A program made the position numbers and the translations under genes. Below are positions 1 to 64,000 of a stretch of DNA of 64,000 bases, in pieces. A model generated the notes under the pieces. The model was not told where the DNA came from, did not search any database, and was given only the letters and a program-made list of their open reading frames with translations. This DNA is from Sphingomonas abietis (GTDB lineage Bacteria > Pseudomonadota > Alphaproteobacteria > Sphingomonadales > Sphingomonadaceae): the NCBI RefSeq assembly GCF_027625475.1, contig NZ_CP115174.1, forward strand, positions 2,949,001 to 3,013,000, given 5' to 3'. Each line of letters starts with the position of its first letter. Position 1 is the first letter of the stretch.

Positions 1-122
1 AGGATCCGCCAATGGAAGCGGGCGATCGGCAGGCGATCCAGCCGGGGTCCGGCGTTGACGCCGGGGGGCGCGCCGGAACGCGCACCGGACGGAATGGGGG
101 TGACACTGGCCATCACGGGCAT
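1..122 (-). CDS. MFS transporter, N-terminal fragment cut by the window edge
   Basis: A minus-strand reading frame opens with ATG at 122 behind a GAGGAGAG ribosome site and runs off the left edge after 40 codons without a stop. The visible peptide ends in RLDRLPIARFHWRI, which matches the stretch just before the first transmembrane helix of many MFS aromatic-acid/sugar-acid symporters. No membrane helix is visible yet, so the family call rests on that motif alone. It starts 69 bases downstream of the MaoC-type gene on the same strand and probably belongs to its transcript, which suggests uptake of that pathway's substrate (inference). Confidence 0.55.
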   Translation of the reverse strand, partial: MPVMASVTPIPSGARSGAPPGVNAGPRLDRLPIARFHWRI

Positions 123-191
123 CTCTCCTCATCGCGGACGGCGGCGCCCCTTGCTGGGGTCTCGTGCGCCGCCCGCATCATTGATTACGGG

Positions 192-728
192 TCACACGGT
201 CTTGGCGTCGCCCGTCGGGGGCACGTCACCCGGCGCATGGCCACGCTTGTAGACCAGCGAGTTGCGGGTGAACTCCATGATCTGCTTGCCATGCTGGTTG
301 AAGGCACGGGTGCGGGTGGTGACGATGCCCTGCGTCGGCCGCGATGCGGAGTCGCGCAGGTTCAGCACCTCGGATTCGGCATAGAGCGTGTCGCCGGCGA
401 ACACCGGATGGGTCAGCTTGATGCCGGTCCAGCCGAGATTGGCAGGCGACTTGCCGCTGACGTCGTTCACCGTCATGCCCAGCACGATCGCCAGCGTGAG
501 GCCGCTGTTGACGAGCAGCCGGCCGAACTCGCTCTGCGCGGCGAAATGCGCGTCGCAGTGCATCGGGTGCGCGTTCATCGTCATCAGCGAGAACTGGATA
601 TTGTCCGCATCCGTGATCGTCCGGCCCGGGCGATGCTCGTAGATGTCGCCGACGTGGAATTCTTCGAGATAGCGGCCGTAACTGGCGCGATAGCGGTTCT
701 CGCCGACCTTGATGGCGGATTGGGTCAC
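192..728 (-). CDS. MaoC-family acyl dehydratase
   Basis: A 178-residue hot-dog-fold protein. The MaoC signature region is visible as TITDADNIQFSLMTMNAHPMHCD (split here only for reading) near residues 37-60, where the D and H of the hydratase motif sit, followed by GLTLAIVLGM and a central GWTGIKLTHPVFAGDTLYAESEV block. Such proteins hydrate enoyl-CoA or mesaconyl-type CoA esters in the cytoplasm. I start it at GTG 728 because GGAG lies 7-10 bases upstream; an upstream TTG at 773 would add 15 residues unlike the family. It follows a porin and precedes an MFS transporter gene, which suggests a small carboxylic-acid catabolic cluster. The exact substrate is unknown. Confidence 0.8.
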   Translation of the reverse strand: MTQSAIKVGENRYRASYGRYLEEFHVGDIYEHRPGRTITDADNIQFSLMTMNAHPMHCDAHFAAQSEFGRLLVNSGLTLAIVLGMTVNDVSGKSPANLGWTGIKLTHPVFAGDTLYAESEVLNLRDSASRPTQGIVTTRTRAFNQHGKQIMEFTRNSLVYKRGHAPGDVPPTGDAKTV

Positions 729-747
729 CGACGACTCTCCATGTTTC

Positions 748-761
748 TTTGTCCGTACAAT
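748..761 (-). promoter_or_regulatory. Candidate repressor operator upstream of the MaoC gene
   Basis: Read on the minus strand this is ATTGTACGGACAAA. The core TTGT-N4-ACAA is an inverted repeat, and it lies 20-33 bases before the MaoC start, a position suited to a repressor. An identical 14-mer occurs in the opposite orientation at 2494-2507, upstream of the porin. GntR/FCD regulators often use TTGT..ACAA sites, but no such regulator gene is visible here. Confidence 0.45.
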
Positions 762-797
762 ACGCCAAGGCAAGGAAAGAGCAAGCCTTTCCGCACA

Positions 798-2228
798 TCA
801 GATGAAGAAGGTCAGGGTCAGATAGCCGTTCACCGCGGTGTCGAAGCGCGGGCTGTAGATGGGATGCACCACCGCGCCGATGCCGGGCTGGAAATAGAGG
901 CCGGGAGTCAGGCGATAGGCATAGCTGGCAATCACCGAATAGGTCTGCTTGAAGTTGCCCTGCCCGGCGGCGGTGCGCGCGACGAGCCCTTGCTTGCTGT
1001 AGATATTGGCGTTGGCGACGATCGAGGCGAGATCGAAGGGCCGGCTCTTCACCAGGCCGACGCCGTAGATGCGGCCTTCATAATATTGCGAAATGAAATT
1101 CTGCTGCGGCGGCGCGTAGTTGACGGTGCCGCCGACATAGAGGCCGCGATTGGCCTTGCTGTCGTCGATCTGGAACAGCTGGTGATCGACCGCAATGTAG
1201 GTCGCCCAGTTATCCTTGCTCTGCCCACCTTGGAAGCGATTGAAATTGGTGCTGTTGTAGATGCCGCCAGCGCGCACCCAGGTGGCCAGCGTGCCCGGCT
1301 TGGCCGGCTGATCCCAGCCCACCTCGCCGATCGTCAGCAGGCCGGTGCCCGGTATGTGGAAGCGCAGGCCGGACGAATTGGCCGCCACTTCCGGCGTGGC
1401 GCCGCCCGGCGGCAGGCTGCGCTGGATGCCGAGCTTGGTATAGACATGATTCTTGAAGTTGATCCGGATATTGGCGGTCGGCGTCGAGAAGCCGGAATAG
1501 GACAGGCCGACCTCGTTGGGCACGCTCGCCTGCGGCCCCAGGGTGCCGCCGGCCAGGCTGCCGCCGGTCTGGGTGCCGAGAAATTCGAAGCCATTGTCGA
1601 AATAGCCGATCTTGAACTCGACCTTCTTGTTGAACAGCGACTGGTAATAGGCCAGCCGCCCGATGCGGGTGGCGTTCGGCCCGTCGACGCGGTTGAAGCT
1701 GTTCGACGTATAGAGCGCCGAGAAGATGAACTGGCCGTTGGTGATGCCGATCCGGCCGAGATCATAGGTCGCGAAGATCGCCGCATTGCTGACGTTGCGG
1801 GTCAATTTCTGGGCGTTGTAGAGCTGCCTGCCCTTATAGCCGCCATCATTTTGCAGGAAATTATACTGGATCGCGTTGCTGGCAAAACCGATGAAGCCGA
1901 TCCCGGCATCCGCCAGCGCATCGCGAACGCCCAGCTTGTCGCCGAGCAGCGTGTCGCCGGATTTGGGCAGCGGCCGCTCCCACCCGCGCATCGCGAGCGC
2001 ATCATAGGTCTGATAGGGGCCGGGCGTGGCATTGGCCGACTGGACCGGCAGCACCGGCGACGGGGTCGGCTGCACCGCGGCGGGTGCCTCGCTGGCCGAC
2101 TGGTCGCGCTGGGATTGGGCGACGGCCGGCGCCGCCACGCATGACAGGGCAAGCATGGCGAGCCCGCTTGAGGCACATAAACGGCCCCTGTGGCGACGCG
2201 CGTGAAAGCTGATACCGGCGTGCGGCAT
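798..2228 (-). CDS. OprB-family carbohydrate-selective-type outer-membrane porin
   Basis: About 476 residues. An N-terminal signal peptide ends near AAPAVAQ, then a proline-rich linker, then a beta-barrel with many alternating aromatic strands and the typical terminal phenylalanine strand (LTLTFFI at the very end). Blocks such as KKVEFKIGYFDNGFEF and LGIQRSLPPGG fit OprB-like porins. The start ATG at 2228 has GAGAGG seven to eight bases upstream; the longer open frame to 2381 lacks a ribosome site. It sits 69 bases upstream of the MaoC gene on the same strand. Its role is probably passive uptake of the small acid or sugar handled by the neighbouring genes; the substrate cannot be read from sequence. 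Confidence 0.75.
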   Translation of the reverse strand: MPHAGISFHARRHRGRLCASSGLAMLALSCVAAPAVAQSQRDQSASEAPAAVQPTPSPVLPVQSANATPGPYQTYDALAMRGWERPLPKSGDTLLGDKLGVRDALADAGIGFIGFASNAIQYNFLQNDGGYKGRQLYNAQKLTRNVSNAAIFATYDLGRIGITNGQFIFSALYTSNSFNRVDGPNATRIGRLAYYQSLFNKKVEFKIGYFDNGFEFLGTQTGGSLAGGTLGPQASVPNEVGLSYSGFSTPTANIRINFKNHVYTKLGIQRSLPPGGATPEVAANSSGLRFHIPGTGLLTIGEVGWDQPAKPGTLATWVRAGGIYNSTNFNRFQGGQSKDNWATYIAVDHQLFQIDDSKANRGLYVGGTVNYAPPQQNFISQYYEGRIYGVGLVKSRPFDLASIVANANIYSKQGLVARTAAGQGNFKQTYSVIASYAYRLTPGLYFQPGIGAVVHPIYSPRFDTAVNGYLTLTFFI

Positions 2229-2300
2229 GTCTGATTTCCTCTCCGGTTTTATGTTTTCGAAATGGCATGCGCGATCCGGCATCCACGATGCCGGACGTCT

Positions 2301-2354
2301 CCAAAGCGTTGTTGGCCCAAAGCGTTGTTGGCCCAAAGCCCTGTCGGCCCGATG
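2301..2354. repeat. Short tandem repeat (16-base unit)
   Basis: Two perfect copies of CGTTGTTGGCCCAAAG (2307-2322 and 2323-2338) are preceded by a partial copy and followed by a degenerate third (2339-2354). It lies in the 448-base gap between the porin and helicase genes. No other structure or gene was seen in that gap apart from the 14-base motif at 2494. Confidence 0.7.
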
Positions 2355-2493
2355 CTCTATTGGCTTGGTCTTGGCCGCCATACGTCAACAAGGGTGGCGT
2401 GGCTGGCCCGCATCCCATCTCCTATCTGATTGCGGTCACCGTCTGATGCGGGGAGCCGTCGCCTCGTGATGGCCGATTCGGGATGATCCGTCA

Positions 2494-2507
2494 ATTGTAC
2501 GGACAAA
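2494..2507 (+). promoter_or_regulatory. Candidate operator upstream of the porin
   Basis: ATTGTACGGACAAA, identical to the reverse complement of 748-761. It is 266 bases upstream of the porin start and 170 bases upstream of the helicase start, followed by an AT-rich run (CATTATTTTATG). The exact 14-base identity in two intergenic regions of the same cluster suggests one regulator controls both genes. Confidence 0.4.
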
Positions 2508-2676
2508 CATTATTTTATGCCCGGATGCCCCGATAGCGACGTCTGCGACCATGGGCGCCACCACCCCCGCCCCCTGCTTTCCACATTGACGCGATGCAGC
2601 ATCGCTTCTAGACGCCCGCGCTTATCAACCGCTAAGCCCGATCAGGCGCAGCCTTGCTCAGCGCTGGAGGCGCCGC

Positions 2677-3963
2677 GTGATGACGAACACGACTTTCGCC
2701 AATCTTTCTCTGGCGCCGTTTTTGCTGCAGGCGCTCAGCGAAGAGGGCTATGTCAGCCCGACGCCGATCCAGGCCCAGTCGATCCCGATGCTGCTCGAGG
2801 GGCGCGACATGCTGGGCATGGCGCAGACCGGCACCGGCAAGACCGCGGCCTTCGCGCTGCCGCTGCTGCATCGCCTTGCTGCCGATCCCCGCCCCGCCCC
2901 CAAGGGCGGCGCCCGCGTGCTGGTCCTTGCCCCGACCCGCGAGCTGGTCTCCCAGATCGCCGCCGGCTTCGAGAGCTTCGGCCGCCATCTCAAGCCCAGC
3001 GTGACCACGATCTTCGGCGGCGTCAGCCAGTTCCACCAGGTCAATGCGCTCAAGGAGGGCGTGGACATCATCGTGGCGGCGCCGGGGCGCCTGCTCGACC
3101 TGATCGAGCAGGGTCTGTGCGACCTGTCCGCGCTCGAGGCGCTGGTGCTGGACGAGGCCGACCAGATGCTCGACATGGGCTTCGCCAAGCCGATCGAGCG
3201 CATCGTCGCGACGCTGCCTGCGGATCGCCACACCCTGCTGTTCTCGGCGACCATGCCGAAGTCGATCACCGCGCTCGCCGACAGCCTGCTGCGCGATCCC
3301 GCCAAGGTCGAGATCGCCCCGCCGTCGACCACGGTCGATCGCATCGACCAGTCGGTGATGTTCCTCAATGCGGCGAACAAGAAGGCGGCGCTGCTCGAAC
3401 TGCTGCGGACGCCGGACATGGGCCAGGCGGTCGTCTTCACCCTGCAGAAGAACATCGCCAACGAGGTCTGCGCCTTCATCAGCGAGGCCGGGATCACCGC
3501 CGAGGCGCTGCACGGCAACAAGTCGCAGGGCCAGCGCGAGCGCGCGCTCGACGCCTTCCGCGCGGGTGACGTGCAGGTTCTGGTGGCAACCGACATCGCC
3601 GCGCGCGGCATCGACGTCGACACCGTCACCCATGTCTTCAATCACGACCTGCCGAGCCTGCCGGAGGCCTATGTCCACCGGATCGGCCGCACCGGGCGCG
3701 CCGGGCGCAGCGGCTATGCCGTGACCCTGTGCGATGCCGAACAGCGCGCCTGGCTGCATGATGTGGAACGGACCATCGGCCGGACGCTGACGGTCCAGCA
3801 CGATCATCCCTGGCATTGCGAGGTGGCGCGGCACTCCACCCAACGCGCGCCGGTGCTGGGGGGCGGCCCGGCGAAGCAGATCAAACCGCAGAAAGTGCGG
3901 GAGCGCAGGGTCTGGACCGAGGAAGAGAAGCTCGCCGCGCGGATGGCGGCAAGCGCCGCCTGA
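2677..3963 (+). CDS. rhlE: DEAD-box ATP-dependent RNA helicase, RhlE-like
   Basis: A 428-residue superfamily-2 helicase with all motifs: Q motif around residues 24-37 (GYVSPTPIQAQSIP), Walker A AQTGTGKT at 49-56, PTREL at 86-90, DEAD at 159-162, SAT at 190-192 and HRIGRTGR near 340. It unwinds RNA duplexes, typically in ribosome assembly or RNA decay. The C-terminal tail after the helicase core is short and basic (KQIKPQKVRERRVW) rather than the long RGG-rich tail of larger family members. The start is GTG 2677 (GGAGG seven bases upstream); ATG 2680 is equally possible. It stands alone, without an operon partner. Confidence 0.9.
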   Translation: MMTNTTFANLSLAPFLLQALSEEGYVSPTPIQAQSIPMLLEGRDMLGMAQTGTGKTAAFALPLLHRLAADPRPAPKGGARVLVLAPTRELVSQIAAGFESFGRHLKPSVTTIFGGVSQFHQVNALKEGVDIIVAAPGRLLDLIEQGLCDLSALEALVLDEADQMLDMGFAKPIERIVATLPADRHTLLFSATMPKSITALADSLLRDPAKVEIAPPSTTVDRIDQSVMFLNAANKKAALLELLRTPDMGQAVVFTLQKNIANEVCAFISEAGITAEALHGNKSQGQRERALDAFRAGDVQVLVATDIAARGIDVDTVTHVFNHDLPSLPEAYVHRIGRTGRAGRSGYAVTLCDAEQRAWLHDVERTIGRTLTVQHDHPWHCEVARHSTQRAPVLGGGPAKQIKPQKVRERRVWTEEEKLAARMAASAA

Positions 3964-3981
3964 AACAAACTCGACGAGGCC

Positions 3982-4008
3982 CGGCGGGATGGTGGATGCC
4001 TCCCGCCG
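3982..4008 (+). terminator. Hairpin after the helicase gene
   Basis: CGGCGGGA at 3982-3989 pairs with TCCCGCCG at 4001-4008 around an 11-base loop, 19 bases after the helicase stop. There is no T-tract, so it may be a weak terminator or an mRNA 3' stabiliser. The rest of 3964-4253 shows no gene. Confidence 0.35.
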
Positions 4009-4253
4009 CGGCGCCTCGCCCACGCCGGGCGATGGGAGTGCGGGTTTGCGGCGTGAACAACGTCCAGATACCGATGTCCCGCGCCATCTCCCCTTCCCTG
4101 ACCGATCAGCCTGAGGCCGCGCCCGCGCGATCGCGCGCCGTGGCGAGAACAGGGCGAGCGCCATTGCCGTCGGAGACGGCGCTTCCCCGCTTTACCCACC
4201 TGCTTCATCCTGCTTATCGTCCGCCCGCCGAGTGCCGAGGACGGAGAATAGAA

Positions 4254-4802
4254 ATGGCGGCTCCGCCGCTCGCCGAAACATTCATGACCGCCCGTCCGGC
4301 CCTGCTTCGTTATCTTCGAGCGCGCGGCGCAGGCGAAGCCGCGCAAGACCTCGTGCAGGAATTGTGGCTGAAACTCGGCTCCGTCTCGCTGTCCCAGGCG
4401 GACGATCCGCTCGCCTATCTGTATCGCATGGCCCATAATCTGATGCTGGACCGGCGGCGGAGCGACGTCCGGCGGAGTCATCGCGAGGCCAATTTTCAAC
4501 AGGATATCGGCCCGATCGACGACACTCCGGATGCCGAGCATGTGCTGATCGCGCGCGAACGGTTGCGCCACGTCGATCGGGCGCTCGCGACGCTCGGCGC
4601 GCGATCCGAGCAGATTTTTCGTCGTTACCGGCTGGATGGCGTGAGCCAGCGCGACATCGCCCAGGATCTCGGCATCTCGCTGAGCGCCGTCGAAAAGCAT
4701 CTGCAAAAGGCTTACCGTGCCGTAGCGAACGCTCAGGCGGCTTATGGTCGCAGCGACTCCACCCTCTACACCGATCCGGAGCCCGATGATGACGTCCGCT
4801 AG
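4254..4802 (+). CDS. ECF RNA polymerase sigma factor, FecI type
   Basis: 182 residues with region 2 (residues about 10-75, including DPLAYLYRMAHNLMLDRRRS) and region 4 (about 105-160, with the helix-turn-helix VSQRDIAQDLGISLSAVEKHL). FecI-type sigma factors transcribe a TonB receptor operon when released by their FecR partner. ATG 4254 has GGAGA seven bases upstream. The 3' end overlaps the fecR-like gene by 17 bases, and the TonB receptor follows directly, so this is a classical iron- or substrate-responsive surface-signalling cassette. Confidence 0.9.
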   Translation: MAAPPLAETFMTARPALLRYLRARGAGEAAQDLVQELWLKLGSVSLSQADDPLAYLYRMAHNLMLDRRRSDVRRSHREANFQQDIGPIDDTPDAEHVLIARERLRHVDRALATLGARSEQIFRRYRLDGVSQRDIAQDLGISLSAVEKHLQKAYRAVANAQAAYGRSDSTLYTDPEPDDDVR

Positions 4803-5784
4803 AGAGGTCGCCTGGTCGGAAGCCCTCGACTGGGTGCGTCGCATCCATGACCCCACCTTCACCGACTGGGAGGCGCATGTCGCGTGGCTCGAAGCCGATC
4901 CGCGACATGCCGCGCTGTTCGACGAAGCGTCGCTGCTGATCGAGCAGGGCACCGCCCATCTGGCGCCCCGATCGTCCCCCCAGCGGATCGCATCGCATGG
5001 GTCGGCGACGAACGACAATGACAACGAGGAGGATCGTCCACGAGCGACCCGGCGTCGGTGGCGCTGGGGTGCGGGCCTGGGGGGCGCCGTGGCGGCCGGC
5101 ATCGTCGCGGCGATCGCGCTGCCGGCCCTGATCGGCAGTCACCCGCAATTCTATCGGATCGAGACGGCACCCGGCACGACCCGCGCGATCATGCTCGCGG
5201 ACGGCAGCCGGATCGCACTCAACGGGGATAGCTCGGTCCAGTTGGATCGCGCCGATTCCCGCACCGCGACGGTCGAGCGGGGCGAGGCCTTCTTCAGCAT
5301 CGTCCATGACGTCGCCCACCCCTTCGCCCTGCAGGCCGGCGGTGCCCGGTTCCAAGATATCGGCACGGCCTTCGACGTGATACGCTCGCCGCAAGGCACG
5401 CAGGTCGCCGTGCGGGAGGGCGCATTGATGTACGATCCGGGTGGGGCGGCCGTTCGGCTCGATCGCGGCGAGGCGATCACCGTCGGCGACGCCGTAAGCG
5501 GATCGAAGGCTGTGATCCGGCGGATCGATGCCGAGGCGGTCGGGCTCTGGCAGCAGGGCCGCCTGTCCTACCGCCAGGCCCCGCTGGCGCAGGTGGCGGA
5601 CGATCTGTCGCGCTGCCTCGGCCAACCGGTGACGATCGATCCCGAACTGGCGCACCGCCAGTTCACGGGTGTCATCATCCTGGCCGCGGATCGGGCATTG
5701 ATGCTGCGGCGGATCGCCGCCGTGATGAACGTCTCGATACGGCAGGACGGCGCCCGCGTGCGAATTCTTCCGCCCGCCCGGTGA
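4786..5784 (+). CDS. FecR-family anti-sigma regulator
   Basis: About 332 residues. The N-terminal cytoplasmic part (DUF4880-like, WSEALDWVRRIHDPTFTDWEAH) is followed by an Arg-rich stretch and one membrane helix around residues 92-115, then the periplasmic FecR domain (APGTTRAIMLADGSRIALN onward) and a C-terminal STN-like segment. It transmits receptor occupancy to the sigma factor. The start is ATG 4786 or 4789, with CGGAG just upstream; it overlaps the sigma gene. Its last codon overlaps the GTG start of the receptor, so the three genes are translationally coupled. Confidence 0.88.
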   Translation: MMTSAREVAWSEALDWVRRIHDPTFTDWEAHVAWLEADPRHAALFDEASLLIEQGTAHLAPRSSPQRIASHGSATNDNDNEEDRPRATRRRWRWGAGLGGAVAAGIVAAIALPALIGSHPQFYRIETAPGTTRAIMLADGSRIALNGDSSVQLDRADSRTATVERGEAFFSIVHDVAHPFALQAGGARFQDIGTAFDVIRSPQGTQVAVREGALMYDPGGAAVRLDRGEAITVGDAVSGSKAVIRRIDAEAVGLWQQGRLSYRQAPLAQVADDLSRCLGQPVTIDPELAHRQFTGVIILAADRALMLRRIAAVMNVSIRQDGARVRILPPAR

Positions 5785-8123
5785 GGCGGATCGGCGCGCT
5801 CGCCTTGGCGGGCATGGCTTGGACCGGTGTCGGTGCGATGGGCGTGGCTTCGACGGGCGGCGTGGCCATGGGCGGCGCGACGACGTACAACATCGCCGCT
5901 GGCCCGTTACGGACGGCGCTGGTCAATATCGGCGAAACCGCTGGCATCACGATCGGGCTTGCGGATTCCGCGCTGGGCGAGATTCGCGTTCACGCCGTGC
6001 ATGGCCGGATGAGCACCGCCGCCGCGCTGAGCCATATGCTCGCAGGGACGCCTGCCTGGTTTCGACAGATCGATGCACAGACGTTTCTGGTCGTTCGCCG
6101 CTCCCCGCCTGCGCCGCTCCGCCATGCTGTACGCGCCACAATCCCGCCCCCAATCCCCGAGATCGTCGTCACCGGCAGCAAGCGATCGGCCGCGCTGTCG
6201 AACTATCCCGGCAGCGTCGCCATGCTCGATCCGTCCGATCTCAGCAGGGCCGAGGCAGCCAGAGGCAGCGACACACTGGTCGCCCTCCTGCCCATATTGT
6301 CGTCGACCCACCTCGGGCCGGGTCGCAACAAGCTGTTCATCCGGGGCATTGCCGATTCAAGCTTCAACGGGCCGACCGAAGCCACGGTCGGCCAGTATCT
6401 CGGCGACGTCCGGCTCAATTACAGCGCGCCGGATCCCGATCTCGCGCTCTATGACATCGGATCGGTCGAGGTGCTGGAGGGGCCACAAGGCACGCTCTAT
6501 GGCGCCGGATCGCTCGGCGGCGTCATTCGCCTGCAACCGACCCCGCCCGATCTGACGCACTGGGCCGGGAGCCTGTCTGCCGGCATTGCGAACACCGCCC
6601 ACGGCACCGCGAGCGGCGATGGCGCGATCATCCTCAACGTCCCGCTGATCGACGATCGGCTGGCGCTGCGGATGGTGGGCTATGGCAGCCTCGACGGCGG
6701 CTATATCGATGATCCGTCGCGCGGCAAATCGGCCATCAACCGGACCATCACGCGCGGCGGGCGGATGACGCTGCGCTTCGCCCCGGCCCCGGACTGGACG
6801 ATCGATCTCGGCGGCGTCCGTCAGGATATCGACAGCCGCGACGGCCAATATGCCACGCGCGGCCTGCCCGCGCTCCAGCGCGCAAGCGTCATCGCCCAGC
6901 CGTTCGACAATGATTACTCGCTCGCCAGCCTGGAAATCCACCATCAGATGGGCACGGTATCGCTGATCTCCGCGACATCGGTCGTGGATCATGATGTCGG
7001 ATCGACCTATGATGCCAGCCCCGCGATCGCCACGCCGACGCGCTATCACGAACAGCATGACATCATGCTCGTCACCAACGAGACCCGGCTGTCGCACAGG
7101 GCCGCGACCGGCGGCGGCTGGACGATCGGCATCGAATTGCTGCGCAGCGCCGATCGATTGCGCCGCACGCTCGGCCCGGCCGGCGCGGAGGCCAGCCTAG
7201 CCGGCACCAGCAACACGGTGGAAGAGGCATCGCTCTATGGCGAAGCGACCCTCGCACTGGGCTCGCGCTGGTTCGCGACCGCCGGAGGGCGGTTGAGTGT
7301 GACCCGCCAGGTCGGCGACGTGCTCGATCTGGCGAGCGGTGACGACGATCACGACCGCCATGCCCTTGCGGCCCTCCCGTCGATCGGCCTGACCTGGAAA
7401 GCGGCGCCGCGCCTGGCCTTCTATGCGCGGTATCAGGAGGGATTCCGGCCCGGCGGGATCGCCGTCCAGGCCGGCGCCGTCCAGCATTTCGAAGGAGACA
7501 GCGTCGCGACCTGGGAGGCGGGCCTGCGTTATGGTGCGGCCGGCGATCGGTTCAGTGCGGTAGCCGCCCTCTCCTATGCGCATTGGGAGGATATCCAGGC
7601 CGATCTCGTCGATGCGCAGGGCCTGCCCTACACCGCCAATATCGGATCGGGCCGGATCGCCGGCATCGAACTCAAATCGAGCTGGCGACCGACCGACACC
7701 CTCACGGTCGACGGCGCCCTCTTCGCCAATGAGAGCGACCTGTCGAAACCCGACCCCGCCTTCGCCGGCGAGAAGGACGCGTCGCTACCCAACATCGCCG
7801 ATCTGACGCTCCGGCTGGGCTTCACCTATCATATGCAGTTCGCCGGCCGCCCGATCAGCCTGACAGGCTCGGCCGACTACGTCGGCCATTCACGGCTGGG
7901 CGTCGGCCCGTTGCTCGACCTGCACCAAGGTGGCTATGTCGAAACCCGGCTCGGGATGAGCGTGCCGGTCGGTCGCGTGACGCTGTCGCTGGCCGCCAAC
8001 AATCTGCTCAACGCCCGGGGCAACATCTTTGCACTGGGCGATCCGTTCGGCGTCACCAACGCCGATCAGATTACGCCGATGCGGCCGCGTACCGTCCGCC
8101 TCGGCGCGACGGTCCCTTTCTAA
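5781..8123 (+). CDS. TonB-dependent outer-membrane receptor with N-terminal STN signalling domain
   Basis: 780 residues. After a signal peptide the STN domain spans about residues 35-105 (AAGPLRTALVNIGETAGITIG, with LRIHAV-like strands), then a TonB-box-like segment EIVVTGSKR near 127-135, the plug (to about 255, with EVLEGPQGTLYGAGSLGGVI) and a 22-strand barrel ending in RTVRLGATVPF. It starts at GTG 5781, overlapping the fecR-like stop. The STN domain and coupling to sigma/anti-sigma genes make it a transducer: ligand binding induces its own operon. The ligand is likely a siderophore or other iron chelate, but sequence alone does not decide this. Confidence 0.9.
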   Translation: MRRIGALALAGMAWTGVGAMGVASTGGVAMGGATTYNIAAGPLRTALVNIGETAGITIGLADSALGEIRVHAVHGRMSTAAALSHMLAGTPAWFRQIDAQTFLVVRRSPPAPLRHAVRATIPPPIPEIVVTGSKRSAALSNYPGSVAMLDPSDLSRAEAARGSDTLVALLPILSSTHLGPGRNKLFIRGIADSSFNGPTEATVGQYLGDVRLNYSAPDPDLALYDIGSVEVLEGPQGTLYGAGSLGGVIRLQPTPPDLTHWAGSLSAGIANTAHGTASGDGAIILNVPLIDDRLALRMVGYGSLDGGYIDDPSRGKSAINRTITRGGRMTLRFAPAPDWTIDLGGVRQDIDSRDGQYATRGLPALQRASVIAQPFDNDYSLASLEIHHQMGTVSLISATSVVDHDVGSTYDASPAIATPTRYHEQHDIMLVTNETRLSHRAATGGGWTIGIELLRSADRLRRTLGPAGAEASLAGTSNTVEEASLYGEATLALGSRWFATAGGRLSVTRQVGDVLDLASGDDDHDRHALAALPSIGLTWKAAPRLAFYARYQEGFRPGGIAVQAGAVQHFEGDSVATWEAGLRYGAAGDRFSAVAALSYAHWEDIQADLVDAQGLPYTANIGSGRIAGIELKSSWRPTDTLTVDGALFANESDLSKPDPAFAGEKDASLPNIADLTLRLGFTYHMQFAGRPISLTGSADYVGHSRLGVGPLLDLHQGGYVETRLGMSVPVGRVTLSLAANNLLNARGNIFALGDPFGVTNADQITPMRPRTVRLGATVPF

Positions 8124-8146
8124 ACGCCGGGAGACGACGGTAGGAA

Positions 8147-8169
8147 GGCCGACGACGGCCCCCTTTTTT
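8147..8169 (+). terminator. Rho-independent terminator of the TonB-receptor operon
   Basis: GGCCG (8147-8151), a four-base loop, CGGCC (8156-8160), then CCCTTTTTT. It lies 24 bases after the receptor stop and just before the convergent propeller gene ends at 8181. Confidence 0.6.
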
Positions 8170-8180
8170 CTGCACGGCTG

Positions 8181-9185
8181 TCAGCCCGTCGTCGCCGGAT
8201 TGACGACGAGGACATGGAAGGTGCCCGGCATGATCGGCGGACGCGCCTGCCCGGAGGCGGCCACGCCGAACGCCGCGGTCGGCAGATAGACGTGCCCGGT
8301 TCGCGGATCGAGGGCGCCGGTGCGCGCGCCGACCTCCGTCTTCAGCATGGCGACGACCCTGGGGCCGGCCGCGCCATCCAGCGCGATCCGGTCGATTTCA
8401 CCGCTCTTGCCGCAGGGAATCCAGGCCAGGCGGCGCGCAGCATCCAGGATCACCGCATCCGGCCCCTGGCCGATATCGAGAAGCGCGACGAGCTTTCGCG
8501 CACGCGCGTCGATGATGGCGGCCTTGCCATTGTCGCAGGCCGAAATCAGCCGGCCGGTCTTCGCATCGTAAGCGAGCCCGCTCGGCGCCTCGCATCCCGG
8601 CAGCGCGATCGGGGCGCCCGCCTTCATCGTCCGGGTGTCGACGGTTTCGATCTCATTCTCATCCTCGTTGTTGACGAACAGCGTGCCCCTGTTGTCGAGC
8701 GCGGGGAATTCGAGGCCGGGCTTCAGCGCGACGGTGCCGATCATCTTGGCGGTCCTGGTGTCGATCACGTCGACGACGCCATCCTTTGCGGCCATGACAT
8801 AGGCCTTGCCGGAAGCCGCATCGAACACGGCACCGTCCGGTTTCTGGCCGACGGCGATATGCGCCAGCTCCGTGCCGTCGGCCGCCCGCAAGATCCGCAC
8901 GCTGTTATCGTCGCCACTGGTGAGGAGCAGGCGGTCGCCCGGCAGCGGCAAGACGGCATGGCCGTGCGCGATCGCGCCGATCGACCGCGCCTTGCCACCA
9001 TCGGCCAGATCGAACGCCGTCACCGACGTGGCCCGCGCCACATAGAGCATGGCGTGCGCGGCATCGACACCGGCATAGTCCCATCCGCCATCGGGCCCCG
9101 GCAAAGTGGTCGTCACGGTCGATGCGGGTGCGGCGGCCAGCGTGGCACTGCTGAGCAGCAAGGGAACGAGAGCGGAAAGGCGCAT
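8181..9185 (-). CDS. Secreted YncE/YVTN-type beta-propeller protein
   Basis: 334 residues with a Sec signal (LVPLLLSSATLAAA) and regular blade repeats such as GKAYVMAAKDGVVDVIDTRT and DAVILDAARRLAWIPCGKSG. YncE-like proteins are periplasmic seven-bladed propellers of uncertain function, some binding DNA or ligands. ATG 9185 has GGAG six bases upstream; ATGs at 9191 and 9197 are alternatives. It begins 27 bases after the RND pump stop on the same strand, so it is most likely the last gene of the efflux operon, perhaps a periplasmic accessory to it (inference). Confidence 0.75.
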   Translation of the reverse strand: MRLSALVPLLLSSATLAAAPASTVTTTLPGPDGGWDYAGVDAAHAMLYVARATSVTAFDLADGGKARSIGAIAHGHAVLPLPGDRLLLTSGDDNSVRILRAADGTELAHIAVGQKPDGAVFDAASGKAYVMAAKDGVVDVIDTRTAKMIGTVALKPGLEFPALDNRGTLFVNNEDENEIETVDTRTMKAGAPIALPGCEAPSGLAYDAKTGRLISACDNGKAAIIDARARKLVALLDIGQGPDAVILDAARRLAWIPCGKSGEIDRIALDGAAGPRVVAMLKTEVGARTGALDPRTGHVYLPTAAFGVAASGQARPPIMPGTFHVLVVNPATTG

Positions 9186-9212
9186 GGTCATCTCCATCAG
9201 ACGATAGGATTA

Positions 9213-12200
9213 TCAGCCCGCCGTTGCGGGCACCGGATGTGCGGGGCGATGGCGATCGGCCCACTGGACCAGGATCGGCATCGCCAGCAGGACGAGCGGA
9301 TATTGCAGCAGCAGCCCGGCGATGATCGCGATCGCGAGCGGCTGCTGGATGCCGGACCCCTGGCCGATGGCGAGCGCCAACGGCAGCAGCGTCAGGATCG
9401 CCGCCAGCGTCGTCATCGTGATCGGCCGCAACCGGTTGCCGCTCGCGGCGCGGGCGGCGGCGCGCGGCGGCATCCGCTCCGCCAGCTCGGCATATTCGGA
9501 CATATAGAAGATCGCCATCTCGGTGCCGATGCCGATGATCATCGTCATCCCCATCAGCGCCGTGATGTTGAGTTCCACGCCGGTCAGCCACAGCGCCACG
9601 AAGACGGCGGTGGTCGAGAGCAGGGAGCAGCCGATGATGATCGCCGGGATCGCGAAGCGACGGTACAGCACCAGCAGCAGCACGAACTCCGCCACCAGCG
9701 CCGCGGCGAACACCTTGGCGAGCCCGGAAAAGGCGATCTGCTGCTGCTGATAGAGTCCGCCCAGTTCGTAGCGGATACCGGGCGGCAGCACGCCGGGCTT
9801 GTCGAGCGCGGTCTTCACGTCGCCGACCGCCGCGCCGATGCCACGGCCGACGATGCGCCCGGTGACGGCGACCATCGGCTCCAGATTCTCGCGTGCGATC
9901 TGCGGCTGGCCGGTGAGCACCGTGACGGTGGCGACGCGCGAAAGCGGGAAGATGTGACCGTCAGGCGCGCGGATCGGCAGCTGCGCGAGCTGCGCCTGGG
10001 TCAGGGTGAGCGCATCGGGCAGGCGGACGCGGACGTCGATCACCTTGTCGGTCTGCGGCAGCGAGGTCGCCACCGCGCCGGTCAGCGCGTCGCTCACCGC
10101 CGTCTCGATGTCGGCAGGCGCGGTCCCCTCGAAGCCGGCACGAACCGGATCGACCTTGACGTCGAGCGCGTCGCCGGCGAGCTGGAGCCCGCTCTTGACC
10201 TCCTCGACGCCGTCGATCTTGCCGATCAGCGCCGCGACCTTCTCCGCCACCGGCGCGATGCTGTTGGGATCGGACGAGAAGAGCTTGATCTCGATCGGCT
10301 GCGGCACCGCCGTCAGATCGCCGATCAGATCCTCCATCAGCTGCGCGACCTCGATATCGAGACCGGGCACCTGGGCGGTGATCGCGGCGGTGACGTCGGC
10401 CATCACCTCTTCGGTCGGCTTGGCATGGTTCGCCTTCAGCCGAACGAAATAGTCGCCATGATAGCTTTGGCCGAGATCGCCACCGAGCCCGGTGCCGAGC
10501 CGCCGCGAGAAGGTCTCGACGTCGGGATTGGCCTTCAGCAGCGCATCGACCTCAGCCATCTCGCGGCTCGTCTCGATCAGCGAGGTGCCTGGCCTGGAAT
10601 AATAATCCATCACGAAGCCGCTCTCGTCGACCTGCGGCATGAAGCCGGTCGGCACCTGCGAATAGGCGAAATAGCCGACCGCCAGCAGCGGCACGAGCAG
10701 CACCGCCAGCACCCAGGGGCGACGCCCCAGGCCACCGAGCGCACGACCATGCACACGATCGAGCCGGCCTTCGCCGCCATGGCCCGGATCCTGCCACCGG
10801 CCGAAATCGACCAGCCGGCGGGCGAGCAAGGGCACCACGAACGCGGTCATCGCCCAGGAGATGGCCAGCGCCGCCGCCATCGTCACCGACAGCGCCTTGG
10901 AGAAGGCACCGGTCACGCCCGAGAGGAAGGACAGCGGCAGGAACACGATCAGCGTCGCGAGGCTGGAGCCGGTCAGCGGCGTCATAAACTCGCGCGCCGC
11001 GGGCAGCACCGCGGCATTGCCGACCGGCCCCGCGCCATCCTCGCGCAAGACGCCGGCGCGCCGCGCGATATGCTCGACCATCACGATCACGTCGTCGATC
11101 AGCAGGCCGACCGCGGCGGCGATGCCGCCCAGCGTCATGATGTTGAAGCTCATGCCGAGGATGCTGAGCACCAGCACCGTGGCCGCCAGCGTCGCCGGCA
11201 CCACCATCACCGCGATCAGCGTCACCCGCCAGCTGCGCAGGAACAGCAGCAGCACCAGCGCCGCCAGCACCAGCCCGATCAGCACCGCGTCACGCACGCT
11301 CGCCACCGACTGGGTGACGAGCTGGCTCTGATCGTACCAGCAGACCAGCTTCACCCCGGGCGGCAGCTTGAACCGGGCCAGCTCTGCCGAGACGCTGTGC
11401 GCGATCTGCACGGCGTTGCCGTCGGGCTGTTCGTAGATGTTGAGCAAAACGGCGGGCTTGCCGTCCTCGACGATGCGCTGCCACACCGGCACCACCCCCG
11501 GCTGGACGGTGGCGACGTCGCGGACATGGATGACGCCCTGCGGCGTCGCTTTGATCACGATATCGCCGACCTGTGCCGGGGTGGCGATGCTGCGATCGGC
11601 GAGCACCAGCGAGAGCCGGCCGCGATCCTGCACCTGGCCGACCGCACTCAGCACATTGCCGTTGCGGATCGCGGTGGCGACGTCCGCCATCGCCAGGCCA
11701 TAGCCGGCGAGCCGGTTGGGATCGGCCAGCACCTCGACCTCCGCGGTGTCGCCGCCCTGCACGTCGACCCGCGACAGGCCGGGGATGCCGGACAGCAGGG
11801 GCGTGATCTGGTAGGTGCCGAGATCCTTCAACGAGACCGCGTCGGCCTCGGGATGCTCCGAAACCAGCGCATAGGAGATGATCGGGAAGACCGTGGGGTC
11901 CATCCGGCGAACATTATAGGCGGTGCCGGCCGGCAGCGTCGGCAGCGCGCGGGCAATGGCGGCATCGACCAGCAGCGTGCTCGCCACCATGTCGCGGCCC
12001 CAGCCGAAGTCGATCGACACCTGCGCCGAGCCGCGCGTCGTCTCCGAACGCACGTCCTGCACGCCGGGGACGGTGCGCAGCACCTCCTCGACCGGACGGG
12101 TGACGAGGATCGCGGTCTGGTCCGCCGGGCGGCTGCCGGCGTCGAGATCGACGACCACGCGCGGGAAGGAGACCTGCGGGAACAGCCCGATCGGCAGAGT

Positions 12201-12290
12201 CAGCGCCGCCACGATGCCGGCCAGCGCCAAAGCGAAGGCGACGGCGAGAATCGCGCGCGACTGGCGCTCGATGAAGTCTGCGACCCCCAT
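9213..12290 (-). CDS. RND-family efflux pump, inner-membrane permease
   Basis: 1025 residues with the RND plan: TM1 near residues 12-32, a periplasmic porter loop, TM2-TM6 from about 335, a second large loop, and the final helix bundle. The proton-relay region in TM4 reads GLLIDDVIVMVEH with Asp at 399-400. It resembles the CusA/CzcA and AcrB-like exporters but lacks clear Cus-type methionine clusters, so the substrate is left open. Its ATG overlaps the stop of the membrane-fusion gene (TGATG). Confidence 0.9.
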   Translation of the reverse strand: MGVADFIERQSRAILAVAFALALAGIVAALTLPIGLFPQVSFPRVVVDLDAGSRPADQTAILVTRPVEEVLRTVPGVQDVRSETTRGSAQVSIDFGWGRDMVASTLLVDAAIARALPTLPAGTAYNVRRMDPTVFPIISYALVSEHPEADAVSLKDLGTYQITPLLSGIPGLSRVDVQGGDTAEVEVLADPNRLAGYGLAMADVATAIRNGNVLSAVGQVQDRGRLSLVLADRSIATPAQVGDIVIKATPQGVIHVRDVATVQPGVVPVWQRIVEDGKPAVLLNIYEQPDGNAVQIAHSVSAELARFKLPPGVKLVCWYDQSQLVTQSVASVRDAVLIGLVLAALVLLLFLRSWRVTLIAVMVVPATLAATVLVLSILGMSFNIMTLGGIAAAVGLLIDDVIVMVEHIARRAGVLREDGAGPVGNAAVLPAAREFMTPLTGSSLATLIVFLPLSFLSGVTGAFSKALSVTMAAALAISWAMTAFVVPLLARRLVDFGRWQDPGHGGEGRLDRVHGRALGGLGRRPWVLAVLLVPLLAVGYFAYSQVPTGFMPQVDESGFVMDYYSRPGTSLIETSREMAEVDALLKANPDVETFSRRLGTGLGGDLGQSYHGDYFVRLKANHAKPTEEVMADVTAAITAQVPGLDIEVAQLMEDLIGDLTAVPQPIEIKLFSSDPNSIAPVAEKVAALIGKIDGVEEVKSGLQLAGDALDVKVDPVRAGFEGTAPADIETAVSDALTGAVATSLPQTDKVIDVRVRLPDALTLTQAQLAQLPIRAPDGHIFPLSRVATVTVLTGQPQIARENLEPMVAVTGRIVGRGIGAAVGDVKTALDKPGVLPPGIRYELGGLYQQQQIAFSGLAKVFAAALVAEFVLLLVLYRRFAIPAIIIGCSLLSTTAVFVALWLTGVELNITALMGMTMIIGIGTEMAIFYMSEYAELAERMPPRAAARAASGNRLRPITMTTLAAILTLLPLALAIGQGSGIQQPLAIAIIAGLLLQYPLVLLAMPILVQWADRHRPAHPVPATAG

Positions 12291-13366
12291 CAGCGGGTGC
12301 TGCGGACGGCATCGCCATCCGCCACCTGATAGGCACCGCCGACGATCAGCGGCCGGCGCGCATCGATCGCGCCGGAGACGACGTCCTGCCGGGCATCGGT
12401 CTGGATCAGCTGCACGGGCACCGCGTGCGCCTTGCCGGCGACGATCTGAAAAACGTTGGCGGAATCCTGTCCGCCGGTCACGACCGCGTCGTGGGGCACC
12501 ACCCAGCCGCTATCCTGCCCGGCCGCGATATCGGCGCGCACCGCCTGGCCCGCGAGGATCGCACCGGCCGGGAAACGAAGATCGACATCGACCAGGCGGG
12601 TGGTCGGGTTGAGCTGACCATCGATCCGCAGGATACTGCCGGCGATCGGTGCGGCTGTGTCGGCCTGGTCGGCCAGCCCCGCCAGCCGTGCCGCCTGCCC
12701 GACCCGCAACGATGGCCGCAGCGCCGGATCGATGCCGACGGTGACGATGATCGCGCCCTTGCGCGCCACCGTGACCAGCGCCGCGCCGGCCAGCGTGCGA
12801 TCGCCCTGCGCCACCGGAATGGCGGTGACGATGCCGTCGAACGGCGCGCGCAGGATATGAATACCCTGGCCGGCGCCTTCGCGACGCAGCGCGGTCAATG
12901 CGGCCTGGGCATCCGCCACCGCTTTCTCGGCCTGAGTGAGTTGATCGCGGGTGGCGAGCTGCTGGGCCAGCAATTGCGCGGTGGTGTCGCGCTGTTTGCT
13001 GGCGCTGGCCAATGTCGTGGCGGCGGCCTCGTAGCTTGCCAGCGTCGAGGGTGCGACCGCGAAGTGGAGCAGCTCCTGCCCGGCGGAGACCGACGCGCCC
13101 GGCGTCACCGCAAGGCTCGCCACCTGTCCGGGCTGGGCGACGCTCAGCGTCTGCGACCCGTCGAGCGAGGGCGTGGCGCTGCCATAGGCGGTCAGCCAGC
13201 GCGTGACCTGTCCCTGCCGCGGCGCAACCGTCGTCACCATCACGGTCGGTGCCGGCGCGGCGGCCTGATCACCCGAGCCGCAACCGGCGAGCAGCAACAG
13301 GCTCGCGCATGTGAAGGCGGCGGATGCCCCGGCCCCGATCGTCCGCCTTGTCCGCGGCGGGTTCAT
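12290..13366 (-). CDS. RND efflux membrane-fusion (adaptor) lipoprotein
   Basis: 358 residues. A lipobox LLAGC places the lipidated Cys at about residue 29. The two halves of the lipoyl/barrel-sandwich domain flank an alpha-helical hairpin at about 105-165 (SYEAAATTLASASKQRD...). ILRAPFDGIVTAIPVAQGDRT is the usual hybrid motif of HlyD/AcrA-type adaptors. It bridges the RND permease and the outer-membrane factor. Start ATG 13366 overlaps the preceding gene's stop by ATGA, and its own stop overlaps the pump start. Confidence 0.88.
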   Translation of the reverse strand: MNPPRTRRTIGAGASAAFTCASLLLLAGCGSGDQAAAPAPTVMVTTVAPRQGQVTRWLTAYGSATPSLDGSQTLSVAQPGQVASLAVTPGASVSAGQELLHFAVAPSTLASYEAAATTLASASKQRDTTAQLLAQQLATRDQLTQAEKAVADAQAALTALRREGAGQGIHILRAPFDGIVTAIPVAQGDRTLAGAALVTVARKGAIIVTVGIDPALRPSLRVGQAARLAGLADQADTAAPIAGSILRIDGQLNPTTRLVDVDLRFPAGAILAGQAVRADIAAGQDSGWVVPHDAVVTGGQDSANVFQIVAGKAHAVPVQLIQTDARQDVVSGAIDARRPLIVGGAYQVADGDAVRSTR

Positions 13367-14682
13367 GGCGCAGGCTCCGTCATCGTCAGAAGATCGACCG
13401 TGGGCAGCCCCGCGCCGATCAAAGTCTGCAGCGCGACCTGCCGGTCCATGATCGCCAGCTCGAGCGTCATCACATCCTGTTCCTTGGTGAAGCGGGCGGT
13501 CAGCAGGCTGACATAGGCAGCCTCGTCGATCGCCGAGGCGCCGCGCGCGGCGACGGCACGGTCGGCGGCCCGCCGCACCGCCGGCAGGTCGGCCCGCTGC
13601 GCGGCGAGCTGGCGGCCCAGCTGCTCGATCTCGGTGAGCGCCGCCGCGACCTCGCCCGTGGCGGTCGCGAGACGCGCCGCATAATCGGCCCGGAGCTGCG
13701 CCCGCGTCGCCCGCGCGATCGCGATATTGCCCTGGCCGCGATCGAACACCGGCAGGCCGATCGTCGCCTGAGGACCAAGATTGACGACCTTGCTGGAGTC
13801 GCTGGATCCTGTCGCCCCCAGCACGAGATCGGGGAATTGGGAGAGGATCGCCTGTCGCACCGACTCCTCCTGCGCGGCATAGCCCAGACGCAACGCCAGC
13901 AGATCCGGGCGGCGCTGCGGCAATGTGACTAGGCTGGCTCGGATCGCGGCGGGATCGATCGGCGGCAGCTCCGCCGCCGGGGCCAGAAGGAGCGGCGCAT
14001 CGGGCTCGAGACCGAGCAACGCGGCAAGCTGGTGGCGAAGCTGCAGTTCGCGCTGCTCGACCGCATCCCGGCTGGCTCGCGCCGCCTGCACCGCCGCGAG
14101 TGTGGGCGCGGCCAGCACCAGCGTCGTGTTGCCCGCCCGCAGCGCCGCGTCCATCGCGGCGTTGCGGGCGGACAGGATCGCGAAGGCCTGCTCCACGATC
14201 GGCAATTGCCGGCGCGTGCCGATCAGATCGACCGCCAGTTGCCGCGCCTGCCCCGCGACCTGCCATTCCTGCCACAGCAGATCGGCGGCGGCACGGCCCT
14301 GCACGTCCCGCCCGGCACGCCGCTTGGAACGGTAGGTGATCAGCGCCTTCACGTCCTGGGTCAGCCCGACATTCCACGCCGGTACGATACCGACGCCGGA
14401 GATCAGCGGCAGGATCGCGCCGGACAGCGACGGATTGGGCAGGATGCCGCTCTGGATCAGCTCGGCATCGGCGATCCCGCGCGCCGCGCGCGCCGTCTTG
14501 AGATCGGGATTGTCGCGCAACGCCAGCCGCACGACCGCATCGACCGTCAGCGGGGCCGTCTGCGCCGCCGGATCGACGGCGGGTGCCAAGAGGGCTGCCT
14601 CGGGAAGCGGCGCCGGGGCATAATGCTGGCACGCCGCCAACGGCAGCAGCGCGCCGAACGCGGCGGCACGAAACCGTCTCAT
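13363..14682 (-). CDS. TolC-like outer-membrane efflux lipoprotein
   Basis: 439 residues with a lipobox LPLAAC (Cys about 18) and two TolC repeats: DAVVRLALRDNPDLKTARAA near 48-67, and a second around 255-300 with RPDLLALRLGYAAQEESVRQA. Long Ala/Arg/Gln-rich helices form the tunnel. It completes the tripartite pump with the adaptor and RND genes downstream. Start and stop both overlap the neighbours by four bases. Confidence 0.85.
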   Translation of the reverse strand: MRRFRAAAFGALLPLAACQHYAPAPLPEAALLAPAVDPAAQTAPLTVDAVVRLALRDNPDLKTARAARGIADAELIQSGILPNPSLSGAILPLISGVGIVPAWNVGLTQDVKALITYRSKRRAGRDVQGRAAADLLWQEWQVAGQARQLAVDLIGTRRQLPIVEQAFAILSARNAAMDAALRAGNTTLVLAAPTLAAVQAARASRDAVEQRELQLRHQLAALLGLEPDAPLLLAPAAELPPIDPAAIRASLVTLPQRRPDLLALRLGYAAQEESVRQAILSQFPDLVLGATGSSDSSKVVNLGPQATIGLPVFDRGQGNIAIARATRAQLRADYAARLATATGEVAAALTEIEQLGRQLAAQRADLPAVRRAADRAVAARGASAIDEAAYVSLLTARFTKEQDVMTLELAIMDRQVALQTLIGAGLPTVDLLTMTEPAP

Positions 14683-16001
14683 GCGGTAAATTCCAGACTG
14701 ATCGAAAGGCCGGGTCCGGCGTCGGTGAGGACCAGGGCAGCGCCGTGGATATGCGCGACCGCCGCGACGAGGCTCAGCCCTAGCCCGTGGCCCGGCGTGT
14801 TGCGACTGGCTTCCAGCCGGGCGAAACGGCGCGTCACCCGCCCGCGATCGGCAGCGGCGATCCCCGGACCATCATCGATGACGCCGAGCCGGCAGCCACC
14901 TGCGATCGGTTCCAACACCAACCGGATGCGCGTGCCGGGCGGCGTATGCGCCTGGGCATTGTCGAGCAGGTTGATCAACGCCTGCGCGATCAGCTCGCGA
15001 TCGCCGCGGATCGGCGCGACGGCCGTGATCGCGCAATCCAGCGTGCGGCCGCGATCCTCGATCGCCGGGGCGTAGCTGTCGCAGATCTCGGCCGCCAGCC
15101 CCGAGAGATCGACCGGCCGGAAGGTCTCGCGCAGACGCCCCGCCTCGATTTCAGACAAACGCAGGATCGCGCCGAACAATGCCAGCACGTCGTCGCTCTG
15201 CTCGATCGCTCGCGCGATCGTGGCATTGCCCGGCGCCTCGGCGAGGCCATCCTCCAGATGATTGCGCAGCCGGGTCAGCGGCGTCCGCAGGTCATGCGCG
15301 ATATCGCTCGAGACCTGGCGCAGCGTCTCGATCAGTGCGCCGATCCTGTCGAGCATCGCATTGAGCGCGCGCGACATCCGATCGAATTCGTCATCGCGCG
15401 GCCCGATCGGGATGCGCGTGTGCAGGTCGCCCGCGATGATGCCTTCGGCGGCGACGCTGATCGTCGACAACCGCCGACGCAGATAGGCGCCCAGCAACAA
15501 CGCCCCCGCCGCGCCGATGCCGATCACCACCAGCAGCGCGATCAACAGCGAGCCCACAATGGCATGATCGATACCGTCGATCGCATCCCGGTCGGCCGCC
15601 ACCACCAGCCGTTCGCGATTGGCCAGCACGATAGTCAGGGCGCGCGCCTTGTCCGCCCTGTCGTCGCCATCCTGAAACAGGATGGTCTGCCAGCCCGGTT
15701 GCGGCATCCCGGCGTTCAGCGTCCCGACGATCCGCCGGCCATCGGGCGCGTAAAGCGCGTAGCCGAGCGAGCGCGTCGCCTGTGCCGTGCCGCGCAGCAG
15801 GATCAGGCCGCGCAGGCTGCCCTCGCCCTCGCGATGATATTCGCTGAGCAGCGAACTGGTTTCCGCCGAGATGCGATCGTCCAGCTGGCCGCGCAGCGCG
15901 ACATGGGCGGACAGATAGACGGCGCCGCCGAGCGCGACCATCGCCAGCGAAAAGGCCAGCGAATAGATGATCGAGATCCGATAGGCGGCGCTGCGCATCA
16001 T
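14679..16001 (-). CDS. Two-component sensor histidine kinase
   Basis: About 440 residues: TM1 at 9-31, a periplasmic sensor of roughly 115 residues, TM2 at 148-172, HAMP to about 225, HisKA with phospho-acceptor His236 in SSDIAHDLRTPLTRL, and a HATPase with N box LINLLDNAQAH, G1 DDGPGIAA and G2 HGLGLSL. It senses the pump's inducer from the periplasm. ATG 16001 (or 15998) overlaps the response-regulator stop. The gene order regulator-kinase-pump implies autoregulation of the efflux operon. Confidence 0.9.
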   Translation of the reverse strand: MMRSAAYRISIIYSLAFSLAMVALGGAVYLSAHVALRGQLDDRISAETSSLLSEYHREGEGSLRGLILLRGTAQATRSLGYALYAPDGRRIVGTLNAGMPQPGWQTILFQDGDDRADKARALTIVLANRERLVVAADRDAIDGIDHAIVGSLLIALLVVIGIGAAGALLLGAYLRRRLSTISVAAEGIIAGDLHTRIPIGPRDDEFDRMSRALNAMLDRIGALIETLRQVSSDIAHDLRTPLTRLRNHLEDGLAEAPGNATIARAIEQSDDVLALFGAILRLSEIEAGRLRETFRPVDLSGLAAEICDSYAPAIEDRGRTLDCAITAVAPIRGDRELIAQALINLLDNAQAHTPPGTRIRLVLEPIAGGCRLGVIDDGPGIAAADRGRVTRRFARLEASRNTPGHGLGLSLVAAVAHIHGAALVLTDAGPGLSISLEFTA

Positions 16002-16681
16002 GCCGGCTCGTCGCTCCGCAGCCGGTAGCCCGCGCCACGCACGGTCTCGATCGCATCGCGGACGCCGGCGAGGCCGAGCTTGGTGCGGAGCCGGCTCATA
16101 TGGCTCTCGACGATATTGGTCTGCGGCTCGAAATGGAAATTCCACACCGCCTCGAGCAGCATCGAACGGGAGACGATGCGGCCGGCATTGCGCACCAACT
16201 CCTCCAGCAGGCGAAACTCGCGCGGTTGAAGCGGCACGAGGTCGCCATCGATCCGCAATTCCCGCCGCAGCAGATGGAGCATCATCCGGCCGCTCTGCAC
16301 GGTCGCCACGTCGGGGCTGAGCCCGCGCCGCCGCACGATGGCGTGCAGCCGGGCAATCAGCTCGGACATCGCGAACGGCTTGGTCAGATAATCGTCGGCC
16401 CCGGCATCCAGCCCCTGGACGCGATCCTCAATGCTGCCGAGCGCGGTGAGCATCAGCATCGGCGTAGTGACGCCCGCGGCCCGCGCGCCCGCCAGCACGG
16501 AGACGCCGTCCATCCCGGGGATCATCCGATCGAGCACGACGACATCGAAGGCATCGCGCGTCAGCCGGTCCAGCGCCTCATGCCCCGTCGCGACGTGCGC
16601 GACGATATTGCGGCCATCGTCCAGACCCCGCACGATGAAGGCGGCCGCCACGGCGTCATCCTCGACAACCAGTATCTTCAT
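15998..16681 (-). CDS. OmpR-family response regulator
   Basis: 227 residues. The receiver domain has acidic pocket ED at 7-9, phospho-acceptor Asp51 in VVVLDRMIPG and Lys101 in TKPF. The C-terminal winged helix spans about 130-222 (LQPREFRLLEELVRNAG, NIVESHMSRLRTKLG). It is the first gene of the efflux operon and is likely the activator of its own promoter in 16682-17000. Confidence 0.92.
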   Translation of the reverse strand: MKILVVEDDAVAAAFIVRGLDDGRNIVAHVATGHEALDRLTRDAFDVVVLDRMIPGMDGVSVLAGARAAGVTTPMLMLTALGSIEDRVQGLDAGADDYLTKPFAMSELIARLHAIVRRRGLSPDVATVQSGRMMLHLLRRELRIDGDLVPLQPREFRLLEELVRNAGRIVSRSMLLEAVWNFHFEPQTNIVESHMSRLRTKLGLAGVRDAIETVRGAGYRLRSDEPA

Positions 16682-17052
16682 GCGTCGCCCAGCCCGATCA
16701 TCAGGGATGGTTCTAAGCCAAATCCCGCGAGCCGAACTTTAAAATGCCCCAATGTTCACAAAAATCCGAACAGGAGCGCTCGCATCGCCGTCGCCCCGTC
16801 TGGTGAAAGCCCTTCTCCACCCGTCGACATCTTGTCGATGCACAGCATCTCGAGCGCAGTCCCACGAGGCGGACGGGGATCGAGATTTTCCCTGTTCGCC
16901 GATCCGCCTCGGATCCGGCCATGCCGCTGAGTCGCCGGCCTTGATAATGAACCCGTAAACCTCATCGCCTGCCGCCCAATCATTTCGGTTCCCACGGCCA
17001 ATCATCTATGAGCAATGGCGCAACCCGTTTGCTGCTTCCACTGGAGTTCATC
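16682..17052. other. Promoter region between the efflux operon and a small membrane gene
   Basis: 371 bases with no supported gene. AT-richer stretches near 16735-16770 (TTTAAAATG, TTCACAAAAATCCG) are candidates for the minus-strand promoter of the two-component/efflux operon. No clear repeat for the response regulator could be fixed by eye. Confidence 0.4.
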
Positions 17053-17223
17053 ATGCTGATCATGATCGCCGTGCTGATTGCGTTTTTGCTCATCGCTGCG
17101 ATTTTGTGGACGGTGGACCTGTTGAAGGCCAGGCGAATACGTGCCGCCAAACGGTGGAGCCGCGAGAAGCAGATCGAGCGGCGGCAGCGCCAGGAAGATA
17201 TCCAGCGCCGGGTCGACGAGTGA
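17053..17223 (+). CDS. Small single-helix membrane protein
   Basis: 56 residues: one hydrophobic helix at about residues 1-22 (LIMIAVLIAFLLIAAILWTV) followed by a strongly charged, Arg/Glu/Gln-rich helical tail. ATG 17053 has GGAG six bases upstream (17043-17046); an upstream ATG at 17008 would add 15 residues without a ribosome site. The tail looks like a cytoplasmic coiled segment. I recognise no family. It stands alone, divergent from the efflux operon. Confidence 0.5.
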   Translation: MLIMIAVLIAFLLIAAILWTVDLLKARRIRAAKRWSREKQIERRQRQEDIQRRVDE

Positions 17224-17593
17224 CGGATCGGCGCGCCTGCCGCGCCATGAACATGTCGGGCACCCAGCAATGATTGGGTTTCCTCATCAGGATGATATCG
17301 ATCACCGGCATCGCCGGGGCGGAATTGAGGCTGGTTTCACTGGCCTTCCTCCAGCGCTGAACTCCGGCAAAGGCGGCATGGCCTTCCCGCCGGCCGAGAG
17401 GCATCATCGCTACAACCTCATTCTCACCGTTCCGACAGATCCCGCCTTTCTCCGCCGCGCGGCGAGCGCCTGCACAGCCATCGGCGGGATCGGAGCGAAG
17501 GGGCGATCTCACAGGATCACGCGATCGGGCACCGGCCCAGATCGATGCCGAGTGGCGCCGCCCTACGGCGGAGCGGCCGGCGAATGGCGAGCG
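17224..17593. other. Gene-poor stretch
   Basis: 370 bases. Open frames exist on both strands, but none has a ribosome site or recognisable protein family. A degraded gene is possible but cannot be shown. Confidence 0.35.
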
Positions 17594-18760
17594 TCAGGCG
17601 GTTCGCCCATCCACCGCGTCGCCCAATAGGATCCCGCCAACTTCACGGGGTAGCGGCATGGACAGAACCAACCATGGCGCTCGTGTCGAATCCCGGCCGC
17701 CGGCGTTGGCGGCGATATTCTCCAGCTGTGCCGCCGGCACCAGCAGCCGTCGGTTCGAATCGATGAAGATGGCATCAGGACTGACGAGCCGATCGTCTTC
17801 GACCAGCGTCGCGCGCACGCCGCGCGGAGAAAGCACGGTGATCCGCCGGCGCTCGCCCTCGGACAAATAGATATTGCCCAGCGAGTCGATCGCGGTGCCG
17901 CCCACCGTCGGAATAAGCGCGACCGTCTGGATGGCAGCGGCGAGAGCCGCATCGTCTTTCGTGTCATCGCGCAGCAGGCGGGTCGGGATCCGGCGGATCG
18001 GCCCGGTCGGGGCGCACCAATAGAGCCATTGTCCCGCGGCATCGACCTCGATCACATCGCTGTGGGTCTCGGGCCGCTTGCCCGCGCCGTCCGCCAGCGG
18101 CCGGCCGTCTGTTCCCCTCTGCACCGCATCGCGCGGCTTGCGCAGGAGCGGCTGCTTCGACAGCCGACGCCATGTTCGCCCGGATACGAGATCATGGACG
18201 ATGATCGCGCCGAGCCCGGAATCGGTAACATAGAGCGTCGAGCCGTGAATGCGCAGGTCGTTCATCGTCGCGCCGTCGGGCAGGATGGTCGCATCGAAGC
18301 GCAGCACCTTCAGCACCGCTCCCGTCCGGGCATCGAGCCGGACGATCTTCGGCTGCGGCAACGCGGGATCATGCTCTACGCTGCCTTGGTCGACCACCCA
18401 CAGGCTGCCGTCTGCGAACACATGCACGGCGTTGACCATGACGAAGCGGTCGCGACCATCCTCACCCGGCTTCCAGCCGTTCCATGTGCCGCCCGGAAAG
18501 GCCCGCAACTGGCCATCGGCCTCGACCCTGGCGAGCGACGGCGTATCGATATGGCCGGCGAACCGCGGCAACCCCAGAAACATCCCGCCGTCGGCCGTCA
18601 CCGCGACGCCGTTGCAAAGCCAGGGCGATCGCGCCGCCACGGCGAGGGCGGCGCTGCGCGAAGCGGCGGATCGGGCGACGGCAAGGCCAGGCCGGCAACA
18701 TGCGGCAGCACCGGCGAGCGTCGCCAGGCTGGCACGACGGGAGAGAAGCGGTATCGGCAT
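17594..18760 (-). CDS. Yellow/MRJP-like beta-propeller protein (gluconolactonase-like), exported
   Basis: 388 residues. The N-terminus SRRASLATLAGAA is a plausible Tat signal. The propeller carries the MRJP/Yellow hallmarks: FVMVNAVHVFADGSLWVVDQG, a MNDLRIHGSTLYVTDSG block near the middle, and a second half with LYWCAPTGPIRRI and ISLGNIYLSEGE-like blades. Bacterial relatives are annotated L-dopachrome tautomerase-related or SMP-30-like; no reaction is established. Start ATG 18760 is the only in-frame ATG before the signal; its ribosome site is weak. It is convergent with nothing and not in an obvious operon. A distant paralogue lies at 30302-31504. Confidence 0.75.
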   Translation of the reverse strand: MPIPLLSRRASLATLAGAAACCRPGLAVARSAASRSAALAVAARSPWLCNGVAVTADGGMFLGLPRFAGHIDTPSLARVEADGQLRAFPGGTWNGWKPGEDGRDRFVMVNAVHVFADGSLWVVDQGSVEHDPALPQPKIVRLDARTGAVLKVLRFDATILPDGATMNDLRIHGSTLYVTDSGLGAIIVHDLVSGRTWRRLSKQPLLRKPRDAVQRGTDGRPLADGAGKRPETHSDVIEVDAAGQWLYWCAPTGPIRRIPTRLLRDDTKDDAALAAAIQTVALIPTVGGTAIDSLGNIYLSEGERRRITVLSPRGVRATLVEDDRLVSPDAIFIDSNRRLLVPAAQLENIAANAGGRDSTRAPWLVLSMPLPREVGGILLGDAVDGRTA

Positions 18761-19063
18761 GGCCCTGCAACGCCGCGCGCGCCGTTTGGACGCTTCGTTT
18801 TTTCGGCAAGGTAGCGTGATGATTTGGGCAAGGATGGCGGCACGGAAGGCCCGAAGACTGGCGGACAATGCGATATAAGGGACGCCGACGCCCCTTCCCA
18901 CCGGCGCCGGAGATACGATAAGCGGCACCGACACACGGGAACAGGTCCGGCCGATACTGGTTGCGCAGGTTCCACAGGAGAGCCGTCGACGCCCAGGCAT
19001 AAGAACGCCGGGCCTACGGATTCGCATTTTCCGAGCCGTTATCGCTTTAAAGGGAGGCCGTCC

Positions 19064-20263
19064 TTGGCCACGAAAGACGGGACCGCGCGCGTCCACCATA
19101 CCGGCCTGATCCTCTTCGCCCTGGCGATGGGCGGGTTCGCGATCGGCACGACCGAATTCGCCACGATGAGCCTGCTGCCGTTCATGGCGAAGGGATTGGG
19201 GATCGACGAACCGACCGCCGGCCATGTCGTTTCCGCTTATGCATTGGGGGTCGTCGTCGGCGCCCCGCTGCTCGCCGTGCTGTCGGCGAGGATACGCCGC
19301 GGCACGTTGCTGATCGCGCTGATGGTGCTGTTCGCGATCGGCAACGCCCTGTCCGCGCTCGCGCCGAGCTATGGCTGGATGCTGGCCTTCCGGTTCCTCA
19401 GCGGACTGCCGCACGGCGCCTATTTCGGGATCGCGGCGTTGGTCGCGGCCAGGCTGCTCGGCCCTGCACGCCGCACCACCGCCGTCGGCCTGGTCATGCT
19501 CGGCCTGACCATCGCCACCATCCTCGGGGTTCCCGCGGCCAATGAGCTCGGCCAGATCATCGGCTGGCGCTGGGGCTTCGGCGTGGTCGCCATCCTCGCG
19601 TTGATCACGGTCGCGCTGGTCGCCACGCTCGCCCCCAATGATGCTCCCCAAGAGGGCGCGAGCCCGCTGCGCGAACTCGGCGCGCTGCGCCGCCGCCAGG
19701 TCTGGCTTACCGTCGGCATCGGCGCGATCGGCTTCGGCGGCTTCTTCGCGGTCTATGCCTATCTCGCGTCGACGCTGGTGGCGGTCACCGGCATGGCCCC
19801 CAAGATGACTCCGATCGTCTTCGCCTGTTTCGGCGTAGGCATGACGCTGGGCACGATCATCGCCCCGCGCCTCGCCGACCGCCGGTTGATGCCGACGGTC
19901 GCCGGCCTGCTCATGCTGGAAGCGGCCGCGCTCGCGGTCTATCCGCTGGCCGCGCACAGTGCCTGGACGATCATGCTCGACGTCGCCCTGATCGGCATCG
20001 GCGGCTCGTTCGGAACGGCCTTGCAGACGCGGCTGATGGACGTGGCCGAAGACGCCCAGTCGCTTGCCGCCGCCCTCAACCAGTCGGCATTCAACGTCGC
20101 CAACGCCATCGGTCCATGGTTGGGAGGCCTTGCGATATCCGCCGGCTTTGGCTGGGCCTCGACGGGTCTGGTGGGGGCTGGGCTGGCGTTAGCCGGGCTG
20201 GTCGTCTGGTGTCTGGCCATGCTCGACGCACGCGCGCCGCTGCGCGAAATTCCCGCCGCCTGA
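19064..20263 (+). CDS. MFS exporter, AraJ/sugar-efflux (DHA1) type
   Basis: 399 residues with 12 predicted helices. MGGFAIGTTEFATMSLLPFMA in helix 1 and the LSGLPHGAYFGIAALVAARL stretch are typical of AraJ/YdhP-like transporters. I take TTG 19064 as the start: AGGGAGG sits six bases upstream and the peptide then begins just before helix 1. The 303-base region upstream (18761-19063) holds no gene. It converges on ackA with only 20 bases between stops. The substrate is unknown; relatives export arabinose or drugs. Confidence 0.85.
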   Translation: MATKDGTARVHHTGLILFALAMGGFAIGTTEFATMSLLPFMAKGLGIDEPTAGHVVSAYALGVVVGAPLLAVLSARIRRGTLLIALMVLFAIGNALSALAPSYGWMLAFRFLSGLPHGAYFGIAALVAARLLGPARRTTAVGLVMLGLTIATILGVPAANELGQIIGWRWGFGVVAILALITVALVATLAPNDAPQEGASPLRELGALRRRQVWLTVGIGAIGFGGFFAVYAYLASTLVAVTGMAPKMTPIVFACFGVGMTLGTIIAPRLADRRLMPTVAGLLMLEAAALAVYPLAAHSAWTIMLDVALIGIGGSFGTALQTRLMDVAEDAQSLAAALNQSAFNVANAIGPWLGGLAISAGFGWASTGLVGAGLALAGLVVWCLAMLDARAPLREIPAA

Positions 20264-20283
20264 CCCGAACCGAGACGGCATTC

Positions 20284-21417
20284 TCACCCCATCAAGGCGT
20301 GGCAATGTCGCGCGATCATGCCTTCCTCGTCGGTGGGAATGACGTTGACGACGACCCTGCTCGTGGATGTCGAGATGGTCTCGCCATGTCGATCGTTGCA
20401 GGACGGCTCCAGGATCACGCCTTGCCATGCCAGTCTCTGTGCGATCGCCATTCGAACCGGCGCGGCATGCTCGCCAATCCCTCCGGTAAAGACGAGCCGA
20501 TCGAGGCCGCCCAGGGTCGTGGCCAGCGCCATCGTTTCGCGCGCGATCGAGAAGGCGAACTGGTCCAGCGCCTCGCGCGCCTCCGGCCTGTCCGAAGCGA
20601 GCAGTTCCTCGACGTCGCTCGACAGGCCCGACACCCCCAGCAGCCCGCTCTCGTGATAGAGCAGCTGCTCCAGCCGATCGGCGTCATAGCCTTTCGCCTG
20701 CAGCAGATAGAGCAGGATGCCGGGATCGAGCGCGCCCGGTCGGGTGCCCATCATGATGCCGTCGAGCGCGGTGAAGCCCATTGTCGTATCCACGCTCTTG
20801 AGGTCGCGCATCGCGCAGAGGCTCGCCCCGCTACCGAGATGGGCGACGAGCACGCGCTGTCCGGCGGCGCCATCGTCGCGACGATGCAGGGCATGGGCGA
20901 TCGCCTCGTAAGACAGGCCGTGAAAGCCGTAGCGCCGGATGCCGTCGGCCTCGAGCGCACGAGGCAGCGCGTAGCGACTGACGGGCGGCTGGAGGCGATG
21001 GTGAAAGGCGGTGTCGAAGCACGCAATCTGGAGAATGGCGGGACGTTCCCGGGCGATGCGGCGCATCGGCGCCAGGCTCGCGGGCTGGTGAAGCGGGGCG
21101 AGCGGAGTCAACGCGTCCAGTCGATCGATCACCTCAGCATCGACGCGCACGGGATCGGTAAAATCGCGTCCGCCATGGACGACGCGGTGGCCGATCGCGT
21201 CGATATCCGTGTCGCCGATCTGCGGCCCGATCCAGTCGAGCAGCTTAAGCGTCAGCGCTTCGGCCGTGTCGTCCGGCCATTCCTCCTCGACGTCGCCCGC
21301 TTTCAGCCTGGGTGCCTCGCCGATGCCGGAGACATGGCCCGCCAGACGCCGCGCCTCGCCCTCGAACACCGCGAATTTCAGGCTGGACGAGCCAGCATTG
21401 AGGGCGAGCACCGCCAT
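20284..21417 (-). CDS. ackA: Acetate kinase
   Basis: 377 residues. It interconverts acetyl phosphate + ADP and acetate + ATP in the cytoplasm. Family motifs visible in order: LNAGSSSLKF at 6-15, HRVVHGG, CFDTAFHHRL, GFHGLSYEAI, HLGSGASLCA, DTTMGFTALDGIMMGTRPG and FTGGIGEHA. The ATG at 21417 starts two bases after the phosphoketolase stop, so the two are translationally coupled. Together they form the energy-yielding end of a phosphoketolase bypass. Length is slightly below the usual 400 residues. Confidence 0.93.
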   Translation of the reverse strand: MAVLALNAGSSSLKFAVFEGEARRLAGHVSGIGEAPRLKAGDVEEEWPDDTAEALTLKLLDWIGPQIGDTDIDAIGHRVVHGGRDFTDPVRVDAEVIDRLDALTPLAPLHQPASLAPMRRIARERPAILQIACFDTAFHHRLQPPVSRYALPRALEADGIRRYGFHGLSYEAIAHALHRRDDGAAGQRVLVAHLGSGASLCAMRDLKSVDTTMGFTALDGIMMGTRPGALDPGILLYLLQAKGYDADRLEQLLYHESGLLGVSGLSSDVEELLASDRPEAREALDQFAFSIARETMALATTLGGLDRLVFTGGIGEHAAPVRMAIAQRLAWQGVILEPSCNDRHGETISTSTSRVVVNVIPTDEEGMIARHCHALMG

Positions 21418-21419
21418 CG

Positions 21420-23840
21420 TCAGTCGCGCCCCTCCTCGGTCGCGCCCGCATAGGGCCAGCTCCAGCCGGCGATGTCCGGCAGATCCTCGCCATGGGTGGT
21501 GACGTAGCGATGATGCTCGATCAGGCCGTTGCGGAAATGCTGCTTCGCCTCGACGGCGCGCACAGCGAGGCCCGGCACACGGTCGATCGCATCGATGGCG
21601 AGATGGAAGCGATCGAGCTCGTTGCGCACGACCATGTCGAACGGCGTGGTCGTCGTGCCCTCCTCCATGAATCCGTGGACATGCAGGTTGCGGTGGTTGG
21701 TGCGATTGTAGGTGAGCCGGTGGATCAGATGCGGATAGCCATGATAGGCGAAGATCACGGGCTTGTCGGTGGTGAACAGCGCGTCGAAATCGGCATCGGC
21801 GATGCCATGGGGATGGTCGCTCCGGGGCTGGAGCGTCATCAGGTCGACGACGTTGACGACCCTGACCTTCAGCTCCGGCAGATGCTGGCGCAACAGATCG
21901 ACCGCCGCCATCGTCTCCATCGTCGGCACGTCGCCCGCGCAGGCCATGACGACATCGGGTTCTCCGCCGGCCTCTTGATTGCCCGCCCAGGTCCACACGC
22001 CGAGCCCTGCCGCACAATGATATTCCGCGGCATCGGCCGACAGCCACTGCGGCGCCGGCTGCTTGCCGGCGACGATCACGTTGATGCGGTCATAGGTGCC
22101 CAGGCAGTGATCGAGCGTGCGCAGCAGCGTGTTGGCGTCGGGCGGCAGATAGACGCGCACGATGTCGGCCTTCTTGTTCACGACATGGTCGATGAAACCC
22201 GGATCCTGATGGCTGAAGCCATTATGATCCTGCCGCCAGACATGGCTGGAAAGCAGATAGTTGAACGAGGAGACCGGCCGCCGCCAATCGAGATCGCGGC
22301 TGACCTTCAGCCATTTGGCATGTTGGTTGAACATCGAATCGACGATGTGGACGAAGGCCTCGTAGCAGTTGAACAGGCCGTGCCGCCCGGTCAGCGTATA
22401 GCCCTCGAGCCAGCCTTGGCAGAGATGCTCGGAGAGCACTTCCATCACCCGGCCATCGGTGGCCAAATCCTCGTCATAGCTTTCGATGGGCTCCTGCCAA
22501 ACGCGATCGGTCTGTTCGAAGACGGCCTGGAGCCGGTTCGAATTGGTCTCGTCCGGTCCCATGATGCGGAAGTTGCGGCGGTCGGCGTTGAGCCGGATCA
22601 GTTCGGCGAGATAGCGACCGGCGGCCTTGGTCGCCTCGCCCTGCTCCTGGCCGTGAACCTTGGCGGTAGGCGCGAAATCGCGCCAGTCCGGACGGCGCAG
22701 CTCGGCACGCAGCCGCCCGCCATTGGCAAAGGGCGTCGATCCCATCCGCTTGTCGCCCTGGGGCGCCAGCGCGCGCAATTCGGGCACCAGCGCGCCATCC
22801 TCGTCGAACAGCTCTTCGGGCTTGTAGCCACGCATCCACTGTTCGAGCAGTGCGCGGTGCCCTTCGTCGGTACGCGCCGCGTCGATCGGAACCTGGTGGG
22901 CACGCCAGAATCCCTCGACCCTCTTCCCGTCGACCTCCTTGGGCCCGGTCCACCCCTTCGGGCTGCGCATCACGATCATCGGCCAGCGGGGCATACCGGC
23001 ATGCCCCGCCTCGCGCGCGTCGCGCTGGATCGCGCGGATCTCGTCGAAGGCGGCATCGCAGGCGGCGGCCATGGCCTTATGCGCGGCGATCCGGTCATCG
23101 CTGGCGTCGATCACCACGAATATAGGCCGATAACCGAAGCCTTCGAACAGCTTGGCGAGATCGGCATCGTCCATCCGGCCAAAGATCGTGGGATTGGCGA
23201 TCTTATAGCCGTTGAGATGCAGGATCGGCAGCACCGCACCGTCATGGACCGGGTTGAGAAACACGTTGCCGTGCCACGACGCCGCGAGCGGGCCGGTTTC
23301 AGACTCGCCGTCGCCGACGACGCAGGCCACGACGAGATCGGGATTGTCGAACGCCGCGCCATAAGCGTGAACCAGCGCATAGCCGAGTTCGCCGCCCTCA
23401 TGGATCGAGCCCGGCGTCTCAGGCGCCGCATGGCTCGGTATGCCACCCGGAAAAGAGAATTGCCGGAAGAGTTTCCCCATCCCTTCGGCATCTTGCGGGA
23501 TGGACGGGTAGATTTCCGAATAACTGCCCTCGAGCCAGGTGTTGGCGACCATGCCAGGGCCGCCATGCCCCGGACCACAGACATACAGGACGTCGGCATC
23601 GCGTTCGCGGATGATCCGGTTCAGGTGCGCGTAAATGAAATTCAGCCCAGGGGTCGTGCCCCAATGCCCGAGCAGGCGCGGCTTGACCTGCTCAGCGGCC
23701 AGAGGTTCGCGCAACAGCGGATTGGCCATGAGATAGATCTGCCCGACGGACAGATAGTTGGCCGCCAGGAAGTAGCGATCGATGAGCGCGGCATCCTCGT
23801 CCGTCAGCACGGCGGCATGGTCGGCGATCGGCATATCCAT
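21420..23840 (-). CDS. xfp: Xylulose-5-phosphate/fructose-6-phosphate phosphoketolase
   Basis: 806 residues. This thiamine-diphosphate enzyme cleaves xylulose 5-P (and often fructose 6-P) with phosphate to acetyl phosphate plus glyceraldehyde 3-P or erythrose 4-P. Visible motifs: [17 protein letters not shown] near 60-77, [18 protein letters not shown] near 88-105, the ThDP motif [25 protein letters not shown], and the C-terminal [11 protein letters not shown] 23840 is chosen because GGAG at 23846-23849 gives a five-base spacer; the GTG at 23846 overlaps that ribosome site. Paired with ackA it would convert pentose phosphates to acetate and ATP. Confidence 0.95.
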
Positions 23841-23881
23841 ATGCACTCCAATGGCTCGATTCGGTGGCAGCGATGACAGGC

Positions 23882-23897
23882 CGAAGCGATCGCTTCG
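23882..23897. promoter_or_regulatory. Perfect 16-base palindrome before xfp
   Basis: CGAAGCGATCGCTTCG is a perfect palindrome 42-57 bases upstream of the xfp start. A half-site CGCTTCGAT recurs at 23914-23922. Its position fits an operator of the xfp-ackA operon. The regulator is not identifiable here. Confidence 0.4.
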
Positions 23898-24059
23898 ATG
23901 ACGCAGGTCAAAACGCTTCGATCGCCCGGCGGCCCCGCGCCGGATCGCGGCAATCCACCGGGATGCGACGACATGCCTCCCGCCCCGGACGGGCCGGAAT
24001 CGCTTGGCGACAGGTCGCGCCGTCGGCTCCCGGCCAAGATCGGCCCGATGAGCGACCCG

Positions 24060-26300
24060 TCAGCCCATGTCGGGAAGGCCCGGCAAAAGCTTGTCGAGAG
24101 TTACCGGGAAATCCCGCACCCGGACGGCGCACGCATTGTAGATTGCGTTCGCCACCGCCGCGCCGGCGCCCGATATGCCGAGTTCGCCGATGCCCTTGGC
24201 ATGGATCGGATTGGCATGGATGTCGCGCTCGGGCAGGAAGTGGACTTCGAGTTGCGGTACGTCCGCATTCACCGGCACATGATATTCGGCGAGGTCGCGG
24301 TTCACGAGCTTGCCGTTGCGTGCGTCGTGATACAGTTCCTCGGTCAGCGCCGTGCCGATACCGAAGGTCATGCCGCCTAGGCATTGCGAGCGGGCGGTCT
24401 TCGCATTGAGAACCCGCCCGGCGGCGAAAACGCCCAGCATACGCCGAACGCGGACTTCGCCGGTGACTGCATTGACGCCGACCTCGGCGAAGTGCGCGCC
24501 GAAAGACGCCTGGCTGGTCTCCTTTTCCTGCTTGCCGGGCTTGATATGACCGATCGCCTCGAATCCCTGGCCGACGAGCTCGCCGATCGGGATCGAGCGG
24601 TTGGCGGCGATCGCCATGCCGTCCTTGAGGGTTAGCGCCTCTTCGTCGACGCCCATGGCCTTCGCCAGTTTGCGTTGCAGCATTTCGCAGGCGAGATAGA
24701 CCGCCGAACCCGCCGAACCCGCCCCCCAGGATCCGCCGGAGCCGGCGGCGGGCGGATCATGGGTGTCGCCCAGCGCCATGCCGATACGATCGACGGGAAT
24801 GCCGAGGATCTCGGACGCGATCTGCGCCAGAATAGTATAGCTGCCCGTGCCGATGTCGGTCATCGCCGACGAGACCGTCGCCGAGCCATCGGCATGAAGC
24901 TCCACCTTGGCCGACGATTCCATGAGCATGTTTCCGCGAACGGCCGAGGCCATCCCCATGCCGATCAGCCATTCGCCCTCGCGACGGGCGCCGGGCAGGC
25001 CGCGCTTCGCCCATCCGAAGCGCTCCGCGCCCTCGTCGAGCGCTGCCGTCAGGCTACGCGAGGAGAAGGGGACATTCTTCTCCGGATCCAGCGACGTGTC
25101 ATTGATCTTGCGAAGTTCGATGGGATCGAGGCCGAGCGTCTCGGCAAGCTCATCCATCGCGCATTCCAGTCCAATCATGCCGACCGCCTCGCCCGGCGCG
25201 CGCATCGAGCCGGATAGGACGAGATTGAGCGGGATTTGCCGATGGCTGATCAACCGGTTCTCGCCGGCATAGAGCATGTGCGTCCCGATCCCGACCGGCT
25301 CGAAGAAATCTTCGCCCGGCTGATTGGAGACCAGGCTCTCCTGCCCGATCGCGGTCAGTCTACCGTCGCGCGTTGCGGCCAGCCGCATATGCTGTTCGGT
25401 GTTGGAACGGCGCACGGTCGCCTCGAAGACCTGCTGGCGGGCCATGACCGCCTTGACCGGCCGCCCCACCTGTTTGGCGGCGATTGCCGCGGCGACGCTT
25501 TCGGGCGCGACGCCCAGCTTCGACCCGAAGCCGCCGCCGATGTAGCGCGATATGATCCGGACCTTTTTGGCCGACAGCCCCAGGGATTTGGCGAGCTGCG
25601 ACGCATCGGACGTCGGCATCTGGTAGGCGCCGTACAGGGTGAGGGAGCCATCCTCTTCCCACACGGCGGTCGAGGCGTGCGGTTCCATCGCCGCCGAATT
25701 CTGGCTGGGCGTGATATAGGTCACATCGACGGTGACGGGCGCCTCCGCCATCGCCCTATCGACATCACCTTGCGCGAAATGGCTGGGCGTAACCCCGTCG
25801 GGGGGCGAATACGCCTCGGCTCTGTGGGCCTCGAACCCATAGGCGCCCTCGCCGGCTTCATACGCGACCGGAAGCTGCAGCGCCGCGTCACGGGCGGCTT
25901 CATAGCTTTCGGCGACCACGATCGCGACGATCTCGCCCATGAAGGCGATGTCCTTCACGCCCTGCGTCGGCGCCTTAGTCTCGCCGCCCTGGCCCGAGAC
26001 GCGGACGAAGCGATCGAAGTCGGTGACGACGTCGATAACGCCCGGCAACGACCGGACCGCCTCGGCATCGATCGACACGACCTTGCCGGCCCCGATCCGC
26101 GCGCTGACGAGGAAACCGTAGGCCAGATGGTCGAAGGCATATTCGGCCGCGTAGGTCGCCGCGCCGGAAACCTTCTTGGGACCATCGACACGATCGAAGG
26201 GCCGGCTGATCGAGCCCTGCACGCCGGTATCGAGAAGGCTGTGCGGATGGGGCTTGTCCATCGTCAGGCTGTTGGTGGTGCCGAAACCGAACATCGTCAT
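24060..26300 (-). CDS. paoC: Molybdopterin-binding subunit of xanthine-oxidase-family aldehyde oxidoreductase (PaoC-like)
   Basis: 746 residues. The aldehyde oxidase a/b hammerhead domain (DRVDGPKKVSGAATYAAEYAFDHL...) is followed by the molybdopterin-binding domains with GGGFGSKLG near 260, SGSMRAPGE, and AAGSGGSWGAGSAGSAV. The C-terminal GELGISGAGAAVANA supplies the expected active-site Glu. It oxidises aldehydes to acids with a molybdenum cofactor, probably the cytosine-dinucleotide form as in E. coli PaoABC. ATG 26300 overlaps the FAD-subunit stop (ATGA). No MCD chaperone (PaoD) gene is present in the window. Confidence 0.87.
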   Translation of the reverse strand: MTMFGFGTTNSLTMDKPHPHSLLDTGVQGSISRPFDRVDGPKKVSGAATYAAEYAFDHLAYGFLVSARIGAGKVVSIDAEAVRSLPGVIDVVTDFDRFVRVSGQGGETKAPTQGVKDIAFMGEIVAIVVAESYEAARDAALQLPVAYEAGEGAYGFEAHRAEAYSPPDGVTPSHFAQGDVDRAMAEAPVTVDVTYITPSQNSAAMEPHASTAVWEEDGSLTLYGAYQMPTSDASQLAKSLGLSAKKVRIISRYIGGGFGSKLGVAPESVAAAIAAKQVGRPVKAVMARQQVFEATVRRSNTEQHMRLAATRDGRLTAIGQESLVSNQPGEDFFEPVGIGTHMLYAGENRLISHRQIPLNLVLSGSMRAPGEAVGMIGLECAMDELAETLGLDPIELRKINDTSLDPEKNVPFSSRSLTAALDEGAERFGWAKRGLPGARREGEWLIGMGMASAVRGNMLMESSAKVELHADGSATVSSAMTDIGTGSYTILAQIASEILGIPVDRIGMALGDTHDPPAAGSGGSWGAGSAGSAVYLACEMLQRKLAKAMGVDEEALTLKDGMAIAANRSIPIGELVGQGFEAIGHIKPGKQEKETSQASFGAHFAEVGVNAVTGEVRVRRMLGVFAAGRVLNAKTARSQCLGGMTFGIGTALTEELYHDARNGKLVNRDLAEYHVPVNADVPQLEVHFLPERDIHANPIHAKGIGELGISGAGAAVANAIYNACAVRVRDFPVTLDKLLPGLPDMG

Positions 26301-27277
26301 GCTCCCGTCAGGTCGCGCAGCGTCGCGATCAGCGTGCGGCGGGCCAAAGCTATCTTGAAATCGTTGGAACCGGAGCCCTTGGCCTCGGCGACGAGCGCGT
26401 CGGCCGCTGCCGCGAACACGTCCGGGGCCGGGGCCTGGCCGACGAGGGCGGCTTCCACCGTGGCGTCTTTCCAGGGCATCGGCCCCAGCCCGCCAAATGC
26501 CAACGACGCGCTGGCGATCTTGCCATCCTCGATGGCGACGACCGCTGCGACCGACACGAGCGCGAAGGCATAGGACGCCCGATCCCTGACCTTGCGATAG
26601 GCCTGCTTGCCGACCGGCGGCTTGGGCAGTTCGACGTGGGTGATCAGTTCGCCCTGCCGGAGCACCGTTTCGATATGAGGCGTGCTGCCCGGCAGCCGGT
26701 AGAAATCGTGGATCGAGATTCGACGCCGATCCCCGTCGCGATTGAGCGTGACGATCGTCGCGTCGAGCGCCCGCATCGCCACCGCCATGTCGCTCGGATG
26801 GGTCGCGATACATTGATCGCTGGTGCCCAGGACGGCGAGGATTCGATTGACGCCGCCGATCGCATCGCAGCCGCTGCCGGGTGAGCGCTTGTTGCAGCGG
26901 GAGGCGGTGTCATAGAAATAATAGCAGCGCGTCCGCTGGAGCAGATTGCCACCGGTCGAGGCCTTGTTGCGCAACTGGCCCGATGCGCCTGCCAGCAAAG
27001 CCCGGCTGAGCACCTCGTACCCGTCGATGATGCGCGGGTCGGCGGCGAGATCGCTGTTCGGCACCATCGCGCCGATCGTGAGGCCGCCATCGTCCCGCGT
27101 CTCGATCGACGCCAGATCGAGCCGGCTGATGTCGATCAGCTTGGCCGGGGTTTCGACCTGCAGCTTCATCAGATCGAGCAGGTTGGTGCCGCCGGCGATG
27201 AAGCGGGCATCCTCGCCATCGATATCGCGCACCGCCGCCTCGGGGCTATCCGCTTTTTCATAGACGAAGGTCTTCAT
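26297..27277 (-). CDS. paoB: FAD-binding subunit of aldehyde oxidoreductase (PaoB-like)
   Basis: 326 residues of the CO-dehydrogenase flavoprotein family. FAD-binding motifs FIAGGTNLLDLM near 27-38 and STGGNLLQRTRC. A cluster of cysteines in the insertion C-YYFYDTASRC-NKRSPGSGC matches the extra iron-sulfur loop that distinguishes PaoB from ordinary xanthine dehydrogenase FAD subunits. It passes electrons from the 2Fe-2S subunit to the acceptor. It overlaps both neighbours by four bases. Confidence 0.87.
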   Translation of the reverse strand: MKTFVYEKADSPEAAVRDIDGEDARFIAGGTNLLDLMKLQVETPAKLIDISRLDLASIETRDDGGLTIGAMVPNSDLAADPRIIDGYEVLSRALLAGASGQLRNKASTGGNLLQRTRCYYFYDTASRCNKRSPGSGCDAIGGVNRILAVLGTSDQCIATHPSDMAVAMRALDATIVTLNRDGDRRRISIHDFYRLPGSTPHIETVLRQGELITHVELPKPPVGKQAYRKVRDRASYAFALVSVAAVVAIEDGKIASASLAFGGLGPMPWKDATVEAALVGQAPAPDVFAAAADALVAEAKGSGSNDFKIALARRTLIATLRDLTGA

Positions 27278-27825
27278 GCCACGACCTCCCCGACCATCGC
27301 AGCGTCCTTTTCATCGGCGGTACGGCCATCCGGTTCGGCGTCGCCGACCTCGCGGATCGCATCGACGATGTTGGGATAGGCCGCACACCGGCAAAGATTG
27401 CCGCTCATGCGTTCCGAAATTTCGCCGTCGTCGAACGCCGGCTTCCGCAAGTCGGCGGTCACATGGCTCGGCCAACCTTGGCGAACCTCATCCAACATGG
27501 CGACGGCCGAGCAGATCTGGCCCGGCGTGCAGTAGCCGCACTGATATCCGTCGTGGCGAACGAATGCCTGCTGGAGCGGGTGCAGGGCACCGACCTGGCC
27601 CAGCCCCTCGATCGTGGTGATCTCATCGTCCTGATGCATGACCGCGAGCGTCAGACAGCCGTTCACGCGCCGGCCGTTGATGAGCAGGGTGCATGCCCCG
27701 CATTGTCCGTGGTCGCAGCCTTTCTTGGCGCCCGTCAGGCCGAGATGCTCGCGACAAAGGTCCAGTATCGAGGTGCGGACATCGATATCGGCTTCGTAAG
27801 CGCGACCGTTGATGGTGAAATGCAT
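27274..27825 (-). CDS. paoA: 2Fe-2S subunit of aldehyde oxidoreductase (PaoA-like)
   Basis: 183 residues. The plant-type ferredoxin domain has KKGCDHGQCGACTLLING plus a fourth Cys in VNGC, and the all-helical domain has QCGYCTPGQ and NLCRCAAYPN. First gene of the paoABC-like operon. I start at ATG 27825 because the ferredoxin strand FTINGRAYEAD begins right after it; a TTG 36 bases upstream is an alternative. Unlike E. coli PaoA no Tat signal is visible, so the complex may be cytoplasmic. Confidence 0.87.
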   Translation of the reverse strand: MHFTINGRAYEADIDVRTSILDLCREHLGLTGAKKGCDHGQCGACTLLINGRRVNGCLTLAVMHQDDEITTIEGLGQVGALHPLQQAFVRHDGYQCGYCTPGQICSAVAMLDEVRQGWPSHVTADLRKPAFDDGEISERMSGNLCRCAAYPNIVDAIREVGDAEPDGRTADEKDAAMVGEVVA

Positions 27826-28103
27826 TGGCCTGTCCCCATGGTTCGTACTGCCAGAACGCAAGGCTTTCCAATGGTGTCCAGGTGCGAATCATCCGCATCT
27901 TGCTCACGGGGCGAAATTGCGAACTGCCGGGACGAGCGGCTTTGGAAACAGCCGCGATCGCTGACCGGCAGCGGCGTCGGCGCCCCGTTCAAAAATCGAG
28001 AATTGGCGACTTCAACGAGCGCGCGCATGACGAAATGGGGAGATCGATCGCAAATTTTGAGAAGGCATGACGGCATTCGGAAGGAGCGATATGGCGATGC
28101 CGG

Positions 28104-28526
28104 TCAATAACGCGACAACAGACGGTCGACACTGTTCGTCACCGTCGCGCGCTTGCCTTCATATTTTTCCGGCTCCTTCTTGCAGTCCGCCTCAAGGGCC
28201 GCCCGGATTTCTGCAATCTGCCGGTCTGTCAGATGTTCTATCCCGATGAACGTGCCACGCGCATTGTCCAGCGCCCGGATAAGCTCATCGAGCTTGGCCT
28301 GCATCGCGGCGCCGTCCCGATTCTGGCTGTTCTGAATGAGGAACACCATCAGAAAGGTGACGATCGTCGTCGCGGTGTTCACGACCAACTGCCATGTATC
28401 GGAATAATGGAATATCGGCCCGGTCACGGCCCAAATCATGATGAGCGCGAGAGCGATGACGAAGGCCAGAGGCTGCCCCGCGAAGGCCGCCATACCACCG
28501 GCCATTTTCGTAAAGAACCGATCCAT
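28104..28526 (-). CDS. Low-affinity iron permease family protein
   Basis: 140 residues with two hydrophobic helices at about 18-41 and 48-64, and the family-typical TATTIVTFLMVFLIQNSQNRDGAAMQAKLDELIRA block (read in two parts). The charged C-terminal helix follows. The family is named from fungal Fet4 similarity; many bacterial members have no proven iron transport. It sits upstream of paoABC on the same strand but 278 bases away, so probably separate. Confidence 0.75.
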   Translation of the reverse strand: MDRFFTKMAGGMAAFAGQPLAFVIALALIMIWAVTGPIFHYSDTWQLVVNTATTIVTFLMVFLIQNSQNRDGAAMQAKLDELIRALDNARGTFIGIEHLTDRQIAEIRAALEADCKKEPEKYEGKRATVTNSVDRLLSRY

Positions 28527-28901
28527 TGCGATGCTTTCTTACGGAACCTCAACGACTGGACCCTGGCGGGCAGAACGACAGGCGACCGAAATCGGGCCCA
28601 GGAAAGTTTTCCGAAGCGCGGTGATCGCCGCGACGAGGCGAACGATGGCGGACAGCGCGAAAAAGGCATTGGTCGTCGGCGTACCGGGAAGCGTCATTGA
28701 AGCAGCGCCCAAGGGGCGGCCCATTCTCTTGTGACAGGTCGCACGGGCAAGCTGTCGACGGCCAAAAGCCTCATACTTGCATCGCGATGCAACCTCTGAA
28801 AACATGCCGCGTTACCGGAACCAGGACAGCGATGCGGCGTGCGCGGCGATCGCCCCATTCAGAGCCGGCCAGCATAACCCCCTTCCCGTGAGGTGCGTAT
28901 C
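28527..28901. other. Intergenic stretch without a supported gene
   Basis: 375 bases between the divergent iron-permease-like and amidohydrolase genes. Short open frames occur but show no family, no ribosome site and unlikely composition. It presumably holds both promoters. Confidence 0.4.
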
Positions 28902-30224
28902 GTGAAAGCCCTTTTTGCCATTGCCCTGCTCGGCGTAGCGCCCGCCACGGCAGCCCCCACCGCGCTCACCCACGTCAGGCTGATCGACGGCAGCGGGTCG
29001 CCGCCGATCGAGGATGCCACAATCCTGTTCGACGGCGATCGGATCATCGCGGCCGGTCGTAACGTCACGATCCCGGCCGGAGCGCATATCCTCGATCGGA
29101 CGGGGACGAGCATACTCCCCGGCCTGATCTCCGACCATGTCCATGTCGGCCAGGTCGGCGGCACGACCAGCGGTGCGCAAAATTATACGCGGGGCAACAT
29201 CACCGCGGCGCTCGCCCAATATCGCCGCTACGGCATCACCACCGTCACCGCGCTCGGCAACAATGGCCCGCTGTTCGATCCGATGCGGCTGGACGCCCAT
29301 GCCGGCCGGCTGCCGGCCGACCTGTTCGGGGTCGATCAGGGCATCGGCGTTCCCAATGGCGCGCCGCCCGCCAAGATGATCAACGTCGCGCCCGACCAGC
29401 TTTTCCGGCCATCGACGCCCGCCGCAGCGCGCAAGGCCGTCGATACGATGGCGGACGAGCATACCGATCTCGTCAAGATTTGGGTGGACGACTTCGCCGG
29501 CACCATGCCCGTCAAGATGGACCCCGCGATCGTCCGCGCGGTCGTGGCGGAAAGCCATGCCCGGGGCTTGCGCGTCGCGGCGCATATCCATGATCTGGCG
29601 GACGCCGAGATGGTGATCGCGGCCGGCGCCGACATTCTCGCGCACGGCGTTCGCGACAAGCCCGTCCCCGCCGCCTTCGTCGCGACGCTGAAAAGCCGGG
29701 GCATCTGGTATATCGCGACGCTCGAACTCGACGAGGCGACGGTCGCCTGGGCCGATCATGCCCCGTGGACGCAAACCCCCTTCGCACAGGCAGCGCTCTC
29801 GCCCGCGCTCAAGATGGAGGTCGACGATCCGGCATGGGACGCCAAGACCCGCAGCGGCAAGCAGGCCGACGAGGCCCGCGCGTCGCTGGCGATGAACCTG
29901 CGCAACCTCAAGACGCTCTATGATGCCGGCGTGAAGATCGGATTCGGCACCGATAGCGGCGCGACCGCGCTTCGCGTGCCCGGCATCGCCGAGCATCGCG
30001 AGCTGGCGCTCAGCGTACAGGCCGGGCTCAGCCCGTTGCAGGCGATCACGCTGGCGACGCGCAATGCGGCGGCATTGCTGGAGCTTCGGGATCGTGGCGT
30101 CATCGCGCCGGGCAAGCGCGCGGATCTGCTGGTGGTCGACGGCGATCCCGCGCGCGACATCGCGGCCGCCGACCATATCGTCGAAACCTGGTCGAACGGC
30201 GAGGCTGTCGCAGGGCCGCGCTAG
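28902..30224 (+). CDS. Exported amidohydrolase-superfamily protein
   Basis: About 440 residues: signal peptide (ALFAIALLGVAPATA), then a composite beta-sandwich plus TIM-barrel metal-dependent hydrolase. Metal-site motifs: SDHVHVGQ (HxH) near 83, a Lys in VKIWVDD that may be carbamylated, AAHIHDL, and FGTDSG. The end GVIAPGKRADLLVVDGDP is the usual amidohydrolase tail. GTG 28902 has TGAGG eight bases upstream; GTG 28893 would add three residues. It is followed at 77 bases by a Yellow-like propeller gene on the same strand. Substrate unknown; dipeptides, cyclic amides or lactones are typical for relatives. Confidence 0.82.
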   Translation: MKALFAIALLGVAPATAAPTALTHVRLIDGSGSPPIEDATILFDGDRIIAAGRNVTIPAGAHILDRTGTSILPGLISDHVHVGQVGGTTSGAQNYTRGNITAALAQYRRYGITTVTALGNNGPLFDPMRLDAHAGRLPADLFGVDQGIGVPNGAPPAKMINVAPDQLFRPSTPAAARKAVDTMADEHTDLVKIWVDDFAGTMPVKMDPAIVRAVVAESHARGLRVAAHIHDLADAEMVIAAGADILAHGVRDKPVPAAFVATLKSRGIWYIATLELDEATVAWADHAPWTQTPFAQAALSPALKMEVDDPAWDAKTRSGKQADEARASLAMNLRNLKTLYDAGVKIGFGTDSGATALRVPGIAEHRELALSVQAGLSPLQAITLATRNAAALLELRDRGVIAPGKRADLLVVDGDPARDIAAADHIVETWSNGEAVAGPR

Positions 30225-30301
30225 GCGCTCCGCCCTGGCCGAGCCGTCGTCCACCCGGACTCTCTTCTGAAATCCCCGCAACTCGAAAGGACAGCAACGT
30301 C

Positions 30302-31504
30302 ATGCGATTTGCAGCGACCCTCCTGGCATTGGGCCTCGCCGGCAGCGCGAGCGCGCAGACACCCACAATCTCCGACAATCATGATCCCGCCTTCGGTGCC
30401 ACGGGCGAAGTGCGGATCGTCGCCAGCATTCCCGGTCCCGATCCGTCGGGCATCGTCGTGATCGGCGGCCGCATGTTTCTGAGCTTCCCCAAGCATGACG
30501 GCGACCATGCCGGGCCGACGCTCGGCGAATGGAAGGATGGCCGGCTCGTCCCCTTCCCCTCCGCGGCGATGGCAGGGGCAGTGGCGTCCGATCGGCCGCC
30601 GGGCGAGCGGCTCGTCTCGGTCCACGGCATCACCACGGATACCCAAGGGCGCCTATGGGTGATCGACGACGGCAAGGTGAAGGGCCAGCCGATCGCGCCG
30701 GGCGGCGCCAAGATCGTCGGCTTCGATCCGGCAACCGGCCAGATCGTCGCTAAGATACTGCTCGCCGACGCACTGCTGCCCGGCAGCCACATGAACGATC
30801 TGCGTGTCGACCTGACCCATGGGCGCGCGGGTACGGCCTATGTCAGCGACAGTTCGTTCGACGGCCACCCCGCGCTGGTGGTGGTCGACCTCGCGACCGG
30901 CGCGCAGCGCCGGGTGTTGGCGGACGACAAATCGATCAAGGCCGATCCGGGCTTCATGACCATGCTCGACGGCCGCGTCCTGAAAGCCGATCCGCAACAT
31001 CCGACCTTCCCCGGTGGCGGCGTCGATGGGTTGGCGCTCAACAAGGATGCGAGCCGCCTCTATTATGCGCCGCTATCCAGCCACCGGCTCTACAGCCTGC
31101 CCACCGCTCTCCTCGCGGACCCGTCCAAGGACGACGCCCAATTGGCCTCGGCTGTCGTGGACGAGGGCGAAAAAGGGGCAGCGGATGGCTTGGCCAGCGA
31201 TGCCTGGGGGCGGCTTTATACCACCGCCTCCGATCATGATGCGGTGTTTCGCCGCAATCTCGACGGCGGATTCGATCTGATCGCACGCGATCCGCGCTTC
31301 GTCTGGCCGGACGGCATCTTCGCCGATGATCGGTTCGTCTATGTCGTTCTCGGCCAATGGACGCGGCTGCCGCGTTTCCATGGCGGCCAGGATCTGCGCA
31401 AGCCGCCGTTCCTGATCGCCAGGATGCCGATCTCGCCGCCGAGACCTGACGCCACGCGCCCGTCGCCGGCTCCGTCTCCGCCCTCCCGTGGCCATGCGAT
31501 ATGA
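30302..31504 (+). CDS. Yellow/MRJP-like exported propeller protein
   Basis: 400 residues with a Sec signal ending at SASAQ. MRJP-family blocks: LVSVHGITTDTQGRLWVIDDG, SHMNDLRVDLTHGRAGTAYVSDS, GVDGLALNKDASRLYYAPLSSHRLYSL and DGLASDAWGRLYTTASDHDAVFR. Same family as the gene at 17594-18760. The tail after residue 375 is Pro/Ser-rich and unstructured. It probably shares a transcript with the amidohydrolase; a hydrolase-plus-lactonase-like pair in the periplasm is plausible but unproven. Confidence 0.75.
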   Translation: MRFAATLLALGLAGSASAQTPTISDNHDPAFGATGEVRIVASIPGPDPSGIVVIGGRMFLSFPKHDGDHAGPTLGEWKDGRLVPFPSAAMAGAVASDRPPGERLVSVHGITTDTQGRLWVIDDGKVKGQPIAPGGAKIVGFDPATGQIVAKILLADALLPGSHMNDLRVDLTHGRAGTAYVSDSSFDGHPALVVVDLATGAQRRVLADDKSIKADPGFMTMLDGRVLKADPQHPTFPGGGVDGLALNKDASRLYYAPLSSHRLYSLPTALLADPSKDDAQLASAVVDEGEKGAADGLASDAWGRLYTTASDHDAVFRRNLDGGFDLIARDPRFVWPDGIFADDRFVYVVLGQWTRLPRFHGGQDLRKPPFLIARMPISPPRPDATRPSPAPSPPSRGHAI

Positions 31505-31631
31505 CCAATCCCATGCCGGGTGACAGGATCTGCCTTGGGGATAGGAATGGGCACCCCTATTCCGTCACCCTGGCCGCGCCGGTCGGGAGTGCTGAGACGG
31601 ATATGCCCACACGCCTTCCGGGCAGGGCAGC

Positions 31632-32627
31632 ATGATCTTCGACGGCGCCGAACGGCCGGTGACATCGCATGACGTCGCGCGCGCCGCAGGCGTATCGCAA
31701 TCGGCCGTATCGCGTGCCTTTACGGCGGGCGCCAGCATCTCGCCGGTGATGCGCGACAAGGTTCGCTCGGCTGCGGCCCTGCTCGGTTATCAGCCCAACC
31801 TCTTGCCGCGCATGATGCTGCACGGCCGATCGGGCTTCATCGCCTTGGTCGTCGGCGGAGCCTATAACCCGTTCCATGCCGCCACGCTCGAGGCGTTCAG
31901 CCGCGCGCTGCAGGAGGCGGGCAAGAAGATCTTGCTCCTTCAGGTGGACGACGACCGTGCGCTCGATGCCGTCGTGAATGATCTCGCCGGCTACCGTGTC
32001 GACGGCGTGGTGAGCGCGCTCTCCATTCTCGGTGAGGAAGCCGCGGCGGCGATCTCCGCCCATCGCATCCCGGTGGTCCTGCTCAATTCCGGGCTGAGTT
32101 CCGAGTGGATCCGCGTGGTCGAGACCGACAATCATGGAGCCGGCCGTGCGGCGGCGCGGCTGATGGCGCGCGGTGGCGGCACCCGCTTTGCCTATGTCGG
32201 GGCACCGAGTGTCGCGTCCGCAGCGCGTAAGGCCGGATTTCAGCACGAGCTCGCGAAGATCGGCATGGCACCGCCATTGTGCCTCGAAGGCAATCTCGAT
32301 CATGATGGCGGCTATGCGGCGGCCCGCGCGATGCTGGCCGCCCCGATGCGGCCCGATGCGATCTTCTGCGTCAACGACCTGACCGCAATCGGCGTCGCCG
32401 ATGCCTGGCGGATCGAGGGCGGCCTCGACGTACCACGCGATGCCCAGTTGGTGGGCTTCGACAACATCGCCGCATCGGCGTGGCCGGCGTATCGGCTGAC
32501 GACCTTCGATCAGAATGTCGATCGCATGGCTGCGGAAGCGGTTCGGCTCCTCGTGTCGCCCGCCCCTGCCACCGAACGCTCCTGTGTCGGGTTCACGCTC
32601 ATCGAGCGGCACAGCACCGCACGCTGA
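31632..32627 (+). CDS. LacI-family transcriptional regulator
   Basis: 331 residues. The N-terminal helix-turn-helix VTSHDVARAAGVSQSAVSRAFT and hinge (LLPRMMLHGRS) precede a periplasmic-binding-protein-like sensor domain with GFIALVVGGAYNPF and DAIFCVNDLTAIG. It clearly resembles the regulator at 34224-35258 in both domains, so the two arose by duplication or share close ancestry. The neighbourhood (propellers, sugar oxidation) suggests a sugar or sugar-lactone effector (inference). Confidence 0.9.
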   Translation: MIFDGAERPVTSHDVARAAGVSQSAVSRAFTAGASISPVMRDKVRSAAALLGYQPNLLPRMMLHGRSGFIALVVGGAYNPFHAATLEAFSRALQEAGKKILLLQVDDDRALDAVVNDLAGYRVDGVVSALSILGEEAAAAISAHRIPVVLLNSGLSSEWIRVVETDNHGAGRAAARLMARGGGTRFAYVGAPSVASAARKAGFQHELAKIGMAPPLCLEGNLDHDGGYAAARAMLAAPMRPDAIFCVNDLTAIGVADAWRIEGGLDVPRDAQLVGFDNIAASAWPAYRLTTFDQNVDRMAAEAVRLLVSPAPATERSCVGFTLIERHSTAR

Positions 32628-32949
32628 CAGATCGCCATTCGGCCTGATGGCTCGGGCGCCGGCCGCCATGGGGCCATCATCGGCAGGTCGCGCGCCCATG
32701 CACCGCGTCGGCGCCCTACGATGGCCGGGTCGTGCGGCTTCACCGCTTCGATCCGGCCTATCTGCATTTCGTCGCAGGCCGAGGCGGTACGCAACATGGC
32801 GGATGGCTGCCATGTGCGCGGAGCGAGCGGCGGCGACATCGCCGTGTCGATCACCGCCCTTCCGATTTAGGCAAGACAGTATCGCATCACCGGCGAGCCC
32901 GAATGTCGATGTCACGGGTTCTCGAACCAGATCAGCCTGGAGACGCACC
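32628..32949. other. Intergenic stretch
   Basis: 322 bases between a lacI-type gene and a propeller gene. No gene recognised. A long frame in phase with the downstream gene extends through it but lacks ribosome sites and family similarity. Confidence 0.4.
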
Positions 32950-33885
32950 ATGATGTTCGACCCACGCGGCATCGTCGCCGTCGACAAACGCGGCGACCGC
33001 GTCCTGTTCCTCGATGCGGACACCCTCGCCATAGTCGGCGAGCTTCGCGACATGCCGGCACTCCCGCACGAACTCGCCATCTCGCCCGATCGCGCCTTCG
33101 CCTATGTGCCCGCTTATGGCGATGGCGCGCATGGCGACAATCCGCACCCCAATCATCGTCTGTCGGTCATCGATCTCGCACGACGCACACGCTTGTGCGA
33201 CATCGATCTCCATCCGCTCGAGGCACCGCATACGCTGCGTTTCGGGCCTGACGGCAATCTGTATGTCGCCTGCGAGAATAGCGCGGCGATCGCCGTGATC
33301 GATGGCCGCGACCATCGGCTGATCGACAAGATCGACACCGGCTCCGCCAACAGCCATCGCCTCGCCATCCTCGACGATCCGGCGCTGATCTGCACGGACA
33401 ATGAGGAGGATGCCAGCATCTCGATCCTCGACCTCGCCGAGCGCCGACGGATCGCGACGATAAGCCTCGCGACGCCGATCGCGGGCATAGAGATCGTGCC
33501 GGCGGAAGCTCGGCTCTATTGCAGCGACGCCGCGGCGCCCCGCCTGCTGCCGATCTCGCTCGCCTCGCTGCAGGCCGAGCCGGCGATCCCGCTCGAAGGG
33601 CATCGCAAGCCCTGCCAGGTGGTGCGGCTGAGCCCGGATGGCCGCCAGTTGATCGTGATCGGCGATCATGAACCGGTGGTGTCGTTGATCGACCTCGAGA
33701 GCCGGGCGCAACGCGCGATCGGCGTCGGAGCCAAGCCGATGGACGGCGGGTTCCACCCGGACGGCCGCACCTTCCTGCTCGCCAATGAGGAAGACGGCAC
33801 GGTGTCGGAGATCGATCTCGCAGCCGGCCTCGTCCGGCGGACGGTGCGCGTCGGCGAAGGCTGCGAGACGCTCGCCTATTTCTAG
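32950..33885 (+). CDS. YncE-like beta-propeller protein without signal peptide
   Basis: 311 residues with repeated blades such as GDRVLFLDADTLAIVGELRD, PDRAFAYVPAYGDG, GNLYVACENSAAIAVIDGRD and GRTFLLANEEDGTVSEIDL. No signal peptide precedes the first blade, so it may be cytoplasmic, unlike the gene at 8181. ATG 32950 or 32953, with TGGAG nine bases upstream. It lies between two related LacI regulators and may be controlled by one of them. Could be a lactonase or a ligand-binding protein; not determinable. Confidence 0.7.
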   Translation: MMFDPRGIVAVDKRGDRVLFLDADTLAIVGELRDMPALPHELAISPDRAFAYVPAYGDGAHGDNPHPNHRLSVIDLARRTRLCDIDLHPLEAPHTLRFGPDGNLYVACENSAAIAVIDGRDHRLIDKIDTGSANSHRLAILDDPALICTDNEEDASISILDLAERRRIATISLATPIAGIEIVPAEARLYCSDAAAPRLLPISLASLQAEPAIPLEGHRKPCQVVRLSPDGRQLIVIGDHEPVVSLIDLESRAQRAIGVGAKPMDGGFHPDGRTFLLANEEDGTVSEIDLAAGLVRRTVRVGEGCETLAYF

Positions 33886-34075
33886 GCGGGATCGGCATCC
33901 GGCCATGTCCGGTGGCCAGACCATCGATTGTCAGGCCATAGGCTGATGAGCGCGAAGTCACAGTGGGACTGAAGCGAAATCGGGCCATGGCGAGGACGTT
34001 CGCGGCGACCTCGTCCTAACGGGTCGCGATGACGGAAGTATATCGGCCGGGCGAGAGACTCGCATCATCTTCTCG

Positions 34076-34090
34076 TTGCATATGTATGCA
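34076..34090. promoter_or_regulatory. Inverted-repeat operator candidate upstream of the second lacI-type gene
   Basis: TTGCATATGTATGCA contains arms TGCATA and TATGCA around two bases, 134 bases before the regulator start, in a 338-base gap with no other gene. A closely similar perfect palindrome lies at 42062-42077 before the broken aldo/keto reductase gene. Confidence 0.45.
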
Positions 34091-34223
34091 CCTCAATATA
34101 CCAAGGCTTCGATTCGGCGCATGGGTCAATCATTCCAACGTGCTTGCGGCCCTGAGCGTGCGGCCGTGAGGAAATCACGAAAGCGCGAGATGGCAGCGAT
34201 GGATAGTGCGAAGGGTCCGGTCA

Positions 34224-35258
34224 GTGGCGCGGGACGGTAAGGCTCCCCGCGCTCTGCATCGGGGCGTGCGTCCGCCATCCTCGACCGATGTCGCGCGCCT
34301 GGCGGGTGTTTCGCAGTCCGCGGTTTCCCGCACCTTCACGCCCGGCGCCAGCGTGTCCCCCGAGACGAAGACCAGGATCCTCGCCGCCGCCGAAGAGCTC
34401 GGCTATACGCCGACCGCGCTGCCCCGGATCATGCAGACCGGCCGTTCCTCGATCGTCGCGATCGTCGTCGGTGGCCTGTACAATCCCTATTTCATGATGG
34501 CGCTCGATGCGTTTTCGACATCGTTTCAGGCGGCCGGCAACCATGTCATGATCGTGCGCGCCGAAAGCGATTCGGCGCTCGACGACATCGTCGGCGATCT
34601 CGCCCGCTACCGGGTCGATGCCGTGGTCAGCGCCTTGTCGATCCGCTCGCAGGCGGTGGCCGACACGCTGACGAACTTCAAGATCCCCGTGGTCACGCTG
34701 AATTCGGGCATCACCAGCGAGACGATCAGCACGGTCTCCTCCGACAATCATGGGGCGGGCGAACTGGCCGCGCGCCTGTTCACCGAGCGGGGCCGCCGCC
34801 GCCTCGGCTATCTCGCCGGCCATGACAGCCGGCCGCAGACGGATCGCGAGGCCGGGTTCTTCGCCGGCGCCGAAGCGCTGGGACAGCCCGCGCCGCTGCG
34901 CGCCGTCGCCGGTTTCGATTATGCCGATGGCCGGGCCGGTGCCCTGGCTCTGTTCGGCGGCCCCGACCGGCCGGACGCGCTGTTCTGCGTCAACGATCTC
35001 GTCGCCTGCGGCGCCATCGATGCGCTGCGGGACGAGCTGGGATTGCGCGTGCCCGAGGACGTCTGCGTCATCGGATATGACGATATCGCGATGGCGTCCT
35101 GGGGGGCGTACCGGCTGACCTCGTTCAATCAGGACATCCCGGCGCTGCTGCGCGGCGTCGAAGCGATCCTGGCGGGAACGGTCAGCGAGCGCGCCATTCT
35201 GGTGCCGCCGCGCCTGATCGAACGCGCGACGGCCGGATGGCCGCCACCGCCGTCCTGA
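34224..35258 (+). CDS. LacI-family transcriptional regulator
   Basis: About 344 residues. HTH SSTDVARLAGVSQSAVSRTFT near the start, hinge LPRIMQTGRSSIVAIVVGG, sensor domain with DALFCVNDLVACG and GYDDIAMASWGAYRLTSF. GTG 34224 has AAGGG about eight bases upstream; GTG 34206 would add six residues. It lies 137 bases before gcd on the same strand and is a good candidate to regulate gcd-oprB. It is a paralogue of the regulator at 31632. Confidence 0.88.
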   Translation: MARDGKAPRALHRGVRPPSSTDVARLAGVSQSAVSRTFTPGASVSPETKTRILAAAEELGYTPTALPRIMQTGRSSIVAIVVGGLYNPYFMMALDAFSTSFQAAGNHVMIVRAESDSALDDIVGDLARYRVDAVVSALSIRSQAVADTLTNFKIPVVTLNSGITSETISTVSSDNHGAGELAARLFTERGRRRLGYLAGHDSRPQTDREAGFFAGAEALGQPAPLRAVAGFDYADGRAGALALFGGPDRPDALFCVNDLVACGAIDALRDELGLRVPEDVCVIGYDDIAMASWGAYRLTSFNQDIPALLRGVEAILAGTVSERAILVPPRLIERATAGWPPPPS

Positions 35259-35395
35259 ATATCCTCGCGCCGAGGCTCGGGCCGCGCGATCCGTCGCGCG
35301 GGCTTCAGTCCCGGCAGCGAAACCAACAAGCAATGCATGGGAGATCGCTCTTGGAAACAGCATCTCCGTCGATGTGACAAGGGGTCAAAACCAGC

Positions 35396-37795
35396 ATGAC
35401 AGTCTCAAGCGATTTATCACGACGTGGGGAAAGGCCGGGATTCTGGCTCCGCCTGACCGCGCTGATCTTCCTGCTCGTCGGCATCGCCGCCTTCGCCGGT
35501 GGCGGCTGGCTGGCGGTGCTGGGCGGCTCCCCTTATTATGTCGTCCTCGGCGTGGCGATGCTCGTCGAAGCCTGGCTGCTCTGGCGCGGCCACCGTCTCG
35601 CCTACCCGCTCTACGCCGCGGTGATCGTCGCGACGCTGCTTTGGGCGATCTGGGAAGTCGGCGTCGACTTCTGGCTGCTCGTCCCGCGCGGCGACATCTT
35701 GGCCCCGCTGGGCCTCTGGCTGCTGATGCCCTGGGTGGTTCGTTCCCACCCGAACGGCGTCAAGCCCCGCCGGCTGCCCGTGGCGGTTGCGGTCGTGGCG
35801 GCGCTCGCCGTGCTCGCCGTGTCCTTCACGCGTGATCCGAGCACGATCGACGGCATTCTCCCCGGCACCTCCGGCCAGACCGTCGCCAGCGACGTGCCGG
35901 ACGACGAATGGCAGGCCTATGGCCGCACGAACGCCGGCCTCCATTTCTCGCCGCTGAAGCAGATCACGCCGGCCAATGTCGACAAGCTCCAGGTCGCCTG
36001 GACCTTCCGCACCGGCGACAATCCCGACATCCACGGCAAGGATCCGCTCGAGAGCACCTTCGAGGTGACGCCGCTCAAGATCGGGCACATGGTCTATCTG
36101 TGTTCGCCGCACCAGCGCGTGTTCGCGCTCGATGCCACGACCGGCAAGAAGGTCTGGATGTTCGATCCCCAGGTCCAGGACGACCCGACCTATCAGCATC
36201 TGACCTGCCGCGGCGTGTCCTACCATGCGACGCCGGCCGGCGCGCTGACCAGCGACGGCAAGCCGGCCCCGGCCGATTGCCCGCAGCGCCTGCTCCTGCC
36301 GACCAATGACGGCCGGATGATCGCGATCGACGCCGCCACCGGCAAGCTCTGCCCGAGCTTCGGCGTCCACGGTCAGATCGACCTCAAGGACGGCATGACG
36401 ATGAAGCGCAAGGGCTTCTACGAGGGTACGTCGCCCCCGGTCGTGACCAAGCAGATGATCATCATGGCCGGTGCCGTCACCGACAATTACTCGACCAACG
36501 AGCCGTCGGGCGTGGTGCGCGGCTTCGACGTCTATACGGGCAAGCTCGTCTGGGCGTGGGATGCCGGTGCGATCGACGAGAATGCGCTGCCGTTGGCCAC
36601 CCACCATTATACGCCGAACTCGCCCAACTCCTGGACGTTGTCGGCCGCCGACGAGAAGCTCGGCCTCGTCTATGTGCCGGTCGGCATGTCGACGCCCGAC
36701 ATCTGGGGCGGCAACCGCACCAAGCTCGGCGAGCGTTATACGAGCTCGCTGGTCGCGCTCGACATCGCGACGGGCAAGCGCGTCTGGTCCTATCAGACCG
36801 TCCATCACGATCTGTGGGACATGGATCTGCCGTCGCAGCCCAGCCTCGTCGATCTCCACACCAAGAACGGCATCGTCCCGGCCATCTATGCGCCGGCCAA
36901 GACCGGCAACATCTTTGTGCTCGATCGCCGCACCGGCAAGCTGATCGTCCCGGCGCCGGAAACCCCCGTGCCCCAGGGCGCGATGGCCGGGGACTGGACG
37001 TCGCCCACCCAGCCTTATTCGCAGCTGTCCTTCCAGCCGCGCGCGAAGCTGACCGACGCCAGCATGTGGGGGGCGACGATGTTCGATCAGCTCGCCTGCC
37101 GCATCATGTTCAAGCAGATGAAGTATGACGGCCCGTTCACGCCGCCGACGACCAAGGGGACGGTGGTCTTCCCCGGCGATGTCGGCATGTTCGAATGGGG
37201 CGGTATCGCCATCGATCCCGCGCGCCAGATCGCGATCGCCAATCCGATGGCCTTCCCGTTCGTCTCGAAGCTGATCCCGCGCGGGCCGAACAACCCGGCC
37301 CAACCCAATGCCCAGCATCCGTCGGGCAGCGAGATCGGCGTGCAGCCGATGTACGGCACGCCCTATGGCGTCGATCTCCATCCCTTCCTGTCGCCGATCG
37401 GCCTGCCCTGCCCGTCGCCGCCCTGGGGCTATATGGCCGGCATCGACCTGAAGACCCACAAAGTGCTGTGGAAGCACAAGGTCGGCACGACGCGGGATTC
37501 CTCGCCCGTCCCGATCGGCCTCAAGATCGGCGTGCCGATGCTCGGCGGCCCGATGGTGACCGCAGGCGGCGTCGCCTTCCTGACCGCCACGATCGACGAC
37601 TATATCCGGGCGTTCGACGTGACCACCGGCAAGATGATCTGGCAGGCCCGCCTGCCGGCAGGCGGCCAGTCCACGCCGATGAGCTATGCCGAGGGCGGCC
37701 GGCAATATGTCGTGACCGCAGCCGGCGGGCATGGCTCGTTCGGAACCAAGATGGGCGATTATGTCATCGCCTACACGCTCCCGAACGGGGCCTGA
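35396..37795 (+). CDS. gcd: Membrane-bound PQQ-dependent glucose dehydrogenase
   Basis: 799 residues, the usual mGDH length. Five membrane helices occupy about residues 18-150, followed by the eight-bladed quinoprotein propeller starting at DEWQAYGRTNAGLHFSPL. Characteristic blocks include YLCSPHQRVFALDATTGKK, TSPPVV, the HHDLWDMDLPSQPSLVD blade and WGGIAIDP. It oxidises glucose and other aldoses to lactones in the periplasm and reduces ubiquinone. No PQQ biosynthesis genes are in the window. It is followed by an OprB porin gene, so glucose enters through that porin and is oxidised here. Confidence 0.95.
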   Translation: MTVSSDLSRRGERPGFWLRLTALIFLLVGIAAFAGGGWLAVLGGSPYYVVLGVAMLVEAWLLWRGHRLAYPLYAAVIVATLLWAIWEVGVDFWLLVPRGDILAPLGLWLLMPWVVRSHPNGVKPRRLPVAVAVVAALAVLAVSFTRDPSTIDGILPGTSGQTVASDVPDDEWQAYGRTNAGLHFSPLKQITPANVDKLQVAWTFRTGDNPDIHGKDPLESTFEVTPLKIGHMVYLCSPHQRVFALDATTGKKVWMFDPQVQDDPTYQHLTCRGVSYHATPAGALTSDGKPAPADCPQRLLLPTNDGRMIAIDAATGKLCPSFGVHGQIDLKDGMTMKRKGFYEGTSPPVVTKQMIIMAGAVTDNYSTNEPSGVVRGFDVYTGKLVWAWDAGAIDENALPLATHHYTPNSPNSWTLSAADEKLGLVYVPVGMSTPDIWGGNRTKLGERYTSSLVALDIATGKRVWSYQTVHHDLWDMDLPSQPSLVDLHTKNGIVPAIYAPAKTGNIFVLDRRTGKLIVPAPETPVPQGAMAGDWTSPTQPYSQLSFQPRAKLTDASMWGATMFDQLACRIMFKQMKYDGPFTPPTTKGTVVFPGDVGMFEWGGIAIDPARQIAIANPMAFPFVSKLIPRGPNNPAQPNAQHPSGSEIGVQPMYGTPYGVDLHPFLSPIGLPCPSPPWGYMAGIDLKTHKVLWKHKVGTTRDSSPVPIGLKIGVPMLGGPMVTAGGVAFLTATIDDYIRAFDVTTGKMIWQARLPAGGQSTPMSYAEGGRQYVVTAAGGHGSFGTKMGDYVIAYTLPNGA

Positions 37796-37829
37796 TCGAA
37801 GCCCCCGACCGACCGTCGAAGGCCGTTCC

Positions 37830-37861
37830 GCCCGGCCCATGCCCTTCGGCATGGGCCGGGC
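37830..37861 (+). promoter_or_regulatory. Strong hairpin between gcd and oprB
   Basis: A perfect 14-base-pair stem (37830-37843 with 37848-37861) closed by a CTTC loop with a C-G closing pair, 35 bases after the gcd stop. No T-tract follows, so it may protect the gcd mRNA 3' end or reduce read-through into oprB. Confidence 0.6.
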
Positions 37862-37993
37862 ACCGGAATGGCCTGACAGCCACATCCGAGATTTCCGCGA
37901 CGTCTCCCCTCGTGCGGCCACGCTTCCATCGAGCGCGGCCGCATCGAGGCGTCGCTCCGTGCGCGCGCCCCAATGCCAGGAAAGGCCATCGCG

Positions 37994-39448
37994 ATGCCCC
38001 ACACGCTCCACGCCCCCCGCGCCCGCGCCGCCGCCATGGCGAAGCGCATGACCGATGCCGCGCGCGCGTTCCCCCTCGCCTGCCGGATGCCCGCGGCGGT
38101 GCGGTGGCGGCCTTTCCTCGTCGGCGGCTCGGTGCTGGTATCATGGTCCGCCACCGCCTCCGCGTCCGTCGCGGAGACGGTCGCGACCAACCCGCCGGGC
38201 ATCGATGACGCCACTCCGCCCGCGGCCGTGCCCCCGGCCGACCGCCAGCCGGCCCGGTTCGACATCCGCTCGGCGCGCAAGCGGCTGGAGGACGACGGCT
38301 TCAAGTTCCAGCTCAACTATACCAGCGAGGTTGCCGGCAACCTCACGGGCGGCGCGCACCGCGACACGACCGAGGCGGGCCAGTTCGTCTTCGGCGCCAC
38401 CGTCGACACCGACAAGGCGTTCGGCTGGAAGGGCGGCACGTTCCAGTTCACGATCTCGCGCCGGCGCGGCGTCAATCTGAGCGACAAGGCCGGCCTGGAC
38501 ACGCTGTTCGCACCCCAAGAGGTCTATGGACGCGGCAGCACCTTCCGGCTGACCGAATTCTACCTGCGCCAGAATTTCGGCATCGTCGACGTCGAAGCGG
38601 GCCGCCTCACGATGAGCGAGCTGTTCGGCACATTGCCCTGCGAGTTCGAGAACCTGTCCTTTTGCGGCAATCAGCCGGGCGATATGGTCGGCGACTATTG
38701 GTATAATTATCCGATCGGCCAATGGGGTGCCTGGGCCAAGATCCATCCCGGATCGGTGTATCTGGCCGTCGGCGCCTATGCCTATAATCCGAACGACCTG
38801 AAGCGGGGCATCGCGCTCAGCCACGGCGGCACACAGGGCGTCACCACGCCCGTCGAGTTCGGATGGACGCCCCGGCTCGGGCCGAGCGGCCTGCCGGGTC
38901 TCTACCGGATCGGCGCCTGGTACAGCACCGCCCATGGCGACGACGTTCTGGACGGCGAGGACGGTCGGCCGATCGGGATCAGCGGCCTGCCTGCCGAGCG
39001 CCGGTCGGGCCGCTACGGGGGATATGTGCTGCTGACCCAGCAGTTGACCGGCCGTTTCACCATAGATGCGAACGGCACGGCGCACACCACGCAGGGCCTC
39101 AAGATCCAGGCGAACTTCACGCAGATGGATCGGCGGACGGCGCGGCTCAACAGCCAGCTCGCATTATGGACGACCTTCGTCGGCCCCATCAAGGCGCGAC
39201 CGCTGGACGAGATCGGCTTCGCCATCGGCCGCAACGGGCTCAACCGCCGCGCGACCGAGGAGACCGCGCTGGAGACCCCGGGGACGAAGCGGCCCAGGGC
39301 CGAATATCCGATGGAGCTCTTCTATGCGGTGCGGCTCGCGCCCTGGCTCTCGGTCAGCCCCAACGTCCAGTATATCGTCGATCCCGGTGGCTATGAGCAG
39401 GCCAGGAACGTCGCCGTCCTCGGCCTCAAGACCGGCCTGAGCCTCTAA
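37994..39448 (+). CDS. oprB: OprB-family carbohydrate-selective porin
   Basis: 484 residues: a long N-terminal leader with a signal peptide (FLVGGSVLVSWSATASA), then an OprB barrel with FKFQLNYTSEVAGNLTGG, GRLTMSELFGTLPCEFENLSFCG and terminal PNVQYIVDPGGYEQARNVAVLGLKTGLSL (read as two segments). ATG 37994 follows AGGAAAGG by eight bases; ATGs at 38036 and 38048 are alternatives. OprB porins bind and pass glucose and related sugars. Two cysteines in the barrel could form a loop disulfide. It lies downstream of gcd in the same direction. Confidence 0.88.
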   Translation: MPHTLHAPRARAAAMAKRMTDAARAFPLACRMPAAVRWRPFLVGGSVLVSWSATASASVAETVATNPPGIDDATPPAAVPPADRQPARFDIRSARKRLEDDGFKFQLNYTSEVAGNLTGGAHRDTTEAGQFVFGATVDTDKAFGWKGGTFQFTISRRRGVNLSDKAGLDTLFAPQEVYGRGSTFRLTEFYLRQNFGIVDVEAGRLTMSELFGTLPCEFENLSFCGNQPGDMVGDYWYNYPIGQWGAWAKIHPGSVYLAVGAYAYNPNDLKRGIALSHGGTQGVTTPVEFGWTPRLGPSGLPGLYRIGAWYSTAHGDDVLDGEDGRPIGISGLPAERRSGRYGGYVLLTQQLTGRFTIDANGTAHTTQGLKIQANFTQMDRRTARLNSQLALWTTFVGPIKARPLDEIGFAIGRNGLNRRATEETALETPGTKRPRAEYPMELFYAVRLAPWLSVSPNVQYIVDPGGYEQARNVAVLGLKTGLSL

Positions 39449-39494
39449 GGCGCCCCCTTGCGGGGCAGCGTGCGCGGATCGGTGGTCGATCCGC

Positions 39495-40700
39495 TCACGA
39501 TCCCGACGCGGCAGGCGCGATCGACGCGCGGCCGAACCACGTCAGCAGCAGGCCGATCAGCGCCAGCACGCCCCCGGCGACCGGTATCGCCGCATAGCCC
39601 ATGCCGAGGCTGAGCGTGACGCCGCCCACCGCCGCGCCCAGCGCATTGCCGAGATTGAAGGCGCCGATGTTGAGCGACGAGGCGAGGCCCGGCGCGCCGG
39701 ACGCCGCCTGCATGACGCGCGTCTGCACGGACGGCACGAAGGCGAAGGCGACGACGCCCCAGAGCAGCAGGCCGATCGCCGCGCCGATCGTCGATGCGAG
39801 CAGCAGCGGCAGCACGAACATCACGATCGCCAGCGCGGCGAGGACGATCTTGGTCGCGCCATCCAGCGACCAGTCGGACAGCCGGCCGCCGAGGCTGGCG
39901 CCGATGGTGAAGCCGATCCCGATCAGCGCGAGGGCCAGCGTCTCGAACCCGTCCGACGCCTTGGTGATGGCGCTGAGCGCGGGGGCGACATAGGTGTAGA
40001 CGGTGAACATCGCGCCGGCGCCCATCACGGTCGTCCCCATGGCGAGCAGGACGGCGGGCTGGGTCATCACCTTGAGTTCGGCGCGGACGTCGGGTGCCCC
40101 GGCCGGGGCGATGGGCGGCAACGCCCGCCACAAGGCGGCGATGGCGACGAGGCCGATCGCCGCCGTCCCGGCGAAGGCGGCGCGCCAGCCGACATGCTGA
40201 CCGAGCCAGGTCGCGGCGGGAACGCCGCCGATATTGGCGATCGTCAGCCCCATGAACATCGTCGCCACCGCGCGCGAGCGCTTCTCCTTCGACACCACGC
40301 TTGCGGCGACGAGAGAGCCGAGCCCGAAAAACGCCCCGTGGCTGAGACTGGTGACGAGACGCGCCAGCAGCAGCGTGACATAATCGGGCGAGAGCGCCGA
40401 CAGCAGGTTTCCCAGCGCGAAGATGGCCATCAGCAGCATCAGCGCCGTGCGCCGGCCGAAGCGGGCGAAGGCCAGCGTCATCACCGGCGCGCCGACCATG
40501 ACGCCCACCGCATAGACGCTGACCAGCGCCCCCGCGGACGGGATCGACACGTCGACGCCCTTGGCGATGACCGGCAGCAGGCCCATCGGCGCGAATTCGG
40601 TCGTGCCGATGCCGAAGGCGCCGATCGCCAGCGCCAGCAATGGCCCCTTGGAGCGACCATCCGATCGCTCGTCCGTTTTCTCCGGCGAGGTGGTGCTCAT
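39495..40700 (-). CDS. MFS exporter, AraJ/DHA1 type
   Basis: 401 residues and 12 helices. Helix 1 reads LALAIGAFGIGTTEFAPMGLLPVIA, the AraJ-family hallmark, with GRRTALMLLMAIFALGNLLSAL after helix 2. ATG 40700 has AGGGA six bases upstream. It is a relative of the transporter at 19064. It lies 109 bases downstream of the broken aldo/keto reductase, with a hairpin between them. Substrate unknown (sugars or drugs in relatives). Confidence 0.87.
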   Translation of the reverse strand: MSTTSPEKTDERSDGRSKGPLLALAIGAFGIGTTEFAPMGLLPVIAKGVDVSIPSAGALVSVYAVGVMVGAPVMTLAFARFGRRTALMLLMAIFALGNLLSALSPDYVTLLLARLVTSLSHGAFFGLGSLVAASVVSKEKRSRAVATMFMGLTIANIGGVPAATWLGQHVGWRAAFAGTAAIGLVAIAALWRALPPIAPAGAPDVRAELKVMTQPAVLLAMGTTVMGAGAMFTVYTYVAPALSAITKASDGFETLALALIGIGFTIGASLGGRLSDWSLDGATKIVLAALAIVMFVLPLLLASTIGAAIGLLLWGVVAFAFVPSVQTRVMQAASGAPGLASSLNIGAFNLGNALGAAVGGVTLSLGMGYAAIPVAGGVLALIGLLLTWFGRASIAPAASGS

Positions 40701-40774
40701 GCGTGTCCCTTGTCGTGTCCGTGGTGTCCGTGGCGTCGCATCATTCCCCCTTCGCTTTCCTGAAATCGGCAAGG

Positions 40775-40805
40775 CGGCCCGCCAAGGACGAGCCTCGGCG
40801 GGCCG
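40775..40805 (-). terminator. Hairpin after the aldo/keto reductase
   Basis: CGGCCCGCC (40775-40783) pairs with GGCGGGCCG (40797-40805) around 13 bases, immediately after the reductase stop on the minus strand. No T-run, so termination would be weak. Confidence 0.4.
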
Positions 40806-40809
40806 TCCG

Positions 40810-41883
40810 TCACGTGCGCGCTTTCATCACGCGCGCGCTCTCGACGAGGAACGGCGCCTCCGCCGGATCGATGCGGTCCATCGCCGCGGTGATGCGGTGC
40901 CAGTAGGGATAGCGCGGCGCCTGCGCCGAGACGGTCTCGATCCGGTGCTTCTGCGTGTTGGTCAGCACGAGGTCGAGCGCGGCGAGATTGTCGCGGACAT
41001 GATCCTCGCTCTTGACGCCGACGATGAGCGAGGTGACGCCGGGGCGGTCCTTGAGCCAGGCCAGGCAGACCTGCGCCGCCGACACGCCATGCTCCTGACC
41101 GATCGCGACCAGAACGTCGATGATGTCATAGGCGCGTTCCATGTCGTGGACATAGGGCTCGGGCCAGGAGTCCTCGGACTGGCGGGAGTCGCTCGGGATC
41201 GGCTGGCCGCGCCGGACGTCGCCGGCGAGGAGCCCCTCGCCGAGCGGCCCCCACACCAGCGTCCCGACATTCTGGTCGATCGCGACGGGGAGGATCTCAT
41301 ATTCCGCGTCGCGGTTTTCGGGCGTGTAGTTGATCTGTTGCGCGATCGGCCGCGCCAGCCCCAGAGCGTCCGCCGCGCCGAGCGTCTTCATCATCTGCCA
41401 GCCGGTATAATTGGAGGTGCCGGCATAACAGATCTTGCCCGAGCGGATGAGTTCGGTGAGCGCCTCGAGCGTTTCCTCGATCGGGGTCACGCCGTCCCAA
41501 TTATGCATCTGGTAGAGGTCGATATAGTCGGTTCCGAGCCGCTTCAGGCTCGCCTCGCAGGCGCGGATGAGATTGTAGCGCGACGCGCCGCTCTCATTGG
41601 GGCCGTCCGCCGACGGGCTGCGCGCTTTCGAGGCGAGGATGATATCCTTGCGCTTGACGCCCAGCGCCTTGCCCAGCACGATCTCGGCTTCGCCGTCGGC
41701 ATAGATGTTGGCGGTGTCGACGATGTTGACGCCTGCCTCGAAAGCGATGTCGAGCAACCGGCGGGCATCGTCCGGCTACAGATCGCCCAGGAATTTCTTG
41801 TCGGCGCCATTGCCGAAGGTGATGGTGCCCACCGTGAGTTCGGAGACGAGCAATCCGGAATGGCCTAGAGGGCGGTAACGCAT
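40810..41883 (-). pseudogene. Aldo/keto reductase interrupted by one in-frame amber codon
   Basis: The frame from ATG 41883 (AAGGA six bases upstream) begins MRYRPLGHSGLLVSELTVGT, the standard AKR N-terminus, but meets TAG at 41776-41778 as codon 36. The same frame resumes at once with PDDARRLLDIAFEAGVNIVDTANIY and continues without break through the AKR catalytic Asp/Tyr and Lys regions to the stop at 40810. Joined, the product would be about 357 residues, normal for the family. A TTG at 41757 could restart translation but would drop the first strand. So the gene is either a fresh nonsense allele, an amber read through by suppression, or a sequencing error. NADPH-dependent carbonyl reduction would be its role. 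Confidence 0.8.
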
Positions 41884-42061
41884 AATCGTCCTTTCGTCTG
41901 ATCCGTCTGTCGGTTCCCGATCCTTGAAAGGCCGGGCGGTGGCGGGCGACACGGGTCGCCACGCCCGACCGGCGCAGATCGCTTCGCCGGTCGACCGATC
42001 AGTCCGGTCGATCGAGCGCCTGCCCGGTCCTGCGACAGTCAATGCCTCGATCGTCCATTCG

Positions 42062-42077
42062 TTGCATATATATGCAA
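42062..42077. promoter_or_regulatory. Perfect 16-base palindrome upstream of the aldo/keto reductase
   Basis: TTGCATATATATGCAA is a perfect palindrome 179 bases upstream of the reductase start and 66 bases beyond the cytochrome stop. It resembles the site at 34076-34090 (TTGCATATGTATGCA). Likely an operator for the reductase-MFS unit. Confidence 0.5.
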
Positions 42078-42142
42078 AAACAGTCCGATCAGGGCAAGTC
42101 CCGGACAGGGGGCATCCGATTCCGGCGCGGAAGCCCTTTCGA

Positions 42143-43564
42143 TCAGCCTGTAGAGACGTGACGCCGGGCCGACCGGCGACGGATCATCCGACGCACGGCC
42201 AGAAACAGAAGCACGGCGATCAGCGCGATGGCGATATAGGCCAGCAGCGCCGCCCTGGCGAAGAGCCAGTTGGTCGGCGTCTTGCCGGCGATCACCTGGG
42301 CGACGTCGGCTTCGGTGACGTCGCTCCGGTCGATATTGCCGAAATGGCTCCTCACATAATTGGCGACCGCCGCGATCTGGGCCGGCGTCATCGATGCGGC
42401 GAAACCGGGCATCGCGGCATGGCCCGAGGGCGTCTGGATCTGGATGCCATGATAGATCGTCAGGATCAGGTTGTTGGGCTTGTAGGAGCGCGCGGTGTCG
42501 CTTTGGACCAGCGACGGGAAGGCCCCGTCCGAAGAGCCGCCGCCATCCTGGCCGTGACAACTCGCGCAGCCGCCCTGATACAGCACCGCGCCGTCGGTTA
42601 CGGCCGCGAAATCGGGCTTCTTGACACCAGCCAGCGCCGCCGCCTCGATCTGCGCGACATCGGTCGGCTTGGCGGCGCCGACCGGACTACGCGCCGGCTT
42701 GCCATCCACCGGCGGCAGCTTGCGCAGATAGGCGATCATCGCATCCAGATCGGAATCGGGGAGCTGGCTGAAGCTGCGCTCGACCGCCAGCCCCATATCG
42801 CCGCCCGCGACATGATTGCGGACATGGCCGGTCTTGAGGAACGTCCTGAGATCCGCGTCGCTCCAATCGCCGATGCCCTCCGGCGACGGGGTGATATTCG
42901 GCGCGATCCACGTGCCGACGAAACCGCCCGCCATGTGCTGGCTTCCGATCTCCCCCATCAGCAGCCCGCGTGGCGTGTGGCAGGTCGAACAATGCGCCAG
43001 CGTTTCGACCAGATAGCGGCCTCGCTTCTCCGCGTCGGTTTGCACCGGCACCGCGCCCGCGACCTTGCCGACATGGAGGTTGAACAGGTTCCAGGCGACC
43101 ATCGCCGGGCGCCAGAAGGGAAACGGCAGGTGGGTGGCCGGCACCGTCTTGGGCTGCGGCGCGACCGCGAGATGATAATAAGCGTAGAGCGCCTTCACGT
43201 CGTCGTCGCTCAGCCCCGTGAACGACGGATAGGGCATTGCCGGGTAGAGCCAGCCCTTGTCCGGCGACCGGCCCTTGCGCAGCGCATCGGCGAACTGCGG
43301 CTCGGTCCATCGGCCGATCCCGTTCGTCGTGTCGGGGGTGATGTTGCTGGCGTAGATCGCGCCCATCGGGCTCTGAATGGCGAGGCCGCCCGCCCCGGAC
43401 GGCCCGTGGCAGGCGGAGCAGTCACCGGCGACCGCGAGGGCATGACCGCGCTCGATGAGGCTCCGGTCCGCTGCGCTGCGGTCCTGCGCGCCGGCAAGCG
43501 TCGGCACCCCCGACAGCAAGACGGCCGAGACGACGGCCAGCATGGCTTTGAGGCGTGTCATCAT
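42143..43564 (-). CDS. Membrane-anchored triheme cytochrome c, dehydrogenase subunit
   Basis: 473 residues: signal peptide (LAVVSAVLLSGVPTLAGAQ), three CxxCH heme sites (CSACH, CSTCH, CASCH) each with a distal Met motif, and a single C-terminal membrane helix (AALLAYIAIALIAVLLFLAV) with an Arg-rich tail. This is the electron-transfer subunit of three-part acetic-acid-bacteria-type FAD or PQQ dehydrogenases; it passes electrons to ubiquinone. ATG 43564 (or 43561) overlaps the flavoprotein stop by TGATG, with GGAGG just upstream. Confidence 0.9.
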   Translation of the reverse strand: MMTRLKAMLAVVSAVLLSGVPTLAGAQDRSAADRSLIERGHALAVAGDCSACHGPSGAGGLAIQSPMGAIYASNITPDTTNGIGRWTEPQFADALRKGRSPDKGWLYPAMPYPSFTGLSDDDVKALYAYYHLAVAPQPKTVPATHLPFPFWRPAMVAWNLFNLHVGKVAGAVPVQTDAEKRGRYLVETLAHCSTCHTPRGLLMGEIGSQHMAGGFVGTWIAPNITPSPEGIGDWSDADLRTFLKTGHVRNHVAGGDMGLAVERSFSQLPDSDLDAMIAYLRKLPPVDGKPARSPVGAAKPTDVAQIEAAALAGVKKPDFAAVTDGAVLYQGGCASCHGQDGGGSSDGAFPSLVQSDTARSYKPNNLILTIYHGIQIQTPSGHAAMPGFAASMTPAQIAAVANYVRSHFGNIDRSDVTEADVAQVIAGKTPTNWLFARAALLAYIAIALIAVLLFLAVRRMIRRRSARRHVSTG

Positions 43565-45156
43565 CAGACCTCCCCGGCGATATGACGGCCCGCCCGGATC
43601 GCCAGGGCGATACCCGTCAGGGTTGGATTGACGCAGGAGGCCGACGGGAAGACACCCGTGGTGACGAGGAAGAGATTGTCATGATCGTGGCTGCGCAGAT
43701 CGGCATCGACGATCGACGTGTCCGGATCGTCCCCCATGATCGTCGTCCCCATGATGTGATGCTGCACCGTCCACTGGCCGGGAACCTGCCTGGGCGTACC
43801 GCCCATCGCCTGGACCCAATTGGCATAGTCCGCGATCGTCCGCGGCAGGGCGGCCTTCGCATAATCCGGAATCCGGTAGCGAAGCCTGAGGCCGGGCAGC
43901 CCCAGCCGGTCCTTCCAGCCCGGATTGAGCGCGATCCCATTGTCGGGAACGGGAAGATCCTCGAGCAGGATCTGGATATTGATCACCTGCGACGCGCGAC
44001 GACGCAGCTCCTCGTCGAATGCCGCGCCGACGAGCCTGCCCTCCTTGAGAATGTCGGCGGCGACGTCGGCGACCGGGCTGCTGTTGACGAACTGGTAGAA
44101 ACCGCCGGCGGTCTCGCCGCGATCTTTCATCAGCCGGCGTTGCACCATCGCGCCATGGACGGCCTGACCGCGACCGGTCCAGACCGGCTCGTCGGCGAAG
44201 AAGCTCATGTTCAGGCTGGGATGGATCATCATGTTGCGCCCGAGCAGGCCGGTGCGGCCGGCGAGGCCGTTCATCATCAGCAGCTTGGGTGTTTCGAAGC
44301 CATGGCCGGCGATCACATAGCGGCGGGCGGTCAGCGTCGACCGAACCCCCGTCGGGCTTTGATAGGAGATGGAGGTGATCCGGCCTCGGCCATCGACGGC
44401 GATTGTGTCGACGATCGCATCGTGGCGCAGCTGCGCGCCCGCCTTGACCGCCCGCTCCACCGCCTTCTGCCCGGAATATTTGGCGCCGATCGGGCAGTTC
44501 GGATTGCAGATATTGTTGCCGATGCAGGCCGGCCGCCCGTCATACGGCTCGGTCACGCGGGCGCCCGGCATCTGCTGCGTGATGTAGCCGCGCGCCGCCG
44601 TGCGCATCTGGAACCGCTGGATGAAATAGGGCTTGGCCTCGGGCGGCAGCGGATAGGGTTTCGAGCGCGGCGGATAGGTATGGCCGAGATTGCGCCCGGA
44701 ATCGTCATTCTCGGTCAGGCCCGCGACGCCGATCTGATAGTCGGCAGCGGTGTAGAAGGGTTCGAGCACGTCGTAGCCGAACGGCCAGTCGCGCCCCACC
44801 CCGAAGGTGCTGCGCATCTTCATCTCTTCGGGCAACAGCCGCCAGGCCACGCCGGTCCAGTGGCGTGCGGTGCCGCCGACCGAGCGGATCGTGCCCGGTA
44901 TCGTATCGGCGTCGATGTCGGCACTGACATAGCCCGGCGTCCACGAATTCGGCGCATAGTCCAGGCTGCCGAACGGGTCGCTCAGATTGTCCTTGCGCGG
45001 GCTGACCCGGAAATTTTCGGTCAGCCGCCAATCGGGCGTGTTGGGGCCTGCCTCCAGGATGATCACGGATTTGCCCGCATGGGCGATCTCATAGGCCACC
45101 TGCGCACCCAGCGCACCCGAGCCGACCACCACGACGTCGGCGTCAAAGTCCGGCAT
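43564..45156 (-). CDS. GMC-family FAD-dependent polyol/sugar dehydrogenase, large subunit
   Basis: 530 residues. The Rossmann FAD motif VVVGSGALGAQVAYEIAHAG is at about 9-28; the Cys-rich stretch CIGNNICNPNCPIG near 210 is where related fructose, glucose and gluconate dehydrogenases bind a 3Fe-4S cluster; the C-terminal HHIMGTTIMGDDP and the final NPTLTGIALAIRAG supply the GMC active-site His/Asn region. ATG 45156 has GAGGGG nine bases upstream. With the small and cytochrome subunits it forms a periplasmic membrane-bound dehydrogenase; substrate (sorbitol, fructose, gluconate, glucose) is not decided. Confidence 0.88.
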   Translation of the reverse strand: MPDFDADVVVVGSGALGAQVAYEIAHAGKSVIILEAGPNTPDWRLTENFRVSPRKDNLSDPFGSLDYAPNSWTPGYVSADIDADTIPGTIRSVGGTARHWTGVAWRLLPEEMKMRSTFGVGRDWPFGYDVLEPFYTAADYQIGVAGLTENDDSGRNLGHTYPPRSKPYPLPPEAKPYFIQRFQMRTAARGYITQQMPGARVTEPYDGRPACIGNNICNPNCPIGAKYSGQKAVERAVKAGAQLRHDAIVDTIAVDGRGRITSISYQSPTGVRSTLTARRYVIAGHGFETPKLLMMNGLAGRTGLLGRNMMIHPSLNMSFFADEPVWTGRGQAVHGAMVQRRLMKDRGETAGGFYQFVNSSPVADVAADILKEGRLVGAAFDEELRRRASQVINIQILLEDLPVPDNGIALNPGWKDRLGLPGLRLRYRIPDYAKAALPRTIADYANWVQAMGGTPRQVPGQWTVQHHIMGTTIMGDDPDTSIVDADLRSHDHDNLFLVTTGVFPSASCVNPTLTGIALAIRAGRHIAGEV

Positions 45157-45221
45157 GACGATATCCCCTCGAACGCCCTGAATCGGGCTGGTCGTTCTCC
45201 TGCCGCGCGGCACCGCTCCGC

Positions 45222-45872
45222 TCAGGCCGCATCGGGGCGCGCCTTTCGGGCAGCGTCGACGTCGACATGGCTGGCCTTTACATAGGACAGCCAGGCGGGA
45301 GCGGGATCGAGGATCTCGGCCGCTCGGCCGGGCGGATGGAACGACCATTCGGCGACCCCGGTCGGCATTTCGGGCGCGGTCACGCCGTCGGGGACCGCGC
45401 TCCACCAACCGGCCGATCCCGGCGGAAAGCTCGGCCTCGGGACTTCACGCAGCAGTTTCTGGTAGCTCTGCGCCTCGAGATAGGTCGCAAATTCGGCGTC
45501 GTCCTCGAGAAAGCTGTTGGACGGCGTGCCGAGGTAGCCGACATACCATGGCTTCGCGATCTCGATCGCGAACCGCAGATTGTCGGGATCGAGACGGCCG
45601 AGCGCGCTCGCCCGATCCTCGCCCTGCAACAGCAGGGCGGACAGTTTCTGGAGGCGGCCGGCGAATTGGTGGTCGCGCTTGGCCATGAGGGACTCGACCC
45701 TGTCGGCCACGCCCTGGGTCAGCGCGTCCGTCGCGGTGATGATGCGGCTGACCTGGAGGAAGCTGGTCGCCGCATTCGTCTCCTGCGCCAGAATCGCAGG
45801 GGGCAGGAAGGCGGTGAGCGGCGGCGCGGCCAGAAGGGCGATCAGCGTGCGCCTGTCGACTATCATGTTCAT
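45222..45872 (-). CDS. Small subunit of FAD-dependent polyol/sugar dehydrogenase, Tat-exported
   Basis: 216 residues. The N-terminus VDRRTLIALLAAPPLTAFLPPAILA has a twin-Arg signal; the body (ITATDALTQGVADRVESLMAK, YVGYLGTPSN, SYQKLLREVPRPSFPPG) matches the sorbitol/fructose dehydrogenase small-subunit family, which escorts the leaderless flavoprotein through the Tat pathway. That fits the lack of a signal on the large subunit. ATG 45872 follows GGGAG by six bases. First gene of the three-subunit operon. Confidence 0.85.
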   Translation of the reverse strand: MNMIVDRRTLIALLAAPPLTAFLPPAILAQETNAATSFLQVSRIITATDALTQGVADRVESLMAKRDHQFAGRLQKLSALLLQGEDRASALGRLDPDNLRFAIEIAKPWYVGYLGTPSNSFLEDDAEFATYLEAQSYQKLLREVPRPSFPPGSAGWWSAVPDGVTAPEMPTGVAEWSFHPPGRAAEILDPAPAWLSYVKASHVDVDAARKARPDAA

Positions 45873-46334
45873 CAATGTCTCCCGAGAGCGAGCCCGCAGC
45901 GCCGCGCGCGGCTGGGCCGTGGCCGGATGGCCGGTCGTCGACGCTTCTGTTACGGTCGACGGCTATCGAGAGGGATTGTTAGGGAGACGAGATGGCGAAG
46001 GCGGGAGGCCCCGCAAGTCGCAAAGCCTGTCGCGCGGCCACGAAGAGACTGGCAACGCCATTGAATCGCAACGCCGACATTCGTGGGATCAACCCTGAAC
46101 CGTTCTCATCGTCCTCGTCATGTTTCACGATCATCTCCGCTATTATTATATAATTTTTCGACGCATCTGCCCCTGTCGAGAGGCGGCCGCGCGCGGATCT
46201 TGGAGCGGGCATCGGGCGCGATATCGTGATCGAGCGAACGACGCCTCTGCTCCAAGTCCGACTAACTGACTGTGTTTGATGGGATAGGTAAGGGAATGCC
46301 GATCCGGTAGGGGCGGCGGGCACAACCCTTAAAT
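45873..46334. other. Regulatory gap upstream of the dehydrogenase operon
   Basis: 462 bases with no gene. A conspicuously AT-rich patch at 46138-46158 contains TATAAT on the minus strand, a plausible -10 element for the operon. An IclR-type operator candidate borders the gap at 46335-46351. Confidence 0.45.
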
Positions 46335-46351
46335 GTTCAACATCGATGAAC
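46335..46351. promoter_or_regulatory. IclR-type operator candidate, copy 1
   Basis: GTTCAACATCGATGAAC: arms GTTCA/TGAAC around ACATCGA. It is embedded in a longer stretch (from 46325) that matches 46985-47011 at most positions. It lies just after the HbpS-like gene and upstream of the dehydrogenase operon. Confidence 0.5.
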
Positions 46352-46360
46352 TCGTCGCGC

Positions 46361-46864
46361 CTATCGCAACCCGGCGACACCGGCCTGGGCGACGATCGTG
46401 TCCTGCGAACCGTCTCCCCCGCTGACGCCGATCGCGCCGATCACCCTGCCCGCCTCGATGAGCGGGAAACCGCCTTCGGCCGGGGTCACGCCGAGCGCCA
46501 GCGGGATGGAGTGGCCCCCTTCCAGCAGATCCTGGAATGCCTTGGTCGGCCGGCGGAAATTCGCGGCGGTGACGGCCTTGCCCTCGGCGACCTTGGAGGC
46601 CCCCAGCATCGTCCCGTCCATCTTCTCGATCAGAACGGGTTCGCCCGCCGGGCCGACGACGACGATGGTGTCCTTCCAGCCGCGCCTCTTCGCTTCGGCC
46701 TCCGCGGCCGTGGCCACCGCCTTTGCGGCGTCCAGCGAAATGGATGCGCCATAAGGGATGTCGAACGGAATGGCCGCGGGGACAGACGGCGCCTGCGCGA
46801 AAGCCGCCCCGCCCATCGTCATGGCGAGAGCGGTGATCGTGAGAGACGCGACACGTTTCGACAT
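46361..46864 (-). CDS. GlcG/HbpS-family heme- or cofactor-binding-like protein, exported
   Basis: 167 residues. Sec signal ending AAFAQ, then the GlcG/HbpS fold: ISLDAAKAVATAAEAEAKRRGW, VLIEKMDGTMLGASKVAEGKAVTA, GGFPLIEAGRVIGAIGVSGG. Family members are extracellular heme-binding sensors (HbpS) or proteins of unclear role in glycolate and diol dehydrogenase loci (GlcG, PduO-like). ATG 46864 has AAGGA eight bases upstream. It is divergent from iclR and upstream of the dehydrogenase operon on the same strand, with a matching operator candidate on each side. Confidence 0.82.
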   Translation of the reverse strand: MSKRVASLTITALAMTMGGAAFAQAPSVPAAIPFDIPYGASISLDAAKAVATAAEAEAKRRGWKDTIVVVGPAGEPVLIEKMDGTMLGASKVAEGKAVTAANFRRPTKAFQDLLEGGHSIPLALGVTPAEGGFPLIEAGRVIGAIGVSGGDGSQDTIVAQAGVAGLR

Positions 46865-46994
46865 GCGGTATTCCTTAGATGATTGATGAGCCGCGGATCG
46901 ATCCGGAAGCATGGACGATCCGCCGGCTACGACGCTCGACAGTCTATGGCGTCGAGGGCGAGGTCGGTAGCGCCTTGGAAACAAACCCTAAAAA

Positions 46995-47011
46995 GTTCAA
47001 CATCGCTGGAC
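46995..47011. promoter_or_regulatory. IclR-type operator candidate, copy 2
   Basis: GTTCAACATCGCTGGAC, 15 of 17 bases identical to copy 1, placed 131 bases upstream of the HbpS-like start and 208 bases before iclR. Divergent placement fits control of both genes. The rest of 46865-47218 shows no gene. Confidence 0.5.
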
Positions 47012-47218
47012 GATACGCTTCGTGCGGTCTCAGGGATGCCGAGACGGTAATGCCCGATCGCCGACGGGTGGCGGACAAGAGGAGCGGCACTTCCGAAAGC
47101 GCAGATTCTCCGGGGCTTGCCGGGCCTATCGTGGGTGGCGTGATCCGACGCCGTTTCGGTCTGGATGAAATCCCCCGCCCGATCTATCGCCGGATCCTAT
47201 CACCCTTCAGGGCCTGCC

Positions 47219-47929
47219 ATGTCCGCAAAGCACATTCAGTCGATCGAGCGCGCCATGGCGATCCTGGAGACCGTCGCGCGCGATGGGGGATCTGCGAAGC
47301 TGTCGAGAATCGCGGAGGAGACCGGGCTCGGCAAGACGACCGCGCACAACATCCTCACCACGCTCGGCGCGCTCGGCTATGTGCGCCGCCGGGTCGGCGA
47401 CACCCGCTATCATCTGGGCGGCCGCATCATGAACCTGGCGCGCATCACGGGAGACGATAGCAGCCTGCGTCATCGGCTGAGGCCGGCGCTCGAAGCCATT
47501 GCCGCGCGATCGGGCGAGACCGTCTATCTCGGCGTACCGAGCGGCGACGAGGTCTATTATCTCGACATGGCCGGCACGCCGCCAGTGCCGGAGGCCTATA
47601 ACGCCCCGGGCGCGCGCGACCATCTCGAGGGATCTGCGATCGGCCTCGTCTTTCTCGCCTTCATGCCCGGATTGAGGGAGCGCGTCCTGCTGTCGCGGGC
47701 CGACGCCCTTCCCCCGCTGGTCGAGCGCGACATCGCGGAGGTCGAGCGGCTCGGCTTCGGTCTCGACCTCGAATCGCATCGCTCCGGCCTCCATTGCGTC
47801 GCGATTCCCTGGCGCGAGGAGGGGGAAGTTCGCGCCAGCCTCGGCCTGTGCGGGCCAGCGGCCAGATTGCCCAAGGCCAAGCTCGCGGAATTGGCCTGGA
47901 TGATGGTGAGGGAGATCGAGAAGGTCTGA
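47219..47929 (+). CDS. IclR-family transcriptional regulator
   Basis: 236 residues. Winged helix near 8-65 (SIERAMAILETVARDGGSAKLSRIAEETGLGKTTAHNILTTL, read as parts) and effector domain with GETVYLGVPSGDEVYYLDMAG and SGLHCVAIPWREEGEVRASL. ATG 47219 follows AGGG by six bases; an ATG at 47165 would add 18 unusual residues. It is divergent from the HbpS-like gene and probably binds the two operator candidates there. Confidence 0.88.
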   Translation: MSAKHIQSIERAMAILETVARDGGSAKLSRIAEETGLGKTTAHNILTTLGALGYVRRRVGDTRYHLGGRIMNLARITGDDSSLRHRLRPALEAIAARSGETVYLGVPSGDEVYYLDMAGTPPVPEAYNAPGARDHLEGSAIGLVFLAFMPGLRERVLLSRADALPPLVERDIAEVERLGFGLDLESHRSGLHCVAIPWREEGEVRASLGLCGPAARLPKAKLAELAWMMVREIEKV

Positions 47930-48081
47930 CGCATCGTCGCGTCATCGCTTCCAGCAGAACGGCCTTTCGGCAGCGTTCCCCCGAAACCGTGCTTTGCCGC
48001 AGCCGCAACGACCGATTGGCCAATCCTGCGGCCTGGCGTGCTGTTGTCGTGCGTCCATTGCGCAGCACTGTCTCAGGCGCG

Positions 48082-48627
48082 TCAGGTCATGTTCGCGATC
48101 CACGCGCGCGTCCCGGTCAGCACTTCCTCGGCCAGCGCCGCATCGTCGACCGAGCGGGACAGGATGACCGCGCCCACCATCGCCGCCCATGTCCCGATCG
48201 CCTCCCGTCGCCGCGCGACCGCGTCGCCCTCGGGCAAGGCGGCCGCGAGCCGGCCGAGCTGCGCCGCGAGCCCGTCCGCCATCGCGGCCCGCGCCTCGCA
48301 AGTCTGACCGCGCATCAGCCCGGCGAGGCTCGCGGTCGGGCATCCCTGCGCCGGCGCGTCGCGATGGGGAGGAGACAGATAGGTGTCGATCCACGCCTCG
48401 AGCCCCGCCGCGACCGAACCCTCGCCGTGCAGCAGGTGGATCATGGTCTGCGCGACCAGTTCGTCCTTGGAGGCGAAATGCCCGTAGAAGCCGCCATGCG
48501 TCTGGCCCGCCGCCTTCATGATATCCGACACCGTCACGGCGTCGAAGCCATGCTGCCGAAACAGCCGGCCCGCCTCGTCGAGGATACGGGCCCGATTGGC
48601 CTTCATCTGCTCCCGACTGACCTTCAC
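48082..48627 (-). CDS. TetR-family repressor (NemR/AcrR-like)
   Basis: About 181 residues: HTH ILDEAGRLFRQHGFDAVTVSDIMKAAGQTHGGFYGHFASKDELV at 12-55 (read as parts), then a helical ligand domain with Cys at PAQGCPTASL and GQTCEAR, the kind of cysteines that NemR uses to sense electrophiles. GTG 48627 has AGGA seven bases upstream; ATG 48657 would add ten residues. It is divergent from an NemA-like reductase, with an operator between them. Confidence 0.83.
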   Translation of the reverse strand: MKVSREQMKANRARILDEAGRLFRQHGFDAVTVSDIMKAAGQTHGGFYGHFASKDELVAQTMIHLLHGEGSVAAGLEAWIDTYLSPPHRDAPAQGCPTASLAGLMRGQTCEARAAMADGLAAQLGRLAAALPEGDAVARRREAIGTWAAMVGAVILSRSVDDAALAEEVLTGTRAWIANMT

Positions 48628-48648
48628 GCGAAAATCCTGCCCTGCCCG

Positions 48649-48698
48649 TTGACACATTCATGATGGCCATCACATATAAGCACAATGATGATCATTGT
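48649..48698 (+). promoter_or_regulatory. Promoter and operator between tetR and the NemA-like gene
   Basis: Plus-strand -35 TTGACA at 48649-48654 and -10-like CATATA/TATAAG near 48673-48680 (spacer 18-20) are followed by ACAATGAT-G-ATCATTGT at 48682-48698, a perfect eight-base inverted repeat around one base. The repeat would cover the start point, fitting TetR repression of both divergent genes. Confidence 0.6.
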
Positions 48699-48798
48699 CA
48701 TGATTATAGTGGCAGGGCCGACGGGATGACGCGATGATCGAGGCCGCCATTCCCGTGACGCTCCACCGCCGACCATCTTTGCATGCGAGGAACGACCG

Positions 48799-49890
48799 AT
48801 GACCGACACCAGCCTCTTTTCGTCCTATGCGCTGGGCGACCTCACGCTCGCGAACCGCGTCGTGATGGCGCCCTTGACCCGCAACCGCGCGGGCGCCGGG
48901 TTCGTGCCGACGGCGCTGATGGCGGACTATTATGCCCAGCGCGCCTCGGCCGGGCTCATCATCAGCGAAGCGACGCAGATCTCGCAGCAGGGCCAGGGCT
49001 ATCAGGACACGCCGGGCATCTACACGCCCGAGCAGATCGCCGGCTGGCGTGCGGTGACGGACGCCGTCCACGCCAAGGGTGGGCGCATCATTCTTCAGCT
49101 CTGGCATGTCGGCCGCGTCAGCCATGTCGATCTGCAGCCGGGCGGCGCGGCCCCCGTCGCGCCGTCGGCGATCCGCGCGGAGACCAAGACCTTCGTCAAC
49201 AACGGCTTTGCCGACGTCTCCGAACCGCGTGCGCTCGCGCTGGACGAGCTTCCCGGCATCGTCGAGGATTTCCGCCGCGGGGCCGCCAACGCGATCGCGG
49301 CGGGTTTCGACGGCGTCGAGATCCACGGCGCCAACGGCTATCTGCTCGACCAGTTCGCCAAGGACGGCGCCAACCATCGGAGCGACGCCTATGGCGGCTC
49401 GGTCGAGAACCGCGCGCGCCTGATGATCGAGGTGGCCGCCGCGGTCGCCAACGAGGTGGGGCCGCAGCGAACGGGCATCCGCCTTTCCCCGGTGTCGCCC
49501 GCCAACGGCGTCGCGACGAGCGATCCGCAAGCCCAGTTCGACCATATCGCCCGCGAGTTGAAGAAGCTCGACCTCGCCTTCATCCATGTCGTCGAGGGGG
49601 CGACCGGAGGCCCGCGCGATATCGCGCCGTTCGACTATGCCGCGCTGCGCACGGCGTTCGGCAACAGCTATATCGCCAATAACGGCTATGACCGCGATCT
49701 CGCGGAGGCGCGTCTGGCCGACGGGAGCGCGGATCTGATCGCGTTCGGCCGCCCGTTCATCGCCAATCCCGATCTGGTCGAGCGGTTGAAGGCGGGCATC
49801 CCCCTCGCCCAGATCGACCCGACGACGCTCTATGGCGGCGGGGCCAAGGGCTATACCGATTATCCCGCCGCCCCGACCCCGGACGCCTGA
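48799..49890 (+). CDS. nemA: Old yellow enzyme family ene-reductase (NemA-like)
   Basis: 363 residues, an FMN TIM barrel. Motifs: VVMAPLTRNRAG near 22-33, LQLWHVGRVSH near 99-109, the substrate-binding pair in GVEIHGANGYLLDQF, DAYGGSVENRARL, and DLIAFGRPFIANPDLVERL. It reduces activated alkenes, quinones and N-ethylmaleimide with NAD(P)H. GAGG lies upstream of ATG 48799. It is the first gene of an operon with the quinone oxidoreductase 15 bases downstream; the TetR regulator is divergent. Confidence 0.9.
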   Translation: MTDTSLFSSYALGDLTLANRVVMAPLTRNRAGAGFVPTALMADYYAQRASAGLIISEATQISQQGQGYQDTPGIYTPEQIAGWRAVTDAVHAKGGRIILQLWHVGRVSHVDLQPGGAAPVAPSAIRAETKTFVNNGFADVSEPRALALDELPGIVEDFRRGAANAIAAGFDGVEIHGANGYLLDQFAKDGANHRSDAYGGSVENRARLMIEVAAAVANEVGPQRTGIRLSPVSPANGVATSDPQAQFDHIARELKKLDLAFIHVVEGATGGPRDIAPFDYAALRTAFGNSYIANNGYDRDLAEARLADGSADLIAFGRPFIANPDLVERLKAGIPLAQIDPTTLYGGGAKGYTDYPAAPTPDA

Positions 49891-49905
49891 GCGGGGCCGG
49901 CCGAG

Positions 49906-50907
49906 ATGCAAGCCCATATCCTCGACCGCTACGGCAAGGGCCAGACACTGCGCCTCGGCGACTGGCCCGATCCCGTGCCCGCCGCCGACGAGGTGCTGGT
50001 CGAGGTCCACGCGGCGGGGCTCAACCCGCTCGACGGCAAGATCCGCGACGGCGCTTTCAAGCCGATCCTGCCCTATAAGCCGCCGTTCCTGCTCGGCCAC
50101 GATCTCGCCGGGATCGTCGTTTCGGTCGGCGCGAATGTCCGACGGTTCCAGCGCGGCGATGCGGTCTATGCGCGGGCACGCGACGGCCATATCGGCAGCT
50201 TCGCCGAGCGGATCGCGGTCAACGAATCCGATCTGGCGATGAAGCCCGCCAGCCTGTCGATGGCCGAAGCCGCAGCTATCCCCTTGGCCGGCCTGACCGC
50301 GTGGCAGGCCCTGGTCGAACGCGCCGCGCTCAAGCAGGGGCAGAAGATCCTGATCCATGCCGGATCGGGCGGCGTCGGGGTGATGGCGATCCAGCTCGCC
50401 AAGCATCTCGGCGCGACCGTCGCGACGACCACGAGCGCCGCCAATGCCGATCTGGTCCGCAGCCTCGGCGCGGATATCGTCATCGACTACAGGTCGCAGG
50501 ATTTCACCACGCTGCTGTCCGACTACGACGTCGTGCTGAACAGCCTGGATGCGGCGACGCTCGAACGATCCCTCGCGGTCCTCAAGCCCGGTGGCCGGCT
50601 GATCTCGATCTCCGGTCCACCCGACCCGGCCTTCGCCAGGACGCAGGGCCTCAACGCCGTGCTGGGGATGCTGCTGCGCCTGATGAGCGCCCGCATCCGT
50701 CGCAAGGCGAAACGTGCCGGTGTCGCTTATTCGTTCCTGTTCATGCGGGCCGACGGCGCGCAACTCGCCCGACTGAGCGAGTTGATCGAGGGTGGCTCGC
50801 TTCGTCCGGTGGTCGATCGAACCGTCCCGTTCGCGCAATTGAACGACGCGCTGGCCTATGTCGACACCGGTCGCGCCAAGGGCAAGGTCGTCGTCGGCAT
50901 CCGGTGA
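49906..50907 (+). CDS. Zinc-independent quinone oxidoreductase / medium-chain reductase
   Basis: 333 residues: GroES-like N-terminal domain (DEVLVEVHAAGLNPLDGKIRDG) and NADPH Rossmann fold with HAGSGGVGVMAIQLAKHLGATV near 150. No zinc-ligand Cys cluster, so it is the QOR type. It would reduce quinones or enals. ATG 49906 lies 15 bases after the NemA-like stop, so they share a transcript and an electrophile-detoxifying role. Confidence 0.88.
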   Translation: MQAHILDRYGKGQTLRLGDWPDPVPAADEVLVEVHAAGLNPLDGKIRDGAFKPILPYKPPFLLGHDLAGIVVSVGANVRRFQRGDAVYARARDGHIGSFAERIAVNESDLAMKPASLSMAEAAAIPLAGLTAWQALVERAALKQGQKILIHAGSGGVGVMAIQLAKHLGATVATTTSAANADLVRSLGADIVIDYRSQDFTTLLSDYDVVLNSLDAATLERSLAVLKPGGRLISISGPPDPAFARTQGLNAVLGMLLRLMSARIRRKAKRAGVAYSFLFMRADGAQLARLSELIEGGSLRPVVDRTVPFAQLNDALAYVDTGRAKGKVVVGIR

Positions 50908-51028
50908 CGACCGGCGCGCCGATGCCGCCGTTCAGGGCAATCGAACGGCTCGCCGATCGCCGCGGTTGGCCTGGAGCCGATCGACATTCGGATTGGTGGA
51001 ATATCGGGTGATCGTTTCGTTTCAAACC

Positions 51029-51115
51029 GTCATGCTGAACTTGTTTCAGCATCCCGCCTCTTCCGGGCGCTCAGCGCCAAGTTTCGCTGGGATCCCGAAA
51101 CAAGTTCAGGATGAC
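51029..51115. repeat. Short palindromic intergenic element
   Basis: A 27-base left arm GTCATGCTGAACTTGTTTCA-GCATCCC pairs with the right arm starting at 51089 (GGGATCCCGAAACAAGTTCA-GGATGAC) with three mismatches, around about 33 bases. Repeats of this GTCAT(C/G)CTGAACTTGTTTCAG kind are common in sphingomonads. It lies just upstream of the IS element. Confidence 0.7.
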
Positions 51116-51166
51116 GATTGCTTCGGGTGTAGATCGCCACCCGATCCGCTGAATGTCGATCCGCGC

Positions 51167-52586
51167 TAGCATTACAGTTGCATATCAAGCGGAACTCTGA
51201 ATCAATAGGTCTCCATGGTAAGGAGGCCGTGGATGACGGGTGCATCGATAGAAGCGACACTGGAGTTGTGGGCGTCCTCGCTGCGGGACGTGAAGAGCCG
51301 TATGCGCGGGTTGTTCACGCAGGAGCGCGTTGCGGCGTCTGCGAACCTGTTTCTGGACGGCTTGCTGAGTGACGAGCGCCGCAAGACGGGTTGGATGCGC
51401 GCCGAGGCTGCAGGGGATCCGGGGCCTTGGCGGCAACAGGCTATTTTGGGCCGCGGGCGATGGGAGGCAGACGAGCTTCGCGACATCGTACGAGACTATG
51501 TTGTTGAGAGCCTTGCGACCGACGAGGCAGTCCTGGTCATCGACGAGACCGGTTTCCTCAAGCAAGGCAAGGCTTCCTGTGGCGTTGCGCGTCAATATAC
51601 CGGATCGGCTGGCAAGATCACGAACTGCCAGATCGGTGTATTCGTGGCCTATGTATCGGCTCGCGGGCACGCGTTTATCGATCGCGCTTTGTATCTTCCA
51701 AAGAGCTGGACGGGTGATCCCGCACGACTTGCCGCAACCCATGTCCCTGAAGCGTTAGCCTTCGCCACCAAGCCGGCTTTGGCTGTTCAGATGATACAGC
51801 GGGCTTTGGCGGCCAAGGTCCCATTTTCATGGGTCGCGGCGGACGCCGTATATGGGGTCGGTGACGTCGAGCAGGCCCTGCGTCGAGCCTGCAAGGGCTA
51901 CGTTCTCGGCGTGAAGTCGGATCACTATTTTGGCTCTTGGGGCGACAAGCCCCCGGTCGCAGGCAAGGCGGAGGAGATCGCACAAGACCTCGATGCAGAC
52001 GCATGGAAACGCCTGTCCGCTGGTGAGGGCACAAAGGGCGCCCGTCTTCATGACTGGGCATATTGCGAGCTCGCCGATCTCGATGCCGATGAATATGACG
52101 AGACGAAATCAGGCGTGTGGACCCGGGGCCTGCTGATCCGCCGTAACATCAGCGACGGTGACCTGGCCTACTTCACGACCTGGTGCCCGGCCGGCACCAA
52201 CATCCAGACACTCGTCGCTGTCGAAGGCCGTCGTTGGGCGATTGAAGATAGCTTCGAGACCACCAAAAACGAACTCGGCCTCGATCATAACGAAAGCCGT
52301 TCGTGGCATGGCTGGCATCGCCACGTCTCTCTGGTCATGCTCGCCTTCGCCATGATGGCGGTGATCCGATACCGCGCCAATGCCGTGACGCCCCCAAAAA
52401 GATCGAGGACGCGGACCGTCAGGATCTGATCCGCTGGTCGATCCAGGAAGTTCGGCGGATCGCCAACAAGCTCGCTCAGCGCCGCATACGGCCCGCGTAC
52501 ATCATCGCCTGGTCATGCTGGCGACGCGCGCACCAAGCCGCTGCCAGACGAGCTCATCTCAAAACTAGAATGCAACTGTAATGCTA
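51167..52586 (+). mobile_element. IS701-family insertion sequence
   Basis: A 1420-base element with perfect 17-base terminal inverted repeats: TAGCATTACAGTTGCAT at 51167-51183 and its complement at 52570-52586. It holds one transposase gene reading left to right. The flanks read CTAG and CTAA at the two ends, both fitting the YTAR target taste of the family but not identical, so no clean duplication is claimed. It separates the nemA-like operon from the esterase gene. Confidence 0.85.
51233..52429 (+). CDS. IS701-family DDE transposase, C-terminus shifted out of frame
   Basis: 398 residues in the uninterrupted frame. Catalytic regions: first Asp in VLVIDETGFLKQG, second Asp in WVAADAVYG, and Glu in WAIEDSFETTKNELGLDHNES. 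ATG 51233 has AAGGAGG six bases upstream. After TPP the frame reads out to a stop at 52429, while the -1 frame continues with KKIEDADRQDLIRWSIQEV and ends at 52581 with RAHLKTRMQL, the usual family C-terminus. The switch lies in CCCCCAAAAA (52391-52400), which holds C CCA AAA, a possible -1 slippery heptamer. Either programmed shifting or loss of one C explains it. Confidence 0.85.
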   Translation: MTGASIEATLELWASSLRDVKSRMRGLFTQERVAASANLFLDGLLSDERRKTGWMRAEAAGDPGPWRQQAILGRGRWEADELRDIVRDYVVESLATDEAVLVIDETGFLKQGKASCGVARQYTGSAGKITNCQIGVFVAYVSARGHAFIDRALYLPKSWTGDPARLAATHVPEALAFATKPALAVQMIQRALAAKVPFSWVAADAVYGVGDVEQALRRACKGYVLGVKSDHYFGSWGDKPPVAGKAEEIAQDLDADAWKRLSAGEGTKGARLHDWAYCELADLDADEYDETKSGVWTRGLLIRRNISDGDLAYFTTWCPAGTNIQTLVAVEGRRWAIEDSFETTKNELGLDHNESRSWHGWHRHVSLVMLAFAMMAVIRYRANAVTPPKRSRTRTVRI

Positions 52587-52765
52587 AGCGCGGCCGATCG
52601 ATCCGGCGGGCGCACCATGCGCGGCCCCCGGTGGCTTTTCGTGACGGCCAGCCCCACCGTACCTTGAACGTCGCGGGTATGGCGTCCGTCAATCACGGGA
52701 GAACCGTGCCTGTCATCCGACACGCGAGGCGGGTTACTCACCGCCGCGAACATTTTGGAGGTTGC

Positions 52766-53647
52766 ATGCCGAGTAAAGAGATGGAGGCGGTGATCGCATC
52801 CCTCACCGATTTCCCGTTGGACGTCGCAGGGCAGCGCGACCATTATCGCAAGGTCTGGAACAGCGTGCCGGTGGATCCGGACATCCATGCCAAGCCGGCG
52901 GCGTGCGGACATATCGGCTCCGGGGATTCGGAATGGGTCTGGAGCGACCATGCCGATCCCGAGCGCGTCTTCATCTATTTCCACGGCGGCGGCTATGTCT
53001 GCGGCGATCCCTGGATGTGGCGCCAGTTCAACGGCCTGCTGTCGAAGGCGTCGGGCTTTTACGGGCTCGGCTTCGGATATCGCCTGGCGCCCGAACACCC
53101 CTTCCCCGCCGCGATCGAAGACTCGCTCCAAGGTTATCAATGGCTGCTCGATACCGGGATCAAGCCGAGCAACATCATTCTCGTCGGCGATTCCGCCGGG
53201 GGCGGCCTGGTCCTTTCGGTGATGATGGCGGCGCGCGATCGCGGCGTTCCCCTGCCCGCGGGCGGCATCGCCCTGTCCCCCTGGACCGACCTCGAACTGT
53301 CCGGCGAGACGATCACGCTGAAGACCGATCCGCTGACGACGGTGGAATCCGCCACGGGCATGGCGAAGCGGTTTCTCGGCGAGGCCGACGCGAGAAATCC
53401 GCTGGCGTCCGTCCTGTACGGGGATTTCAGCGGCCTTCCGCCGCTCCACCTGGAAGCGGGCGAAAACGACCTGCTGTTCAGCGACTCGACGCGCCTGGTG
53501 CGGCGGCTCGAGGACTATGCCGTCCCCGTCGACTTCCACGCGACGCCGGGCGCCATTCACTCCTTCCCGGCGCTTGCCAGCGCGACGCCCGAAGGCCAGG
53601 CGGCGATCGCCCGCATGGCCGCCTTCATGCGCACCCGCCTGGGATAA
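52766..53647 (+). CDS. HSL-family alpha/beta-hydrolase (esterase/lipase)
   Basis: 293 residues. Oxyanion-hole motif YFHGGGY near 72-78, nucleophile Ser in GDSAGGGLV near 150, catalytic Asp in ENDLLF and His in AIHSFPAL near the end. No signal peptide, so cytoplasmic. It hydrolyses short-chain esters or lactone-like substrates. ATG 52766 follows TTGGAGG closely; a longer frame from 52631 has no family match upstream. It stands alone between the IS and a convergent propeller gene. Confidence 0.87.
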   Translation: MPSKEMEAVIASLTDFPLDVAGQRDHYRKVWNSVPVDPDIHAKPAACGHIGSGDSEWVWSDHADPERVFIYFHGGGYVCGDPWMWRQFNGLLSKASGFYGLGFGYRLAPEHPFPAAIEDSLQGYQWLLDTGIKPSNIILVGDSAGGGLVLSVMMAARDRGVPLPAGGIALSPWTDLELSGETITLKTDPLTTVESATGMAKRFLGEADARNPLASVLYGDFSGLPPLHLEAGENDLLFSDSTRLVRRLEDYAVPVDFHATPGAIHSFPALASATPEGQAAIARMAAFMRTRLG

Positions 53648-53908
53648 GGTCTGCGCGACAGGCGCGGCAGGCGGGCTCCGGCCCGGCCTGCCCCCGCCGC
53701 CCTGCCCGTCGCCTGGCGGCAGGACCGGGGTCATCGCGATCGAAGGGAGTCTTCGACGGCCAGTGCCGCGCGCCAGGCGGCCCGCCCGAAGCCCCTTCGG
53801 TCCACGACGTCGGATCGCAAGCCCGACGCCGCCCCGAATGCAAAGGACCGGCCTGACGAATCCCGCGATATCGTCAGGCCGATCTTGCCATGCTTCGGGA
53901 GCCGCCGA

Positions 53909-54955
53909 TCAGCCGGTGATCGGGAAGATCGCGATGTCGTCGTCCTTGAAGGACGTCACCCAAAGCTCCTTGTTCAGATCGATCGCGCCGGTTCCCGCGC
54001 TCATCCCCTGGTAGGTGCCCGCCGGCACGACGACCGACATCGTCATCGTCTTCGGATCGAGCAGGTTGATCTGGAACTTGATCGTCTTGCAGCCGGGGAA
54101 CGGCGCGGCGTAGCATTTGAACATGGTATCCAGGGATTCGGCCTGGCCACCGACGTAAATCGCCGTGCCCCGGCTGTTCCAGCGGATATTGTCCGCCAGA
54201 TAGGGGACGCTGGCGAGCCTGACCGTGGCATGGCCCCCCGACAGGTCGACCCGGGCAACCTGCTTGCCGGCATAGAGATTGACGTAGATCGTCTTGCCGT
54301 CACGGGTCGCCAGGACGCCGTTCGGCCCCGAGAAGTCTGCCGTGCCGGGCACCGTCGACCAGCCGGCCACGGGCGACCATTTGAACACGCCCCCCAGGGG
54401 CGCGGCCGCCTTCATCTTGTCGTTCCGCGTGGGATCGTTCGGATTCCACAGGCTCGTGACGATCATCCCGCCGTCCGCGAGGCCGGCAACCGCGTCCGGA
54501 TAGGTATTCGCCGGGGCGACGGCACAACCGACCCAGGTGAAATGCGGCTTTCCGCCCGTGAGCGCCACGTCGAACACCTCGACCGATTCACGGCCGCCAT
54601 GGTTGACCAGGTAGAGCCGCTTCCGCTCGGGGTAATAATCGACTCCGTGCGTCGAAAGCGTCTTGAAGTCGGGCGCGCCCGGGCAGGTCGGGAACGCCTT
54701 CCTGTCGAACCGCGACGCTATGCCGCCCTTGATCGTCTCGAACGCCTTCGTCCGGGCATTGAACAGATAGAAGCCGGTCGGCGCGTTCGTCATCGAGTAG
54801 CTGCTTCCCACCACCCAATCATCATTGATGGCGACGGCATCCTCGACGCTGACCAGCTTCGAGATGATATGCGGGTGCGCCAGATCGACGGTCTCCGCAT
54901 GGACGGCAGGCACGGCCAGCGCGGCCAGGAACAGGCCGCAGGTTCGCTTCAACAC
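53909..54955 (-). CDS. Exported SMP-30/arylesterase-like beta-propeller protein
   Basis: 348 residues with a Sec signal (GLFLAALAVPAVHA). Blade features resemble paraoxonase/arylesterase and SMP-30 proteins: STHGVDYYPERKRLYLVNHGGRESVEVFDV, PDAVAGLADGGMIVTSLWNPND, DFSGPNGVLATRDGKTIYVNLYAG and DNIRWNSRGTAIYVGG. Paired Cys residues (CPGAP, GCAVAP, CYAAPFPGC) may be disulfides. Lactone hydrolysis is plausible but not shown. Divergent from the TetR gene at 55649, 693 bases away. Confidence 0.72.
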   Translation of the reverse strand: MLKRTCGLFLAALAVPAVHAETVDLAHPHIISKLVSVEDAVAINDDWVVGSSYSMTNAPTGFYLFNARTKAFETIKGGIASRFDRKAFPTCPGAPDFKTLSTHGVDYYPERKRLYLVNHGGRESVEVFDVALTGGKPHFTWVGCAVAPANTYPDAVAGLADGGMIVTSLWNPNDPTRNDKMKAAAPLGGVFKWSPVAGWSTVPGTADFSGPNGVLATRDGKTIYVNLYAGKQVARVDLSGGHATVRLASVPYLADNIRWNSRGTAIYVGGQAESLDTMFKCYAAPFPGCKTIKFQINLLDPKTMTMSVVVPAGTYQGMSAGTGAIDLNKELWVTSFKDDDIAIFPITG

Positions 54956-55648
54956 TTTACATCTCCTTGGGGAAAAATGGGACGCGGCAGCATCGACGCA
55001 CGGCCGGAACGCAGCCTGTCCATGATGATGTCCGCGATGGATCGGGGAGCAGGACTTCGAAGTGGCCCGAGCAGGCGCGATCCGCCTGCTCCGCCCGCGG
55101 TCATCTTGGGCCGGGCGAGATCGCCACGAGCACGATCGACTGCGCCCGCAGACCGCCCTGTTCGCTGCCGGACCCGAAGGACGGGCCGATGCGCGCTATC
55201 TGGAACATGGCGGTGCCGCCCCTAACCGGCGGCGGCGCGGCGGCGCCGCGGCGGGAGCAACCCGCGGAACCCGACGGCCGCTGCCGCACCGCGCCGCAAC
55301 GCGCTGGGCGCGAACATCGCTCGATGCCGCCTTTTCCGTCACGTCCGATCTTCGGCGATAGTCATGCCGTGCCATCCTACTCCTCCTGTCCCGCCCGTGG
55401 GAGGGACAATCATCGCCTGATTCCCGAAGGCCGTGCCCCTTGACGGAGAGGTACGCCGCGAAAGTCGCGACCAGAAAGACCGACCTCCCGTCGCCGCCGG
55501 TCATCGCGAGCGCCGCCCCGTGCGCGGGCCACGCCGCGCCCCGCACGCGCTCTGTCCATCGCTCCAAAGCGGGCCTACGGTCACCCCCGGGAAAGGCCGC
55601 TGGCTCTACGCCGCAGCGGATCGGAATATGGGCTGAAGGAGGCCGTCG
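54956..55648. other. Long non-coding gap
   Basis: 693 bases between the divergent propeller and TetR genes. Open frames on both strands look like GC shadows: no ribosome sites, no family. A dense GGC/GCC run at 55220-55255 could form strong RNA structure. Holds both promoters; no operator found by eye. Confidence 0.4.
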
Positions 55649-56284
55649 ATGGGGCGCAATCTGGGTTTCGTGAGGGATGATGCCCTCGAGGCCGCGATGC
55701 GCGTTTTTTGGGAAAAGGGCTATGAGGGCGCCAGTCTCGACTGCCTCACCCTGGCGATGGGCATCAACCGGCCCAGCCTCTACCGCACCTTCGGCAATAA
55801 GGACCGGCTCTTCCGGCTGGCCATGCGACGCTACGAGATCACGAAGCTCGGCTTCGCCTGGCGCGCGCTGCGCATGCCGACGGCATTGGGCGTCTGCGAA
55901 AGCTTCCTGTCCGGCTTCATCGCCCTGATCCTCGATCCCGCCGTGCCCGACGGTCTGCTCGGGATCCATGGCGCGATCGCCTGCTCGTCGGTGGCCGAGC
56001 CCATTCGGGATCTGCTGAACCATCGCCGCGAAATCTACATCTACGCCCTGAAACGCAGGCTGCGCGAAGCCCGCCGTGACGGCGACCTCGGTGTCGACGT
56101 CGATCCGAGCCATTTCGCCCGTTACATCGTCGCCATCGTCGGCGCGCTGTCGTTGCAGGGCAAAGCCGGCGACGGCCGTGCCCAACTGGATTCGACCGCC
56201 TATTTTGCGCTCTACGCGCTTCGGCAGGCGGGCGCGGAAGAAACCGGATGCCACGACGTCCCTCTGTCGAACGCGGTGGGGTGA
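55649..56284 (+). CDS. TetR/AcrR-family regulator
   Basis: 211 residues. HTH LEAAMRVFWEKGYEGASLDCLTLAMGINRPSLYRTFGNKDRLF at 13-55 (read as parts); C-terminal helical domain with GLLGIHGAIACSSVAEPIRDLL. AAGGAGG lies about six bases before ATG 55649. It converges on the putative mevalonate operon end at 56304 with 19 bases between; it may regulate the divergent propeller gene at 54955. Confidence 0.85.
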   Translation: MGRNLGFVRDDALEAAMRVFWEKGYEGASLDCLTLAMGINRPSLYRTFGNKDRLFRLAMRRYEITKLGFAWRALRMPTALGVCESFLSGFIALILDPAVPDGLLGIHGAIACSSVAEPIRDLLNHRREIYIYALKRRLREARRDGDLGVDVDPSHFARYIVAIVGALSLQGKAGDGRAQLDSTAYFALYALRQAGAEETGCHDVPLSNAVG

Positions 56285-56303
56285 CGCTCTCGTCCCGCGG
56301 GCC

Positions 56304-56729
56304 TTATCGGTCTGCGAACTCCCCGTGAAAATAACTCACGGGATCGCTGCCGCTCTCGCGTTCCCTCCACGTCTCGCGCAACACCCGCATCCCCTCCAGC
56401 GCCGCCGGAAAGCCGCAATAGACCGCGGCGTGCAGGATCATCTCGCGCAATTCGTCGATCGACAGGCCATTGTTGAGCGCACCGATCACATGCGCTTTGA
56501 GCTCGGCCGATCGATTGAGCGCGAGGAGCATCCCGATCGTCATGATCGAGCGGGATCGGCGGTCCAGCCCCTCGCGCGTCCAGACGTCCCCCCACGCGAC
56601 CTCCGTGACCAATGTCTGGAGGTCGTGCGCGATGTCTCCGGCAGCGGTGGCGGACGCGGCCACGCGCGCCTCCCCCATCACCTCTCGGCGGATTTGCTGT
56701 CCACGCTGAAAGCGATCATCTGCGCGCAA
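56304..56729 (-). CDS. Carboxymuconolactone-decarboxylase-family protein (PcaC-like)
   Basis: 141 residues. DDRFQRGQQIRREVMGEARV, VAWGDVWTREGLDRRSRSIMTIGMLLAL and ELREMILHAAVYCGFPAALEGMRV align with 4-carboxymuconolactone decarboxylase. TTG 56729 is preferred: AAGGAG lies six bases upstream and gives the full family N-terminus; ATG 56678 would cut it. Last gene of the seven-gene operon, 14 bases after the lactonase. No other protocatechuate-pathway gene is present, so its role here is unknown; it could act as an AhpD-like or lactone-processing enzyme. Confidence 0.78.
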   Translation of the reverse strand: MRADDRFQRGQQIRREVMGEARVAASATAAGDIAHDLQTLVTEVAWGDVWTREGLDRRSRSIMTIGMLLALNRSAELKAHVIGALNNGLSIDELREMILHAAVYCGFPAALEGMRVLRETWRERESGSDPVSYFHGEFADR

Positions 56730-56743
56730 TCTCGTCTCCTTTA

Positions 56744-57763
56744 TCAAGGGTGGGCGAATGTCGAGGCGCCCTTTGCGAACGCCGTCACATGATAGATGCT
56801 GCACCCCTGTCCCCCTTGGGCGTCGCTCGCGAGGATCAGAAGCTCATTGGTGCCGGGCCGAAAGGCCATGCTCGTCGAGCGGAGATTGTGACCCGTTTCT
56901 CGGCCTGGGATCAGAATCTGCCCGATCGGAATGCCCGTCGAATTGAAGACCAGAATTCGGCCCTGCCCGTAGATCGCGACATAGACATTGCCGTCCGAAT
57001 CCACCCGCATCGAGTCAGGCGCAGGGCCGATGAAGTGGTAGGGAATGGAGGTGCCGAACGGCGCAATGGTCGTTGCATCGCTGAGTTCGACCTTGTGCAG
57101 CGCGCCTGCGCTCAATTCATCGGCCCAGAGCGTCTTTCCGTCAGGACCAATTGCCACACCATTGGCAACGGCCAAGTTGGGGAGCACCGGCGTGATCGTC
57201 TTGCCGTCAGGTGACACGTACAACACGCCGCCCTTCGGATCACTGGTGTTGCCGCGGAAATCGGTGAAGTAAAATCCACCCTTGGCGTCAAAGTCCAGAT
57301 CATCGACGAGAAAGCCTGCGCTCGGCGGAATGATCGTTTCGACGTCCGAACCATCGGCTTTGGTCGCGATTATCCCGCCGCTATCCTTGAAGTTGCCAAG
57401 GCCCGCGATGAACAGGCGCCCGTCTTTATGCACGGCAAGGCCCGCAGGCGCGAACCCCGGCGGGGTGGCGAAGCTTGTGAGCTTGAGGTCGCGTGTCAGA
57501 CGATAGACGCGATCGCCGAATACGTCGACGAAGCGCAAATCGCCTTGGAGATCGAACACGGCCCCCTCAAGCTGCAGCCCCTTGTCCGAAACCTTGAAAT
57601 AAGGCTGGGCCGTGATCGTCTGGAGTGTCCGCTCCGACGGCGGGATGGGAACGGGGCCCTTAGTTTCGGTGGTGTAGGAAAGCGCGGGGAGCGATGCGGA
57701 ATAGGACGGGGCGACAGACCCCATTCCAGCCGCAAATGCGAGCAGATAAAATACCTTGATCAT
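56744..57763 (-). CDS. Exported SMP-30/gluconolactonase-family lactonase
   Basis: 339 residues with a Sec signal (VFYLLAFAAGMGSVAPSYSA). Metal-ligand positions of SMP-30 are visible: Glu in LEGAVFDLQGDLRFVDV, Asp/Asn in FLVDDLDFDAKGGFYFTDF, Asn in AVANGVAIGPDGKTLWADE and Asp in PDSMRVDSDGNVYVA. GGAGG precedes ATG 57763. It is periplasmic and sits 29 bases after a TctA-like permease in an operon with mvaA and mvaB; opening of mevalonolactone to mevalonate before uptake is my inference. Confidence 0.8.
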   Translation of the reverse strand: MIKVFYLLAFAAGMGSVAPSYSASLPALSYTTETKGPVPIPPSERTLQTITAQPYFKVSDKGLQLEGAVFDLQGDLRFVDVFGDRVYRLTRDLKLTSFATPPGFAPAGLAVHKDGRLFIAGLGNFKDSGGIIATKADGSDVETIIPPSAGFLVDDLDFDAKGGFYFTDFRGNTSDPKGGVLYVSPDGKTITPVLPNLAVANGVAIGPDGKTLWADELSAGALHKVELSDATTIAPFGTSIPYHFIGPAPDSMRVDSDGNVYVAIYGQGRILVFNSTGIPIGQILIPGRETGHNLRSTSMAFRPGTNELLILASDAQGGQGCSIYHVTAFAKGASTFAHP

Positions 57764-57792
57764 GGATCCCTCCGAATTTTCGCCGAATTTTT

Positions 57793-59175
57793 TCATGCGA
57801 ATAGCTTGAGAATTGCAGGCACTGTCAGGACGGCCGCATAATATCCCATGAATTGCACGCCCGTATTGAACCCGAAGGCACGGTAGAGCAGACCGCCCAA
57901 AAGGCCGATCACGACGATCACGAGCAACCCCAGAAGTGCGCCCTCCCAAAGACCGATCACGAGAACCAGCCCGACGAAGGTGGCGATGATCGCCTCATGA
58001 CTGATATGGCGGGACACGAATACTGCCGCCGAGCGGGCATAATTCATCGCCAAAGGATAAGCGACGATCGCTGCCAGCAGGACCGAAAGCAGCCCGTAGA
58101 ACAAGAATTGCGACGGGCTCATCATCGTGTGCAGATTCACGATGTGGGATCCCGCCGCATCGACGAAGAAGCGGGGGGGCGCATTGAACAGCGGCGCGGC
58201 CGGCCCCGCCGCGACAGGGCTGAGCGGAATTCCCAGCGCAACCAGCGGAATGATCGCTTCGGCGATATAGGTCGATTCCGTCACCCCGTTGCGCACGCTG
58301 AGCACGGTCGTGAGGCGGTGATAAGGATGCTTGATCCGGGCCGCGACCGCCTCGCCGAGCACGACGGTCATCGCCACCGGAGAAAAGACAAAGGTCGCGC
58401 TGGAGATCGCAGCCGTCGCCGCGACCGCGCGAAGTTGAACCGGGTCGAGGATCTTGAAGGGGTTCGGAAAATAGCCTTTCCAGCCCTTCACGTCTGGCGC
58501 GATCGAAACACGCCGCGGCTCGCTGCGCGCCATCCGCGCGCGTTCCGTCGGCGAGGCGACACTGAACAGATCGGCAATCAGGGGGCCGACCGCGATACCG
58601 AGAAAATAGCTTACGCTCAGCTTCACGTCGTGGGCGGCGGTAAAGGCCTGAAGCGCCAGAATGACGGCCACGAAAGGAACCAGCAGCATCACCGACGCCC
58701 ATCGGCCGGGCGAGAAACGCGCGATCAACACCGAGGCTGCGAGAAACAGCCATGGCGACGCCGCAACGATCTTTTGCCCGACGGGCGCGATGATCACCGC
58801 GAAAAGCACCGAAAGCGGCACCGCAATGATCGCGGAGATGAGCGCCGCCGAGACCATCTTCCGAAGCGCGATGTGCGGAACCCCCAATCGGCGGAGGTCG
58901 GTCGCCTGCTGCATGAGCGGGACGGCCATGGTATCGCCGGGAATGCCCAGCAAGGCGGTGGGGATCGCGTGCGTCATATGCTTGGAGACAGCCGCGGACA
59001 GCCAGAAGGTGAAGACCCCCACGGGCGGCACGCCCAACAGGACGACCAATAATGTGATCGGAGCGATCGTCGTTGTTTCGTCCGTACCGGACACCAGCCC
59101 CACTGCCGAGAAAACGATGGAACCCAGCAGCCCCATCGCGATGGCAACAAGCAAGTCGTGGAGAAGCCCGTGCAT
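57793..59175 (-). CDS. TctA-family tripartite tricarboxylate transporter large permease
   Basis: 460 residues, about 11-12 hydrophobic helices. The TctA signature is divergent: HAIPTALLGIPGDTMAVPLMQ near 75-95 (usual ILLNIPG), with a second repeat-like GIPLSPVAAGPAAPLFN near 310. It would import a carboxylate by a Na+ or proton gradient. ATG 59175 follows GGGAGG by seven bases and the preceding stop by one. No periplasmic TctC/Bug binding protein is encoded nearby, which is unusual. Confidence 0.75.
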   Translation of the reverse strand: MHGLLHDLLVAIAMGLLGSIVFSAVGLVSGTDETTTIAPITLLVVLLGVPPVGVFTFWLSAAVSKHMTHAIPTALLGIPGDTMAVPLMQQATDLRRLGVPHIALRKMVSAALISAIIAVPLSVLFAVIIAPVGQKIVAASPWLFLAASVLIARFSPGRWASVMLLVPFVAVILALQAFTAAHDVKLSVSYFLGIAVGPLIADLFSVASPTERARMARSEPRRVSIAPDVKGWKGYFPNPFKILDPVQLRAVAATAAISSATFVFSPVAMTVVLGEAVAARIKHPYHRLTTVLSVRNGVTESTYIAEAIIPLVALGIPLSPVAAGPAAPLFNAPPRFFVDAAGSHIVNLHTMMSPSQFLFYGLLSVLLAAIVAYPLAMNYARSAAVFVSRHISHEAIIATFVGLVLVIGLWEGALLGLLVIVVIGLLGGLLYRAFGFNTGVQFMGYYAAVLTVPAILKLFA

Positions 59176-59176
59176 G

Positions 59177-59626
59177 TCAGGCCTCCCGAACCGTAGGACC
59201 GTGCCGCCGGCCATCCGATGATTGCGAACCCTGTTCCTGCTCGTCCAAGGGCAGCATGTCGTAAAGTCCCAATGCCTTCAGCTCTTCGACCACGGCCGGG
59301 GGCAGGCTCTCATTCCGATCTTCGGCGCTCTTCATGATGGCTGCGACTGCCTCCTTGCGGGCTTGTTCATCATGGCCGCTCTCGATGAGAATGCGTTTGG
59401 GCGGAAATAGCCGTGCGCATACCGCGCAGCTGAGAAGACAACCGCCGAGCCCGACGAGCATCGCATAGGTCTTGCTGACCGACGCATCGCTTCCCAAGAT
59501 GCTGAAGAGGTGTATCGCACCGAAGTAGGCAAGAAGGCTGATCGTGGCACCGATCGCGATCGAGGCCCGCAGATGCCGTGTATCGACGATATCGCCCCAT
59601 ACCTCGGCAAGGTGATCAGAAGACAT
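59177..59626 (-). CDS. Two-helix membrane protein, possible TctB counterpart
   Basis: 149 residues: helices at about 24-45 (IAIGATISLLAYFGAIHLFSIL) and 53-72 (YAMLVGLGGCLLSCAVCARLF), then a charged soluble C-terminus of 75 residues. Its place directly before the TctA-like gene (one base apart) suggests the small permease subunit, although TctB normally has four helices. Its start overlaps the preceding gene by 11 bases. No family recognised with certainty. Confidence 0.65.
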   Translation of the reverse strand: MSSDHLAEVWGDIVDTRHLRASIAIGATISLLAYFGAIHLFSILGSDASVSKTYAMLVGLGGCLLSCAVCARLFPPKRILIESGHDEQARKEAVAAIMKSAEDRNESLPPAVVEELKALGLYDMLPLDEQEQGSQSSDGRRHGPTVREA

Positions 59627-60524
59627 AAACGATCCTTCCGCTCAGGCCGGCATCCTGACGGAAGCCCCCCGATGTCCTGGTCTGATGATTGGCTTCAGCG
59701 AGCAGCTGGAGCTTCGGGGTGACGCTCTTCGCCACGACGAACCGGATCTCGTCATAATCCGTTTTCACGCCGTTGCGGACGTCATCGAGCCGCTGCACGC
59801 CGCCGCGAAAGCCTTGGTAGCCGACCGATGTCGACAGGCCTTTGGCCCATGCATAGTTGAGAAAGGCCTGCCATTGTGTCGAGACCCGCTGGGTCAGGCG
59901 CTGGTCGAGCGCATTGGCTTTCCCGTTCACGCCGTAGAAGAAAATGTCGGCCCCGAGATCCATCGACCATTTGCCGGCGATCTTCTGGTCGAGCGACATT
60001 CCCGGGTTCGAAACGAACCGATGACCACCGAGATTGACGCTGCGGCTCTTGTCATATTCGCCGGTCGGCAGTGTCAGATAATGGGCAACGGCAAAATAGG
60101 TGCCGTGAACGTCATCGCTGATCGGCCAGTAGACACTGCCTATGAGCGTGTCGCCAAACCCCCTGTCATGTCCGAGCGATGTATCGCCGATCCGGGCATG
60201 ATCCAGGGAGCCGCCGATCTGCACGACGCTGAGCAACGCGCGGTGATCGCCGACATTGAAATAGTCTGCGATCTTCAGCACGCCGGTTTGCGTGCGGAAG
60301 TTGGCGTTCTGGGTCACGCCATTCTGCCCCGAAGCCTGGTAATCCGAATGATGCCCGTAATAGCCGTACAAGACCCCGATCAGGGTATTCTCCGGGAGCG
60401 TCACATATTCATAGGGCTCAATTTCCACGGCTTCGGCCTTTGTCGTTACGCCGCTCGCCAAAAAGAGAGCAAAACGAAGCAATATCGAACGCCAAGCGAC
60501 GCGCCGCGTCTTCGGCACTTTCAT
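59616..60524 (-). CDS. Outer-membrane channel-like protein (phenol MetA-pathway family)
   Basis: 302 residues. Signal peptide (LLRFALFLASGVTTKAEA), then a beta-barrel with strands such as LIGVLYGYYGHHSDY, GTYFAVAHYLTLPTGEYD, MSLDQKIAGKWSMDLGADIFFYG and a terminal GLSGRIVYVF ending in Phe. This fits the PF13557-type outer-membrane proteins often placed with aromatic and hydrocarbon catabolic operons. ATG 60524 follows AAGGGG by nine to ten bases. It probably serves uptake of the operon's substrate. Confidence 0.75.
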   Translation of the reverse strand: MKVPKTRRVAWRSILLRFALFLASGVTTKAEAVEIEPYEYVTLPENTLIGVLYGYYGHHSDYQASGQNGVTQNANFRTQTGVLKIADYFNVGDHRALLSVVQIGGSLDHARIGDTSLGHDRGFGDTLIGSVYWPISDDVHGTYFAVAHYLTLPTGEYDKSRSVNLGGHRFVSNPGMSLDQKIAGKWSMDLGADIFFYGVNGKANALDQRLTQRVSTQWQAFLNYAWAKGLSTSVGYQGFRGGVQRLDDVRNGVKTDYDEIRFVVAKSVTPKLQLLAEANHQTRTSGGFRQDAGLSGRIVYVF

Positions 60525-60643
60525 AGCATCTGTCCCCTTGGTCAGGCCCCGCTGGGGGGCATGTCGGTCGCTGAGGCAGCGATGCCCCGCTCCGATCGTT
60601 TTCCCGACAATGAGGCAGCCCGGAATGGACTGCCATGTATCCG

Positions 60644-61597
60644 TCATGAGGCGAGTTTGATCTCGCTCTTACCGTTACGCCGATCCCGATCGCCGCCCCG
60701 ATCGGAGCGACGTGCCGCGAACAATTTGGAGCGAGGTGCGATACGCAGATCGTCCGCAATATAGGTCACCGCATCGAGCAGACGTTCAAGGTCCACGCCC
60801 GTGGCGATCCCCAGCCCGTCCAGCATGTAGAGAAGATCCTCGGTCGCCAGGTTGCCGCTGGCACCTGCCGCATAGGGACATCCACCCAGCCCGCCGGCCG
60901 CGCTGTCGACGACAGCAATCCCGGTTTCCAGGCAGGCAAGCACGTTGGCCAGGGCCTGACCATATGTATCATGGAAGTGGATCGCGAGATTCTTCGTGGG
61001 AATCGAGCCGGATACGCATTCGACCATGGCCCGGGCCTTGCCGGGTGTGCCGACGCCGATCGTGTCGCCGAGCGATATCTCGTAGCAACCGAGCTCGATC
61101 AGCCGTTCAGCGACCGACACCACCGATGCCAACGCCACTTCGCCCTCATAGGGACAACCCAGGACGCACGAGACATATCCGCGAACCGCAATCCCATTGG
61201 CCTTCGCCATCTGGACTACCGGTGCGACGCGCTCGAACGATTCATCGATCGAGCAGTTGATGTTCTTCCGGCTGAAGCTCTCCGATGCCGCCAGGAAAAG
61301 CGCTATTTCACGCGCTCCTGCCGCCATCGCATCTTCCAACCCACGCAGATTGGGGACCAGAACGGGGTAGCTAATGCCCGGCCGCGGCGGCAGCCCGCGC
61401 AACACGTCGCCTGAGCCCGCCATTTGGGGAACCCATTTCGGCGACACGAAGCTGCCCGCTTCCACTGTCTCGAGGCCACTCGAGACAAGCGCCTCGATCA
61501 AGGCGATGCGCTGCGAGGGCGTGACCACGCTGGCTTCGTTTTGGAGGCCGTCCCGCGGCCCGACCTCCACGATCCGGACTGTGCTCGACGCGGCCAT
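60644..61597 (-). CDS. mvaB: Hydroxymethylglutaryl-CoA lyase
   Basis: 317 residues, a DRE-TIM metallolyase. It cleaves HMG-CoA to acetyl-CoA and acetoacetate. Visible: EVGPRDGLQNE with Arg15-Asp16, GSFVSPKWVPQMA, Lys/Asn of SRKNINCS, HFHDTYGQ with His207/His209, and GLGGCPYAAGASGN with catalytic Cys240. The C-terminal 25 residues are Arg/Lys-rich. ATG 61597 overlaps the mvaA stop (TGATG), so the two are coupled. Confidence 0.93.
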   Translation of the reverse strand: MAASSTVRIVEVGPRDGLQNEASVVTPSQRIALIEALVSSGLETVEAGSFVSPKWVPQMAGSGDVLRGLPPRPGISYPVLVPNLRGLEDAMAAGAREIALFLAASESFSRKNINCSIDESFERVAPVVQMAKANGIAVRGYVSCVLGCPYEGEVALASVVSVAERLIELGCYEISLGDTIGVGTPGKARAMVECVSGSIPTKNLAIHFHDTYGQALANVLACLETGIAVVDSAAGGLGGCPYAAGASGNLATEDLLYMLDGLGIATGVDLERLLDAVTYIADDLRIAPRSKLFAARRSDRGGDRDRRNGKSEIKLAS

Positions 61598-62880
61598 CAG
61601 GCGCCCCGTATCTCGGCAAGCAGCTTGTCCGCCGTGTCCGTGTTGATCGACTTGCTCTCGATCAGGCGGCGGGCGACCTCGGCCACCTCTTCACCCGTCG
61701 CGCCTACGGTTATCGCCACATTCTGCGCATGAAGCGCCATATGGCCCTTTTGAATCCCGTCGGTTGCGAGGGCCTTCATCGCGCCAAAATTCTGCGCCAG
61801 GCCGACGGCCGCGATGATCCGCGCGAGATGTTCGGCAGAGTCGACATCGAGGATCGCCAAAGCCGCACGCGCGGTCGGATGAATCTTCGTGGCGCCGCCG
61901 ATCAGCCCTACCGCCATGGGCATTTCGAGAACGCCCGAGAGATCGCCGTTCTTGGTGACCTCCCAACGGCTGAGGCTGCGATACCAGCCATCCTTGGCAG
62001 CGTAGGCATGGGCACCTGCCTCGACGGCCCGCGTGTCGTTTCCGGTCGCCAGCACCACGGCCGATACGCCGTTCATGATGCCCTTATTGTGGGTGGCAGC
62101 GCGATAGGGGTCGGTATCGGCGAATTCATATGCCGCGATCATCGCGTCGCGAACCGCTTCGCCGCCGATGTCCTCGCAGCGCCATGTGGCCCGCGCGCGC
62201 GCCACGCGGCGATCGGCCAAATTGGAGAGAATGCGCAGCAAAGGGCGGCCGCCAGTCCATTCGGCGAGCTGCGGCGCGAGCCGCTCTGCCATCGTGTTGA
62301 CGGCATTGGCGCCCATCGCATCCTTCGTATCGATGACAATGTGGGTGATCACCATCGTTCCGGAAGGCGCCTCGATCAACCGCACCTCGAGATCGCGGAA
62401 GCCACCACCGAAACGCACCAGAAGCGGGTCGCACTCGTTGCAGATCACCTCGATCTCGGAGCGGCGTTCGAGAATCGCGACGCGAGCCGTCGCAGGGTCC
62501 GTCAGATCGAGCAGCTGGATCTGGGCGATCATCTGCGTGCCCGACATCGAGGTGGTGAACCCACCATTCTCATAACATTGACGCGAAGAGTTGCCGACTG
62601 CGGCGATCACCGACGACTCTTCGGTCGCCATGGGCACCAGCAAGTCCCGACCATCGATCTTCATGTTGGTTGCGACGCCGACCGGAATGGCGATCGTCGA
62701 AATCATGTTTTCGATCATGTGATCGGCGAGATGCGCATCGATATTCGACGACGCCGACAGTTGATCGACATGCACCTGGTCGAGGGTGGCAAATTCGGAC
62801 ACCTTCTTCAGGCGTTCCGCGATCTCGAGTTTATGAAAGCCGGAAATACGTGACGTTTTGGGGCTCGTTTCCTGCAGCAC
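61597..62880 (-). CDS. mvaA: Class II hydroxymethylglutaryl-CoA reductase
   Basis: 427 residues, almost the length of the 428-residue Pseudomonas mevalonii enzyme. Motifs: ADHMIENMISTIAIP near 52-66, VPMATEESSVIAA with the catalytic Glu near 87, DTKDAMGANAVNTMAE near 185, HNKGIMNG with Lys266, TGNDTRAVEAGAHAYA with Asp282, and QKGHMALHAQN with His380. GTG 62880 has GGAG seven bases upstream. In this class the favoured direction can be mevalonate oxidation to HMG-CoA, and coupling to HMG-CoA lyase supports catabolism. It is the first gene of the operon. Confidence 0.93.
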   Translation of the reverse strand: MLQETSPKTSRISGFHKLEIAERLKKVSEFATLDQVHVDQLSASSNIDAHLADHMIENMISTIAIPVGVATNMKIDGRDLLVPMATEESSVIAAVGNSSRQCYENGGFTTSMSGTQMIAQIQLLDLTDPATARVAILERRSEIEVICNECDPLLVRFGGGFRDLEVRLIEAPSGTMVITHIVIDTKDAMGANAVNTMAERLAPQLAEWTGGRPLLRILSNLADRRVARARATWRCEDIGGEAVRDAMIAAYEFADTDPYRAATHNKGIMNGVSAVVLATGNDTRAVEAGAHAYAAKDGWYRSLSRWEVTKNGDLSGVLEMPMAVGLIGGATKIHPTARAALAILDVDSAEHLARIIAAVGLAQNFGAMKALATDGIQKGHMALHAQNVAITVGATGEEVAEVARRLIESKSINTDTADKLLAEIRGA

Positions 62881-63027
62881 TCTTACTCTCCGAGATGAAA
62901 TCCGTGACCCTGCAAGAGGTCCGAAGGCGAGAATAAGGGGTCTCTCTCCGGTGCCTCTCTTGGGCCTTTGATCCTGGATAATCCTGCTGATGGGATTTTG
63001 GGAGGTACGGATCGGCGCTATCTGAGC

Positions 63028-63038
63028 GGAACTGTACC
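63028..63038. promoter_or_regulatory. GGAACNGTNCC motif, copy 1 (mvaA side)
   Basis: GGAACTGTACC, inside the near-palindrome GCGGAACTGTACCGC, 148 bases upstream of mvaA. The 575-base gap 62881-63455 holds three such motifs and no gene. Confidence 0.5.
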
Positions 63039-63400
63039 GCCTTCGACGAGGTGACGGTGTGGAATACGGTCCAGAATGGTGGTTTAGCCGACTTCCAAGA
63101 CAGGACACGAAGGAACGCGAATGCGTGGCGTGGACCTGCCATGCAAGCGTGAAGGACCAACCGCGCGGGAAGAGACCGATATCGATGATTGGGTGGCAAG
63201 CCCTCACGACCCTGCACATGAGGCCGTCTGTTACGCGACGATTGGCCGGCGAAATCCGATGACGACGCGCGTCGTCATCCGATGCGTTCCCTGAATATTC
63301 GGTCGCGACCCATTGTGCATGGCTGCGAGGCGGATCGGCCAAAGAGCAGCTCTTGCGCCTCCTACTGGGGACGGATAACGCTCGGCCGGAGTATTTAGCA

Positions 63401-63435
63401 GGAACAGTTCCTAACAATCCGACCGGAACCGTGCC
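63401..63435. promoter_or_regulatory. GGAACNGTNCC motifs, copies 2 and 3 (regulator side)
   Basis: GGAACAGTTCC (63401-63411, perfect palindrome around A) and GGAACCGTGCC (63425-63435), 24 bases apart start to start and 21-55 bases before the MocR start. Tandem spacing fits a MocR/GntR operator and autoregulation. Confidence 0.55.
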
Positions 63436-63455
63436 CTCGCCAGCAAAGGTACAAA

Positions 63456-64000
63456 ATGCCTTCCGCCCCGCACAAAATCGAGTTCGTGATAGATGGCGTG
63501 TTGGGACAGCTGCGCGCCGGCCTCCTGAAGCCGGGTGAGCGCCTGCCGTCCATTCGGCAAGAATCCGAGCGGCTCGGGGTGGGAAAGAATACCGTCGTAG
63601 AAGCCTATCTGAGGCTTGTTGGCCAAGGCTTTCTGCAAGCCAAACCGGGATCCGGCTATTTCGTCGTCCGCTCTCCGCCCCGAGCACTGGAGGATAGGCC
63701 ACCGCCGATCGTGGCGGCAACGGATCGCGCCGCCCTGCTGACAGAGCAGCTCGAAAGGCGGCTGCCGATTCGGCCCGGTGACGGCAGACCACCGCCGGGA
63801 TGGCTGGATGCCTCCGAACTCAAGCGCTATCTGTCCTTCCAGCGCTTCCAAGATGCCGACGCATATAATTCGGCCTGGGGTTATCTGCCGCTAAGGGAAC
63901 GACTCTGCGGCGCGTTGGGCGAGCGCGGGATTGCCTGCAGCGCCAATCAGATGCTGATGACGCACGGCGCCAATCACGCGCTGGATTTGATCATCCGCCG
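63456..64000 (+). CDS. MocR/PdxR-type GntR regulator, N-terminal part (runs off window)
   Basis: 181 complete codons visible, open to the right edge. Residues about 5-75 are a GntR winged helix: LRAGLLKPGERLPSIRQESERLGVGKNTVVEAY, then GFLQAKPGSGYFV. After a linker, residues from about 115 begin an aminotransferase-class-I-like domain (SFQRFQDADAYNSAWGYLPLRERLCGALGERGI and MLMTHGANHALDLIIRR), as in MocR regulators that bind PLP. AAAGG lies six bases before ATG 63456. Divergent from mvaA, so the likely regulator of the mevalonate operon. Confidence 0.88.
   Translation, partial: MPSAPHKIEFVIDGVLGQLRAGLLKPGERLPSIRQESERLGVGKNTVVEAYLRLVGQGFLQAKPGSGYFVVRSPPRALEDRPPPIVAATDRAALLTEQLERRLPIRPGDGRPPPGWLDASELKRYLSFQRFQDADAYNSAWGYLPLRERLCGALGERGIACSANQMLMTHGANHALDLIIR

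Follow-up and report, generated by a model that had tools for sequence, protein, structure and literature searches.

A candidate inducible operon for mevalonate and mevalonolactone catabolism in Sphingomonas abietis, with a TctA-type permease pair, a Drp35-like lactonase and a MocR regulator

Mevalonate is a building block of sterols and related compounds in animals, fungi and many other organisms, and for decades its breakdown has been understood as the work of two enzymes, encoded in Pseudomonas mevalonii by the mevalonate catabolism genes mvaAB. Which further genes might serve mevalonate uptake, lactone opening and control is the question raised by a locus of Sphingomonas abietis, which offers candidates for all three in a permease pair, a periplasmic lactonase and a regulator. 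The locus lies at the end of a 64,000-nucleotide stretch (the window; contig NZ_CP115174.1, positions 2,949,001 to 3,013,000), which belongs to one contig of 4.43 Mb with a completeness figure of 99.99%. Open reading frames together with Pfam and NCBIfam matches showed seven minus-strand genes with overlaps or short gaps (56304-62880) and a divergent MocR gene, in agreement with a preliminary description of this DNA. We consider it highly probable that these genes form an inducible operon for the use of mevalonate and mevalonolactone as carbon source, comprising a lactonase, TctA-type import, HMG-CoA reductase (HMGR) and HMG-CoA lyase (HMGL), under MocR control. Judged from the sequence, catabolism of mevalonate by this operon is very likely and use of mevalonolactone likely. 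The pathway is of a familiar type; its equipment is unusually complete and in part new.

The HMGR gene (61597-62880, minus strand) probably starts with the GTG at 62880, which by eye is preceded by GGAG, within a frame that stays open to 63792. Its product scored 444 bits against the 'degradative' model TIGR00532 (cut-off 260) and 70 bits against the NADPH-type model TIGR00533 (cut-off 442), and is by this wide score margin predicted to be a degradative class II (mvaA-type) reductase; its best named relative, from Sphingosinicella soli, is 74% identical. The protein aligned to the P. mevalonii enzyme (PDB 1qax) over residues 5-427, and a hand count on this alignment found E83, K267, D283 and H381, which we take to be catalytic, and D146, presumably NAD-selecting, to be identical. 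The neighbouring mvaB-type HMGL (60644-61597, minus strand) matched NF004283 over its full length (429 bits, cut-off 246) and human HMG-CoA lyase (PDB 2cw6; E 1.5e-110, residues 6-292, 287 residues aligned), and no second HMG-CoA lyase turned up in the genome, whose other PF00682 place is leuA (2-isopropylmalate synthase). The two genes have one base in common, which bears out the TGATG overlap described before. As in P. mevalonii mvaAB, an NAD-type HMGR thus adjoins HMGL, in the presumed oxidative direction: HMGR would convert mevalonate with NAD+ and CoA to HMG-CoA, as expected from its family and the kept residues, and HMGL would, like other members of its family, cleave HMG-CoA to acetyl-CoA and acetoacetate. 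Acetoacetate may then be activated by a CoA-transferase pair elsewhere in the genome (3354894-3357084), and because activation depends on genes outside the operon, the term 'self-contained' used for it earlier was too strong. Unlike the mvaAB pair, for which only the reductase and lyase genes were compared, the pair in the window is joined by genes for a MocR regulator, for a lactonase and for a permease pair of TctA type.

The SMP-30 protein (56744-57763, minus strand; PF08450) had Drp35 of Staphylococcus aureus as its best PDB match over approximately 313 amino acids, with entries 2dg0 and 2dso at about 1e-100 (1.2e-100, residues 25-337) and the next entry at 2.3e-9. Identity to Drp35 is about half by eye, and 49-50% to a Staphylococcus epidermidis relative by BLAST. 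Drp35 residues E48, D138, N185, D236 and S237, which we take to be metal and catalytic positions, are all kept in the window lactonase; of the two Drp35 chains, 2dso carries N where 2dg0 has D at a compared site of this kind. A metal-site scheme that Drp35 shares is described in PMC3551927. According to PMC6052127, mevalonolactone is the best measured substrate of Drp35, the DL form being hydrolysed at 478 umol/min/mg and other lactones at least 100-fold more slowly, and this published enzymology of a homologue strengthens the earlier reading of the gene as a lactonase. The same source places Drp35 in a mevalonate-synthesising host as a rescue bypass, whereas the window lactonase has a signal-like N terminus, judged by eye alone, and lies in a catabolic operon. 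It is therefore probably a periplasmic mevalonolactonase on sequence grounds: lactone and acid would cross the outer membrane, perhaps via the operon's own channel, and the lactone would be opened in the periplasm, as homology and gene position suggest.

Intact lactonase genes were found beside HMGR only in the window and in two other loci, following HMGR-TctA in L073 and HMGR in L006, and in Rhizobium etli 8C-3 (L166, 9426-9730) a fragmentary Drp35-like lactonase immediately follows TctA. Conserved synteny, suggested as a check in the preliminary description, hence extended for the lactonase to two other HMGR loci plus a remnant, and was not seen in the 12 plasmid contexts described below. 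In the class sample, with up to five candidates per genome scored, a lactonase at E<=1e-40 occurred in 4 of 385 genomes (that of the window and three of one genus), all four with a degradative HMGR, itself present in 13 of 385 overall; in the three one-genus genomes, HMGR is on another contig. Among plasmids, 15 matches gave 12 contexts (H13, H16 and H18 left out), none with HMGR within the 4-6 kb stretches, so that a Drp35-like gene as such was ruled out as a marker of mevalonate use. In 9 of these 12, the residue corresponding to D138 of Drp35 is N, and the lack of HMGR in all 12 led us to draw a D138/N138 split. When the window protein was compared with 17 relatives (18 rows in all), D and N occurred in nine each, with D138 in the window, L006 and L073 (all three beside HMGR), S. 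epidermidis, the three one-genus genomes and two Variovorax plasmids. Seven of the nine N138 rows carry annotation, and these lie near aldo/keto reductase, PaoABC or cyclophilin-like genes; the N138 plasmid loci L174-L180, L184 and L185 form a sister subgroup to the D138 proteins. The locus also provides a gene-neighbourhood argument for mevalonolactone as a true substrate of the Asp138 subgroup of Drp35.

The many Drp35-like proteins away from HMGR, together with the CMD protein at the operon end (56304-56804, minus strand; PF02627), which is PcaC-like and scores below the TIGR02425 cut-off, raise the alternative that the SMP-30 and PcaC-like proteins degrade some other hydroxy-lactone or an aromatic lactone and that HMGR and HMGL are mere neighbours. 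In Variovorax SRS16 (L173, 5119-12142), a CMD homologue (45%) precedes a D138 Drp35-like lactonase (60%), with CaiB-type CoA-transferase, enoyl-CoA hydratase and Liv-ABC genes as neighbours and no HMGR in the stretch; the lactonase-CMD pair can therefore serve something else, and this locus made the alternative slightly more, and the mevalonate operon slightly less, probable. Against this, the operon holds no ring-cleavage gene, and its lactonase keeps D138 like Drp35 and belongs to the type that follows HMGR-TctA or HMGR in L073 and L006, so that we regard catabolism of another lactone as quite improbable.

Returning to mevalonate and its lactone as the preferred substrates, we considered how the acid could enter the cell. 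The permease gene (57793-59214, minus strand; start at 59214 or 59175) matched the TctA family of tripartite tricarboxylate transporters by Pfam (PF01970, E 7.8e-21). In place of TctB stands a 149-amino-acid membrane protein (59177-59626, minus strand) with the signature LAEVWGD plus ARLFPPKR and neither a Pfam match at 1e-3 nor an NCBIfam match; among the matches listed for it were 19 proteins, the query's own copy included, and the signature was clear in the alignment of 15 of them. The operon thus resembles TctABC transporters in its TctA permease and differs in having a small subunit without a Pfam match and no TctC gene, all operon reading frames being assigned. With TctA alone as query, a search of 72,556 plasmids at E<=1e-90 returned six records, among them Lichenicola cladoniae (from lichen) and Rhizobium etli, and all six showed the same run of MocR, HMGR, small-protein and TctA genes, four of them also HMGL, with no TctC annotated or matched beside TctA. 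Because of this constant association with HMGR, we infer that TctA is a probable mevalonate importer, and propose TctA and the 149-amino-acid protein as a candidate mevalonate permease pair that departs from the usual TctABC design and would import mevalonate by means of an unusual small subunit, without a binding protein encoded in the operon. Sequence searches of the PDB found no TctA structure and, with one TRAP protein as query, no TRAP binding protein named as mevalonate-bound.

The remaining gene of the operon (59616-60524, minus strand; start chosen manually) encodes an outer-membrane channel-like protein (PF13557 Phenol_MetA_deg, 6.6e-17). By tblastn it had no match in the other HMGR loci searched, where the CMD protein had only a distant match in L010 (about 6.5 kb away) and weak pieces in L148. 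The other HMGR loci thus lend these two proteins no support, and roles for them in mevalonate use are guesses.

In a survey of degradative HMGR genes that counted the genome under study each time, scores above the cut-off came from 4 of 396 genomes sampled in the order, 13 of 385 in the class and 15 of 398 in the phylum. At 26 other class and phylum loci, with module-calling thresholds set by the author in the script, the small protein and TctA accompanied HMGR in five, as they did in 5 of the best 80 genome-contig loci, and TctA alone in one. HMGL was present in seven, a close TRAP transporter in five (three of one genus), a distant TRAP in three, a Liv-type ABC transporter in two (one also with TRAP), a CaiB-type CoA-transferase plus enoyl-CoA hydratase (ECH) in five, CaiB alone in one, and none of the transporter or CaiB modules in five. 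Overall, conserved synteny extended to the MocR, HMGR, small-protein and TctA genes and often to HMGL, and the outer-membrane and CMD genes fell outside it. A tree was drawn of 48 HMGRs chosen by type, without L066, L078, L160, L169, L171 and the untyped loci. On it, the three main types required 10 changes versus 23 with shuffled labels; module types are therefore clustered, yet have been repeatedly swapped. The window HMGR stands beside those of CaiB-type sphingomonads, followed by Acetobacteraceae TctA types.

This tree position bears on a second alternative, in which the main substrate of the operon would be a larger compound from which a mevalonate-like unit, e.g. a siderophore acyl group, is set free, as may be the case for its sister loci. 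In four of these, from probable sphingomonads (L002, L098, L099 and L100), HMGR and MocR are accompanied by genes for a family III CoA-transferase, an enoyl-CoA hydratase and an amidohydrolase. Further neighbours differ from locus to locus: an MFS transporter (three loci), an esterase (three), Pfam-confirmed TonB receptors (two) and a PepSY protein. The window HMGR and MocR share 70-75% identity with their counterparts in L002, L098 and L099, which, with the neighbouring place in the tree, favours such a function for the window. The CaiB/ECH pair is, however, not in the operon, and the top genomic hit of the L098 CaiB shares 39% identity with it, leaving no orthologue, so that a CaiB/ECH-type function was set aside for this genome. 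The operon instead has the TctA module, which elsewhere occurs with HMGR and without the CaiB/ECH pair, making it very improbable that a larger compound is the main substrate.

For the sister loci themselves, catabolism of a siderophore acyl unit is possible. Fungal siderophores such as fusarinines and coprogen carry anhydromevalonate as their acyl group, and carnitine users hydrate crotonobetaine with a CaiB-type CoA-transferase plus an enoyl-CoA hydratase. CaiB (62-71%) and ECH (54-72%) homologues are found near HMGR in several Actinobacteria and Proteobacteria, and with CaiB as plasmid query both of two matches lay beside HMGR. The favoured reading is that the sister loci would hydrate anhydromevalonate to mevalonate, with use of 3-methylglutaconate as its rival, and their CaiB/ECH content, near TonB receptors in two of the four, suggests that the same core may feed on anhydromevalonate from fungal siderophores. 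At the Actinobacterial HMGR loci L044, L047, L053, L066, L068 and L181, HyuA/HyuB genes stand beside CaiB/ECH; their products, tested for L068, are caprolactamase-like and below the cut-off. Tentatively, and as a reading we hold to be possible and rather doubtful, MocR and HMGR (often with HMGL) could be a movable regulon core with exchangeable feeders, in which the TctA pair or TRAP supplies mevalonate, CaiB plus ECH supplies siderophore anhydromevalonate, and HyuAB of Actinobacteria opens the diketopiperazine core. If so, fungal siderophores would supply bacteria with carbon as well as iron.

Whether the HMGR of the window is free for catabolism depends on the isoprenoid route of its host. 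The MEP genes dxr (PF02670) and ispE are present, HMG-CoA synthase was not found in the genome search, and the sole GHMP-C kinase found is ispE; isoprenoids are therefore most likely made via the MEP pathway, leaving HMGR for catabolism. By gene content, the adjacency of HMGR and HMGL together with a non-mevalonate isoprenoid route places the locus with mvaAB-type operons. An isoprenoid synthetic or salvage function of HMGR instead of catabolism, conceivable in that the reaction is reversible in principle, is improbable in the extreme, as these genomic findings on dxr, HMG-CoA synthase and GHMP-C kinases speak against a biosynthetic role and HMGL overlaps HMGR on the same strand; this reading was rejected. 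A complete biosynthetic mevalonate pathway without MEP genes, named in the preliminary description as what would speak against catabolism, was thus not what the genome contained, and its catabolic reading gained support from the HMGR and HMGL family matches, the MEP background, the Drp35 likeness and the TctA-HMGR association.

The divergent MocR-type gene (63456-64000, plus strand; PF00392) has its 5' part in the window and encodes 458 amino acids, ending at genome position 3013832. In 20 of the 26 sampled loci, a MocR homologue is encoded close to HMGR in the opposite orientation, and relatives are annotated as PLP-dependent aminotransferase family. Like the MocR/GabR regulators treated in PMC5320631, it combines a GntR-type DNA-binding part with repeated boxes; that comparative MocR study contains no occurrence of HMG-CoA, hydroxymethylglutaryl, mvaA or mevalonate. 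Comparison of upstream regions yielded the candidate operator boxes GGAACAGTTCC, GGAACC and GGTACA (63401-63453, no strand assigned) and a further candidate box, GGAACTGTACC, upstream of HMGR (63028-63038, no strand assigned). TGTACC was present in 29 of 41 MocR upstream regions (window included) and CTGTACC in 24, with 12 lacking TGTACC, counts that are inflated by kinship among the loci. The best 7-mer over 50 block shuffles reached at most 8 regions, and of 4000 random segments of 160 bp drawn from the other 40 loci, 157 contained TGTACC. Seven loci from other queries, of which two regions were 200 bp and one ran into HMGR, had TGTACC in four (2.3% at random) and TGT[AC]CC in six (5.6% at random). 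The box occurs with each module type (TctA, TRAP, Liv-ABC and CoA-transferase), and because of this conservation we infer that MocR would control the operon via TGTACC-like boxes. Promoter and terminator scans of the locus scored near chance. MocR with its readable predicted operator might serve as a mevalonate sensor. The highest-ranked, largely open-access literature, in the parts accessible, contained no account of permease pair, in-operon lactonase and shared regulator as one system, in line with the earlier remark that no description of this exact gene combination was known to its author; this is not proof of novelty.

On the same strand as the operon, the window also encodes a 348-amino-acid protein (53909-54955) without Pfam or NCBIfam match. 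A DDE_5 transposase gene (51215-52429) lies approximately 4 kb from the operon's end, and GC content is 0.607-0.620 in 56001-64000 versus 0.633-0.715 in the rest of the window; because of the nearby transposase gene and the lower GC, a recent arrival of the operon region is possible.
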